Below, piece after piece: positions 1 to 43,948 of a DNA stretch of 43,948 nucleotides. A model generated the notes under the pieces. The model worked only from the letters and a program-made list of their open reading frames with translations. It was not told the DNA's origin and did not search any database. The stretch comes from Verrucomicrobiota bacterium. Lineage in GTDB: Bacteria > Verrucomicrobiota > Verrucomicrobiia > Verrucomicrobiales > DEV007. Within the stretch, counting starts at the first letter, position 1. Every line of letters starts with the position of its first letter. A program made the translations under genes and the position numbers. The stretch lies in contig JAGWVU010000041.1 of NCBI GenBank assembly GCA_018970725.1, positions 1-43,948 on the forward strand, given 5' to 3'.

Positions 1-150
1 CTTCGGCCCGCAAAGCATCTCGACCTCGGCGGCCATGGTGTTCATCAGCCCGATCCGGACCACCCTTCGCAGGTAGTCGTGAAAAATCGAGGTCGCTTGC
101 TCATCGTTGGCTTGCGCCAACGCCTCCAGAATGCCTTTTTCGGCTGTCAT
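1..150 (-). CDS. Transposase N-terminus, IS256 (mutator)-like, cut by window edge
   Basis: The ATG is the complement of 148-150 and the frame stays open to base 1, giving 50 residues. The readable peptide runs from MTAEKGILEAL through IFHDYLRRVVRIGLMNTM to AAEVEMLCGPK. The 'AxEVExLCGPK' pattern resembles the start of IS256/mutator-type transposases, which continue with a short spacer and then a DDE catalytic domain; that domain would lie outside the window. Being a transposase would fit the inverted-repeat-like sequence about 80 nt upstream (229-247). The family call rests on pattern memory from a short stretch, so it is moderate to low. It could be a complete or a broken element; the window does not show which. 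Confidence 0.45.
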   Translation of the reverse strand, partial: MTAEKGILEALAQANDEQATSIFHDYLRRVVRIGLMNTMAAEVEMLCGPK

Positions 151-179
151 TTATTAGGGATTGAAGGTAAACCCTTCTT

Positions 180-205
180 GAGGACTCCGCGAGTGAGGAG
201 TCCTC
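180..205. repeat. Perfect 9-bp inverted repeat (hairpin)
   Basis: GAGGACTCC and GGAGTCCTC form a 9-bp perfect stem around an 8-nt loop. No T-run follows on either strand, so it does not look like a standard intrinsic terminator. It sits 30 nt upstream of the transposase-like start and may be part of the insertion sequence. Confidence 0.5.
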
Positions 206-228
206 ACCATCCATCCAAGGATTTTAAC

Positions 229-247
229 GGTGTCAGGGACGCTTCCC
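229..247. repeat. Possible terminal inverted repeat of the IS256-like element
   Basis: The sequence GGTGTCAGGGACGCTTCCC reads on the minus strand as GGGAAGCGTCCCTGACACC. A 'GTCCCTGACACC'-type end is the sort seen in IS256-family elements, and the distance (about 80 nt) upstream of the transposase start fits. The matching right end would be outside the window, so this is a suggestion only. Confidence 0.3.
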
Positions 248-632
248 TTTAAACTGCCGGGTTCCTTGGTTGAGGCTCCGGGACGCCCCTCACCCGGGCA
301 TCCTTGCGATGCCATGCTGCCGCCCTTGGTCGCACGGTTTCAAGTGGACAGCGTTAGGGTGGCCTAGCACGGTGGTCTCTTGATCGATCAAGGTTAGGGT
401 TGTCAAGGAGAAGTGAGGTGCCGGCGGCACGGCGCTCGACAAGAATGCGGGCCGGACCGCGACCGCGGAAGCGGGTAACCGCCGGGTGACGCAAGACCGC
501 TCCGCGAGGGCGGCGATTGCGTGCTTGATCGTGGCATGGGTTTCGGTAGAGTTGGGTGCTGATGGCTCCCGCATGCTTGCCGGGATTCCGGGATGGACTC
601 CCGGCGGCCAAACTCATGCCACCTCTCATCCC
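248..632. other. Gene-free stretch upstream of the lipoprotein gene
   Basis: Open frames exist on both strands here, but none has a recognisable domain. The frame upstream of the lipoprotein start at 633 is open but lacks protein-like features, and the real product clearly begins with the signal peptide at 633. I see no RNA gene and no convincing promoter. Confidence 0.4.
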
Positions 633-1592
633 ATGGCCCAAAACCTCCCGCCCTGCTGCCGCCGCATCGCTCCCCTGTTGCTGCTCCCCCTGCTTCTGCC
701 GGGTTGCATCCAAATCGAACAGACCGTCCTCCTGAACCCGGACAACTCCGGCAAAGCGACCATCCGCGCCACCCTGACCAGCCCCGTGGCCGGCCTCATG
801 CAGGGGTTGGCGCAAGACGACGGCAAGGAAACGGCTGAAGCTCTTTCCAAACAACTCGGAACGGGAATGGCCAAAGCCTTCGCCGCCAGCATGATCCACG
901 AGTCCACCGGGATCGATGCCTGGGATCAGGTCAAATACGGCCCCACCAAGGAGGGAGGGTTCACCTTCGAAGGGGTGGCGTATTTCCCCGACCTCAACAA
1001 GCTCTCCACCACCTCCACCGCGAACGCCGAGGGCACCCCCTCCATGCCCCAACTCTTCAATGCGGAGCGGACTTCCAACGGTTCTTGGGTGGTCCGGGGT
1101 CTCCCCGACCAAGAGACGGGAAAAGCGCCCCCCGCCCCAGGCAAAGCCCTTCCGCCCGATGAACTCGAGGCCAAACTCAAGGAGCTGCGGCAAAACTGGG
1201 AGACCATGGAAGCCATCGCGACCCCGATGCTGAAGGACGCCAAAACCATCCTCAACCTTCAGGTGGCCGGCACCATCCGCGAATGCACCGGTTGGCGCCA
1301 GACCTCCCCGCAATCCGCCTCCCTCGAAATCGACATGGCCGCCATCCTGGCCCACCTCGGCGCCATCATGAAGGATGACGCCGCGCTCCGCGAGGCCCTC
1401 ACCGCCGGGCGTGTCACCGAAGACGGGTTCCCGCAGCCGGACTTCACCGAACTCCGCAAGTTTCTCTTCCACGGTGCGGACAAGGCCGATCTCGTGATCA
1501 CCCCCGGCCCCCCGCTCTTCGACTACGCCGCTGAATCCGCCAAGGCCAAGGCCGGTATGGCCGACCTGCTGAAGGAACTTCCGGCCAAGTAA
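633..1592 (+). CDS. Predicted lipoprotein, function unknown
   Basis: A 319-residue protein begins with a lipoprotein signal peptide: positively charged CCRR, a leucine/proline-rich core, then a lipobox ending LLPGC with the lipidated cysteine at residue 25. It is therefore expected to be anchored in a membrane. The start at 633 was chosen because the signal peptide begins there; the same frame is open further upstream to 486 without protein-like content. After the cysteine the sequence 'IEQTVLLNPDNSGKATI' resembles the beta-strand opening of secreted lipoproteins that start with a 'V.L..DGSG' motif (LppM/DUF3153-like); this is a weak similarity. The rest is mixed helix and strand with no catalytic motif I recognise. 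It ends 4 nt from the convergent glycosyltransferase gene. Confidence 0.75.
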   Translation: MAQNLPPCCRRIAPLLLLPLLLPGCIQIEQTVLLNPDNSGKATIRATLTSPVAGLMQGLAQDDGKETAEALSKQLGTGMAKAFAASMIHESTGIDAWDQVKYGPTKEGGFTFEGVAYFPDLNKLSTTSTANAEGTPSMPQLFNAERTSNGSWVVRGLPDQETGKAPPAPGKALPPDELEAKLKELRQNWETMEAIATPMLKDAKTILNLQVAGTIRECTGWRQTSPQSASLEIDMAAILAHLGAIMKDDAALREALTAGRVTEDGFPQPDFTELRKFLFHGADKADLVITPGPPLFDYAAESAKAKAGMADLLKELPAK

Positions 1593-1596
1593 TCCC

Positions 1597-2313
1597 TCAC
1601 CCTCTCCGATACCAGACCCAGCAAAGCCGCCGGAACCGGGTGGCCGCGGGGACGAGCACGATGAGAAACTGGAGGAACAGTTGCCAACTCCCGAACATCG
1701 CGGCTTTGCGGGGCGAGGTGCGGATCGGGGGATCTTCGATCAGGTGGAAGCGCATCCCGCGCGCCTTGCCCCACTCCTTGAGCCGGAGGACGAACCAGAC
1801 TTCCTCGCCTGCGTAAACACTCTCGTCGAAGCCGCCCACCGCGGCGAACGCGTCCCGCCGGCAAAAGACAAAGGCCCCGGCCGCAAGTTGACGGGTCCGC
1901 GAGAGCCACGTCCAAAAGGCCACGAGAAACGCGGAAAATCCCGTGAACGGCGTTTCCCCCCGAACCAGCGCGCCCCCGGCGCAAACCTCACCGCTTGCCA
2001 GGGCATCGACCGCCTGACGCAAGGTGCCGGGCGCGACCAGCGTGTCGGCATCGACAAACAGGAGAAACTCTCCCCCGGCCCGGGCCGCCCCCGCGTTCCG
2101 GGCCCGGGCGATCTGGTTGACCGGCTCGAAAACCACCTCGGCCCCCCATTGCCGCGCCACTTCGGCCGTCGCGTCCGTGGAATTGTTGTCGGTTACCACG
2201 ATGCGCGCCTCGATCCCGGCTTCGCGCAACGAATCCCGGAGATGGTCGAGGGTGCGCGGCAGCAGAGCCTCCTCGTTGTAAGCCGGGATGACGATGGCAA
2301 CGCCGGGATGCAT
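1597..2313 (-). CDS. Glycosyltransferase family 2
   Basis: This 238-residue protein has the GT-A fold signatures of GT2 enzymes, which move a sugar from a nucleotide-sugar to an acceptor. Visible are the opening VAIVIPAYNEE, the nucleotide-binding VTDNNSTDAT near residue 40, the metal-binding FVDADT (DxD-type) near residue 87, and a GGFDE segment near residue 160 that usually precedes the acceptor region. A hydrophobic stretch near the C-terminus (FLQFLIVLVPA) suggests membrane association. The gene is the last of three on this strand; its ATG overlaps the stop of the DUF1802 gene by one base (TGATG), which indicates translational coupling. The acceptor and sugar cannot be told from sequence. 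Confidence 0.9.
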   Translation of the reverse strand: MHPGVAIVIPAYNEEALLPRTLDHLRDSLREAGIEARIVVTDNNSTDATAEVARQWGAEVVFEPVNQIARARNAGAARAGGEFLLFVDADTLVAPGTLRQAVDALASGEVCAGGALVRGETPFTGFSAFLVAFWTWLSRTRQLAAGAFVFCRRDAFAAVGGFDESVYAGEEVWFVLRLKEWGKARGMRFHLIEDPPIRTSPRKAAMFGSWQLFLQFLIVLVPAATRFRRLCWVWYRRG

Positions 2314-2894
2314 CAGGGAGCGGCCGATCCGGTTAAAGCTCCGATCGCCTCAACGACCTCCGAGATCCGTGCTTCCGGCAGGACCGGCGTCATCGTGTCG
2401 CGCCAATCCGCGGGCAATCCCTCCCGGGCGGGCAATCCGAGCCAGGAACGGCATCCGCCGAAAGCGGGACGTTGCTCCAGTGCCCAAGGCGCGGCAAGCC
2501 GCCAGGGCCGGATCACAGCGAGGCTCAACCCGGGGGCCTCCCCCCACAGGAACCGCTCCTCGACCACCGCCGGTTTCCAGACGTGCAACGGTTCCAAAGC
2601 CAAGGCCTCCTCGAGGACCAGAATGCGGCGGGTCGTCACGATTTCCGCGAACAAACCGATGGAGACCACGTCCGGTTCAGACCCGGACAGCGCCACGTCC
2701 GGGTCGGCCGACCCCGGGCGAAGTTGGTCGGCCTGACCATGAAAATGGGTTGGAAACAAAAAGAACTCGTTGTGCAACCATTGGAACCCAAGTTTGCCCT
2801 CGGAAATCCCCCCTTTGCGGAGCAGGACCGCCTGTTCCCCGCGCCCGATGACGTCGCAGACCATTTTCCATTCCTTGAAGCCGAAGTGTCCCAT
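2313..2894 (-). CDS. DUF1802 family protein
   Basis: A 193-residue protein matching the DUF1802 pattern: FGFKEWKMVCDVIGRGEQ, then LLRKGGISEG, then a conserved HNEFFLFPTHFHGQ stretch. The family has no established biochemical role. I chose the ATG at 2894 because it directly precedes the conserved KEW segment and lies 17 nt after the stop of the upstream gene; a longer frame to 2981 would overlap that gene. It sits between a metalloprotease-like gene and a GT2 glycosyltransferase in one apparent transcription unit, overlapping the latter by one base. The C-terminal third, rich in WRL and alanine, is less conserved-looking. Confidence 0.8.
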   Translation of the reverse strand: MGHFGFKEWKMVCDVIGRGEQAVLLRKGGISEGKLGFQWLHNEFFLFPTHFHGQADQLRPGSADPDVALSGSEPDVVSIGLFAEIVTTRRILVLEEALALEPLHVWKPAVVEERFLWGEAPGLSLAVIRPWRLAAPWALEQRPAFGGCRSWLGLPAREGLPADWRDTMTPVLPEARISEVVEAIGALTGSAAP

Positions 2895-2911
2895 GAGGTG
2901 AAGGCAAAAAA

Positions 2912-3403
2912 TCAGAGGGATCGGGAAATCCGCACGGCCTCTTGTTCCATCGGGCTCGCGGCGTAACCCAAGGTGAGACATTCGCGGAGATACCGGACCA
3001 GATAGGGCCGCATCCCGCCCATCCGTTCATACTGGACGGTGTGGACAAACTCGTGGGCCAGCAGTTCCTGACGCGAACCCGACCAGCCGTGCCGGATGAA
3101 AATGGCGTAGCCGAGCGAGAGGCCCCAAGGATCGCTCGCGTGAAACCCGGTCATCCGGGCGGCGAGACCGAGGAGACCGAATCCCGGCAGGGGGATGCGA
3201 TCCGTCTCGATGATGCGGAGATTCTGCACCTCACGGACGCCCATCCGGCGCGCCAGCCCCAGCTCATCCGGGGACAACGGCCGCCCTCGCCGGAGACCTC
3301 CGCGCTCGTTTCGCCGGGCCCATTGCACGGCCAGCGGGAAAACGAGCGCTGAAATGAAACGGAACCAAAACACGCCTCCGGGAGGATGCCGCATCCGGGC
3401 CAT
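2912..3403 (-). CDS. Membrane-associated HExxH zinc protease-like protein
   Basis: This 163-residue protein contains LLAHEFVHTVQYERMGG near residue 115, a HExxH zinc-binding helix as found in many metallopeptidases, followed by a segment ending in PMEQEAVR, whose Glu could supply a further ligand. The N-terminus has a hydrophobic stretch (FWFRFISALVFPLAV, residues 12-26) that could anchor it in the membrane. Similar short proteins occur as uncharacterised genes; protease activity is inferred from the motif alone. The ATG at 3403 opens the gene; an in-frame ATG at 3394 is an alternative. It leads the three-gene unit with DUF1802 and GT2 and diverges from the tRNA-His gene. Confidence 0.7.
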   Translation of the reverse strand: MARMRHPPGGVFWFRFISALVFPLAVQWARRNERGGLRRGRPLSPDELGLARRMGVREVQNLRIIETDRIPLPGFGLLGLAARMTGFHASDPWGLSLGYAIFIRHGWSGSRQELLAHEFVHTVQYERMGGMRPYLVRYLRECLTLGYAASPMEQEAVRISRSL

Positions 3404-3420
3404 TTCGCATCAATTTTTCT

Positions 3421-3450
3421 CTGGCATTTGCCGCGTCTTGGGCCTATGCT
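3421..3450 (+). promoter_or_regulatory. Possible sigma70-type promoter for tRNA-His
   Basis: CTGGCA (3421-3426) and TATGCT (3445-3450) are separated by 18 nt, and the tRNA begins 36 nt after the -10 box. Each box matches the consensus at about four of six positions. It is a reading by eye in a GC-rich context. Confidence 0.3.
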
Positions 3451-3486
3451 CCTCCTCCGGCCGCCGTCTTTTGATGTCGGTCAGAT

Positions 3487-3560
3487 GGTGACCGTAGCTC
3501 AGTCGGTAGAGCCCCGGATTGTGGTTCCGGTTGTCGCGGGTTCGAGCCCCGTCGGTCACC
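3487..3560 (+). tRNA. tRNA-His (anticodon GTG)
   Basis: The cloverleaf folds cleanly. The acceptor stem GGTGACCG pairs with CGGTCACC, including the extra G-1 opposite C73 that is diagnostic of tRNA-His. The D arm contains AGCTCAGTCGGTAGAGC, the anticodon stem CCGGA/TCCGG encloses the loop TTGTGGT with anticodon GTG, and the T arm contains GGTTCGAGCCC. The 3' CCA is not encoded; the next bases are CTT. It lies between the divergent metalloprotease-like gene and the RNase III gene. Confidence 0.95.
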
Positions 3561-3646
3561 CTTTCGCCCCCTCCCGCCGGAATTCCCGGCAAATTCTTTG
3601 CAAGGTCGGTTTGGGATCGACCGTGTGCATGATGCCTTTTTTTCGG

Positions 3647-4348
3647 ATGGTTTCTTTGGAGGAGACGATCGCCTACAAATTCCGCAACCCGCTCCTTCTC
3701 GCGGAGGCACTCACCCATCCAAGTCTCGCCTACGAGACCCAGCGTCCTCACTTCGACAACCAGCGGCTTGAGTTTCTCGGGGACGCCGTCATCCAGATCG
3801 TGGTGACCGAGGAATTGTTCCGCAGGTTCCCCGGCTTCAGTGAGGGACGCCTCACCAAGCTCCGTTCCCGGCTCGTTTCCCGGGTCGCCTTGCAGACCTA
3901 CGCCACCGCGATTGATTTGGGTGGTTACCTGCTCATGGGCAAGGGTGAGGAAGCCAACGGCGGTCGCCAAAGGGCATCGACCCTGGCCGACGCCTTGGAA
4001 GCCTTGGTTGGGGCTATCTACCTCGACGCCGGCATGCCCGCCGCCCGCAAATTCCTCCTGGAACGGGCCGAAAGCATGTTGCTGGCCTTGGACGAAGCTC
4101 CCATGGAACAAAACCCCAAGGGCGAACTTCAGGAAATCCTCCAGAGCCTCTCCAGTGCCGGACCGCGCTACCGGATTCTCTCCCAGGAAGGGCCCGATCA
4201 TGCCAAGACCTTCGTGGCCTGCGTGGAGTGGCAGGGCCGCGTGCTCGGTCACGGAACCGGTTCCAGCAAAAAGGAAGCGGAGGCATTCGCCGCCACCGAT
4301 GCCCTGACCGCGCGAAAATGGGAGGAATCGGTGGTCGGCAGTTCCTGA
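3647..4348 (+). CDS. rnc: Ribonuclease III
   Basis: RNase III cuts double-stranded RNA during rRNA and mRNA processing in the cytoplasm. From the start at 3647 the protein is 233 residues, the usual family length. The catalytic domain shows ALTHPS (21-26), the signature NQRLEFLGD (38-46) with its acidic metal ligands, and the second acidic pair in DALEALVGAIY (Asp115, Glu118). A dsRNA-binding domain follows from about residue 160, with NPKGELQEILQ, GPDHAKTF and the basic helix SSKKEAEAFAA. In-frame ATGs at 3629 and 3632 are alternatives; 3647 was preferred because family members start about ten residues before the conserved 'YxFxNPxLL'. No clear Shine-Dalgarno is visible at any of them. It converges on lon with a 13-nt gap. 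Confidence 0.95.
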   Translation: MVSLEETIAYKFRNPLLLAEALTHPSLAYETQRPHFDNQRLEFLGDAVIQIVVTEELFRRFPGFSEGRLTKLRSRLVSRVALQTYATAIDLGGYLLMGKGEEANGGRQRASTLADALEALVGAIYLDAGMPAARKFLLERAESMLLALDEAPMEQNPKGELQEILQSLSSAGPRYRILSQEGPDHAKTFVACVEWQGRVLGHGTGSSKKEAEAFAATDALTARKWEESVVGSS

Positions 4349-4361
4349 TCCCCCCGCGGAC

Positions 4362-6728
4362 TTATTCCAGAGCCACGGCGAGGACCTCGTCCACGGTTTC
4401 CACGGGAACGATCCGAAGCCGCTCGCGCACCTCGTCCGGCAGTTCCGGGATGTCCTTGGCGTTGAGGCGGGGAATCACCACCGTCTTGATGCCGGCGCGC
4501 AAGGCCGCGATGGTTTTTTCCTTGAGCCCACCGATCGGCAATACGAGGCCCCGCAGATTGACTTCCCCGGTCATGGCCACCTCCCGGTTCACCGGGCGGT
4601 TCGCGAAAAGCGAGGCCAACGCGGTGAACATGGCGATGCCCGCGGACGGTCCATCCTTGGGCACGGCTCCGGCCGGCACGTGCACGTGGACATCATACTC
4701 GTCAAAATCCTCCGCCCGCACGCCCAAAACTTCCGCCCGGTTCCGCACCAAACTGAGCGCGGCGCGGACGGACTCCTTCATCACCTCCCCGAGTTGTCCG
4801 GTGAGGATCAACCCGCCTTTGCCCCGGTAGCGGATGGCCTCGATGTGAAGCAATTCCCCTCCGGCGGGGGTGTAAGCCAAACCGTTGACCACTCCCGGCG
4901 CGCTGGTTTGCAGCCGGCTCTCGCGGATGTAAAACGGAGGGCCCAAGGCTTCGACCACCACTTCGGGGGTAACTTCCACCCGTTCCACCTCACCCTTCGC
5001 GATCCGCGCGGCGATGTGCCGGGTCACCGAGGCGATCTGGCGCTCCAGATTGCGCACCCCGGCCTCACGGGTGTAATCCTCGACCACGCGGGCCAAGGCA
5101 TCCTCCTGCCAAACGCACTGTTCCGCCGTCAGGCCATGCTCCGACAACTGCCTCCGCACCTGGTAACGGCGGGCGATGTGGAGCTTTTCCGTCTCCGTGT
5201 AACCGGGGATCTCCACGATCTCCATCCGGTCGCGCAACGGTCCGGGGATGGTATCCAAGGTGTTGCAGGTGGCGATGAAAATCACTTGGGAGAGATCGAA
5301 CGGGAGATCGACGTAATGATCCGTGAACTCGTGATTCTGCCGGGGATCGAGCACCTCGAGCAAGGCGCTGGCGGGATCCCCGCGGAAATCTGCTCCGATC
5401 TTGTCCACCTCGTCCAGCATGATTACCGGATTGCGGGTTCCGAGCCGCCTCAGTTCCTGGATCAAACGGCCCGGCATAGCGCCCACGTAAGTCCGCCGAT
5501 GGCCCCGGATCTCCGATTCATCGCGGATTCCTCCGAGGCTGATCCGGGCGAACTTGCGGCCGAGCGCATCTGCGATCGACTGGCCGAGGCTGGTTTTTCC
5601 GACGCCGGGCGGGCCGAGGAAACAAAGGATGGGACCGCGCCCGCCCGGGTTGAGCTTGCGCACCGCGAGGTATTCGATGAGCCGTCGCTTGACCTTGACC
5701 AATCCATAATGATCCCGGTCGAGGATTTCTTCGGCCTTGGGCAGGTCGATCACCTCCTCGCTCAACCCGTTCCACGGGAGTTCGGCGAGGGTCTCGAGAT
5801 AATTGACAATGACCGAGTGATCCGGACTGGCCGGTGGGATGAATTCGAGGCGCCGCAGTTCCCGCTCTGCGTGTTTTTGGGCTGGTTCGGGCAGGCCCGC
5901 CTCCGCAAGGCGTTCCCGGAGATCCTCCACCTGTTCCTCGGCGCTGCCTTCCTCACCAAGCTCTTTCTGGATGGCGCGGAGTTGCTCGCGCAGGTAGGCC
6001 CGCTTCTGTGCCTCGGTGAATTCACTCTGCACATCCTGACGCAACTTGCTTTGCAGTTCCGCGATGTGGAGCTGGCTGTTGAGGTGACGCTGCACCATCT
6101 CGACGCGCCGCCCCACCGAGGTCTCCTCGATCAGCTTCTGTTTTTCCCTGGCCTCGATGCTCAGATTGCTCCCCAGAAAATCCGTCAGGATTGAGGGCTC
6201 GGTGATCTCCTCGACCGCCATTTTGGCTTCCTCCGGCACCTCGGGTCGCAAATTCATGAGACGTTGCGCGGATTCACGGAGATTGCGCAGCGACGCCTCC
6301 CAATGATCCCCATCCCCTGACATCTCCACGCTGTCCAGCACCTCCACTTCCGCCCTGACATAAGGCTCCAACTGCACCGCACGCCTCACCCGCATCCGGC
6401 TCTCTCCATGGACCAGAACCACCACCGCATCGTCACCCTGACGGATCATGCGGAGCACCTTGGCGATCACCCCAACCCCGTGAAGGCCCTCGATCCCGGG
6501 CTCATCCTGCGCCGGATCCTTCTGCAAGAGCAAAGCCAACGATTTGCTCCGGGGCAGGCTCTCTTCCAACAGCCGCAAGCTCGAGGCCCGCCCCACGTTG
6601 ATGGGAACCACCGTTCCCGGAAAAACCACCGTGTTGCGCAAGGGGAGCACGGACAGGACCAACGCCTCGCCGGGCCCGGCCTCCGCCCCCACCTCCCCGG
6701 CTTCCGGCACTGCCAGATCTTCGCTCAT
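4362..6728 (-). CDS. lon: ATP-dependent protease Lon (S16)
   Basis: Lon is a cytoplasmic AAA+ protease that unfolds and degrades damaged and short-lived regulatory proteins. The 788 residues fit the bacterial LonA length and order: N-terminal substrate-binding domain (about 25-215, starting VLPLRNTVVFPG), a coiled-coil middle, AAA+ module with Walker A GPPGVGKT (372-379) and Walker B VIMLDEVDKIG, then the protease domain with DGPSAGIA (predicted nucleophile Ser695) and GGLKEKT (predicted Lys738), the Ser-Lys dyad. The ATG overlaps the hsp20 stop by four bases (ATGA), so the small heat-shock protein and the protease are probably translated together. The gene appears intact. Confidence 0.97.
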   Translation of the reverse strand: MSEDLAVPEAGEVGAEAGPGEALVLSVLPLRNTVVFPGTVVPINVGRASSLRLLEESLPRSKSLALLLQKDPAQDEPGIEGLHGVGVIAKVLRMIRQGDDAVVVLVHGESRMRVRRAVQLEPYVRAEVEVLDSVEMSGDGDHWEASLRNLRESAQRLMNLRPEVPEEAKMAVEEITEPSILTDFLGSNLSIEAREKQKLIEETSVGRRVEMVQRHLNSQLHIAELQSKLRQDVQSEFTEAQKRAYLREQLRAIQKELGEEGSAEEQVEDLRERLAEAGLPEPAQKHAERELRRLEFIPPASPDHSVIVNYLETLAELPWNGLSEEVIDLPKAEEILDRDHYGLVKVKRRLIEYLAVRKLNPGGRGPILCFLGPPGVGKTSLGQSIADALGRKFARISLGGIRDESEIRGHRRTYVGAMPGRLIQELRRLGTRNPVIMLDEVDKIGADFRGDPASALLEVLDPRQNHEFTDHYVDLPFDLSQVIFIATCNTLDTIPGPLRDRMEIVEIPGYTETEKLHIARRYQVRRQLSEHGLTAEQCVWQEDALARVVEDYTREAGVRNLERQIASVTRHIAARIAKGEVERVEVTPEVVVEALGPPFYIRESRLQTSAPGVVNGLAYTPAGGELLHIEAIRYRGKGGLILTGQLGEVMKESVRAALSLVRNRAEVLGVRAEDFDEYDVHVHVPAGAVPKDGPSAGIAMFTALASLFANRPVNREVAMTGEVNLRGLVLPIGGLKEKTIAALRAGIKTVVIPRLNAKDIPELPDEVRERLRIVPVETVDEVLAVALE

Positions 6729-7099
6729 GCGGCGACTCGTGGCAGGGTGATCCAGACCAACCCGTTCTCCTGAGCGGCCTCCGCGTCCTCGACCCGCACT
6801 TCAACCGGCAGGTTCAACACCCGCTCGAAGGCGCCATCCGTGATTTCCATCACCAAAAGCCGACCGCACGGAGGACGATCGCCCCCCCGCTCGGGAGCCT
6901 TTCTCTCCCCCCGGATGAGCAAACGCCGCGCTTCCACCTGAACTTCGATCTCTCCCTTGGGAACCCCGGCCAATTCCACGCACACCTCCAACCGATCCCC
7001 ATACACATACACGTTCACCGCCGGATGCCACGCCACCGCCGGCATCCGTGGCGAAGCAAAATGCAGTTTCTGCAACTGATCTGCAATCGCGTTGGTCAT
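6725..7099 (-). CDS. Small heat-shock protein (Hsp20/alpha-crystallin)
   Basis: Small heat-shock proteins hold unfolding proteins in a refoldable state. This 124-residue protein has an alpha-crystallin domain: PAVNVYVYGDRLEVCVELAG, the strand pair EIEVQVEARRLLIRGER, and the final conserved block in which GAFERVLNLPVEV precedes ENGLVWITLP. The C-terminal I-x-I tail found in many family members is not present; it ends PRVAA. The ATG at 7099 was chosen because GAGGA lies about nine bases upstream, one of the clearer ribosome-binding sites in the window; the frame is open further upstream but without domain content. It overlaps lon by ATGA and probably shares its heat-stress-responsive transcription. 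No CIRCE element was seen. Confidence 0.92.
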   Translation of the reverse strand: MTNAIADQLQKLHFASPRMPAVAWHPAVNVYVYGDRLEVCVELAGVPKGEIEVQVEARRLLIRGERKAPERGGDRPPCGRLLVMEITDGAFERVLNLPVEVRVEDAEAAQENGLVWITLPRVAA

Positions 7100-7141
7100 C
7101 GATACGATCCTCGTGAGTCGGATCCGGCGTCCCATTCCTTC

Positions 7142-7170
7142 ATCTTGCCTCCGGTCCGCCCCCGGATCAA
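7142..7170 (-). promoter_or_regulatory. Possible promoter of hsp20-lon
   Basis: On the minus strand TTGATC (complement of 7165-7170) and CAAGAT (complement of 7142-7147) are 17 nt apart, 42 nt upstream of the hsp20 start. The -35 matches at four positions and the -10 at three. No heat-shock sigma32 consensus or CIRCE repeat is evident. Confidence 0.3.
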
Positions 7171-7456
7171 GAAATTTGCCGGGGGCGCTCCGCGTACGGA
7201 GTTTCTCCAGTTCATCCGGGCAATCCGCACGATCCTTCCCTTGCGAATTGCAAGGCCTGGCCCCTCCCGGGAGGTCCCTTCCCATGGTTCCGCCACGGGG
7301 TCATCCCCCGTGCGCCCATCGCTGCCGTTCCTTCTGGCATAACCCCTGCTCTCTACAAACCGTCCACTCACGGCAAACCGCCGCGGCATCCTCTGGTCTC
7401 GGACCTTTCCACCCCCCTCGGGTCCGGGACACGGGTGCCGCGGCCCTGCCCCCACT
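7171..7456. other. Gap between the tetrahaem cytochrome gene and hsp20, with three inverted repeats
   Basis: No gene was found. It holds a 7-bp stem CACGGGG/CCCCGTG with a 5-nt loop (7294-7312), a 12-bp palindrome CCTCCCGGGAGG (7263-7274) and a CTTGC-GAATT-GCAAG repeat (7240-7254). The first could help end transcription of the long minus-strand operon, but it has no following T-run. The other two could be operator-like sites ahead of hsp20. None has been matched to a known site. Confidence 0.35.
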
Positions 7457-8761
7457 TCAACGCATCCGGAGGAACTCTTCCACCATCGGTTCCGGCAACC
7501 GGATCATCCGCGCCCCGGCTTTCGGGTATCTCCGGGCCGCCCGCCCGGAAAACAAGTCGCGCAACCCGGCATCGGTCCGCCGCTGAAAAACATCCTCGAG
7601 CGCCGGGGGGAGGAAACTCTCCCGGTCCACCGCATCCGGACCGAGGGCTCCGAAGTAGGGCTCGCGGGCCGCCTCCGGCCCCCCTTTTCCTTGCCGGGCA
7701 TGGCAAGCGTAACAGTCCATCCGGGTCATCCATTCGTCGATCCCGGCGGTCGTCTCCGTGGTCGCCAGGTTTTGCAGGGCCAGAGTCAGGGCGGAGCGTT
7801 GCAACGGACTCAGGTAGTAGTAGGGCACGGCTCCGGCCAGAGGCTCGTCCTGCAAACAACCATGTGGCTCCGGGCGCAGTTCCAGCAAGGGCTTGGCCCG
7901 GCGCCGCGGCATCGGACCGTCCCCGGTTTCGTGGCAATTCCCACAGCCCTTGGAGGCGAACCAAGCCCGGCCCCGCGCCGCCAAACCCGGGTCCGCCGTC
8001 TCCTGAAGCCGGGCGGGATCCGGCTCCTGACGCAACGGCGAGGCCTGAAGATACGCGGCCAGATCCGCGGCCTCGATTTCGGCCAACCCCTGTCCCGGCA
8101 TCCGACCCGAGGGATGATATTCCAGCGGATCCAAAAGAAAACGGGTCAGGTGATCCGCCGTCCAGAACAGCGCAATCCGCACTGGTTGAGAGGGAATCGC
8201 CGGAGCTTCCGGGGTCGCCTCCGCGGGAAACCCGGGCGGGACATATTCGCCATCCGGCGCGTGACAGGCGATGCAGCCGGTTTCGTGGTAGAGCTTGCGC
8301 CCGCGCTCGACGTTGCCCAGCAGAAGCGGTTCGCCGGGCTTCTGGCGCAGGGAGACGAGATAGGCGTAAAGGGCGGCCAGTTCCTCCTCGTCACGATCCG
8401 GCCCGGCGAACAGGCTGGGCATGGGGGTGGATCGTTTCAGCATCCGCGGATTGCGCAACAGCAGTTGGACCACCGACTCATCGCCGAATCGCGAAGCCAC
8501 CCCGGCGAGGTTCGGACCGGCGGCTCCCGGAAACCGGCGGCGCAGGGGCTCCGGAGGGGCATGGCAGGCGACGCAGTTCAGCTCGTTGAGGAGCAGTTCC
8601 CCGCCCTTGGCCAGATGCTCCGGAGAATCGTCCGCCGCGTGAAACCGCTGAAATCCCGTCACCAGCGGGTAATTGACCTCCTCCGCATGCGCGGGATGGG
8701 CCCGGAGGAGGGTGGGACGGAGGAGCCAAAGGCTCAGCAGAGCGAGCGCGAAGCGGGCCAT
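7457..8761 (-). CDS. Exported tetrahaem c-type cytochrome
   Basis: A 434-residue protein with an N-terminal signal peptide (MARFALALLSLWLL) and four CxxCH haem-attachment motifs: CVACH (63-67), CIACH (163-167), CGNCH (273-277) and CYACH (350-354). Each haem sits in a separate class I-like cytochrome segment, and methionines such as MPSLF (114) and GRMPGQG (220) could be axial ligands. It should work in the periplasm in electron transfer; partners are not identifiable. It is the last gene of the operon, starting only 4 nt after the stop of the BatA-like gene, so it is probably made with the MoxR/vWA/ABC proteins. A cytochrome in that setting is not what I would expect. Two or more c-haem domains in tandem are typical of Verrucomicrobia and Planctomycetes secreted proteins. 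Confidence 0.88.
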   Translation of the reverse strand: MARFALALLSLWLLRPTLLRAHPAHAEEVNYPLVTGFQRFHAADDSPEHLAKGGELLLNELNCVACHAPPEPLRRRFPGAAGPNLAGVASRFGDESVVQLLLRNPRMLKRSTPMPSLFAGPDRDEEELAALYAYLVSLRQKPGEPLLLGNVERGRKLYHETGCIACHAPDGEYVPPGFPAEATPEAPAIPSQPVRIALFWTADHLTRFLLDPLEYHPSGRMPGQGLAEIEAADLAAYLQASPLRQEPDPARLQETADPGLAARGRAWFASKGCGNCHETGDGPMPRRRAKPLLELRPEPHGCLQDEPLAGAVPYYYLSPLQRSALTLALQNLATTETTAGIDEWMTRMDCYACHARQGKGGPEAAREPYFGALGPDAVDRESFLPPALEDVFQRRTDAGLRDLFSGRAARRYPKAGARMIRLPEPMVEEFLRMR

Positions 8762-8765
8762 CGAC

Positions 8766-10580
8766 CTACCTTTCCGCCACCAGATTCCCGTTCTCCACCA
8801 GACTCTGGCGCCAAGCCATCCAAGCCCAGCTCGCCACCAAAAGCGCCATCACCAGGAGCGTCCAGAACGGCCAATTGAGGTCATGTTCACTGTGCCGGAG
8901 CATCACCCCGGCTGCCACTCCCGCGAGATCCTCCCGGCTGACCGCCTGGCGAAAGTCCCCCTCCCGGGCATCCGCAAAATAGGTGACGCCCTGGAGCAGC
9001 GGGGCCGACCCTTGGGCGATCGAGAGGAATCCCGCCTTCAACGGAGCCCTCAAGCTGGCGAGTTCGACGAGCGGCACCTCGCGCCGCCATTCCTCCGAGC
9101 CATCCCAAGCGGCAAACCGAAGCTCGACCGGAACCGCCGAAGGTTGGGTGTCGGCCGGCACCCGCAACGGTTGGCCGGTTTCAAGGATGCGACGCTCCAG
9201 AACCGGTTTGTCGAGCCGGATCGATTCCGCGAAACGATGGATCGCCAGCACAAAGCCGGGCAGTTGCTCCGCGTTGGAAGTGGCCACATCGAAGCCGAAG
9301 AGCAGTTGCCGCGCCCCCCCGGGAGTTTGGCGCAGCATGACCAAGGGCTTTTCCTCCCGCCAAACGAGTACGCGGTCGTTTTCCGTCCGGGGAATTCCGA
9401 AGGTTTGCAGATGGATCAACGGTTCCCAATTCAGATTGGCCACCAGCTCCTCATCCTCCACCAGAATCCGCCCCGCCACCGGCTTGGCCAACGACGGCAC
9501 CCGGTCCAGAAAAACCACCGCGTTCCCCGGCGGAAAGGAGGGGTTCAGCGGATCGTAACCCGCGAAGAGAAGATCCGGCCCCGGCCCGCCCGGTTCCGCC
9601 GGATAGGCGCCCGCGATGGACGCAATCACCTTCTCCGTCAACGGGGCGAGACGGGCCGAACCCGCGCGCCCCACGAACAGGACCCGGGGTTCCGGGCGCA
9701 ACAGCGGCAGGACATCGTCCACCGGAAAGCCGTCCGGCTCGAGTTGCAGCCGGAGCCTGTCCCCTCCCTCCGGAAAGCCGCCCTCGAGGACACGGATCTC
9801 CCCCGGCTCAAGCCGGATGGTCTGAGCCGGGGAACTTTGGCCACCCGCGGCCAACCTCCAGCTCCGCTCCACCACGTTCTCCCCAAAGTTCCGCAACAGG
9901 GCGCGCCACCGGGCTTTGCCACCTTCCTCGCGCACCTCGAGCCCCGTGAAACCCGCGTTCTCCAAGGGACGGCCCACCGCGAGGAGCCGCGCCTCAAACG
10001 GGAGATCCTTCACCTCGTGATCCGTCACCAGCAGCACCACGCCCAAAGGGCCCACCGCGCTTCGCGCCACCCGCAAAGCCGGAGTGAATTCGTGCTCCCC
10101 CGCCAACGGTTCCCACCCGGTCAACACCCCTTCGACCCCTTGCAACTTCGTCCCCCGGTAATAATTCCGCCCCGCCAGGGAACTTCCCACCACATAATAC
10201 TCGGTCCGGCGCGCCGAGGAAGCCAGACCGCCCAAAACCCGGAGCAGCTCCCTGACCGCCTCCCCGCGAAACGCGGACATGGAGGCCGAATCATCCAGAA
10301 CCACCGCCACCGGTTGCACCGATTCCGATCTGAGCCAACGCGGCTGGACCAGAAGCCAGGTCAACAAGAGCACCATGAACAACTGCAACCAGAGCGGCAC
10401 CGAGGACCGGATCCGGTCCAGTTTGCCCCCCTCACTGCTTTCCCTCTGGATTTGTTGCAGCAGAAAGAGGGTGGAAATGGTCACCACCTGACTCCGCCGC
10501 TGCAGCAGGTGGATCAACAGGACGGCCGGAAGCCCTGTCAGGGCCCACAGACCGGCGGGATTGCCCAGAATCCATTCCAT
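8766..10580 (-). CDS. BatA-like membrane protein with vWA domain
   Basis: 604 residues. The N-terminus has the BatA-type pair of membrane segments (LWALTGLPAVLLIHLLQRR, then WLQLFMVLLLTWLLV near 65-80). A von Willebrand A domain follows, with the metal-site motif DxSxS in VVLDDSASMS near residue 95 and a later LLVTDHE strand. The middle is beta-rich and likely periplasmic, with a glutamine-amidotransferase-like stretch (VLFVGRAGS, LLFAGYDPLN). A third membrane segment near the C-terminus (FWTLLVMALLVASWAW) closes the protein. Such proteins accompany MoxR ATPases and DUF58 proteins; in Bacteroides the Bat set affects aerotolerance. It lies 32 nt downstream of the DUF58 gene and 4 nt upstream of the cytochrome gene. 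Its exact role is unknown. Confidence 0.85.
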   Translation of the reverse strand: MEWILGNPAGLWALTGLPAVLLIHLLQRRSQVVTISTLFLLQQIQRESSEGGKLDRIRSSVPLWLQLFMVLLLTWLLVQPRWLRSESVQPVAVVLDDSASMSAFRGEAVRELLRVLGGLASSARRTEYYVVGSSLAGRNYYRGTKLQGVEGVLTGWEPLAGEHEFTPALRVARSAVGPLGVVLLVTDHEVKDLPFEARLLAVGRPLENAGFTGLEVREEGGKARWRALLRNFGENVVERSWRLAAGGQSSPAQTIRLEPGEIRVLEGGFPEGGDRLRLQLEPDGFPVDDVLPLLRPEPRVLFVGRAGSARLAPLTEKVIASIAGAYPAEPGGPGPDLLFAGYDPLNPSFPPGNAVVFLDRVPSLAKPVAGRILVEDEELVANLNWEPLIHLQTFGIPRTENDRVLVWREEKPLVMLRQTPGGARQLLFGFDVATSNAEQLPGFVLAIHRFAESIRLDKPVLERRILETGQPLRVPADTQPSAVPVELRFAAWDGSEEWRREVPLVELASLRAPLKAGFLSIAQGSAPLLQGVTYFADAREGDFRQAVSREDLAGVAAGVMLRHSEHDLNWPFWTLLVMALLVASWAWMAWRQSLVENGNLVAER

Positions 10581-10612
10581 AACTCCATTCAGATCAAGTC
10601 AACTCCAGCGGA

Positions 10613-11506
10613 TCAGCCCAATTCCACGCTTCCCGCCCCCACCGCCTCCAAGCGCAGGGCATGGGCAAAATCACTCTCCGCAGGCACCCGCACCACGGAC
10701 ACATCATAACGCCTGCCCTGCTGCTTCCATCCCTCGAAATGCCGTTGATAGGCGCTCCGGTAACGCTGCAGCAACTCCAAGCGCACCCGGCGCTCATGAC
10801 GCGTCCCGTCCTCCGAATCCACGAACTCGTAATTTCCCGACCACGCCGGATCCGCTTCCTCCCGACCAAACGGCGCAAAAATCGTCCCGAACCCCCGCTG
10901 CCCGGCCAACTGACGCAACACCGGATCTCCATCCCCGTGAAACAGGAGGTCACTCAATAAAATCCGCATCGACCGCGCCCGGAACGGAATCGCCTCCAAT
11001 CGCGGCGGGGCCGAAGCTGGTCCCGGTGGCAAAGCCGCGATCCGCTCCGGCCAAACATGCCCGGTCAAAACCTCACTCCGCAACGGCTCGCAGCCACCGG
11101 GAGTCGCCAGATAAAACCGGCCGCTGGCGCCGGACTTGAGCACGGCATGGACCAGAAAATAGAGCAGTTCCACCGTCCGCAACGCCTTGGCTTCCCCGAG
11201 AAACATCGACGGCGAGGCGTCGATCACCAGATCGACCATCGGCCGGACCTCCTCCCGGTAGAGCTTCATCGTGTAGTTCCCGCTCCGGGCATAGGCCTGC
11301 CAGTTGATGTGCCGGGGATCATCTCCGGGCAGATAGCTCCGGTGATCCTGGAAATCCAGCGATGAACCCGTCCCCGAACCCTGCTGATCCCCGCTGGCAC
11401 CTTTCCAGACCCGTTTGCCGAAGGGGAGACGGAACACCTCGGCCCACCCCTGGCCCCGGGCTCCCACCGCCCGCAGATCCAAACTGTCGAGGGTCCCGGG
11501 ATTCAT
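10613..11506 (-). CDS. DUF58 (vWA-like) protein
   Basis: 297 residues. The DUF58 hallmark is clear at about 50-80: DFQDHRSYLPGDDPRHINW followed by ARSGNYTMKLYREE. After it comes a vWA-like core with the metal-site motif DxSxS in LVIDASPSM. DUF58 proteins are standard partners of MoxR AAA+ ATPases and of BatA-like vWA proteins; together they are thought to help assemble or insert metals or cofactors into envelope protein complexes. The ATG overlaps the stop of the ABC permease gene by ATGA, so translation is coupled to the transporter. The protein has no signal peptide or clear membrane segment and is probably cytoplasmic. Confidence 0.9.
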   Translation of the reverse strand: MNPGTLDSLDLRAVGARGQGWAEVFRLPFGKRVWKGASGDQQGSGTGSSLDFQDHRSYLPGDDPRHINWQAYARSGNYTMKLYREEVRPMVDLVIDASPSMFLGEAKALRTVELLYFLVHAVLKSGASGRFYLATPGGCEPLRSEVLTGHVWPERIAALPPGPASAPPRLEAIPFRARSMRILLSDLLFHGDGDPVLRQLAGQRGFGTIFAPFGREEADPAWSGNYEFVDSEDGTRHERRVRLELLQRYRSAYQRHFEGWKQQGRRYDVSVVRVPAESDFAHALRLEAVGAGSVELG

Positions 11507-12930
11507 AGGGTCGCTTCCTCACGTCTCGACGCGGCCATCGCCTCCCGCACCCGCATTTTCTTCCAAAACACCACCACCATCGACAGGATGATCATGACCG
11601 TCTGGAGGAAACGGATCCACGTCAAGGTATCCGACTCCAGGGACTGCGAGAGAATCGAAAAGACGGACAGCGGCGGAATCACCATGACCAGCATCATGAG
11701 CTCCGAAAGATCTCCCCGCTCGATGAGAGGCATCAGGGAAACCGCGATCGCCCCCAGAAAGATCGCCGTCAAACAGTAGGAGACGATCGGCTGGGGATGG
11801 GAGGGGCGCGAGAGCAGCATGACCGCCAGGGGCGTCAGCAGGCTCGCGGTGAAGGCGAGGACGAGCCCTTCCATCTCCCCGCCGGGCGAGATCCCCGAGT
11901 TCATCCAGACCGACGGAGCAAGCTCCGCCGCGATCCGCGTCAGGGCGGAAAGCAAGAGCACATAAAACGTCCCGCTCCACCATCCGGGGGCTAGAAAAAT
12001 CCGCAGCACCGCCCCGAGCGGATGGCGCCGGAAAGGCTCATCCACCGAGGCCACCATCGGCGGATGCTCACTGAGCGCGTCCATCGCAAACAAGCCGAAG
12101 AAGAGAAACGGGATCCAGAGAGCCCCCGATACCGCCCACCCATGGGCCACCACCAGGGAGACCACGAAAACCGCCAGCCCGGAGATCCGGCGCCGGCTCG
12201 CGTAATTCACCGCCTCGGGCGCAATCCGGCTGGCGGCCATGTCGAGCAGGTAATAGCCCAGATAGATCGCCGCCGGAAGAATCCCGATCCAGGCCCAAAG
12301 CCCAAGGTTGAACGGAGCCAAACCATCTCCGCGGCTCACCCGGTAAACGGATTCACCTAGGAAACGGAACACGAGAACTACCGCCGGGACCGTGAAAAAG
12401 GAACGGATCAGGAAGTTCGACACCACGGACAGCCCCACCATCAGCGCCGTCACCACCCCTGAGAGACCGATGACGACGAAGAGCAGGATCAGCTCCGCCA
12501 CCACGTTCATGCCGCCGAAAAAATAGCGGATGACGATGTAGGGCAACACCGCGACCGCCAGCAGCACGGACTGGCTCATCAGCGCCAGCCACTTACCCGA
12601 GACAATCCGCCAGGCGGACATCCGCGTCAGCGCAATCAGTTCCATCGTGTTGTTCCGGACTTCCGCGTTGAGGGCGTTGAGCCCGCGCAACGGCATCACC
12701 ACCAGCAGCGTCACCTGCAACAAAAACCAGAACGAACCCGCGGTGTCCCGGCTGTCGCTGCTCTCGGTGAATCCTCCCGTCATGAAAATCAGCAGCAGAA
12801 GCTGAACGAAGAGGAAGGCCCACGTGAACGAGCGCGTGCGCAATCCCTGCCGCAACTCCTTGACCACCATCGGCCCGATCGAATCACTGAAATCCGCGAG
12901 GACCGGTCCAGGGGGGGGCGTCTCGTTCAT
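11503..12930 (-). CDS. ABC-2 type transporter permease
   Basis: 475 residues with about ten hydrophobic segments. It opens with a cytoplasmic KELRQGLRTRSFTW stretch before the first membrane helix, the usual ABC-2 permease start, and contains the sequence ALNAEVRNNTMELIALTRMSAWRIVSGKW near residue 100, the conserved 'E...gtlelLl.tpls...ivlgK' loop that contacts the ATPase. It is overlapped by ATGA at both ends, with the ATPase gene upstream and DUF58 downstream, so it forms a pair with that ATPase. The substrate is unknown. Its position inside a MoxR/DUF58/vWA operon suggests a role shared with those proteins rather than independent drug export. Confidence 0.88.
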   Translation of the reverse strand: MNETPPPGPVLADFSDSIGPMVVKELRQGLRTRSFTWAFLFVQLLLLIFMTGGFTESSDSRDTAGSFWFLLQVTLLVVMPLRGLNALNAEVRNNTMELIALTRMSAWRIVSGKWLALMSQSVLLAVAVLPYIVIRYFFGGMNVVAELILLFVVIGLSGVVTALMVGLSVVSNFLIRSFFTVPAVVLVFRFLGESVYRVSRGDGLAPFNLGLWAWIGILPAAIYLGYYLLDMAASRIAPEAVNYASRRRISGLAVFVVSLVVAHGWAVSGALWIPFLFFGLFAMDALSEHPPMVASVDEPFRRHPLGAVLRIFLAPGWWSGTFYVLLLSALTRIAAELAPSVWMNSGISPGGEMEGLVLAFTASLLTPLAVMLLSRPSHPQPIVSYCLTAIFLGAIAVSLMPLIERGDLSELMMLVMVIPPLSVFSILSQSLESDTLTWIRFLQTVMIILSMVVVFWKKMRVREAMAASRREEATL

Positions 12931-13916
12931 CGGCCACCTCCTTCCCGATCCAGCTTGCCCACCATCTCGATGAAAGCGTCCTCCAGGTTCCGCTCCTCGC
13001 GCCGGAAGTCGACGACCTCGATCCCGTCCCCGATGAGGCGCCGCAGCAGGGCCGCCAACGCCTGCGGTGAACCATCCGCCACCTCAAGTTTCGCCCCGTC
13101 CTTGGTCGCCTGCAAATACTTGACTTGCGGAGACATCAGGGCCCACTGCTCCAGCCGGGCCGGATCCCCGAGGATCCCGACCTGCACCACCGCCGTCTCC
13201 AACCCGTGACGCTTCATGCTCTCCGCCGTGCCCTGGTGCACCACCTTGCCCGCGTTGATGAAGATCAGGGTGTCGCACATCTCCCCAAGCTCCGAAAGAA
13301 TGTGCGAACTGATCAGGATGGTTTTCCCCTCCTGCGCCAGGATCCGGATCAAATGGCGCAACTCGACCCGCGCCTTCGGATCCAAACCGGCCGCCGGCTC
13401 GTCCAGAATCAAGACCTGAGGATCATGGATCAAGGCCCGGCCCAGACAAAGCCGCTGCCCCATCCCCTTGGAAAGTTTGTTGATCAGCCGGTCGTGCAGC
13501 TTGTTCAACTCGGTGAATTCCATCACCTCGTCCACCCGCTCCCGACGCTCTTTCCCCCGGTAACCCAGGGCCCGGGCGAAAAAATCGAGATACTCGATCA
13601 CCGTCATGTTGTCGTAGGTCCCGAAATTGTCCGGCATCCAACCGAGCATTTCGCGCACCCGCGCCGGGTAATCCATCACGTTGGTCCCCATGATCTGGGC
13701 CACCCCGGAGGTCGGATACTCCAAGGTCGCCAGAATCCGCATGGTCGTGGTCTTGCCCGCCCCGTTGGCCCCGATGAATCCGGCCACCTCCCCTTGGGCA
13801 ATCGAAAAACTCAAGCCGTCCACGGCCCGGATCTTGCCGAATTGGCGGCACAATCCCTCCACCCGGATCGCGGGAACCGGGGGCGGATCCAAGGGAGGCA
13901 GCGGCGGAGGATTCAT
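12927..13916 (-). CDS. ABC transporter ATP-binding protein
   Basis: 329 residues. Walker A is GANGAGKTT (49-57), the signature is LSKGMGQRL, Walker B is VLILDEPAAGLDP, and the H-loop histidine sits in ILISSHILSELGE. A proline-rich first 15 residues precedes the domain. The C-terminal extension of about 80 residues, containing DGIEVVDFRREERNLEDAFIE, is typical of the CcmA/NatA-like ATPases that work with ABC-2 permeases, and GldA of the gliding apparatus belongs to the same broad group. It overlaps the large membrane-protein gene upstream and the permease gene downstream by four bases each. All catalytic residues are present, so it should be active. Confidence 0.93.
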   Translation of the reverse strand: MNPPPLPPLDPPPVPAIRVEGLCRQFGKIRAVDGLSFSIAQGEVAGFIGANGAGKTTTMRILATLEYPTSGVAQIMGTNVMDYPARVREMLGWMPDNFGTYDNMTVIEYLDFFARALGYRGKERRERVDEVMEFTELNKLHDRLINKLSKGMGQRLCLGRALIHDPQVLILDEPAAGLDPKARVELRHLIRILAQEGKTILISSHILSELGEMCDTLIFINAGKVVHQGTAESMKRHGLETAVVQVGILGDPARLEQWALMSPQVKYLQATKDGAKLEVADGSPQALAALLRRLIGDGIEVVDFRREERNLEDAFIEMVGKLDREGGGR

Positions 13917-15655
13917 GGAGCGGCGGCGGTTCGGTTCACAGGTTCACCGGACACCATCAACCGGTCCCTCTCCCAACGAATGGAGCGCAACGAGGGCAAC
14001 AACTGCGCCCCCGGAACCTCAACCTCCGCCAAAAACTGATGGTTCACCATGACCAGCGTGGCGATCTTTTCCTCCCAGCCCGCACTGAACAGTGCCTGCG
14101 CACTCTTCCAGGCGGCCGCGTTTTCTTTGGAATCGACCGGTTTAAGCACAATCGGTTGCCCGCTGGCCACCGGCCCGGCGCTGCGCCAGCAGACCCCGGC
14201 CCGGTCCCGATAGTGGAAACTCACCAGTCCATAACCCAGGCTGTTGAAGAGACGCGGCGCCTGCCCATCCTTTCCGGGCTCGATCTCCTCAATCCGCGAG
14301 CGCGTCGGCAACGCGGCCCGGATCACTTGCAACTGCTCGCTCCGGCTGCGGAACCAATCGCCGCCCAATTGCCCGTCCATCTGTTGGAAATTCGCCTCGA
14401 TCGCGTAGGGATCGTCAAAGTGGGTCCAGCGGGATTTCCCCATGATCACCGGCATGAACCACGCCTGCTCCGCCACCGCAAACCCACGGCCGAGCAACAC
14501 CCCGGTTCTCGTGATCTGCTCCTGAACCAAGTGCGCGACACGTTCCTCGGGTTGGGAACGCAAGAGGATGAAGCCGACGCGCCGCCCGATCCCTCCAAAG
14601 CCATCGCCCAACAGGATGATGACCAGCAGGATCAGGCTGGCGGAGAGGGAAATCAACGGCGTGGTCACAAAGAGGAGATGTCTCCGGCCCGGCCCGGCCC
14701 AGACTTTCAGATTGACCGGCCCGACCACGATCACGAACGCGAGGAGGATCAGGAACACCACCCACGGGTTGAAGTCCTTCTCCCCGAAAACTTTTTGCAG
14801 CGGGTTCCCGAGATAACCTTCCCGAAGGTTCCGGATCAGGCTCGGCGCCGTTTCCAAGCTGGCGACCACCCGCTCCGGCGGAATTTTCAACCCGTCCCAT
14901 GACCAATGATGGATCCGCCCCATCCCCGATTTCTCGAACGGGGTCTCCTCCGTTCCGAACAGATGGAGATGCCCGCCCAACCGCACCCAACCCGCGAAAG
15001 TCTCCCGGGCGGCCGGTTCCAGCGCCTCCCACTCTTTGCGGCTCAACAGGACCACGTCAAACCCGCTCAGCACCCGCCAATCCGCTGGCAACTCCCCGGG
15101 GTGGAAGACGGCCGCCATCGGCTGCCCTCCCGCCGGGAGCCATCCCCGGGACTCCACCACCTTGGTCAGTTGATCGAGATTGTTCAAACCCGTCAGACCC
15201 TTGCTGAACGCCACCGACTTCCAGTCCGTGTTCAGCATCCCGGGCAGATTCCCCTGCGCCGACAATCGCCCGCTCCGCACGCTGATCTGCAACTCGCTCT
15301 CCACGCTCCGGTCCAGCTTGGTCGCCAACGGCACCACGAAGGCATGCTCCGTGTCCGACAACGCAGGGGTCCGCACCCGGTGGGTGGAAAGAAAGCGGAT
15401 GCCTCCATTCCCATATTGAGGCTGGGATCGGAACGTCACCGTCCACTCCAACGGGTTCGGATACCCGTTGTGGATCGAGATTTTCACCGGCAGGAACCCG
15501 CGCGAGGGCACCCGCTCGATGGCCGAGGTCGCGCGGACCACGGTGCTCGTGAGGACATCGACATCCCGCTTGAAAACCTCGAACTCGGCGTGCCCCACCC
15601 ACGGGAGGAGCCAGGCCAGTGCGATCCACCAAACCTTCCTTCCCTCCGGCCTCAC
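13913..15655 (-). CDS. Large membrane protein of the MoxR/ABC operon, function unknown
   Basis: 580 residues: signal peptide (WWIALAWLLPWVGHA), a long periplasmic beta-rich part, then a pair of membrane helices (VVFLILLAFVIVVGPVNLKVW and the segment around LISLSASLILLVIILLG, about 310-365), and a C-terminal soluble part. Between about 185 and 235 the stretch FDVVLLSRKEWEALEP leading to VRLGGHLHLFG resembles the glutamine-amidotransferase-like fold often found in such envelope proteins. I do not recognise a named family. It is overlapped by ATGA by the MoxR gene upstream and the ABC ATPase gene downstream, so it is part of the same unit and may be an extra component of the transporter. Confidence 0.75.
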   Translation of the reverse strand: MRPEGRKVWWIALAWLLPWVGHAEFEVFKRDVDVLTSTVVRATSAIERVPSRGFLPVKISIHNGYPNPLEWTVTFRSQPQYGNGGIRFLSTHRVRTPALSDTEHAFVVPLATKLDRSVESELQISVRSGRLSAQGNLPGMLNTDWKSVAFSKGLTGLNNLDQLTKVVESRGWLPAGGQPMAAVFHPGELPADWRVLSGFDVVLLSRKEWEALEPAARETFAGWVRLGGHLHLFGTEETPFEKSGMGRIHHWSWDGLKIPPERVVASLETAPSLIRNLREGYLGNPLQKVFGEKDFNPWVVFLILLAFVIVVGPVNLKVWAGPGRRHLLFVTTPLISLSASLILLVIILLGDGFGGIGRRVGFILLRSQPEERVAHLVQEQITRTGVLLGRGFAVAEQAWFMPVIMGKSRWTHFDDPYAIEANFQQMDGQLGGDWFRSRSEQLQVIRAALPTRSRIEEIEPGKDGQAPRLFNSLGYGLVSFHYRDRAGVCWRSAGPVASGQPIVLKPVDSKENAAAWKSAQALFSAGWEEKIATLVMVNHQFLAEVEVPGAQLLPSLRSIRWERDRLMVSGEPVNRTAAAP

Positions 15656-16677
15656 GCGCTCACGACGGGTTGGGATTCCTTGAGCGTTTTCGGGGTCGCC
15701 AGCGCCTGGACCGGGACTTCCGCCAACACTTCGTTCGCCACCCCGGCGTTGCTCTTCCCGTCGATCCGAGCGTTGTAGTCGAGAATGATCCGGTGCTGCA
15801 ACACCGGCACCGCCACGGCCTGAACGTCCTCGAACGAGGCGTGCGCCCTGCCCGCCATCAACCCCCGCGCCTTGGCTGCGGAGGCCAGGCTCAAGGCCGC
15901 CCGCGGACTGGCTCCATATTTGATGGCCACCGCCGCCTTCGACTGGCCCGGATGCGTCGCGTTGACTAATCGCGCGATGTAGTTGGCCACCACTTCCGGA
16001 AGGTAAATGGTCCGGACCGCCTCCATGATCCCGGTCAGTTCCTCCCGGGTCATCACCGGCCGCAGCTCCGGTTCCACCCCCAATTCCCGATGCTCCACAA
16101 TGCGCTGCAAAGTGGCGGCATCATTGCGGTGCACCTCCAGCTTGAAGAGGAATCGGTCCAACTGCGCTTCCGGAAGGGGATACGTCCCTTCCAACTCAAT
16201 CGGGTTCTGGGTCGCCAGCACGAAGAACGGTTGCGGCAGCGGATGAGTCTCTCCCAACACCGTGACCCGACGCTCCTGCATCGCTTCCAACAGCGCGGAT
16301 TGCGTCTTGGGCGACGCCCGGTTGATCTCGTCCGCCAAACAGAGATTGGTGAAGAGCGGGCCGGGCTGGAAGACGAATTCCCGCCTCCCGTTCGCCTCCT
16401 GGAGGACCGGGTTCCCGGTGATATCCCCGGGCAACAGATCGGGCGTGAACTGGATCCGCTTCGTGCCCAGTTCCAGAGCCTTGGCCAATCCTTTGACCAA
16501 CTCGGTTTTGCCCAGCCCCGGCAATCCCTCCAACAGAATGTGGCCCCGGGCCAGAATCCCGGTGACCACCAGCTCCACCAGCTGTTCCTGCCCGAACAAA
16601 ACACCGTTCAAGGCTTCCAAAAGGCGGCGCACCCCGGCGTTGTGGGTGGCGATTTCAGCTTCGGTCGGTTGCGGCAT
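15652..16677 (-). CDS. MoxR family AAA+ ATPase
   Basis: MoxR ATPases act as chaperones that help mature protein complexes, usually with vWA-domain partners. In 341 residues the Walker A is GLPGLGKT (51-58), and Walker B lies in LCLADEINRASPKTQSALLE near residue 113. The following EAMQERRVTV, the sensor region FFVLATQNPIE and the box EGTYPLPEAQLDRFLFK are family hallmarks. The C-terminal lid is present. The start lies 6 nt after the stop of the coiled-coil membrane protein gene, and the stop overlaps the next gene by ATGA. DUF58 and a BatA-like vWA protein are encoded further down the same operon, its likely partners. The gene is intact. Confidence 0.95.
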   Translation of the reverse strand: MPQPTEAEIATHNAGVRRLLEALNGVLFGQEQLVELVVTGILARGHILLEGLPGLGKTELVKGLAKALELGTKRIQFTPDLLPGDITGNPVLQEANGRREFVFQPGPLFTNLCLADEINRASPKTQSALLEAMQERRVTVLGETHPLPQPFFVLATQNPIELEGTYPLPEAQLDRFLFKLEVHRNDAATLQRIVEHRELGVEPELRPVMTREELTGIMEAVRTIYLPEVVANYIARLVNATHPGQSKAAVAIKYGASPRAALSLASAAKARGLMAGRAHASFEDVQAVAVPVLQHRIILDYNARIDGKSNAGVANEVLAEVPVQALATPKTLKESQPVVSA

Positions 16678-16683
16678 GGGTCG

Positions 16684-18048
16684 TTACTTGTAAAATCGGT
16701 TGAGCACGGCTTTCTCGTCCGGCAAAAGGTCGGCTTCCCAAACCCGGCCGCCGCCCTTGCCCGCGGAATCAATCGCCCCGCCCGGACGAACCGCGGTCGG
16801 CGTTTTGTCGATCTCATGCTCGGTTTGCGAGATCCCCACGACATCCCCGGGCGCGGCCCGCCTCAAGTCATCGTTCACCGTGCGCTCCAGGTTTTTCGTG
16901 CCCAAATTGCTTTCCTGATCCTCATGGAACATCGGCGCGTCGCCCCGGCCGCGGTTCACGCCCCCCGCCCCGGGCCCCTCGCCGGGCACTTCCCCCAGCA
17001 TCCGCAGGATCTCTTTCTCACTCAAAACGCCTTCGCCCTCCCCCTCGCCACCTCCGGGCTTGTCACACTGCCCCAGCATCCGTTTCAAGGCTTCACGGTT
17101 CTCTCCCAGCTTCCGCGCCAATTCCCGCGCAGTCGCCGGATCCATCTTCTTCAATCCCTCCGGCCCCAACTTCCCCAAGGCCTCCAGCGTCTCCTTGTCC
17201 ATCGGCAGCGTCCCCAACTCCAACCCTTGCAACGCTTCCGCGAATTCACCCGCAATCCGCTCCGCGCCTTCCGGACTCAATTCGTTGCCAAACCGCGCCA
17301 TCGCCGACAACGCCGTGCCCGCTTCCGCCGTGTTCCGTTCCAACTCGGACAGCGACCGTTCCAAGGACTCGCGCAGGGAGTCGGTGGCCTCCAGATTGCT
17401 GTGACTGAACCACTGCTCCGGCGGATTCTCCCGCAACGCCTCGATCTGTTTGGCCAGTTCCTCCAACTTTTCCGGGTCCGCGATCTTCTCCTCCCGCAAA
17501 TCCTCCAGCCACTTTTCCATCTCCTGCCACGCCATCGGCTCGTTCGGCCGCGCCACCACGCCTTCCACCGGCCGGATCGGAAGGAAAAACGGCAGCGCCA
17601 CCAAGACCGCCGAAACCACCGGTGGCCCAATCAATCGCGGCCAGTTCCACACCCATCCATCTCCCCGGGTCGCTTCCTCCGGCACCGGCGGCCACTCCCC
17701 CAAACCCCGCGAGGCCGCTGTCAACGCGTTGTCCAACCGCATCCGCGCCTCCAAACGCACCATCGCCTGCTCCGAGGTCACAAACCGGCGCCGCGCCAGC
17801 CACCACGTCATCCCCATGACCAACGCCACCACCGCGCCGCAGGCGATCCCCGTCCAACGGATCACCGGCGGCGTCGCCTCGAACCATCCCGCCGAACGCA
17901 CATACAGCACCGCGCAGGCCCCGGCTACGCCAAACAACAACGACACCGGAGCCAGCCACTCCAGCCACCATCCCAGGTTCACCCGGCGCCGGGTCCGCGC
18001 GATGAGGCGACTCCAGACGCGATGGCGGGGGGGCGGGGTTCGACTCAT
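16684..18048 (-). CDS. Membrane protein with coiled-coil C-terminal part, unknown
   Basis: 454 residues from the ATG at 18048. That start was picked because it lies 13 nt after the upstream stop; a longer frame would overlap the YkgJ-type gene. Three membrane helices are visible: LAPVSLLFGVAGACAVLY, WTGIACGAVVALVMGM, and PPVVSAVLVALPFFLPI. The rest is highly charged and helical (EEKIADPEKLEELAKQIEAL and similar), predicted coiled coil, then a low-complexity glycine/glutamate stretch (GGGEGEGEG) and a tail ending ADLLPDEKAVLNRFYK. Proteins of this layout are usual first members of MoxR/DUF58 operons, and DUF4175 proteins fill a similar place elsewhere. Homology to DUF4175 is not shown here. 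Confidence 0.75.
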   Translation of the reverse strand: MSRTPPPRHRVWSRLIARTRRRVNLGWWLEWLAPVSLLFGVAGACAVLYVRSAGWFEATPPVIRWTGIACGAVVALVMGMTWWLARRRFVTSEQAMVRLEARMRLDNALTAASRGLGEWPPVPEEATRGDGWVWNWPRLIGPPVVSAVLVALPFFLPIRPVEGVVARPNEPMAWQEMEKWLEDLREEKIADPEKLEELAKQIEALRENPPEQWFSHSNLEATDSLRESLERSLSELERNTAEAGTALSAMARFGNELSPEGAERIAGEFAEALQGLELGTLPMDKETLEALGKLGPEGLKKMDPATARELARKLGENREALKRMLGQCDKPGGGEGEGEGVLSEKEILRMLGEVPGEGPGAGGVNRGRGDAPMFHEDQESNLGTKNLERTVNDDLRRAAPGDVVGISQTEHEIDKTPTAVRPGGAIDSAGKGGGRVWEADLLPDEKAVLNRFYK

Positions 18049-18061
18049 GACGCGCCGTATC

Positions 18062-18421
18062 CTAACGCCCATCGCCCCCGGACACAAGACGGACTTCTTT
18101 GGCTTCGCACATCTCCCGCCAACCAGGAAACCGCCACTCGTTGGGAAAGCCGCGGCACTGCTCCGGTTTGACCTCCTGGATCCGGCAATCCTTCCCCTCA
18201 AGAAACTCGCAGCTCCCGTCCTCCCGGGCCAGCAACGTCAACCCCCGCCGGTTGCGCCGCAACCCGGTGTGCCGGGCCACGAACTCGTAGGGGGAAATCC
18301 CGAGATGCCCCGCGATCCGCAGCGTATCCTCTTCCGTCAGCACCACTTCCCCCGGCCACCGGCAACAATTCGCGCAGCGCTGGCAAGCGTAATACACCCC
18401 GCTGGATTCCCCCGCATTCAT
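18062..18421 (-). CDS. YkgJ family cysteine-cluster protein
   Basis: 119 residues with the family's cysteine pattern: CQRCANCC near the start, then CEFLEGKDCRIQEVKPEQCRGFP. These conserved cysteines are thought to bind metal, possibly an iron-sulfur or zinc cluster; the biochemical role of the family is unknown. The ATG at 18421 overlaps the stop of the TPR-redoxin gene by ATGA, which supports it over an in-frame ATG at 18433. Lying directly after a redoxin-domain protein and upstream of the MoxR operon, with a cytochrome at the end, it adds to the redox or metal flavour of this transcription unit. Confidence 0.88.
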   Translation of the reverse strand: MNAGESSGVYYACQRCANCCRWPGEVVLTEEDTLRIAGHLGISPYEFVARHTGLRRNRRGLTLLAREDGSCEFLEGKDCRIQEVKPEQCRGFPNEWRFPGWREMCEAKEVRLVSGGDGR

Positions 18422-20607
18422 CGCCCGCTCCATTCCCCGGGTAACGCCAAAAGCCGCTTCGCCTCCTCCAACAGGAAGGCGGTGTCCAGAAACGGCTTCC
18501 ACCCGACATCGATCCACCGGATCCGGCCCGCGCCATCCACCAGCACCGTCCCGTGCAACGGATCCCCCTCGAAATCGTCATACGCCCGGAAGGCCCGGAA
18601 GACCTCCAACCCGGGGTCGCAAAGAATCTCCATCCCCGGCCCACCCGGGCCCGCGACAACTTCCCGCATCTTCGCGCCCCGCTCCGGCGGCTCAATGCCG
18701 ATCACGTGTAGGCTGATCCCGGCCACCCCGAACCCCGCGGACGCTTTCGCAAAAGCCTGCATTTGCTCCACGCAGTGCTGGCAATCCGCCCCCAAAACCA
18801 ACAGAAGCACCCGCGGCCGCCCCTTCAGATCCTTGCCCGATACCGTTGCGCCATCCAAGCCGGTCGCCCGCCACTCCGGCGCCGGCGGCGGCATCCACAG
18901 CTTTCCCCCTAACGTCTCCAGCTCAGGTCGCGGCCCCGCATCCACCCGCACCGGAGCCGCCGGGCGCCAGTCGCTTCCCGGAAAAATCTTTCGGTTCCAC
19001 GCCTCCATCCGTCGCGTCACCGGCAACCCGGGATCCAACGCGAAGGCCGCCCCGCGCGCCTCCCGCAACGCTTCCGCCACCTCCGGCAGCCGGTCCCCGG
19101 CCAGCAGAATCTCCGTCTTCGCCGCCAAACCAACCAAGTCCCGCGGAAACTTCGGGATCAAGGCCACGGCTTTCGCCGGTTGCCCCAACCGCACCCAGCA
19201 TCGCGCCCGGTCGACCGCCGGCATCTTGTCGCCCACTCCGTCCAACAACCCTCCCGCCGCCGCCGGATTCACCAAAACCGCTTCCAAAACCCGCAGCTCG
19301 GCGATCGCCGCATCGGCCGGCCCCGGCTTTTCCGCCTCCTTTTTCGCAGCAGCCGTCCCGGCTTTCTTGGTCTCCGCTTCCCGTCGGCGGATCTCCCGCT
19401 GCCGGATTTCCCCGAGGCTTCCGAGGGCTCCGGTGAGACGCGACGGTTCCCCTTGCGCAAACGCCGCCACCCCGAGGGCCCGCAAGCGCACCACTTCCGG
19501 CCCCGCGACCGGGCCTGGCCCGATCCAGATCGAATCCGCCGCCGCCGCGAGATCCTCCCAAAGCTCCCACTTTTCCAACGTCTCCAGCAGGCGGGTCCGA
19601 CCGAAAACAGCGGACGAGCCCGATTTGTCCAGCGTGTTGAAATCGGGATGCCGCGGGATCGCGATCAGGTTGGCCGCCAAGGCCATCGCTTCCCGGGCGC
19701 GGCCCAGCTCGTTCCACGTCCGCACCAGCCATTCCTGATTGTGGGCGTAATTGTGGATCTGGTCCGGCAACAAATAGGTCTTGGCGAGGTGCGCATGATC
19801 CACCCGGGCGGAGGCTTCCTGCTGCCAGGCCGCATCATCGAAACGGCGCAGTTTGGCGTAGGTGTGTCCCGGCATATGCCAGAGATGGGCGATTCCCGGT
19901 GCCGTGGGTCCGCAAGCCGCCGCCGACTCCACCGCCCGGATCGGTTTGGCATCGTCCCATAGATGAATGCGGTAATGATGCGCCGGGTGATCCCGTCGCG
20001 CCGCGAACACCTGGTCCAACAAGGCGTCCACCGCCTGTCGGCTCGAAATCGGGGCCTCGGCTCGCACGTGCCAGATTTTCCACGCCAGAAAGGCTTTCGC
20101 CTCCACGTCCCCGGGATACTCCTGAACGATGTTCTCCAAATCACGGATCAGGTCGAGCGCACGGCTCTTTTTGTCGCGCGAGTCTTCCCGATGGAAATTC
20201 TCCCAGGCCGCAATCCAAAGCTTTTCCCTCGGTGAAACGCTGTCACGAAGCGCGACCGCCTTGGAGAGAAGACCCTTGGCCCGTTTCTCCTGGTTCACAT
20301 TCGCCATTGCCATGCCCCAGAAAGCCATCGCGCAGGAGGGATCGAGAGAGGCCGCCTGCCGGAAAGACCGCTCCGCCTCGAAATACCAGAAACCGTGCAA
20401 CTGAGCGACTCCCTGGTTGAAAAACGCCTGGGCCTCCGCCTTGACCGTGGTCACGGGAAAGTCGATCCGCCCCATCCCGGGGAGCAGGACCGCTGCCTGT
20501 CGCGGCCCCTCGTTGAACGCTTCCCCATGCACGGAATGCCCCGGCAAGGGTTCGGCCGCCGGCAAACAGACAGCCCAGAGAAAGGAAATCAGGAGAAGAG
20601 GACGCAT
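18418..20607 (-). CDS. Exported TPR protein with C-terminal redoxin domain
   Basis: 729 residues. A signal peptide (LLLISFLWAVCLPAAEP) is followed by tetratricopeptide repeats, the first clear one reading FFNQGVAQLHGFWYFEAERS near residues 63-82, ending in a SLDP turn. A helical middle part contains two histidine-rich stretches (HPAHHYRIHLWDD and LWHMPGHTYAKL). The last 130 residues look like an AhpC/TSA-thioredoxin fold: GKDLKGRPRVLLLVLGADC with Cys609 and Cys612 in DCQHC, then TVLVDGAGRIRWIDVG. The CxxC pair could be redox-active. Such TPR-redoxin fusions occur in Planctomycetes and Verrucomicrobia without known substrate. It starts 13 nt after the dtd stop and overlaps the YkgJ-type gene by ATGA. 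Confidence 0.85.
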   Translation of the reverse strand: MRPLLLISFLWAVCLPAAEPLPGHSVHGEAFNEGPRQAAVLLPGMGRIDFPVTTVKAEAQAFFNQGVAQLHGFWYFEAERSFRQAASLDPSCAMAFWGMAMANVNQEKRAKGLLSKAVALRDSVSPREKLWIAAWENFHREDSRDKKSRALDLIRDLENIVQEYPGDVEAKAFLAWKIWHVRAEAPISSRQAVDALLDQVFAARRDHPAHHYRIHLWDDAKPIRAVESAAACGPTAPGIAHLWHMPGHTYAKLRRFDDAAWQQEASARVDHAHLAKTYLLPDQIHNYAHNQEWLVRTWNELGRAREAMALAANLIAIPRHPDFNTLDKSGSSAVFGRTRLLETLEKWELWEDLAAAADSIWIGPGPVAGPEVVRLRALGVAAFAQGEPSRLTGALGSLGEIRQREIRRREAETKKAGTAAAKKEAEKPGPADAAIAELRVLEAVLVNPAAAGGLLDGVGDKMPAVDRARCWVRLGQPAKAVALIPKFPRDLVGLAAKTEILLAGDRLPEVAEALREARGAAFALDPGLPVTRRMEAWNRKIFPGSDWRPAAPVRVDAGPRPELETLGGKLWMPPPAPEWRATGLDGATVSGKDLKGRPRVLLLVLGADCQHCVEQMQAFAKASAGFGVAGISLHVIGIEPPERGAKMREVVAGPGGPGMEILCDPGLEVFRAFRAYDDFEGDPLHGTVLVDGAGRIRWIDVGWKPFLDTAFLLEEAKRLLALPGEWSGR

Positions 20608-20620
20608 CGTTTTTCGGGAC

Positions 20621-21073
20621 TCATTCCCGTTGTTTGGAATCCATCCATATCGTTACTGGCCCGTCGTTGACCAGACTCACTTGCATGTCCGCGCCAAATT
20701 CTCCCCGCGCCACCGGACGGCCCAACTCCACGGACAGGGTTTCGAGAAAGAAACGATAGAGAGGTTCCGCGTGCTCCGGACGGGCCGCCTGCGCGAAACT
20801 CGGCCGGTTTCCCTTCCGCGTGCTGGCGTGCAGGGTGAACTGGCTTACCACCAGAATCGCCCCTCCCAGATCCGCGCAGGACAGGTTGAATTTGCCTTCG
20901 TCATCCGCAAAAATCCGCATCCGGACAATTTTTCCCGCCAACCAGACCGCGTCTTCCGCCGAGTCTTCCCCCTCGATCCCGAGCAACACCAACAATCCGG
21001 GCCCGATCTCGCCCCGGACTTCCCCGCCCACCCGCACGGAGGCTTCCCGGACGCGTTGCAACAAGACCCGCAT
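20621..21073 (-). CDS. dtd: D-aminoacyl-tRNA deacylase
   Basis: DTD removes D-amino acids mistakenly attached to tRNA. The 150 residues match the family closely: opening [14 protein letters not shown], the catalytic motif SQFTL within [11 protein letters not shown], and the active-site loop NDGPVTIW near the C-terminus (the usual form is NxGPVT). The ATG at 21073 has GGGAGG a few bases upstream. It is the first gene of the minus-strand run; its stop lies 13 nt before the TPR-redoxin start. It diverges from the serine acetyltransferase gene with a 138-nt gap, so the promoter of the whole operon is probably in that gap. Confidence 0.95.
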
Positions 21074-21152
21074 CCTCCCCCCTCCCTCTTTCCGCCGCCG
21101 CTGTCAACTCCCCGCCCTCTCCCGAAATCTCCGGCCCCACCTTGTTTCCACC

Positions 21153-21180
21153 TTGGCAACCGCCGGGAATCCGGTAGTGT
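21153..21180 (+). promoter_or_regulatory. Possible promoter of cysE-sprT
   Basis: TTGGCA (21153-21158) and TAGTGT (21175-21180) are 16 nt apart and the -10 box is 31 nt before the cysE start. The -35 matches consensus at five of six, the -10 at only three. Confidence 0.3.
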
Positions 21181-21211
21181 GTCCCAGTCCCGCCCGCGGG
21201 TTTTCCTTTGC

Positions 21212-22156
21212 ATGGAAGATTGTCCGAAAAAGCGAGTCGCCAGGGCTCTCGTCGATTCCTATCACGAGGTCGGAGGGATCAACCGGATCGATTGCTCCAA
21301 TCTCCCCTCCAAGCGCGCCGTCGCGGCCATGTGCGAGGACCTCCTCCGCCTCCTCTTCCCGGGGTTCCACGATGAGGAACCCATCGCCTCCGAAGAGATC
21401 GAGGCCCTCACCGAACGACGGATCTTCGAACTCGTGAACCGCCTCGTCCCCGAGGTCGCCAAAAGCCTCAGCTTCTCCGAACAACGCGGCGGCCGCCACC
21501 AGCAAACCGCGGAGGAACTGGTCTGCGACTTCCTGGCCAGCCTGCCCGAAATCCGGCGCCTCCTCAGCACCGATGTCGAGGCCGCCTACGAGGGCGATCC
21601 GGCCGCCACCAGCGTCGAGGTCATCATCGTTTCCTACCCGGCCATCGAGGCCATCGCCATCCAGCGCGCCGCCCATGTCCTCTTCGGCAAGGGCGTCCCC
21701 CTCATCCCCCGCATGATGACCGAATGGGCCCACGGCCGCACCGGGATCGACATCCACCCCGGGGCCAGGATCGGCTCTCACTTTTTCATCGATCACGGCA
21801 CCGGCGTCGTCATCGGCGAGACCTGCCGCATCGGCAACTCCGTGAAACTCTACCACGGCGTCACCCTCGGCGCCCGCAGCTTCCCCAAGGACCCGGAAGG
21901 CCGGGTCCTCAAGGGCTCCAAACGGCATCCCGACGTCGAGGATCAGGTCACGATTTATCCCAACGCCACCATCCTCGGCGGCAAAACCGTCATCGGCATG
22001 GGCTCGACCATCGGCGCCAATGTCTTTCTCCGCGACAGCGTCCCCCCCGCCACCCTCGTGACCACCGAGGGGGCCTCCCAACGATTCCTCAACAAGGAAA
22101 CCGGCGAGGAACTCGAAATCCACCCCCCGGAAGCCCTCCCTGCCATCATCCCGTGA
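21212..22156 (+). CDS. cysE: Serine O-acetyltransferase
   Basis: Serine acetyltransferase makes O-acetylserine from serine and acetyl-CoA, the first step of cysteine synthesis. The 314 residues carry an N-terminal helical domain of about 170 residues, longer than in the short EpsC type, then the hexapeptide left-handed beta-helix: DIHPGARIGSHFFIDHGTGV, VIGETCRIGNSVKLYHGVTL, and the region around VTIYPNATILGGKTVIGMGS. The catalytic histidines in DIHPG and IDHGTG are present. The ATG at 21212 was chosen as the only start between the divergent promoter region and the conserved domain; upstream codons in the same frame lie antisense to dtd. Its stop overlaps the GTG of the SprT-like gene (GTGA). 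Confidence 0.93.
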   Translation: MEDCPKKRVARALVDSYHEVGGINRIDCSNLPSKRAVAAMCEDLLRLLFPGFHDEEPIASEEIEALTERRIFELVNRLVPEVAKSLSFSEQRGGRHQQTAEELVCDFLASLPEIRRLLSTDVEAAYEGDPAATSVEVIIVSYPAIEAIAIQRAAHVLFGKGVPLIPRMMTEWAHGRTGIDIHPGARIGSHFFIDHGTGVVIGETCRIGNSVKLYHGVTLGARSFPKDPEGRVLKGSKRHPDVEDQVTIYPNATILGGKTVIGMGSTIGANVFLRDSVPPATLVTTEGASQRFLNKETGEELEIHPPEALPAIIP

Positions 22157-22773
22157 GCCGAAACCTCCCCTTCTCCCGCCAACAACTCGAACTCTTTTCG
22201 CCCCCGCCGGAAACCGGCCTCCCCGGATCCGCCTCCGCGCCTCCCCTGCCCTCGGGAGACGATCCCGACCTGACCGACCTGAGCCGGAGCCTCGTCGCCT
22301 CCCTCGGCATCCCGGACCTCGCCAAACGCGTCCTCGTGCACTGGAACCCCCGGCTCCGCACCACCGCCGGTCGCGCCTACCGCACCCGGGCTCTCATCGA
22401 ACTCAACCCCCAGCTCGTCCGCATTTCTCCGGAGGAGATCGACCGCACCCTGCGCCACGAACTGGCCCACCTCGTGGCCGCCCACCGCGCCGGACGCCGC
22501 AAAATTCCCGCCCACGGGCGCGACTGGCGCCACGCCTGCTCCGAACTCGGCATCCCCGGAGAATCCCGTTGCCACGACCTCCCCTTCAAACGCCGCCAGG
22601 TCCGCCGCAACTTCTCCTACGTCTGCCCCGCCTGCCATCACCGCCTTCTCCGCGTCCGTCGCCTCAAATCAGCCGCCGCCTGTTACCATTGCTGCCGCAC
22701 CCACAACCACGGCCGCTTCGACCCCCGCTTCCAACTGGTCGAGGCCCGTCTCGATGCGTCCCCACCTCCGTGA
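22153..22773 (+). CDS. SprT-like zinc protein
   Basis: 206 residues with the SprT fold: LNPQLVRISPEEIDRTLRHE leading into the HELAH zinc-protease motif (102-106), a third ligand in HGRDW (His121), and a C-terminal zinc ribbon with CPAC (158-161) and CYHC (177-180). SprT/Spartan-type proteins include metalloproteases acting on DNA-protein crosslinks; bacterial members are largely uncharacterised. A proline-rich region of 40 residues precedes the domain. The GTG at 22153 overlaps the cysE stop and was chosen for this coupling; the frame is open further upstream inside cysE without any domain content. All metal ligands appear intact. Confidence 0.85.
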   Translation: MSRNLPFSRQQLELFSPPPETGLPGSASAPPLPSGDDPDLTDLSRSLVASLGIPDLAKRVLVHWNPRLRTTAGRAYRTRALIELNPQLVRISPEEIDRTLRHELAHLVAAHRAGRRKIPAHGRDWRHACSELGIPGESRCHDLPFKRRQVRRNFSYVCPACHHRLLRVRRLKSAAACYHCCRTHNHGRFDPRFQLVEARLDASPPP

Positions 22774-23093
22774 ATCCGGCAACCCGGGTTCAGAGCCGGT
22801 AGAAAACCCGCACCGCACCCGTCGCGAGCATCTCCCACCGCGGAGCAGATTCGTGAAGGATCCGTTAGAAAGCGGTATCAAGGAAGCGCGATATCAAGAT
22901 CCTTGCAAATCTTCCTGGCGATCGTCTCTCTGAGCTCCCGATGGTCTCTCCCGTTGCTCATCCGAGGTCAATGGACGCCGTCGGCGCCCCCGACTCTTAC
23001 CGAAAAACCAAAGACAACTCCCGGATAAAGGAACCGCTGGAACCTCATTCCGAATCAATCGGGATGCCCCCCATCACAAGACCTGCGCAAGCG
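22774..23093. other. Gap holding short broken reading frames
   Basis: No complete gene. On the minus strand there is a 27-residue frame with ATG (22878-22961, MSNGRDHRELRETIARKICK and seven more residues), and an open stretch without a start (22790-22864) reading RILHESAPRWEM then AVRVFYRL before a stop. Both look protein-like and could be scraps of decayed genes. The first weakly recalls DruA/DUF4338-type sequence, which I do not claim. Confidence 0.4.
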
Positions 23094-25112
23094 TCATTCC
23101 CGGCCGTTGGTCCGGAGCTCTGCGAGCCGCGCCTCGATCTCGGGCGGGGTGGAATCGGGGAGAGCGCCTCCGAGGTGCTTTGCCAGAAACCTTTCGATTG
23201 CCCGGTAGACGGCCGGTTCGTTGGCGGGATCCGCAAACCCGTGGCCTTCGTTGAGGGCGACCAGATAGTCCACGGACAGGCCTTGGGAGCGGCAGGCTGC
23301 CACAAAGCGGTCGGACTGACCGATCCTCACGGTTTCGTCCCGCGCGCCATGATAGATCAGGATCGGCGCTTTGATCGAGGAAACGGCGTGGACCGGGGAC
23401 TGCCAAACCAACCGGCGGACATCGTCCGGATCCCCGGGGTTGCCGATCTTCAGGTTCAAGTCCCCCTGAAACGGCTTCCACCGTTGGGGAATCTCCCTGA
23501 CATAGGCCGGGAGATCCGACGGCCCGAATAGGCAGACCCCGGCGGCGTAGAGACCGGGGGTGAAGGCCAGTCCCGCCAAGGCCGCGAAGCCTCCGTAGGA
23601 ACCGCCCAGAATGGCGATTCGCTTGGGATCCGCTATATTCTGGCGGATCAACCATTCCACACCGTCGGTGACGTCGTCCTGCATCACGCCGCGACCCCAC
23701 CCGCGATAGCCGGCCGATTCGAACGCCTTGCCAAATCCGGACGAACCCCGGAAGTTCGGTTGGAAGACCGCATACCCCCGGCTGACCAGAAATTGGACCC
23801 TCGGGTCGTAGCCCCAGTAGGTCCGTTTGTTGGGACCGCCGTGCGGAAAAACCACCACCGGCAAGGCAGTGCGCACCGTTCCCGGCGGGACCGTCAAGTA
23901 ACCTGAAATCCGGTGCCCGTCCCGGGCCGGATAGGAGACCGGTTCCATGCGCCCGAGCCATCCCGGTCCGATTGTCTGGTCATGCCAATCCAATCGCACG
24001 ACCCGGTGCGCGTCCCCGTCATAATAGTATTCCGCTTCCGGCCCGGTATCCCGGGTCAAGGTGAGCAACCATCGTTTTCCATCGAGGCTCCCTTCCACCA
24101 ACCGGATCTCGCCGGGAGGCAACAGTTCGCTCGCCCGCTTGAAAAGCGCCTCGGTTTCCGGACAGCTCCAGTGGTATTCGGATTGCCCCCGGAGATAGCA
24201 TACTCCGAGCAGGCGGCGGCCATCGCGGGAGAAAAGCGCTTGGTGGAAATCGACTTCGCGCAACGGGTCTTCCGCCAAGGACGTCCGTTCGCCGGTCGCC
24301 AGATCGACGCTCTCCAACCGGGCGAATCCGGCGTCTTTTCCCGAGTTGGTCACGATGTAGGCGCAAGAGTCGTCCGCATGAATCCCCGCGAGATTCAAGG
24401 ATTCGCCGGGGGCGCAGCGCAGCAACGGTTTCAGCTGGCCGGGATGGAAGGCGACGAGTTCCTTGCTCCCGTCCGGTTCCGGCCGGATGCCCACCAGAGT
24501 GTTGCCGCTCCGCGACACGTTCCAAAGGGAAACCCCGTCCACCTTCGCGTGCAGTGGTTCCCATCCGGCGGACGCGGACCCGACGCCGTGGAGGTCGACG
24601 AATCCCGGCCGATCCGGGGCCGGGACGCTGAGGACGATCCGGGTGGCCGAGGAATCGTTCCCGCGGATGGAACCGACCAGTTCCGCCTGCTTCCCGGGTT
24701 CCGCGAGGGTCCGGACGACGATCCCCTCCGCGCCGGGGGAGTCCGTCAGGTTCGCGCAAGCGATCCGCGTTCCACCGGAGGACGTGCGGGCCGCGAAGGC
24801 GAGACACCGTTCGTCCGCCCAGAAAAACGAAACGACCTGGGTGTCATCCCCGGAACTGATTTCCCGGGTGCTGCCCCGGAGATTCCCGGGACAGGCGACG
24901 CGGAGGGCGGTCCCCCGTTCGCTCGCCTGGAGAAACGCCACGAAGTCGCCGCGAGGAGAAAGACGAAAGACCTCCGCCGACCGGGGCGCGAAAAAAGCGG
25001 CCACGGGCGGCATCGGATCGCGGACGACTCCGTGGGTTGGCGACGGTGCGCCGGCTAGGACGGCACCGGCGCACACAAATGCGCAAATGACCCCCGTTTT
25101 GGTGGCCGTCAT
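23094..25112 (-). CDS. S9 (prolyl oligopeptidase) family serine peptidase
   Basis: 672 residues. The start MTATKTGVICAFVCAGAVLAG looks like a signal peptide, so it is probably exported. A beta-propeller domain of about 400 residues (sequence such as VFRLSPRGDFVAFL at the start) precedes an alpha/beta-hydrolase domain. The catalytic triad is visible: Ser505 in GGSYGGF, Asp592 in ARDETVR and His624 in NEGHGF. VVFPHGGPNKRTYWGYD supplies the oxyanion region typical of S9C acylaminoacyl-peptidase-like enzymes. It lies 21 nt downstream of the small CxxCxGTG protein gene on the same strand and may share its transcript. The substrate is unknown. Confidence 0.92.
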   Translation of the reverse strand: MTATKTGVICAFVCAGAVLAGAPSPTHGVVRDPMPPVAAFFAPRSAEVFRLSPRGDFVAFLQASERGTALRVACPGNLRGSTREISSGDDTQVVSFFWADERCLAFAARTSSGGTRIACANLTDSPGAEGIVVRTLAEPGKQAELVGSIRGNDSSATRIVLSVPAPDRPGFVDLHGVGSASAGWEPLHAKVDGVSLWNVSRSGNTLVGIRPEPDGSKELVAFHPGQLKPLLRCAPGESLNLAGIHADDSCAYIVTNSGKDAGFARLESVDLATGERTSLAEDPLREVDFHQALFSRDGRRLLGVCYLRGQSEYHWSCPETEALFKRASELLPPGEIRLVEGSLDGKRWLLTLTRDTGPEAEYYYDGDAHRVVRLDWHDQTIGPGWLGRMEPVSYPARDGHRISGYLTVPPGTVRTALPVVVFPHGGPNKRTYWGYDPRVQFLVSRGYAVFQPNFRGSSGFGKAFESAGYRGWGRGVMQDDVTDGVEWLIRQNIADPKRIAILGGSYGGFAALAGLAFTPGLYAAGVCLFGPSDLPAYVREIPQRWKPFQGDLNLKIGNPGDPDDVRRLVWQSPVHAVSSIKAPILIYHGARDETVRIGQSDRFVAACRSQGLSVDYLVALNEGHGFADPANEPAVYRAIERFLAKHLGGALPDSTPPEIEARLAELRTNGRE

Positions 25113-25133
25113 GCGGTCAGCCAGGGCAAGGGA

Positions 25134-25304
25134 TCAATAATCGCTGTTAAATCCCGTCCCTTTGCAAGCAAAACAGGCTGTATTGCCATTGCCTCCACTG
25201 AAGCCCGTGCCGTTGCAGAAAGTACAACGGAGCCCGAGCGCCTGAACCGTAGCGACGGTTGCGAGTGACAGACCGACCAAAGCGATGATGATTTTATGTC
25301 TCAT
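25134..25304 (-). CDS. Small exported protein with two CxxCxGTG motifs
   Basis: A 56-residue gene read directly from the bases, with ATG at 25304 and TGA at 25134. A basic MRHKIIIALVGLSLATVATV start with a following QALG looks like a signal peptide. The mature part is only about 35 residues and contains two copies of a DnaJ zinc-finger-type motif, CTFCNGTGF and CFACKGTGF, separated by about ten residues rich in Gly and Asn. DnaJ carries four such CxxCxGxG repeats that bind two zincs; two copies could bind one zinc or be redox-active. It sits 21 nt upstream of the S9 peptidase and diverges from the kinase gene. The repeat and signal peptide make a real gene likely, but there is no clear ribosome-binding site. 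Confidence 0.6.
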   Translation of the reverse strand: MRHKIIIALVGLSLATVATVQALGLRCTFCNGTGFSGGNGNTACFACKGTGFNSDY

Positions 25305-25346
25305 TGAGTGTTAGGATTGGGTTGTTTGCTGTCAGGGCGGAGAGGA

Positions 25347-25359
25347 CCGAATCGTTCGG
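25347..25359. promoter_or_regulatory. Inverted repeat CCGAA-TCG-TTCGG in the divergent region
   Basis: A perfect 5-bp inverted repeat with a 3-nt centre lies 43 nt upstream of the small-protein start and 172 nt upstream of the kinase start. It could be an operator for a dimeric regulator, but no regulator is identified. Confidence 0.3.
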
Positions 25360-25390
25360 CCCCCACCTTCCCCTCTTCCCTGTTTCGGAG

Positions 25391-25428
25391 CCGGGACGAA
25401 AATCTTCCCCGGAATCGTTTTTTTTTTT
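25391..25428 (+). terminator. Terminator-like hairpin and T11 run in the kinase leader
   Basis: CCGGG (25391-25395) can pair with CCCGG (25408-25412), and after AATCG there is a run of eleven Ts (25418-25428). On the plus strand this resembles a short intrinsic terminator placed 103 nt before the kinase start. No plus-strand gene ends here, so it could limit read-through or act as leader attenuation. The stem is only 5 bp and the 5-nt spacing before the T-run is longer than usual. Confidence 0.35.
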
Positions 25429-25530
25429 GCGGCAGGTCCTGCCTCCCCGCTCCGGCCGGTTGTTGCAGCGGAAGGAAATCCGGTCCATCCGTGCCAAGGT
25501 GACGGGCCCCCGTTGCCCTCTCCAACCCCG

Positions 25531-27690
25531 ATGCATCCTGACGAAACACTTGATGGTTACACCTTGCTCCGGCGCATCGGGGCCGGCGGCTACGGGGAGG
25601 TCTGGTTGTGCCGGTCCCGCGCCCTCGGCGACCTGAGGGCGTTCAAGTTCATCGCCTCGGCCAGCCAGGGTGCGCTGGACCGGGAATTCAAGGCCCTGAC
25701 CAACTACCGGAACGCCGCGGCCAGGCTCCGCTCGCCCCACCTGATGCCCATCGAGCACGTCGGTCGCGCTCCGGAAGGACTCTTCTACGTGATGCCGCTG
25801 GCCGACGGAAATCTGGCGGATCCCCTCGATCCCGACTGGAGTCCATTGACCCTCGGGACCGTGATTGCCCGGAGAAAAGAGGCCCCGGCCTGGTTTTCCT
25901 GTGAGGAAATTTCGGGCTGGATGCGCCCGGTGCTGGAGGCCTTGCAAATCCTTTCGGACGCCGGATTCGCGCATCGGGATGTGAAGCCGGACAACATCTT
26001 GTTCTGTGGCGGCCGACCGATCCTGGGGGATATCAGTTTGCTCGACGAGGATCACGCCGATCTCACCCGTTGCGGAACGCCCGGCTACTCCGCCCCATCG
26101 TGGTATCAGGGCGGTCACCCGGATCTGTATGGAGCCGCCGCCACGCTCTACACCCTGCTGACCGGGAATCTTCCGGACCGGATGGGTCGGTCCGCCTTCA
26201 ACGGTCCTCCCCAGGGAGACGGTTCCCTCACCGCGGAAGAGCGAATCCACCGCAAGCGCCTCCACGCGGTCGTCCGTCGCGCCACCCAGGAGCGGGTGTC
26301 GGAACGTTACCCCGATTTCCAGGCCATGGCCGCGGCGCTGGCCGGTGCACCAACCGCTCCTCCCTCGCGAACTCCGCCGGTGCGGGCGGGGATCGCGACC
26401 GTGGCGCTGCTGCTTGGAGCCGCGTCTTTCTTCTTCTTCCAACCGTTCCCCGGAGGATCCCGTCCGGAGCCGCCGGAAAACGTTCTTCCCTCCGCGGAGC
26501 GCATCCAGGCCGATTTGGGGAGGGGAGATTTCGCTTCGGCGTTGGCGGGCCTTGAGCTTCTTTTCAGCCGGGATCCCAAGGCCCAAGCCGACCCGGACTA
26601 CTCGACGGCTCGCGCCATGGCCCTCCAGGGGCTCGGACGGACCTGGGAAGCGCGGGAAGAGTTGCGCCGGGAGATTCCGCGCTCGCCCGAAATCAGCGAC
26701 GTCACCACCCGCCAGCACCTCTGGGAACAACTCGGGGATTTGAGCGGCGCCGAGACCGACCTCACCCGGATCCTGGAAACGTCCGGACCCGACGCGCTGC
26801 TCCTCTCCATGAGAGCCGGACTCCGGGCCCGGCAAGGGGACTTCAAAGGGGTTCACGCGGATTGGGAGGCCGCGAGGAAGATCCGTCCCGCCGATCCCGG
26901 GCACTTGCGGTCGGTCGACGCCCTCTGGTCGCCCATCAAGAAACTCCATCCCGCCTACATGGATTACCTCCGGTCCAAGGGAGAGGAACTGCCGCCCCTC
27001 CAATGGATCTGGAGCCTTGCGGACGAACCCTGGGTTTTCGACTCTTTTCTGGAGGAGCCGGCTTCCAGTCCCCGGTGGAATCCCGTGGCCGAATCCGGGT
27101 TTTTTGATCCGTTCGCGCAAGAGCCGGCCTTCAGTCCCCGGGATCAAGCCGCAAGAACCATCCTCTGCCATGATCTCGATCTGGCGTTCCGGACCGGGGA
27201 CAACCGCAAGGCCCTGACTTTGCTCGACCGGATCCTTTATGCGAAGCCGGGGACGGGCAACGCGCCGGAGTTGTCGCTGCTCCGTGCCCTCCTGTTGCGG
27301 CGGTTGGACCGCGGGCCGGAGATGGAGGCGGAACTGGGCAGGCCCTGCCACCGGGAACTGGGCTGGGACCGGATCGACGCGAGGATCTATCTCTGGGATC
27401 AGTTGCAGCGTTGGGAGGACGCGGAGCATTTCCTGACAAGCATGCTGGAATATCCGCCGGATTCCGCGGAAGACCCCGACCTCCGGAAATTGAAACTCCT
27501 GAAGTATCGCGCCACCGTCCGCGCCCGGCTGGGCCAGTTCGACGCCGTCTCCGTAGACCGCAGTCTGGCGATGGAATCGTTCGGCCTCCAGGCGGAACGC
27601 CGTGCCGAGGTGGAGCAGATTTGGGATACCCTGGCCCAGGAGTTCCCCGCTTACGCCGAACATCTCCGCGCCTCGCCGGAGAAAAAATAA
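25531..27690 (+). CDS. Membrane Hanks-type Ser/Thr kinase with TPR-like C-terminal half
   Basis: 719 residues from the ATG at 25531 (an upstream TTG at 25513 would add six). The kinase domain spans about 10-270: glycine loop IGAGGYGEV (16-24), lysine 39 in AFKF, catalytic HRDVKPDN (Asp150, Lys152, Asn155), and the metal Asp167 in GDISLL where DFG is usual. The APE-type motif reads APS, losing its glutamate. A single membrane helix follows at about 287-304. The remaining 415 residues outside the membrane are helical with TPR-like spacing (QGLGRTWEAREEL, ARQGDFKGVHADWEAARKIRP, RTGDNRKALTLLDRIL). A 13-residue element is repeated at 27037-27075 and 27103-27141. It is followed 47 nt later by a secreted protein and an ECF-type sigma gene, suggesting signal transduction. 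Confidence 0.88.
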   Translation: MHPDETLDGYTLLRRIGAGGYGEVWLCRSRALGDLRAFKFIASASQGALDREFKALTNYRNAAARLRSPHLMPIEHVGRAPEGLFYVMPLADGNLADPLDPDWSPLTLGTVIARRKEAPAWFSCEEISGWMRPVLEALQILSDAGFAHRDVKPDNILFCGGRPILGDISLLDEDHADLTRCGTPGYSAPSWYQGGHPDLYGAAATLYTLLTGNLPDRMGRSAFNGPPQGDGSLTAEERIHRKRLHAVVRRATQERVSERYPDFQAMAAALAGAPTAPPSRTPPVRAGIATVALLLGAASFFFFQPFPGGSRPEPPENVLPSAERIQADLGRGDFASALAGLELLFSRDPKAQADPDYSTARAMALQGLGRTWEAREELRREIPRSPEISDVTTRQHLWEQLGDLSGAETDLTRILETSGPDALLLSMRAGLRARQGDFKGVHADWEAARKIRPADPGHLRSVDALWSPIKKLHPAYMDYLRSKGEELPPLQWIWSLADEPWVFDSFLEEPASSPRWNPVAESGFFDPFAQEPAFSPRDQAARTILCHDLDLAFRTGDNRKALTLLDRILYAKPGTGNAPELSLLRALLLRRLDRGPEMEAELGRPCHRELGWDRIDARIYLWDQLQRWEDAEHFLTSMLEYPPDSAEDPDLRKLKLLKYRATVRARLGQFDAVSVDRSLAMESFGLQAERRAEVEQIWDTLAQEFPAYAEHLRASPEKK

Positions 27691-27737
27691 TTCCGATTTT
27701 CCGGAAGATCCGGCGCGCCGCCGCGAAGAGGAGTGAA

Positions 27738-29303
27738 ATGACCACACGCGTCGCTTTTGCTTGGATCCACTTTGCGTTCACCGGGCTGCTCGCCGGAACG
27801 GCCCTCCTCCTTCCGCCCTCCGCGGGGGCGCAGATCCGGACGGACCGGGGGGAGGAATACTACTTGATCCGCACGCTCGAGGGACTTTATGAGAAGCTGC
27901 CGATGCAGGCAACCGACCCTTCCGAATTCAAGGCGGCAGCGGCGGACCTGCGCAGTGAGGCCATTCGTTACAAGGTGCGCGCCGATGAAGCGCGGCTCCA
28001 CGAAAGCATCGGGTTCGGTTTTGACGAGTTCATCGCCCAGCTCGATGCCGTCAGCGCATTCCTTTCCAAGGTCGAGGACATCCAGGCGAACGCAGCCGCA
28101 CAGGTGCCGCTCCAGCAATTTGGTTCCGGATTCAAAGGAGGCATGGCGGCGGCGCAAACATCGGATTTCTCCACCATGGAAGGTGCCGTGGCTTCGATTT
28201 TGGTCGGTGGTCTGGTCTACGCCATGGATTCCTGGAGCCAGTCCAGCGCGTTGGAGGAGTCCGTGAAGAAAGAAGTGGAAGCCGAGGCCGGGCGGTTGCA
28301 GGACGCGCTGCTGCAAAGGCTCGAGAGATCACGTCAGAGGTTCCTCGATCTGGCCCGTGAAAAAGGCTGGCCGGAGCGGGAGATCGGCTGGGATTTGTCG
28401 ATGCAGAGCGCCACCACCACGGTGCAGCTGATCCAGAAAGGCGATCTGAACGGCTTGATCTCTCTGGCGGCTGGAAAGCGGGCGGAGCGTCCCTTCGATC
28501 CACACATCGCACTAAGCCACAACCTGCTGATGGCGATCCGCAGCGAAGAGAGACCGTCCGATCTGGATCGGATTTGTGAGGATAGCCTCGAACTCAAGGC
28601 CTTGATTCCGGCGCATTCCGTCTATGATCACCACCGTTTGGGCGTCCTCTACCAGGCGGCCCTCCTCGCATCCGCCTCAAGGGGGGCGGAGCGTTTGGGC
28701 GGCGCTTCCCCCGGCAGTTCTTCCCGGAGCCGCCGTGCGGTGGAACTTTGGGAGGCGGCCCATGAGGCCCGCACGCCCGACACCGGGGACGAACTGGCCT
28801 TGTATCGGGCCTGTGCTTACGCCGGAGATGGGGATCCGGCGAGGGCGCGGACAGAATTGCGCGCTCTCCATGACCGGCTCAAAGACCAACCGGATTATCT
28901 CTATGCTTGTGCCTGTGTCACCTGCTTGGACGGCGACCGGGATCTGGCTTTGAAATTCCTTGAGAAGGCCATCAGGACGGACGGCGTCGATTTGAGCGAC
29001 GTTCGCAAGGATCCGGACCTGCACGATCTCCGAACCTATCGGAAACAGGAATTTGTGGCGCTGACCACTCCGCAATGGGAATGGACCGCCACCAACAGTC
29101 TTCTCTGGGCGGATGTCTTTCTCACCAACAAATCCGCCTTCAGCCTGACCAATGTCCGGCTCACTTCCACCACGCCCGGTTGGGAGCCCGACCTGACGGT
29201 CGATATCCTGCGGCCGGGTGAGACCAAGAAGTGGGAGTGGAATGCCCAACCACCGGAGGGCCAACTCCGCGCGATGCGATTGACAAGCGATCAGAATCCT
29301 TGA
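27738..29303 (+). CDS. Exported helical/TPR-like protein, unknown
   Basis: 521 residues with a signal peptide (FAFTGLLAGTALLLPPSAGA). AGGAG eight bases upstream of the ATG is a good ribosome-binding site. The sequence is alpha-helical; a pair of TPR-like helices appears late: ELALYRACAYAGDGDPARAR, then LYACACVTCLDGDRDLALKF. The last 90 residues are beta-rich (SLTNVRLTSTTPGWEPDL). I recognise no named domain. It starts 47 nt after the kinase gene and its stop is 29 nt before the sigma-factor start, so it probably lies in the same operon. Its TPR-like repeats recall those of the kinase C-terminal half, which would face the same compartment, so contact between the two is plausible. Confidence 0.8.
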   Translation: MTTRVAFAWIHFAFTGLLAGTALLLPPSAGAQIRTDRGEEYYLIRTLEGLYEKLPMQATDPSEFKAAAADLRSEAIRYKVRADEARLHESIGFGFDEFIAQLDAVSAFLSKVEDIQANAAAQVPLQQFGSGFKGGMAAAQTSDFSTMEGAVASILVGGLVYAMDSWSQSSALEESVKKEVEAEAGRLQDALLQRLERSRQRFLDLAREKGWPEREIGWDLSMQSATTTVQLIQKGDLNGLISLAAGKRAERPFDPHIALSHNLLMAIRSEERPSDLDRICEDSLELKALIPAHSVYDHHRLGVLYQAALLASASRGAERLGGASPGSSSRSRRAVELWEAAHEARTPDTGDELALYRACAYAGDGDPARARTELRALHDRLKDQPDYLYACACVTCLDGDRDLALKFLEKAIRTDGVDLSDVRKDPDLHDLRTYRKQEFVALTTPQWEWTATNSLLWADVFLTNKSAFSLTNVRLTSTTPGWEPDLTVDILRPGETKKWEWNAQPPEGQLRAMRLTSDQNP

Positions 29304-29332
29304 ATCATGGGCGGTTTGTCGACGCCGGGCGC

Positions 29333-29959
29333 ATGAATCATGAATATCCCCGCACCCCGGTTTCGCTCCTGAGCTGTCTCCGGGAAGGGGTTTCCAGGCC
29401 GGAGTGGGAGCTTTCCTGGCAGCGCTTCCTCGAGCTTTACCGGCACCCTCTCTCCGCCTCGGCCCGGGGCTGTTACCGGCATCACACCGGGGGCGGCGAG
29501 GCCCCTGATGAATTCGTTGAAGACGTGGTCGCCATCGCCGTGGCCGATTTTTTCTCCAAAGGTCAACAACGCTACGACCCCGCAAAAGGCAGGCTGCGCA
29601 CCTACCTCAGGGTCATGATCAATGCCCGCGTGGTGGACGCCCTGCGCAAGGAACGTCCGGCGGACCGCCGCCCCTTCCCGGACGCCGAACCTGCCGCACC
29701 TCCCGAAGAAAGGGAAGCGGAAAAGGAGGCGTTCCATCAGGCCTTGCTGGCTACCTTGCTCGAGGATCTGCGCGCTCAGATCCCCAGCGCTCAGTTCGAA
29801 ATTTTCGAGCGTGTCAGGCTCAAACGCGAATCACCGCAAGAGGTGGCCGATGAACTGGGGGTGCGCCGCAATGTGATCGACAAGTCCATCCACAAAACCA
29901 TGACCAAGCTTCGGGAACTTGCCCGCCGCGAGGAATACCGGGAGGAGTTTGATCCATGA
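29333..29959 (+). CDS. ECF-type RNA polymerase sigma factor
   Basis: 208 residues. Region 2 spans about 20-105, with an -10-recognition-like stretch KGRLRTYLRVMINARVVDAL; region 4 follows at about 140-200, including a helix-turn-helix ESPQEVADELGVRRNVIDKS and then IHKTMTKLRELA. There is no sigma region 1 or 3, as in ECF factors. The start was placed at 29333 because it immediately precedes the conserved part and lies 29 nt after the upstream stop. The nearest neighbours are a membrane Ser/Thr kinase and an exported protein; no canonical anti-sigma is visible. ECF factors controlled by a Ser/Thr kinase are known (EcfP-PknT in Vibrio), making phosphorylation a reasonable hypothesis. Its stop overlaps the next small gene by ATGA. 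Confidence 0.88.
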   Translation: MNHEYPRTPVSLLSCLREGVSRPEWELSWQRFLELYRHPLSASARGCYRHHTGGGEAPDEFVEDVVAIAVADFFSKGQQRYDPAKGRLRTYLRVMINARVVDALRKERPADRRPFPDAEPAAPPEEREAEKEAFHQALLATLLEDLRAQIPSAQFEIFERVRLKRESPQEVADELGVRRNVIDKSIHKTMTKLRELARREEYREEFDP

Positions 29960-30135
29960 AGGCCTTGGATTCCCTGTTCCAACCGGCGGAATCGCCCCTC
30001 ACCGAAGAGCAGGAAGAGGCGCTCACCAACCTGCTCGCCTCCGCCTATGCCGGGGATGAGCAGGCCGGGACCGACCCCGCTTTGCAGCGCATCGCCGGCA
30101 AAGTGCAGGCCTACCTCCAGTCGCCACCTTCCTGA
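29956..30135 (+). CDS. 59-aa protein overlapping the sigma gene
   Basis: A gene of 59 residues too short for a standard ORF listing. The ATG overlaps the sigma stop (ATGA), a strong sign of translational coupling. The sequence is acidic at first (PLTEEQEEALTNLLASA) with a leucine/alanine-rich helix and ends in YLQSPPS. No zinc-binding motif, membrane segment or other family mark is visible. Its position and size are what one expects for a small regulator of the sigma factor, for example a co-regulator or anti-sigma, but nothing in the sequence shows it. It is also compatible with a small independent protein. Confidence 0.6.
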   Translation: MKALDSLFQPAESPLTEEQEEALTNLLASAYAGDEQAGTDPALQRIAGKVQAYLQSPPS

Positions 30136-30386
30136 GATGGGATAAGCTTTGCGGGACCCGCGTAGCCGAAGGCACCCCGGCCACAAAAAGAACGTCCAAC
30201 AACAAAGCGTGGTGGGAATGGGATAGTCATCCCGAAAATCCCTATCATCCCCGCTTTGAACATGCCCGGTGCCCCTCGCCTGAACGGCGTCCCTGCCGCC
30301 CTCATTTTTCCGCGGTCGGCTCCAACACCTTGGGGGAAAGCGCCGTCCCCGCTTTGGCGGAGGCTTATCTGGCCACCGAAAAAAGG
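30136..30386. other. Unannotated stretch with gene scraps
   Basis: Plus-strand frames read EGTPATKRTSNNKAWWEWD, SHPENPYHPRFEHAR and, further on, VPALAEAYLATEKRLPM before a stop, without a convincing start. A third frame continues past 30386 as ATHVKTERAGDLIWVSGQLP then GGEAVYIEIHA, which looks protein-like. They may be remnants of decayed genes or of a repeated element. Confidence 0.35.
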
Positions 30387-30767
30387 CTACCCATGTGAAA
30401 ACCGAGCGCGCCGGCGACCTGATCTGGGTGAGCGGGCAGTTGCCCGGCGGTGAAGCGGTTTACATTGAGATTCATGCAACAGACTCTGGCGATGGAATCG
30501 TTGCAAGAAGGCGCTGGTCCAGTTCATCTGCATCTCCACAATGAACTGCCGCCCCCGCCGGTCCTGGCAGAGCACGTCCACGATGGTGTTCTTGAAGAGC
30601 GGCAGGGACGGAACCTGCTCGCTCGGCAGGTAGTCGAGGGACTCGATCTGCTCGTCCTCGGTCGCGAACGGGAGCAACGCATTGAGGAAACTCCGCAGGA
30701 TCCCCGGGTGCTCTCCGAAGATGCGCTTGAAGACCAGCTCGTTGCGAGGATCGAGCAACCGCTCCAT
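30387..30767 (-). pseudogene. Truncated Rpn/PDDEXK-type transposase-nuclease remnant
   Basis: From ATG 30767 the frame reads MERLLDPRNELVFKRIFGEH and continues as LRSFLNALLPF, IESLDYLPSEQ and IVDVLCQDRRGRQFIVEMQM, the N-terminal third of the PD-(D/E)xK 'transposase'/Rpn family (FNPxxDxxFKxxFG, then D..........G..Y.VEMQ). The catalytic core pair is recognisable in IVDVLCQDRRGRQFIVEMQ. The homology stops at about 30500 after AFLQR; beyond it the peptide becomes basic and low in conserved residues until 30387. The usual family length is about 300 residues, so most of the gene is missing. I call it a broken copy, probably a recombination scar. Confidence 0.65.
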
Positions 30768-30864
30768 GCCGCACCTTGCCACGTCCTCAAGAGTTCACAA
30801 GCCGAAGCGATCTCCGTGGCCGCCCACCCGTCCGATCCGCTGAGACTTTTACCTCCCCAAACAC

Positions 30865-32463
30865 TCAGCGGGGCGGGCCAGCAAAAACCAGATAGAGGAA
30901 CGCCACGAAGACCAACAGGCCGATCGCCACCGGGCGAGTCCAGCGCCAGGGCGTCAAATCGACTTCATGGCTGTCGCGCTGGACCCAGCCCTCCATCCCG
31001 TTTCCCCCCCGGCTCCGGAGATATTGGTAGAGCATCAGCAGAAGGAAAACGCCCCCGAGGAAGTGAAAGTTCGCCGCAGCCGACGCCGTCCACGAGGAAA
31101 ACGGGGGCACGAAATACCCGATCAGAAGAATCGCGCAGCCCCCGACCAACGCATGGTTGGCCGCCGCAGCAGTCGCCCGCTTGAAAAGCAACCCGGCCAG
31201 CACCACGGAAAAAATCGGAATGAAATACAAACCGTTCATCTTCTGGAGATACCCGAAGATACTGGCCTGGCCCGCGAGGAAGGGAGCGGCGCACATCGAG
31301 AAAATGGCGATCACCGTTCCCACCAGTTTGCCGTTTTCGATCACCCGACGGTCGTCGGCCTGATCGTGCTTCATCCAGTGCTTGTAGACGCCGAGGGAGA
31401 AAAGGGTCGCGGTGGAATTCAGCACCGAGTTGAACGAACTCAAAATCGCCCCGGCCACCACCGCCGCGAAGAAACCGGTCAGCCAGTCCGGGAGGACATG
31501 ACCCACGAGGATACCATAGGCCCGGTCCGGCTGGGTTACTTCGTCCGCGTAGAGATGCAACGCGACGATCCCCGGCAAAATCAGAATCAAGGGGGTGAGA
31601 ACCTTGAACAAGGCCGCCAGCAAGACCCCGCGTTGTCCCTCGGCCAGATTCCGCGCCGCGAACGTCCGTTGGATGATCTGCTGATTTGTCGTCCAGTAAA
31701 ACAAGTTCAGCAGCATGACCCCGCTGAACAACGTGTGCCATGGCACGGAGGACCGGTCTCCCCCGAGGGAAACGAATTTCTCCGGATGCGCCGCCTTCAC
31801 CTCCGCCAGGCCGGCGAGCATGTTCCCATCCCCGGCCTTCCCCAGGGCGAGCACGGTGATGAGGATGCCACCCGTCAGCAGACCGAACCCGTTCAACGTA
31901 TCCGAAACCGCAACCGCGCGCAGCCCACCGAAGATGGCGTAAATCGATCCGACGATCCCGATGAACCAGACCGAGGCCCAAAGCAACGCCGTGTCGTTGC
32001 GGATCCCGGTCATGGCTTCCAGATCGAGGATGTCCCTCATCCCGGTGGCCCCGGTGTAGAGAATCATCGGGAGCAGGATGACCGCGTAAGCCGCGATGAA
32101 AATCAGACTGGTCAGGGAGCGGGTGGTCCCGTTGAAGCGTTCCTCGAGGAACTCGGGGATCGTGGCAATCCCGCTCCGCAGATACTTGGGCAGGAAAAAA
32201 ACGGCCATCACCACCAGCGAAGCCGCCGCCAAAACCTCCCACGCCATCACGAGAATGCCGTCCTGATAGGCCGCCCCGTTCAAACCCACCAACTGTTCGG
32301 TGGAAAGGTTGGTCAGGAGGAGGGAACCCGCGATATAGCCGCCAGTCAGCGTTCGGCCCGCCAGAAAGTAACCGGTGGAACTGGCGTCATCGTCCTTGCG
32401 CGTCAACCACCAGGTCAACACACCGACCAACGCGGTGAAAAAGAGAAAGGTCAGGATCGTCAC
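30865..32463 (-). CDS. Sodium:solute symporter (SSS family)
   Basis: 532 residues from the GTG at 32463, which places the first membrane helix (ILTFLFFTALVGVLTWWL) directly at the N-terminus; the frame extends upstream without any other suitable start. About 13 membrane helices are predicted. Family marks are the SSTGYFLAGRTLTGGYIAGS segment near residue 25, GLRAVAVSDTLNGFGLL, and the later GAILSSFNSVLNSTATLFSL. The SglT-like branch moves sugars or other organic solutes with Na+; the actual solute is not predictable here. It diverges from a PQQ-propeller gene, with 106 nt between starts. A tail of about 50 residues after the last helix pair ends in LVFAGPPR. Confidence 0.92.
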   Translation of the reverse strand: MTILTFLFFTALVGVLTWWLTRKDDDASSTGYFLAGRTLTGGYIAGSLLLTNLSTEQLVGLNGAAYQDGILVMAWEVLAAASLVVMAVFFLPKYLRSGIATIPEFLEERFNGTTRSLTSLIFIAAYAVILLPMILYTGATGMRDILDLEAMTGIRNDTALLWASVWFIGIVGSIYAIFGGLRAVAVSDTLNGFGLLTGGILITVLALGKAGDGNMLAGLAEVKAAHPEKFVSLGGDRSSVPWHTLFSGVMLLNLFYWTTNQQIIQRTFAARNLAEGQRGVLLAALFKVLTPLILILPGIVALHLYADEVTQPDRAYGILVGHVLPDWLTGFFAAVVAGAILSSFNSVLNSTATLFSLGVYKHWMKHDQADDRRVIENGKLVGTVIAIFSMCAAPFLAGQASIFGYLQKMNGLYFIPIFSVVLAGLLFKRATAAAANHALVGGCAILLIGYFVPPFSSWTASAAANFHFLGGVFLLLMLYQYLRSRGGNGMEGWVQRDSHEVDLTPWRWTRPVAIGLLVFVAFLYLVFAGPPR

Positions 32464-32569
32464 GGCTCCGGCATGCTGCCCAAAGCAACCCCGCCTGCCT
32501 AGTCCTTTCTTCGCGATCCGGCAACAAAGAGTTGGTGCCGGGGTCCGGATGCGGTTGAATCCAGACGGC

Positions 32570-33817
32570 ATGAAATCGACCCGGCTTTTCCAGATTGTCC
32601 TCGCCCTCGCCTCCCCGCTCCCGTCCCTTCCCGCCTCCGATTGGCCTTGGTGGCGCGGCCCGCAGCGCAACGGAATGATTTCCGCAACGCCCGACCAAGA
32701 TCCTCCGGTAGACTTCGCGGACTCCCGTTCCGTCAAATGGACGGTGGATCTCCCCGGTCGCGCCCACGGGTCCGCCTGTGTCGCCGGCGACCGCGTCTTC
32801 CTGCCCTCGGCGGACGAGACCGCCAAGACCCAATCCATCCACGGGTTCGACCGGGCCACCGGACGTCTCCTCTGGACCACGGTGGTGCATCGGGACGGGA
32901 TGAACCAAAAATCCAACCGCAAGGAGAGTTGGGCCTCGGCCACCCCGGCCTGCGACGGTGAAAGGGTTTACATGAGCTTCGTCCACGGGGATGCCGTGTT
33001 CACCACGGCCCTCGGCCTGGACGGAAAACAACTCTGGCAGACCCGCATCTCCGAATTTGTCATCCATCAGGGTTATGGGGCCTCCCCGGCCGTTTGGGAG
33101 GATCTGGTGATCGTCGCGGCCGACAGCAAAGGCCCCGCCGGAGGAGCGGTTTGCGGCTTGGACCGGAAGACCGGAGCCGTCGTCTGGAAAAAAGCGCGCG
33201 AGGCCAAACCGAACTACACCTCCCCCATCATTCTCGAGGCTGCAGGCCGCACCCAGCTGTTCCTCAGCGGGATCGACAAAGTGACCAGCCTCGATCCCCG
33301 GGACGGTCGGGTGCTCTGGGAAACGGCGGGCGCCACCACCGAGTGCGTCACCTCCACGGTCACTGACGGCAAGCGGATTTTCACCAGCGGGGGATACCCG
33401 AAAAACCACGTCGCCGCCATCCTCGCGGATGGTTCCGGAACGGTCGCGTGGGAAAGCAAGGAACGCGTTTACGTCCCCTCCATGCTGGTGCGGGAGGGAC
33501 ATCTCTTCGCCGTCCTGGACAGCGGGGTGGCAGCCTGTTGGGACGCGGCCACCGGGGCGGAAAAGTGGAAGGAACGTCTCGGCGGCACCTTCAGCGCCTC
33601 GCCTGTGATGGTGAACGACAGGGTCTATGCCGCCAACGAGTCCGGCGAAATTTTCGTCTTCCGGGTGGCTCCGGACCGGATGGAGCTGCTGGGGCGGCAC
33701 AAGATCGCCGACGAAATTTTCGCGACGCCATCGATCGCGGACGGTCGGATCTATCTGCGCGTGGCGTTTCTCGAGGGCGAACGGCGCACCGAGAAGTTGC
33801 TTTGCCTCGGACGTTGA
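32570..33817 (+). CDS. Exported PQQ-like beta-propeller protein
   Basis: 415 residues from the ATG at 32570; an in-frame ATG at 32549 would add seven. The signal peptide (LFQIVLALASPLPSLPAS) leads into DWPWWRGPQRNG, a usual opening of exported pyrrolo-quinoline-quinone-like (WD40-type) propellers in Planctomycetes and Verrucomicrobia. Repeated blades follow, each marked by alternating strands ending in D and a following GxxxW: GFDRATGRLLW, GLDGKQLWQT, GLDRKTGAVVWKK, LDPRDGRVLWET, WDAATGAEKWKE. It is probably periplasmic and binds no evident cofactor; dehydrogenase residues are not seen. It diverges from the SSS symporter and precedes the APC permease by 45 nt on the same strand. Confidence 0.9.
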   Translation: MKSTRLFQIVLALASPLPSLPASDWPWWRGPQRNGMISATPDQDPPVDFADSRSVKWTVDLPGRAHGSACVAGDRVFLPSADETAKTQSIHGFDRATGRLLWTTVVHRDGMNQKSNRKESWASATPACDGERVYMSFVHGDAVFTTALGLDGKQLWQTRISEFVIHQGYGASPAVWEDLVIVAADSKGPAGGAVCGLDRKTGAVVWKKAREAKPNYTSPIILEAAGRTQLFLSGIDKVTSLDPRDGRVLWETAGATTECVTSTVTDGKRIFTSGGYPKNHVAAILADGSGTVAWESKERVYVPSMLVREGHLFAVLDSGVAACWDAATGAEKWKERLGGTFSASPVMVNDRVYAANESGEIFVFRVAPDRMELLGRHKIADEIFATPSIADGRIYLRVAFLEGERRTEKLLCLGR

Positions 33818-33862
33818 AAATTGCCGCTTGGCAGCCTCCGCTTCCTCGCCGAACGAACGTCC

Positions 33863-35248
33863 ATGCCGGCGCCCGTTTCCCCACCCGCGGACCCTCCCGA
33901 ACTCGCCCGCAAGCTGAACGGGTGGCAGGTTTTGCTTTACGGGCTCGGCTCGATGTTGGGCGCGGGAATCTACGGTTTGATCGGGCGGGCCGCCGAACAG
34001 TTGGGGAATGCGGTCTGGGCCGCGTTCCTCTTCGCCATGGTGGCGGCGCTCCTCACCGGACTGTCCTACGCCAGCGTGGGCAGCCGGTTTCCCAAGGCCG
34101 GCGGGGCGGCGTATGTCACCCACCGCGCTTTCGGCTGGCCCTTGCTGAGCTATGTCACGGGCCTTTCCATCACGATGAGTGGTCTCACCAGCATGGCCAC
34201 GGGCTCCCAGTTGATCGCGGAAACCTTGGACAAGGCCCTGCCCGCTGACCTTCCCGTCAAGGCCTTGGCCATCGGACTCGTGGCCCTTATCGGCTGGCTC
34301 GTCTTCCTGGGCATCGAGGAAAGCATGAGAGTCAACATTTTCTGCACGTTCGTCGAGGCCGGGGGCCTGCTCTTCATCATCTTCGCCGGCCTGCGCTTCT
34401 GGGGCGGCGTCAACTACCTCGAAACGGCGCACGACACTCCCTCCGCCGGTCCCGGTTCCGGTCTCGGGATCAGTCTGATCTTACAGGGCGCCGTCCTCAC
34501 CTTCTTCTCCTTCATCGGGTTCGAGGACATCCTCAACGTGAGCGAGGAAGTCAAGAACCCGCGCCGTGCCATCCCCTTCGGCTTGGTCGGAGCCATGCTG
34601 GTGGCCACCGCGATCTATCTGGCCGTGGCCATCACCGCCGTTTCCGTCGTTCCCTGGGCGGATCTGGCCGCCAGCAAAACCCCGCTCATGGACGTCGCGA
34701 AAAAGGCGGCCCCGTGGTTCAAGGACATCGATCGCGTCTATCTCGCGATCACCATTTTTGCGGTCGGAAACACCGCCCTGCTCAATTACATCATGGGCTC
34801 GCGCCTGCTCTACGGCATGAGCCGTCAATCCCTTCTTCCGGCTGTGATGGGCCGCATCCACCCACAACGCCGCACCCCTCACATCGCCATCCTCGTCCTC
34901 TGGGCCATCGTCAGCCTGCTCGTCCTCAGCGGCAGTGTGAAGCAATTGGCCGAAGCCACGGTGATGCTGCTTCTTACTGTATTCGCTATCGTCAACACCG
35001 CCCTCGTGATCCTCCAGCGCCGTCGGGACGAACCTCCCGGCAGCTTCGAAATCCCCACTGTCATCCCCGTCGCCGGAGCCGTCGTCTGTCTGCTGCTCCT
35101 CTTCTCACGCATCCAGGGTGGCTTTGCCTCGGAAAAACCGGAACTCCGTATCGCCCCGCTCATCGCCCTCGGAATCATCGGCGCCTCGGTCGCCCTCTTT
35201 TTCGCCACCCAGCGCGCCAAGACGTCGCCCCCAGGAAAAAACCCGTGA
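33863..35248 (+). CDS. APC family amino acid permease
   Basis: 461 residues from the ATG at 33863 (a TTG at 33821 is possible). Twelve membrane helices are predicted. The first is typical of the APC superfamily: GSMLGAGIYGLIG with the unwound GxG substrate region, and later FFSFIGFEDILNVSEEVKNP, the conserved 'fF.f.Gfd....v.eE.knP' segment of helix 6 and the following loop. These transporters import or exchange amino acids or polyamines. It follows the PQQ-propeller gene by 45 nt on the same strand and might be co-transcribed. It converges on the aminotransferase gene with a 6-nt gap. The substrate cannot be assigned. Confidence 0.92.
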   Translation: MPAPVSPPADPPELARKLNGWQVLLYGLGSMLGAGIYGLIGRAAEQLGNAVWAAFLFAMVAALLTGLSYASVGSRFPKAGGAAYVTHRAFGWPLLSYVTGLSITMSGLTSMATGSQLIAETLDKALPADLPVKALAIGLVALIGWLVFLGIEESMRVNIFCTFVEAGGLLFIIFAGLRFWGGVNYLETAHDTPSAGPGSGLGISLILQGAVLTFFSFIGFEDILNVSEEVKNPRRAIPFGLVGAMLVATAIYLAVAITAVSVVPWADLAASKTPLMDVAKKAAPWFKDIDRVYLAITIFAVGNTALLNYIMGSRLLYGMSRQSLLPAVMGRIHPQRRTPHIAILVLWAIVSLLVLSGSVKQLAEATVMLLLTVFAIVNTALVILQRRRDEPPGSFEIPTVIPVAGAVVCLLLLFSRIQGGFASEKPELRIAPLIALGIIGASVALFFATQRAKTSPPGKNP

Positions 35249-35254
35249 CGCGGC

Positions 35255-36001
35255 TCAGGCGGACGGTGCCAGACCGGGAACCTGCCGGAGACGGAGCGTC
35301 ACCTCCCCCGGCGCCGGCAACTCGCGCTCATCGATCCGGACAATCCCCTGCACGCCCCGCAGGCTGGAGGTGAGGAAAGCCTCCCGGCAAGTGGCCAAGT
35401 CAGCGGGCGGACCGCTCTCTTCCCTCACCTCGATTCCCCTCTCCCGACACCGCTCGAGGACCACTTCCCGCATCACCCCGGGAAGGCAACCGGAGGCCAG
35501 CGGCGGCGTGATCAAGCAGCCATCCCGGCGGACCAGAAACAGGTTGGAAGTCGCGCCCTCGCAAAGTTCGCCCCGCGTGTTCGCGAGGATGGCTTCGTCC
35601 GCCCCACGTTCTCGCGCCTCCCGCAAAGCCACGAGGTTCCCGGCGTAAGAAGTCGCCTTGATCCCGGCCAAAGCATCGCGCTCATTGCGGACGAAAGGGC
35701 TCGTCACCACCGCTGCCGTGGCCGGATACGGACTCAGGGCGGTGGCGGTCACCAGAACCGTCCCGGGAACGGCGGTGATGCGAAGCCGGGACAACCCCCG
35801 TTCCAAGCCGTTTTCCACCATGAGCCGGCGCAGAGCGGGCTCCAGCGTCCCGACATCAGGAACCGGTCCCACCCCCAACCGCGCCGCCCCCCCGGCCAAC
35901 CGCCGGAGGTGCCGGTCCAGAAAGCAAGGCCTGCCGTCCCTCCCCAACAAGGTTTCGAAGACCCCCCAGCCGACCAGCCAACCCGGATTGTCCGCCTCCA
36001 A
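35255..36001 (-). CDS. Class IV aminotransferase (PabC/IlvE-like), start uncertain
   Basis: The enzyme family uses PLP (BCAT, D-amino acid aminotransferase, aminodeoxychorismate lyase). Visible are GVFETLLGRDGRPCFLDRHL, the PLP lysine in GIKATSYAGNLVALREARE, and the phosphate loop GELCEGATSNLF. The last part includes LPGVMREVVLE and FLTSSLRGVQGI. From the TTG at 36001 the product is 248 residues. Homology, however, continues upstream through the usual first strand RVWINGRLCDAADPV to about 36046, and that frame holds no ATG, GTG or TTG between 36001 and the region antisense to the next gene. Either the true start is rare, the N-terminus is shortened, or a frameshift lies just upstream, where an out-of-frame GTGATG is present. 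Choice among PabC, IlvE or Dat is open. Confidence 0.8.
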   Translation of the reverse strand: MEADNPGWLVGWGVFETLLGRDGRPCFLDRHLRRLAGGAARLGVGPVPDVGTLEPALRRLMVENGLERGLSRLRITAVPGTVLVTATALSPYPATAAVVTSPFVRNERDALAGIKATSYAGNLVALREARERGADEAILANTRGELCEGATSNLFLVRRDGCLITPPLASGCLPGVMREVVLERCRERGIEVREESGPPADLATCREAFLTSSLRGVQGIVRIDERELPAPGEVTLRLRQVPGLAPSA

Positions 36002-36238
36002 GACCGGATCAGCCGCGTCGCAAAGCCTGCCATTGATCCAGACGCGAAGAGACGGCCGGTCATCACCGGGAGTTGGAAGTTGCGGTTCGATGTCGGAGAC
36101 TTCGCTCCGATCCGCGTTGTCTTCAACTGCGATGCACCCGGGGAACGAGTTCGTCGGATTCCAAGCTTGATGGCGGGGCGGGGCGGGATAGGCTTGGGAG
36201 TGCGGTCCGGACGGTGGATCGTCCTTTGGACCCTGGTC

Positions 36239-36862
36239 ATGAGGTTGCCGTTCCCTTTGAAAGTGATTTTGGCGTTGTTCCTGATCTGGGGAGCCACGGG
36301 AGCCGTGGTTTGGTTGGCCGGACGGGGCCGGGTCACGCCGGAGTCGATCGCGGCTTATGTGGAAAGTCATCCATTGGACCCGGCGGCGGATGCGGCGGGA
36401 AGGGAGCAGGTGATCCGCCGCGTGGCGGACCAGATCAACCGGCTGGATGCGGAGCAACGGCAGACGGCGCGCAACCGCCGGGATGGTTCCGGGCAAGCGA
36501 TGCGGAATTTCTTTGCCGGAATGCGCCCTGAAGAGCGGGCCCTCTTCGTGGAATTGACCATCGGGCCGACATTCAGCCACCTCATGGCCTCGTTCAACCA
36601 GATGAGCCGTGAGGAGCGGCGCGGGATTGCAAGCAACGCGATCGAGCGGTTGCGCAAAGAGGGCGCGGTGCCTCCCGAGGAGGCGAGGCTTTGGGAAGAG
36701 CAAGGCCCGGAAGTGCTGGAGAAAGTGGTGAGCCAGGGCCTGCGATCCTATTATCAGGAAGCGAGCGCGGACACGAAACTGGACTTCGCTCCGGTCTTGG
36801 AAGCGATGCAACGCGTGCTGCAATCTCCGCGCGGACAATGGAAACAAAAACCCGCCTACTGA
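36239..36862 (+). CDS. Small membrane-anchored helical protein, unknown
   Basis: 207 residues with one N-terminal membrane helix (PLKVILALFLIWGATGAVVWLAG) and a mostly helical, charged remainder. The ATG at 36239 is preferred because it places the helix at the N-terminus; in-frame starts exist at 36170 and 36200 (GTG). Short stretches such as MRPEERALFVELTIGPTFSH and FNQMSREERRGIASNAIERL suggest a compact bundle on one side of the membrane. I do not recognise the family. Its last 25 bases overlap the start of the pseudopilin gene, and the ABC ATPase and permease follow by ATGA, so it leads a four-gene unit. Confidence 0.7.
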   Translation: MRLPFPLKVILALFLIWGATGAVVWLAGRGRVTPESIAAYVESHPLDPAADAAGREQVIRRVADQINRLDAEQRQTARNRRDGSGQAMRNFFAGMRPEERALFVELTIGPTFSHLMASFNQMSREERRGIASNAIERLRKEGAVPPEEARLWEEQGPEVLEKVVSQGLRSYYQEASADTKLDFAPVLEAMQRVLQSPRGQWKQKPAY

Positions 36863-37380
36863 CCCGCCGGGCCCTGACGCTGGTGGAGTGCCTGCTCGCC
36901 CTGGGCCTTCTGGGGGTGCTGGCCGTAATTGGGTTTCCCGTTCTCACCCGGATGCGGGACCAGGCCCGGGCGGTGCAATGCTCGGCCCACCTGCGTGCGC
37001 TCGGCAACGCGCTCCAAATCTATCTGCAGGATCACCAGCAAACCATGCCCGTGATGGAAGCGGGACGGAGCGACCGGAACGAAGCACCGGCGGTCCTCGA
37101 CACCGTGCTGGCGGACTATGTGGAGACACCGGTGGTCTTCCGGTGCCCGGCGGACGATTCCCTCCAGGCGAAGACCGGCACGAGTTATTTTTGGAATAGC
37201 ACCCTGAACGGGCAACGCGCGAGCTCGCTCCGTTTTTTGCTGACGCGTGATCAGGGCCGGATCCCGGTGTTCTCCGACAAAGAGAACTTCCACCGGGGCG
37301 TGGGGGACGGGGTGAACGTGCTCTATGCGGACGGACACGTGGAAAAGGAAGTGCGCTTCACAGTGGGTCCATCGCGATGA
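36838..37380 (+). CDS. Pseudopilin-like prepilin with C-terminal DG motif
   Basis: 180 residues. After TRRA comes the processing site LTLVE: cleavage before L with Glu at +5, then a hydrophobic helix CLLALGLLGVLAVIGF. This is the class III/type IV prepilin signature. A helix with QARAVQCSAHLRALGNALQI continues it, and the C-terminal end NVLYADGHVEKEVRF is the strand-plus-DG element common in Verrucomicrobia and Planctomycetes general-secretion pseudopilins. It starts inside the end of the upstream membrane-protein gene (25-nt overlap) and its stop overlaps the ABC ATPase by ATGA. Its link to an ABC-2 transporter rather than a T2SS cluster is unusual. Confidence 0.85.
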   Translation: METKTRLLTRRALTLVECLLALGLLGVLAVIGFPVLTRMRDQARAVQCSAHLRALGNALQIYLQDHQQTMPVMEAGRSDRNEAPAVLDTVLADYVETPVVFRCPADDSLQAKTGTSYFWNSTLNGQRASSLRFLLTRDQGRIPVFSDKENFHRGVGDGVNVLYADGHVEKEVRFTVGPSR

Positions 37381-38267
37381 TCCGGTTTGAACAAGTCAGC
37401 AAGCGATTTCAGGGGGCGGCGGTCCCGGCCTTGCGCGAGGTCTCGTTCTCGGTGGAGGAGGGCGGGATTTTCGGGATGCTGGGCCACAACGGAGCCGGCA
37501 AAAGCACGGCGCTGGGCGTGTTGTTGGGGCTGGTTCATCCAGATCAGGGGGAAGCGTGGATCGGAGGAGTTTCAGTTCAACGGGCCCGGGAAGCGGCGTT
37601 GCGCGAGGTCGGCGCCATTTTTGAATCCCCGCGATTTTACGATTATCTGACGGGCTGGGAGAACCTGATGCTCTTGACAGCCTACTCCGGCTTCCGGGAC
37701 GAGGCTCTGGCCCGTGAGACCGTGGCGTGGGCCGGGTTGGAAGGGGCGATCGACCGACGGGTCTCCGGCTACAGCCAGGGCATGCGGCAACGGCTCGCCT
37801 TTGCCCAGGCGCTCCTCCCGCGGCCCCGGGTGCTGTTGCTGGACGAACCCACGAACGGACTGGATCCGGACGGGATCATCGAGGTGCGGCACCGGATTGG
37901 CGATCTTCGGGACCGGTATGGCATGACGGTGATTCTCTGTTCCCACCTCCTCACGGAAGTGGAACGTGTTTGCGACCGAGTGCTGATTCTCCGGCAGGGG
38001 CGGAAGGTTTACGAGGGCCCTTGCCGCGGCGAGGAGGAAGGGCCCCGGATCCACCGGCTTGAATGCTCCCCGGAAGATTGGGAACGCGTCCGGGCTCTGC
38101 TTCCGGCCCTCGCGATCCCCATCGCCGGCCCTTGGCGGATCGCGATTCCGCCCGACCGGGACGCGGCGGAGATTCTCGCGATGCTGGTCGAAAGCGGCAT
38201 CCGGGTGCGCCAGTTCCACCGGGAAAGCGGCACGCTGGAAAGCCTTTACGAGGAGGCGGGCCGATGA
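37377..38267 (+). CDS. ABC transporter ATP-binding protein
   Basis: 296 residues: Walker A GHNGAGKST (36-44), signature YSQGMRQRLA, Walker B VLLLDEPTNGLDP, and the switch histidine in VILCSHLLTEVER. The C-terminal extension of about 70 residues matches ATPases paired with ABC-2 permeases. It overlaps the pseudopilin gene by four bases upstream and the permease by four bases downstream (ATGA at 38264-38267). It should power export; what is moved is not known. Confidence 0.93.
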   Translation: MIRFEQVSKRFQGAAVPALREVSFSVEEGGIFGMLGHNGAGKSTALGVLLGLVHPDQGEAWIGGVSVQRAREAALREVGAIFESPRFYDYLTGWENLMLLTAYSGFRDEALARETVAWAGLEGAIDRRVSGYSQGMRQRLAFAQALLPRPRVLLLDEPTNGLDPDGIIEVRHRIGDLRDRYGMTVILCSHLLTEVERVCDRVLILRQGRKVYEGPCRGEEEGPRIHRLECSPEDWERVRALLPALAIPIAGPWRIAIPPDRDAAEILAMLVESGIRVRQFHRESGTLESLYEEAGR

Positions 38268-39121
38268 GGGGACCGCTGGGATTTTTCCGGATCACCGGGA
38301 GTGAATTGCGCCGGATGTTCGCCCGGCCGCGGACCTACCTCGGTTATGCAGCCTTCTTTCTGTTCAACGTGCTGTTTCTCCTCCTCATGAGCCGGCCCGG
38401 CCCGAGCCGGCTTTTCCGGCTTCCCTTGGAACGGGCCGGTTACCTCTTCGAGGACTACTTTTCCGCGTTGACCCTCGCCTACAGCATGGTCGCGCTCACC
38501 ACGGTCTTCCTCGCCACCCTCTTTTTCCCGCTCGTCGCCGGGGACATCGTGGCCAAAGAAGTGGAGGATGGAAACCTGCGGCTCCTGTTGTCGCGCCCGG
38601 TCTCCCGGTTCCACCTCCTGCTGAGCAAGTTCATCGCCTGCCAACTCTACACGGTCACCCTGGTACTCTTCATCGGGCTGATCTCACTGGTGACCGGCGG
38701 GTTTCTGGCCAGATGGAACGGCGGTCTCTTCGCGTTCGCCCCGGAGCGCGGGTTGTTCGCGACGTTCCCCTTCGCCGCAGGCCTGGTCCGCTTCGCGCTG
38801 GCCCTCCTTTGCGTGGCAGCGAGCATGGGCACGGTCACCAGCGTGGCCTTCTTTTTCTCCTGCCAACGAATGAAGCCGGCGGCGGCCACGATTCTGACGG
38901 TCTGCCTTTTTTTCATCGACGCCATCTTCTCCCGCGTCCCCTACTTCGCGGAGTATGAGGATTGGTTTCTCACCTCCCGGATGGCGGCTTGGCTCGATGC
39001 CTTCCGGGAACGGGTGCCGGTCCATGAACTGCTGCAAAATTACGCGATCCTCGCCGGGATCTCCCTGACTTGTTTCGTCCTGGGATGGGCCGTGTTCGAG
39101 CGGCGGGATCTCAAGGCTTGA
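38264..39121 (+). CDS. ABC-2 type transporter permease
   Basis: 285 residues with about six membrane helices. The opening FRITGSELRRMFARPRTYL is the cytoplasmic start of ABC-2 permeases. A conserved block, AGDIVAKEVEDGNLRLLLSRP followed by VSRFHLLLSKFI, is the 'E...gtl..lLs.PisR...ilgK' region that contacts the ATPase. Start overlaps the ATPase stop. The last 11 bases overlap antisense the end of the ThuA-like gene, a convergent overlap. Together with the ATPase it forms an exporter. Confidence 0.9.
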   Translation: MRGPLGFFRITGSELRRMFARPRTYLGYAAFFLFNVLFLLLMSRPGPSRLFRLPLERAGYLFEDYFSALTLAYSMVALTTVFLATLFFPLVAGDIVAKEVEDGNLRLLLSRPVSRFHLLLSKFIACQLYTVTLVLFIGLISLVTGGFLARWNGGLFAFAPERGLFATFPFAAGLVRFALALLCVAASMGTVTSVAFFFSCQRMKPAAATILTVCLFFIDAIFSRVPYFAEYEDWFLTSRMAAWLDAFRERVPVHELLQNYAILAGISLTCFVLGWAVFERRDLKA

Positions 39122-40043
39122 GCCGGGCACCGTTCCCGGGCGATTCCACGGGTTTGGTTTTCGGGAGGAAAATCTTGCGGTCGAGATTCCGGCCGAGATC
39201 GACCGGGGCCGGGATATCGGTCCCGGCGGCGGGGATTGAAAGACCGGCGGTCCAGAGCAAAGCGTTGAGCAGGAGGCGGCGCTGGGGTGCGACGCCCCAG
39301 CTCACGTGCAGATCGCAACCGGTGAACCCGGCACTGCGTCCACCGCCGGGCCGTTCATAAGCCCAGGCTACGGTTTCCTCACGACCGAGGTGCGCCTTGG
39401 CATGAGCGGTTTTGCGGCTCCCGTCCGGCATCCGGGCCGCCAGCAGCGGAGTGACGCCGCGTTCCGCGAAATGCAGGTTGTAAAGCCATCCGTCTTTTTT
39501 CAAGGCGAAAGGCTGCAGACCGCTGGTCACGGGATGCGCCGGTATGGAGGTGAATTCCACGTCCCAGTGCCCCCGGCAACCAATGTCCGGCTGGAAGACG
39601 GCTCCGAACCATTCCTTGAAAGAACCGGCGAGTTCCGCAGGACAATCAACCGCCTGATGAAGAACGATGAAACCCGTGCCGGCGTCCGCCAGGGCCTGCA
39701 CTTTCGCCCGGCGCACCGGATCGAGAAAGGGCAACTTCGGGCCACCATCGAGGTAAAACAAAACCACCCGGGCCCCTTCGAGGACCGCCGGATTTTCCGG
39801 CCACCCGTCCGCCACCATCACCGGGGCCACACCCGGAATCGCCGCAAGCCATTCCCGGAGCAGGGCGCATCCCGCGAAATACTCGTGTTGCCCCGGCTTG
39901 TTGCTCGGGCTGCCGGCAAGAAGCACGATCTTGGCCAGCGAGGCGTCCCGCGGCAGCACCTCCAGCGGAACCTGACGCTGCTCCATGGTGATTTCCGCCC
40001 GCAGCGAAACGATGAGAAGGAGATTGAGGAAGGGGCCTTTCAT
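39111..40043 (-). CDS. ThuA-like (trehalose utilisation) domain protein
   Basis: 310 residues from the ATG at 40043, with a short hydrophobic N-terminus (LNLLLIVSLRAE) that may be a signal peptide; a longer frame starts at 40103. The ThuA class I glutamine-amidotransferase-like fold is recognisable: IVLLAGSPSNKPGQHEY, ARVVLFYLDGGPKLPFLDP, FIVLHQAVDCPAELAG, then HPVTSGLQPFALKKDGWLYN, and the late ETVAWAYERPGGGRSAGFTG. ThuA-like proteins are abundant in Verrucomicrobia and Planctomycetes and are linked to sugar metabolism, but their reaction is not established. The stop overlaps by 11 bases, antisense, the end of the ABC permease gene. Confidence 0.88.
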   Translation of the reverse strand: MKGPFLNLLLIVSLRAEITMEQRQVPLEVLPRDASLAKIVLLAGSPSNKPGQHEYFAGCALLREWLAAIPGVAPVMVADGWPENPAVLEGARVVLFYLDGGPKLPFLDPVRRAKVQALADAGTGFIVLHQAVDCPAELAGSFKEWFGAVFQPDIGCRGHWDVEFTSIPAHPVTSGLQPFALKKDGWLYNLHFAERGVTPLLAARMPDGSRKTAHAKAHLGREETVAWAYERPGGGRSAGFTGCDLHVSWGVAPQRRLLLNALLWTAGLSIPAAGTDIPAPVDLGRNLDRKIFLPKTKPVESPGNGARLKP

Positions 40044-40156
40044 GGGGAAAAGATCATCGGATGCCTCCAGACGGAAACGGTCCGCAGATTTGGATCCCAC
40101 CATTGTTCACGAGACAAGCATCCGCATCAAGCCTGTTAGAAGCCGCCGCGAAGCCT

Positions 40157-40204
40157 AAGTTTAAAAAAGCATTAAATATTGTAATTTATTGTATTTATTG
40201 AATT
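40157..40204 (+). promoter_or_regulatory. AT-rich promoter region of the pilin-like gene
   Basis: About 48 bases directly upstream of the start are very AT-rich (runs TTTAAAAAA, ATTAAATATTG, TAATTTATTG, TATTTATTG) in an otherwise GC-rich sequence. Several -10-like hexamers (TAAATA, TAATTT, TATTTA) lie in it; a single pair of boxes cannot be chosen with confidence. Confidence 0.4.
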
Positions 40205-42016
40205 GTGAAAAACCGTAATCTAAGTCTCGCCGCACTCTCGATGGTCGAGATCCTGATCACCGTGGCGGTCCTTGGGATCCTCATGGCTGGATCCATGAGC
40301 AAACTCGGCTTCGTGGATCGCGCCGCGAAGTTTCAGAAGCTGAATTCGGACACCCGCCACATCAATCAGGCTCTCCGCGTTTACACCGCCAGCGGAGGCT
40401 CCATCGGCTCCTTGACCGATCCGCAGCAAATCCTCGACAAACTGAAAACGACCCGGTCCGCGCAGAGCGACGCGCAGTATGCCGGCCTGGGGGGCTCCAT
40501 GGTGGATCCCCGCCTCAAGGCCATCACCAAGTCCGCCGCCAACCCGGGCATCTGGAACAAGGTGGTCACTTGGGACGCGGTCCAGAAGCGCTTCGTCGTG
40601 GGCGAGGGGAACTCGGGCATCGTCGAATTCAGACTCGATGAGACCGCGGGCAAGGCGGCTTATCAGACCGAGGACCGGGCGCGGCCGCTCATTGCCTACA
40701 ACACGGCCAACGGCTGGGTTTGGTCTTACGATCAGAGTGATCCCGCCCCGGTGCGGTTCGTCTCCTCCCAGGTGCAACTCTCCTCGGGGGCGGTCGGAAC
40801 AAGCGTGGCCACGGTCCCGACGACTCTGCCGCCCTCGGACGGCTCCGGGGGCGCGGGCAGCAACGCGACTTCGCCGCCACCGGTCCTCTCCGACCTGTTG
40901 CCGCCGGTGTTATCCGTTCCCGGAGGCAGTTATCCACCGTCCCAGTTCAACCTGACGGTGGATCTCACGAACCCGAACCCGGGCCTCTCGAGCTGGATCC
41001 TGGTCTCGGTGAATTCAGCGCCCTTCGCCCAATATTCCGGCCCGCTGAGCGTGGCCTCGGGTTCGACGATCCAGGCCTACACCGCCGGGCAACCGAATCT
41101 TTGGAACTCAAGCCCGCAGGTTTCCGCCGGCTACACCGCAAGTGCTCCGACGCCGCTGACCGCTCCCCAGATTTCCCCGAGCTCGGCCCAATTTTCCTCC
41201 TCATCGTCGGGAGCGTTCAACCGGACCGCGTTGCCGGGTTATCAAAAGGAAACCGTGACGATCAACGTGAATTCGACCTCGACCAGTTACATCTACGCCC
41301 CGCAGGACAAGGTCATCCTCGGCTTCAGGATCGCCTCGGGGCACCCGGTCTCCAGTTTCAACACCATGATGCCGCTCACCTTGGCCCAATCCTTTTTCCC
41401 GCAGATGAGGCACGGGATGATTCTCAGAACGAAAACCGGCGTGGTGGCCACAGGCCTTCAGATGGAACTCGAATTCGCCTCCTTACCGACCGGCTACGCC
41501 GTGACCCAATCAACCCAGAAAAACTGGAACGGGGCCGGAGGTTACGGAAGCTGTTTCGCACCGGCCGGCCACACCGCCACCGGGGGTGGGTTCCAATTGC
41601 TCGACGCAGGCCGGTTCGCCTCCTTGTCGGCTTATGCCGCTCCGGGATCCTCCTGGCCCAACCGCACGTTTGGCCCCAACGAGGAAGGATGGATCGTGGC
41701 CGGGCCGAATGACGGCATCGGGGGTTCCGGCTTCATCTACGTGATCTCGTTCCCGCCCCCGGCGGCCGCCCCCAGTCCGGTGACGGTGTCCCTCACCCAT
41801 GCCAACTCCCCGTCCGTCTCCCGGCTGGAATACCGGATCGGCACCGGCGGGACGTGGACCACCTACTCCGCCCCCTTCCAAGTCTCCTCCTCCGCCACCT
41901 CACCCTCCGTGACCGTGGAATCAAGGGTGGTCGCCACCTCGGTGGATTACTCGGACAGCCCCAACGCCTCGAGCACCGTCAGCGCCGCCTCGACCACCGT
42001 CAGCGCCACTCCCTGA
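40205..42016 (+). CDS. Large pilin-like protein with chitobiase C-terminal-like segments
   Basis: 603 residues from a GTG start; no Shine-Dalgarno is obvious. Residues 10-30 contain AA|LSMVEILITVAVLGILMAG, a prepilin cleavage site with Ala at -1 and Glu at +5, then a hydrophobic helix. The next 170 residues form the globular head region. A Ser/Gly/Pro-rich linker (about 200-232) leads to a segment near 233-310, PVLSVPGGSYPPSQFNLTV with YSGPLSVASGSTIQAYTA, which resembles the chitobiase/beta-hexosaminidase C-terminal-like fold seen in many exported proteins; a second such segment is near 525-600. The middle has conserved-looking Phe/Tyr/Gly strands. Ser, Thr and Gly are very frequent, as in surface proteins. 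A surface fibre or adhesin is inferred. Confidence 0.75.
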   Translation: MKNRNLSLAALSMVEILITVAVLGILMAGSMSKLGFVDRAAKFQKLNSDTRHINQALRVYTASGGSIGSLTDPQQILDKLKTTRSAQSDAQYAGLGGSMVDPRLKAITKSAANPGIWNKVVTWDAVQKRFVVGEGNSGIVEFRLDETAGKAAYQTEDRARPLIAYNTANGWVWSYDQSDPAPVRFVSSQVQLSSGAVGTSVATVPTTLPPSDGSGGAGSNATSPPPVLSDLLPPVLSVPGGSYPPSQFNLTVDLTNPNPGLSSWILVSVNSAPFAQYSGPLSVASGSTIQAYTAGQPNLWNSSPQVSAGYTASAPTPLTAPQISPSSAQFSSSSSGAFNRTALPGYQKETVTINVNSTSTSYIYAPQDKVILGFRIASGHPVSSFNTMMPLTLAQSFFPQMRHGMILRTKTGVVATGLQMELEFASLPTGYAVTQSTQKNWNGAGGYGSCFAPAGHTATGGGFQLLDAGRFASLSAYAAPGSSWPNRTFGPNEEGWIVAGPNDGIGGSGFIYVISFPPPAAAPSPVTVSLTHANSPSVSRLEYRIGTGGTWTTYSAPFQVSSSATSPSVTVESRVVATSVDYSDSPNASSTVSAASTTVSATP

Positions 42017-42092
42017 GCCATTTAAAGATCCGGGGTTGCGTCCCTCACTTTTTCCTTGCGTGAAAGGCGGGACGGCAGAACGTCGCGTTGCG

Positions 42093-43007
42093 GTGCCCAG
42101 ACTTCTCCCCATCTATATCCGCTGGCTCTGGAAGCCGGGTTTTCCCGAAACCGAGGACGAGCTCCGGCAGGTCTGGTTCATGAACCAAGGGCTGTCCCCT
42201 TCTTCGTTCGCCGACTACTGCCCGGAGCTGCTCAAGACGGCTGCGGACTTCAAGTATTTGAAGTGGCCCTACAAAGTGCGCCGGCACGTCAAGGGCAGGC
42301 ATGTGGTGGACTTGGGCTGCGGCCGCGGTCTGCATGGCTTGGGTTACCTCTTGATGGGCGCGCGCAGTTACACCGGTCTGGACCCGATCGTGGATCTGGA
42401 CCTGGACGCGTTCAAAGACACCAGGATCGCCCGCGTCAACAACATGAAGCCGATCGGTTGGACGCCGCGCAAGATTTCCGAGCGCGTCAAGCGCCTGAAA
42501 TACCTCAAGGGCGAAATCGCCGAACTCCCGGAAACCGCGAAATGGGACGTCCTGGTGATGCATCAGGTGACCGAACACCTGATGGAAATCGAGGCGGTGT
42601 TCGAGCATTTCCCGAGAATCCTCAAGCCCGGCGGCAAACTCGTTTTCCGGCATCCGAACTATTACTCATGGGGCGGGCACCACATGCTCCCGAGATTTCT
42701 CCGGGACATTCGCCCGGAGGATCCGGAGCAACGGCGTTACATGGACTGGGCCCATCTCGTTTACGACCCGAACTGGCCCGACACCATCCTCAAGGAACAG
42801 AACCGGATCCGGCTGCACGAACTGAGGAAAGTAGTCGAGAAAGACTTTGTGATCGAGGAATGGAACCCGGCGGTTTCCTCGGAGGAAGAAGGCGGCGGGC
42901 GGCTGACCCCTGAAATTCTCGCCCGCCACCCCGAATTCACCCGGGAAGAGTTGTTGACCCAAAGCGTAATCGTCGTGGCCCGCCTGAAGGAAGCCGCTTC
43001 TCGCTAG
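42093..43007 (+). CDS. SAM-dependent methyltransferase (class I)
   Basis: 304 residues from the GTG at 42093; GTG at 42060 and TTG at 42036 are in frame, and the conserved part does not decide between them. The nucleotide-binding motif I is VVDLGCGRGLHGLGYL near residue 80, with an acidic motif II in YTGLDPIVDLDLD. The catalytic neighbourhood is VLVMHQVTEHLMEIEAVFEH, then HFPRILKPGGKLVFRHPNYY, the typical class I pattern after motif IV. Hydrophobic IYIRWLWK near the start may lie on a membrane. The TAG stop at 43005-43007 coincides with the likely left end of the IS630 element: the T and A match the target dinucleotide and the G may be the first base of the element, so the original C-terminus could have been longer. 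Confidence 0.85.
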   Translation: MPRLLPIYIRWLWKPGFPETEDELRQVWFMNQGLSPSSFADYCPELLKTAADFKYLKWPYKVRRHVKGRHVVDLGCGRGLHGLGYLLMGARSYTGLDPIVDLDLDAFKDTRIARVNNMKPIGWTPRKISERVKRLKYLKGEIAELPETAKWDVLVMHQVTEHLMEIEAVFEHFPRILKPGGKLVFRHPNYYSWGGHHMLPRFLRDIRPEDPEQRRYMDWAHLVYDPNWPDTILKEQNRIRLHELRKVVEKDFVIEEWNPAVSSEEEGGGRLTPEILARHPEFTREELLTQSVIVVARLKEAASR

Positions 43008-43948
43008 TGGTCCGACCAGCCTAAATTGCCGGGTATAGGCGACGCAGCTTGATCCTGGCGTCAGCGGTGGTGAATAGCCACTTTACCGGCCGACGGGATT
43101 CGTTCCTCCTCTTCGAGTCGTCCTTGGCAAGTTTGCGGAAGTTCTCTACATCCGGGATGCGGCCTTTCAGGCTGGACCTGGATTAGCAAGATCTTCTCGG
43201 CTTCCGGAAACATATCATCGCAGAGAAAGCGAACTGCCTGAGTATAGTCGATCGCGTTGCGCGTGGCCCTTTCTGAGATGTATGTTTGCCTCCCACCCAA
43301 TTTGGGCGCACAGATCATGAATCCGCTTGCGCTTCCTTCTCGGACATATTCGGCATCCTGGCGAAGGCGGGTCCCCTTCTGGTCATCGTCTTCACTTGGG
43401 CGTGCGGGAAGCGAAGCTCTCGACTCCGAAAGCAACTGTTTGCAGAACTCGTCCAAGCAAACCACAGGCCGCTTATCGTCCAGCGGCATGGCATAGACAT
43501 CCAGCACATCCTCCAGGCAACCTACGAAGGCGGCGTCGTTCTCCGGCGGGAGGCACCAGCTCTCCTGTTGCCAGGGCTTGAGGTCGTTTTTTTCAGACGC
43601 AGACGGACCGATTCCTTGGAGATCGAACCAACCAGTTCAAGTTCCACGAGCCGGTCGGCAATCATCTACACCGTCCATTGCGGCCTGCCGTCCGGCGGAG
43701 TTTCACGCACCTTGCGTTCGAGGGCGCCGAAGGGACCGACTTCGCAAACCCGCTTCCGGAGCCGTTCCAAGGCAGTAACGGACAATCCACTTTGGTGCGA
43801 CGCGTCGCGATCGGACAGTTTCGAGCCATCCTCACTGCTGTCCATCGCCAGGATCGCCTTGGCACGCTGGACTCGAAAGGCACTGGCATTGCGCTTCGAT
43901 GCCACGGACTGCAGATGCTTCCTTTCCTCGGAGTCGAGTTTGATGCGA
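43007..43948. mobile_element. IS630-family element, decayed, cut by window edge
   Basis: The transposase remnant lies on the minus strand and its 3' end is at 43023. The left end probably begins at about 43007 (GTGGTCCGACCAGCC), following a TA dinucleotide, the usual target of IS630/Tc1 elements. The right end is beyond the window. Confidence 0.6.
43023..43948 (-). pseudogene. IS630-family transposase, broken
   Basis: On the minus strand, read from the window edge, an N-terminal DNA-binding part is recognisable (RIKLDSEERKHLQSV, LSDRDASHQSGLSVTALERL, KRVCEVGPFGALERK). After ETPPDGRPQWTV there is a TAG (43666-43668) in place of the next residue, and about 25 family residues appear to be missing before it. 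The frame then meets a run of seven As (complement of 43587-43593) after which the DDE domain continues in the -1 frame: WQQESWCLPPENDAAFVG, VCLDEFCKQLLSE, then SERATRNAIDYTQAVRFLCD. After KILLIQ the gene jumps to SLKGRIPDVENFRKLAKDD with the end TADARIKLRRLYPAI. The jump removes the second Asp and the catalytic Glu, so the product cannot be an active transposase. The first Asp (LDEF) remains. Confidence 0.85.

Follow-up and report, generated by a model that had tools for sequence, protein, structure and literature searches.

Six genes in one block

The window, by which we mean the whole stretch of 43,948 nucleotides that was analysed, carries a run of four genes on the forward strand (kinase, exported TPR-like protein, sigma factor and the 59-aa protein p59), from which the genes for an S9 peptidase and the 56-aa protein p56 diverge within the same block (Table 1). 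Kinase and sigma genes share a strand, with only the gene for the exported protein in between. All genes lie where an earlier sequence-only reading had put them, as confirmed by Pfam and NCBIfam matches and by homologues in a second species (G002), and the spacers of 47 nt after the kinase gene and 29 nt after the exported gene, as well as the ATGA overlap between sigma and p59, are as that reading described them. The unit it delimited, 25134-30135, holds for the genes and not for the range, as the S9 gene also belongs.

Table 1. Features of the locus (positions in the window)
Feature	Position	Strand	Basis
S9 peptidase	23094-25112	-	Pfam PF00326
p56, 56-aa CxxCxGTG protein	25134-25304	-	below-cutoff matches; G002 homologue
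divergent intergenic region, expected promoters for both arms	25305-25530	.	G002 alignment
Ser/Thr kinase, 719 aa	25531-27690	+	Pkinase Pfam match; catalytic motifs; outer-part model
47-nt spacer between kinase and exported gene	27691-27737	+	G002 alignment
exported TPR-like protein, 521 aa	27738-29303	+	NF047558; AF2 model; fold matches
ECF-type sigma factor, 208 aa	29333-29959	+	TIGR02937
p59, 59-aa protein, candidate sigma regulator	29956-30135	+	G002 homologue; composition

The DNA match between the window and G002 is confined to 23092-30122, that is, it runs from the stop codon of the S9 gene to the end of the p59 gene (30122 being the edge on the p59 side). In a third genome of the genus (G001), the S9 gene (at 1e-20), the exported gene and the sigma gene have no match, and the kinases are only distant relatives of the window kinase. 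Because the match is so limited, with unrelated flanks, and G001 has no counterpart of these three genes, the S9 peptidase, p56, kinase, exported protein, sigma factor and p59 are, as judged by sequence comparison, one six-gene cassette. Conceivably, the six genes are linked just by recent common ancestry of the segment, with the S9 peptidase, p56 and p59 unrelated to the kinase-sigma pair, as might be expected of a block that is seen in two genomes only and of an exported protein whose homologues occur without the block. We consider this improbable, however, because on either side the similarity ends where a gene ends, the right-hand neighbours of the cassette are found elsewhere in the partner genome, at sites that lack it, and pN/pS lies between 0.17 and 0.47 across all six genes (window versus G002, one species pair). 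The left-hand neighbours had no match in the compared stretches of the partner genomes, no clean empty site for the cassette was found in these genomes, and no repeats at the cassette edges were judged to pair the two edges.

Between the genes, the 47-nt spacer is well kept in G002 and contains in the window an inverted repeat, TTCCG..CGGAA, while the divergent region shares just short blocks with that species. The suggested search of this region for ECF promoter motifs returned, in the G002 alignment, no ECF-like motif common to both species.

The encoded proteins

The S9 peptidase (672 aa) belongs to the prolyl oligopeptidase family (Peptidase_S9, E 1.3e-40); it has the GGSYGG motif and the Asp and His of the triad, is predicted from a hydrophobic stretch at its N-terminus to be exported, and is 68% identical to its counterpart at the same place in G002. 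Protein p56 gives below-cutoff matches to the DnaJ zinc and Anti-TRAP models, is likewise predicted to be exported (hydrophobic N-terminus), and has a homologue in G002 with 60% identity and a pN/pS of 0.38, whereas the p59 homologue, which starts with the same ATGA overlap, shows 68% identity and a pN/pS of 0.47 (in both cases one species pair and a short gene). Because these homologues occupy the same place, p56 and p59 are not, by this comparison, chance open reading frames.

The kinase matches Pkinase over aa 10-215 (E 3.5e-17) and contains the Hanks-type motifs GAGGYGEV at 17, HRDVKPDN at 148 and GDIS at 166, the DFG position reading DIS in the window and DFS in G002. With its strongest hydrophobic stretch, a predicted transmembrane segment, at aa 284-302, it has the glycine loop, HRD, metal-binding Asp and predicted membrane helix of a Hanks-type membrane Ser/Thr kinase. 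The model, built on a two-sequence alignment, is poor in the kinase domain, and we used the outer part alone (about 319-715), which is modelled as a helical TPR-like solenoid whose listed PDB matches, at low TM-scores, are mostly TPR proteins. As the sole query against 387 genomes, this outer domain retrieved its own genome and two weak matches, and matches so few and so weak therefore say nothing on the orthology of the kinase.

The exported protein exceeds the cut-off of the NCBIfam model TPR_END_plus (E 8.8e-10), has hydrophobic stretches close to the N-terminus (starting at 7) and, less pronounced, at 144, and is 78% identical in G002. Its AF2 model (mean pLDDT 76.5) consists of a helical solenoid followed by a C-terminal beta domain at about 447-516, and TPR chains are among its top fold matches with Z 9.2-10.8, a level at which helical repeats (Z below about 13) may reflect just a common arrangement. 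It thus shows both the sequence model and the TPR-like solenoid of a TPR protein, and the TPR-like character that had been proposed for it and for the outer part of the kinase is borne out by the solenoid models and the mostly TPR matches listed. Broad conservation of this partner is not supported: no genus but this one showed it next to the kinase, and its homologues in three other genomes of the 387 (G311, G051, G105), plus G013, do not lie beside such a kinase or sigma factor in the stretches compared, two of which are contigs of only about 9 kb. On these stretches, we reject a general role as kinase partner. Matches in G070 and G072 proved to be short TPR pieces. A scan of genome contigs found two loci for the exported protein, in V1-115 and in Verrucomicrobium sp. 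BvORR034, and no match for the sigma factor.

The sigma factor is 80% identical in G002 and matches the sigma70-ECF model (E 3.5e-15); among PDB sequences, only RpoE/SigE 2q1z matches it at E 0.1 or better (E 1.7e-4).

Kinase and sigma genes as neighbours in relatives

The sequence-only reading had staked its case on kinase and sigma genes being neighbours in related genomes, and this is what we found from both sides. A search with the kinase domain yielded 40 loci in 36 genomes (34 of the 35 best places, G256 having been skipped, and six from lower ranks: G148, G112, G266, G054, G230 and G377), and a sigma gene lies within 1 kb in 35 of them, including 31 of the 34 best-ranked places. Five loci have no nearby sigma gene (L111, L119, L122, L127, L128), and of the 36 sigma matches within the 40 loci, 35 stand beside the kinase. 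When a sigma profile was used instead, 16 of 18 places (the loci including flanks of at most 1.5 kb) were beside a kinase, or 13 of 15 after removal of the three loci common to the kinase-found and sigma-found sets; three of the four best sigma matches also appear among the kinase loci, G116:C31 at rank 3, G107:C27 at rank 2 and G366:C59 at rank 28. Among the 19 sigma-found loci, which exclude the cassette itself (L024), six have no kinase within 1 kb (L026, L032, L033, L036, L037 and L038, with L033 at a contig end). Two places, G026:C3 and G000:C42, are left out of these counts; their loci (the 3.4-kb L019, and L002) gave no match to the window kinase.

Because the neighbourhood appears in 35/40 and 16/18 cases, respectively, the genomic comparison strongly supports kinase and sigma as a real pair, genes of these two kinds often occurring together in genomes of the phylum. 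It could still be argued that the sigma factor is controlled mainly by transcription or turnover, with the kinase serving other substrates and co-travelling for regulatory convenience; both are published modes for ECF factors (PMC8999054) and no phospho-site was predicted here. Yet the adjacency spans distant families and varied gene orders. This speaks for a partnership of a physical or functional kind, and we regard the explanation by transcription or turnover as very unlikely.

The slot of p59, a proposed mechanism and known systems

How might the kinase act on the sigma factor? ECF43 factors, including EcfP and EcfK, are described as devoid of the acidic DAED motif, a Thr at that place being the phosphoacceptor in EcfP (PMC8999054). 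In region 2.2 of the window sigma factor, aligned with repeats of one place excluded, E60, E63 and D64 are kept in both species and the motif has no Ser/Thr, a local insert beside it leaving some doubt on the register. Because the acidic residues are kept, the EcfP-type phospho-switch invoked earlier is not indicated by the sequence. Direct phosphorylation could nevertheless switch the sigma factor on, p59 being accessory or unrelated, as in the closest tested architecture, that of Xanthomonas citri, where the Hanks-type kinase PknS (cytoplasmic kinase domain, membrane region, periplasmic TPR region) phosphorylates EcfK directly (PMC13147305). Conserved Ser/Thr residues do occur elsewhere in the sigma factor, and a sigma factor without a detected small Hx3Cx2C protein is the commoner case (25 of the 40 kinase loci). 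Weighed against the kept acidic residues, the motif devoid of an acceptor, and a p59 that is conserved, ATGA-coupled to sigma and inside the cassette edge, this route seems to us possible but rather doubtful.

That some relatives encode an anti-sigma-like protein at the position of p59 had escaped the sequence-only reading: in 10 of the 40 kinase loci the sigma factor is followed by a small Hx3Cx2C protein, and L121 and L125 have the order kinase, sigma, ATGA-coupled small Hx3Cx2C protein. At the N-terminus of the adjacent kinase, the motif was found in none of 35 kinase-found loci, but the 19 sigma-found loci include 13 adjacent pairs, 6 of which have it there. Hx3Cx2C is the zinc signature of class I anti-sigma domains (ASDIs), present in about 56% of them (PMC7406223). 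Protein p59 has no Cys, no His and no hydrophobic stretch and so lacks this signature, but zinc-less ASDIs exist and on this point it may still be one. Comparison with the small zinc proteins revealed no homology (hhalign probability 0.1; HMM scores -1.2 and 0.1 bits; 511/992 and 195/990 shuffles equally good), and the likeness to zinc-less kinase N-termini is inconsistent, since 4/992 shuffles were equally good for p59 and 182/997 for its G002 homologue. A detached zinc module or a detached kinase N-terminus is thus unsupported as the origin of p59.

We infer that the sigma factor is released or activated by a kinase that senses through its TPR part, p59 serving as a zinc-less sigma regulator. 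On balance we lean towards a single inherited envelope-signalling cassette in which the kinase raises sigma activity and p59 is a small cytosolic inhibitor. The outer TPR domain of the kinase and the exported TPR protein would sense an envelope or outside signal and turn the kinase on, which would then phosphorylate the sigma factor or, more likely here, p59, the latter replacing the Hx3Cx2C anti-sigma-like protein of some relatives. Once freed, the sigma factor would transcribe the cassette to which it belongs, with the genes for the exported peptidase and p56, and probably other genes as well. From the earlier model of envelope sensing through the kinase to sigma, the kinase-sigma coupling and the TPR parts are thus retained; the EcfP-type switch and the general exported partner are not. 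More tentatively, kinase-linked ECF factors of the Verrucomicrobiota may have an anti-sigma module that shuffles: it would be a free Hx3Cx2C protein in some cases, a similar module joined to the N-terminus of the kinase in others and, here, a new zinc-less 59-aa family. Its phosphorylation by the kinase might release sigma (both species keep T16 and T39 of p59), with the exported TPR protein as the sensing partner of the kinase. One compact block unites a kinase, an outside partner, a sigma factor and a candidate 59-aa regulator, and in relatives the zinc motif of the anti-sigma type turns up in two settings, a stand-alone small protein and the N-terminus of the kinase; it therefore becomes a testable question whether the kinase acts on sigma or on an anti-sigma module.

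NepR-type anti-sigma factors (ECF15) are small and soluble, as p59 is, but neither Pfam nor NCBIfam gave p59 a NepR match up to E 1. With the small soluble ASDIs it shares the slot and the ATGA overlap of the L121 and L125 proteins, but neither Cys/His nor profile similarity. The six-gene layout was not found in titles and abstract openings among the literature matches listed, a coverage that leaves out most subscription journals. ECF59, ECF61, ECF62 and ECF217, whose models come from Planctomycetes, adjoin a Ser/Thr kinase, a likeness to the cassette in gene neighbourhood; the cassette layout does not appear in the PMC8999054 passages on them, and according to section 3.4 and the table of that review the kinase-linked groups other than ECF43 may keep the acidic motif. 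The review also says that these groups may work differently and need characterising. The ECF43 pairs PknS-EcfK and PknT-EcfP (Vibrio parahaemolyticus) combine, as the cassette does, a neighbouring Hanks-type kinase and ECF sigma factor (PMC13147305, PMC8999054), and the layout of PknS resembles that of the cassette kinase (PMC13147305). The cassette differs from these pairs in the kept acidic residues and Ser/Thr-free motif of its sigma factor and in having the exported TPR protein, p59, the S9 peptidase and p56 in the same block. Taken together, it seems to be a signalling system of a familiar kind in an unusual form.

Proteins of the cassette

The genes named by the sequence-only reading, and their spacings, were all confirmed. 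The kinase has a Pkinase match at aa 10-215 with the catalytic motifs present and a single strongly hydrophobic stretch at 284-302; its DFG motif reads DIS, and DFS in the relative from G002, the second species of the genus (QQNE01000023.1, Verrucomicrobia MAG V1-115). Its outer part is modelled as a helical solenoid, and the exported protein, after an N-terminal hydrophobic stretch, as a helical solenoid with a C-terminal beta domain; a second, weaker hydrophobic stretch at 144 falls within a poorly modelled part. The TPR-like character ascribed to both is supported by fold searches, which match TPR proteins generally with low TM-scores or middling Z, and would at most indicate a fold type, not a function. 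One sigma-linked kinase elsewhere (L034) carries a WD40 beta-propeller instead of TPRs, and thus the sensor part of such kinases seems exchangeable. In two distant homologues of the exported protein, Pfam matches below the cutoff point to an N-terminal part that resembles a zinc ribbon; a membrane segment follows it, judged from sequence by eye. The S9 peptidase and p56 are likely outputs or envelope-side helpers, the evidence favouring neither.

The spacer between the kinase and exported genes holds, in the window, an inverted repeat (TTCCG..CGGAA). It is well conserved in G002: over 40 nt starting at the kinase stop codon, 5 positions differ, each by a transition. The kinase and exported genes diverge more at their synonymous sites (pS 0.51 and 0.35). 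For the long ORF antisense to the kinase, tblastn gives a same-side match in G002 (46% over 792 aa); this ORF most likely arises as a side effect of codon usage at high G+C.

Coordinates of the cassette and of associated features (in the window unless a locus is named)
Feature	Coordinates	Strand
S9 peptidase	23094-25112	-
p56 (56-aa exported CxxCxGTG protein)	25134-25304	-
Antisense ORF, 817 aa, over kinase	25294-27747	-
Kinase	25531-27690	+
Spacer, kinase/exported gene	27691-27737	
Exported TPR-like protein	27738-29303	+
Sigma	29333-29959	+
Sigma insert with CYRHHTGGG, aa 45-56	29465-29500	
p59 (59 aa, ATGA overlap with sigma stop)	29956-30135	+
Short ORF, right edge	30387-30782	-
Right-hand neighbour	30865-36042	
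Right-hand neighbour in G002	L024 9778-18876	
WD40 kinase	L034 9088-12075	
Exported-protein homologue	L049 4717-6774	
Exported-protein homologue	L057 8518-10428	

Kinase and sigma in the phylum

Conserved co-occurrence of kinase and sigma, which the sequence-only reading had named as support for a signalling module, was found from both sides. Searched alone at 1e-20, the kinase domain (aa 1-280) has matches in 99 of the 387 genomes of the phylum, its own included. We fetched 40 such places, 34 of them among the best 35, and an HMM made from the sigma of the window and twelve other sigma relatives placed a sigma within 1 kb, adjoining the kinase, in 35. It is listed 5' of the kinase in 26 of these, on the opposite strand in 4 and, like the window, after the kinase in 2 (L121, L125); in three further loci (L106, L107, L115) the two ORFs overlap, which we interpret as sigma 5'. 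This HMM found no sigma in L111, L119, L122 or L128, and in L127 the sigma lies 4.4 kb away, so that 35 of all 36 sigma hits adjoin the kinase.

A two-row sigma profile yielded 18 places beyond its own at 1e-12 in the 387 genomes, and with up to 1.5 kb of flank a kinase adjoins the sigma in 16, counting two weak opposite-strand matches (L148, E 3.5e-7; L157, E 3.7e-8). The other two, L155 and L150 (short, and at the end of a contig), gave none within that flank. Of the four best sigma places, three (G116:C31, G107:C27, G366:C59) are kinase loci. Because L141, L142 and L144 (3/18) already belonged to the kinase-found set, the two counts overlap in part. Looser sigma searches supplied 19 further loci for enlargement (L025-L043, including a second sigma from the window's genome), and 13 of them have a kinase no more than 1 kb away. 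These gene neighbourhoods strongly support a kinase-sigma partnership throughout the phylum.

The cassette within the genus

G002 carries the same six genes in unchanged order. A blastn comparison of the whole 43.9-kb window with 19 kb around that locus gave three matches (23092-25319, 25531-27041 and 27147-30122), which together run from immediately beyond the S9 stop as far as the final codons of the p59 gene, and none in the flanks; the unit thus delimited by sequence is a six-gene cassette. The window's right-hand neighbour has a co-linear orthologous stretch at G002:C49, and that of G002 at G000:C34 in the window's genome, both without the cassette. Because the left flanks were not located, we claim only that the block occupies different sites in the two genomes, not a clean insertion. 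The short ORF at the right edge, which we take to resemble a piece of an Rpn-type nuclease/transposase, could be connected with the relocation. The third genome of the genus, G001 (96% complete), gave no match to the sigma at 1e-6, to the exported protein at 1e-4 or to the S9 peptidase at 1e-20; its kinases are only distant, with 33% identity at best. For this one species pair, pN/pS is 0.38 for the kinase, 0.36 for the exported protein, 0.17 for the sigma and 0.36 for the S9 peptidase, and, in two short genes, 0.47 for p59 and 0.38 for p56.

Control of the sigma and comparison with known systems

A small protein with Hx3Cx2C, which serves in PMC7406223 as zinc signature for class I anti-sigma domains, follows the sigma in 10 of the 40 kinase-found loci. 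It measures about 68-85 aa where a start is assignable; in L067, L092, L105 and L121 it lies inside a longer ORF, its start chosen by hand or unset, and in L126 its ORF overlaps that of the kinase. Three of them were assigned to no family by Pfam. L121 and L125 have the order kinase, sigma and small protein with an ATGA overlap, which is that of the window minus the exported gene. Of the 13 adjacent pairs in L025-L043, 6 also carry the motif near the kinase N-terminus, four of these kinases being the next best hits of the small-protein HMM (E 0.009-0.022); it is there in 0 of the 35 adjacent kinases of the kinase-found set. The window kinase, its Pkinase match beginning at aa 10, has no such extension. 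By gene order, p59 thus sits in an anti-sigma slot, yet it contains no Cys or His and has no profile similarity to the small zinc proteins. From its position, coupling and conservation we infer that p59 may inhibit the sigma.

The sequence-only reading cited EcfP-PknT as a case of an ECF factor controlled by a Ser/Thr kinase. According to PMC8999054, ECF43 factors are missing the acidic region 2.2 motif, and phosphate provides the charge in EcfP. In contrast, the window sigma retains E60, E63 and D64 and has no Ser/Thr inside the motif, albeit with some doubt on alignment register from a local insert beside it. This disfavours an EcfP-type switch, and with modest confidence we prefer control through p59. 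The insert, with C47, H50, H51 and T52, is present in both species and missing in the other sigmas aligned; it is possibly a metal or modification site.

Kinase-linked ECF factors are an already known kind of system: in PknS-EcfK, according to PMC13147305, PknS has periplasmic TPRs and phosphorylates EcfK directly. The literature searched contained no description of a six-gene layout with an exported TPR partner and a zinc-less p59; this layout, the exported partner and the zinc-less small protein in the anti-sigma slot make up what is new here.
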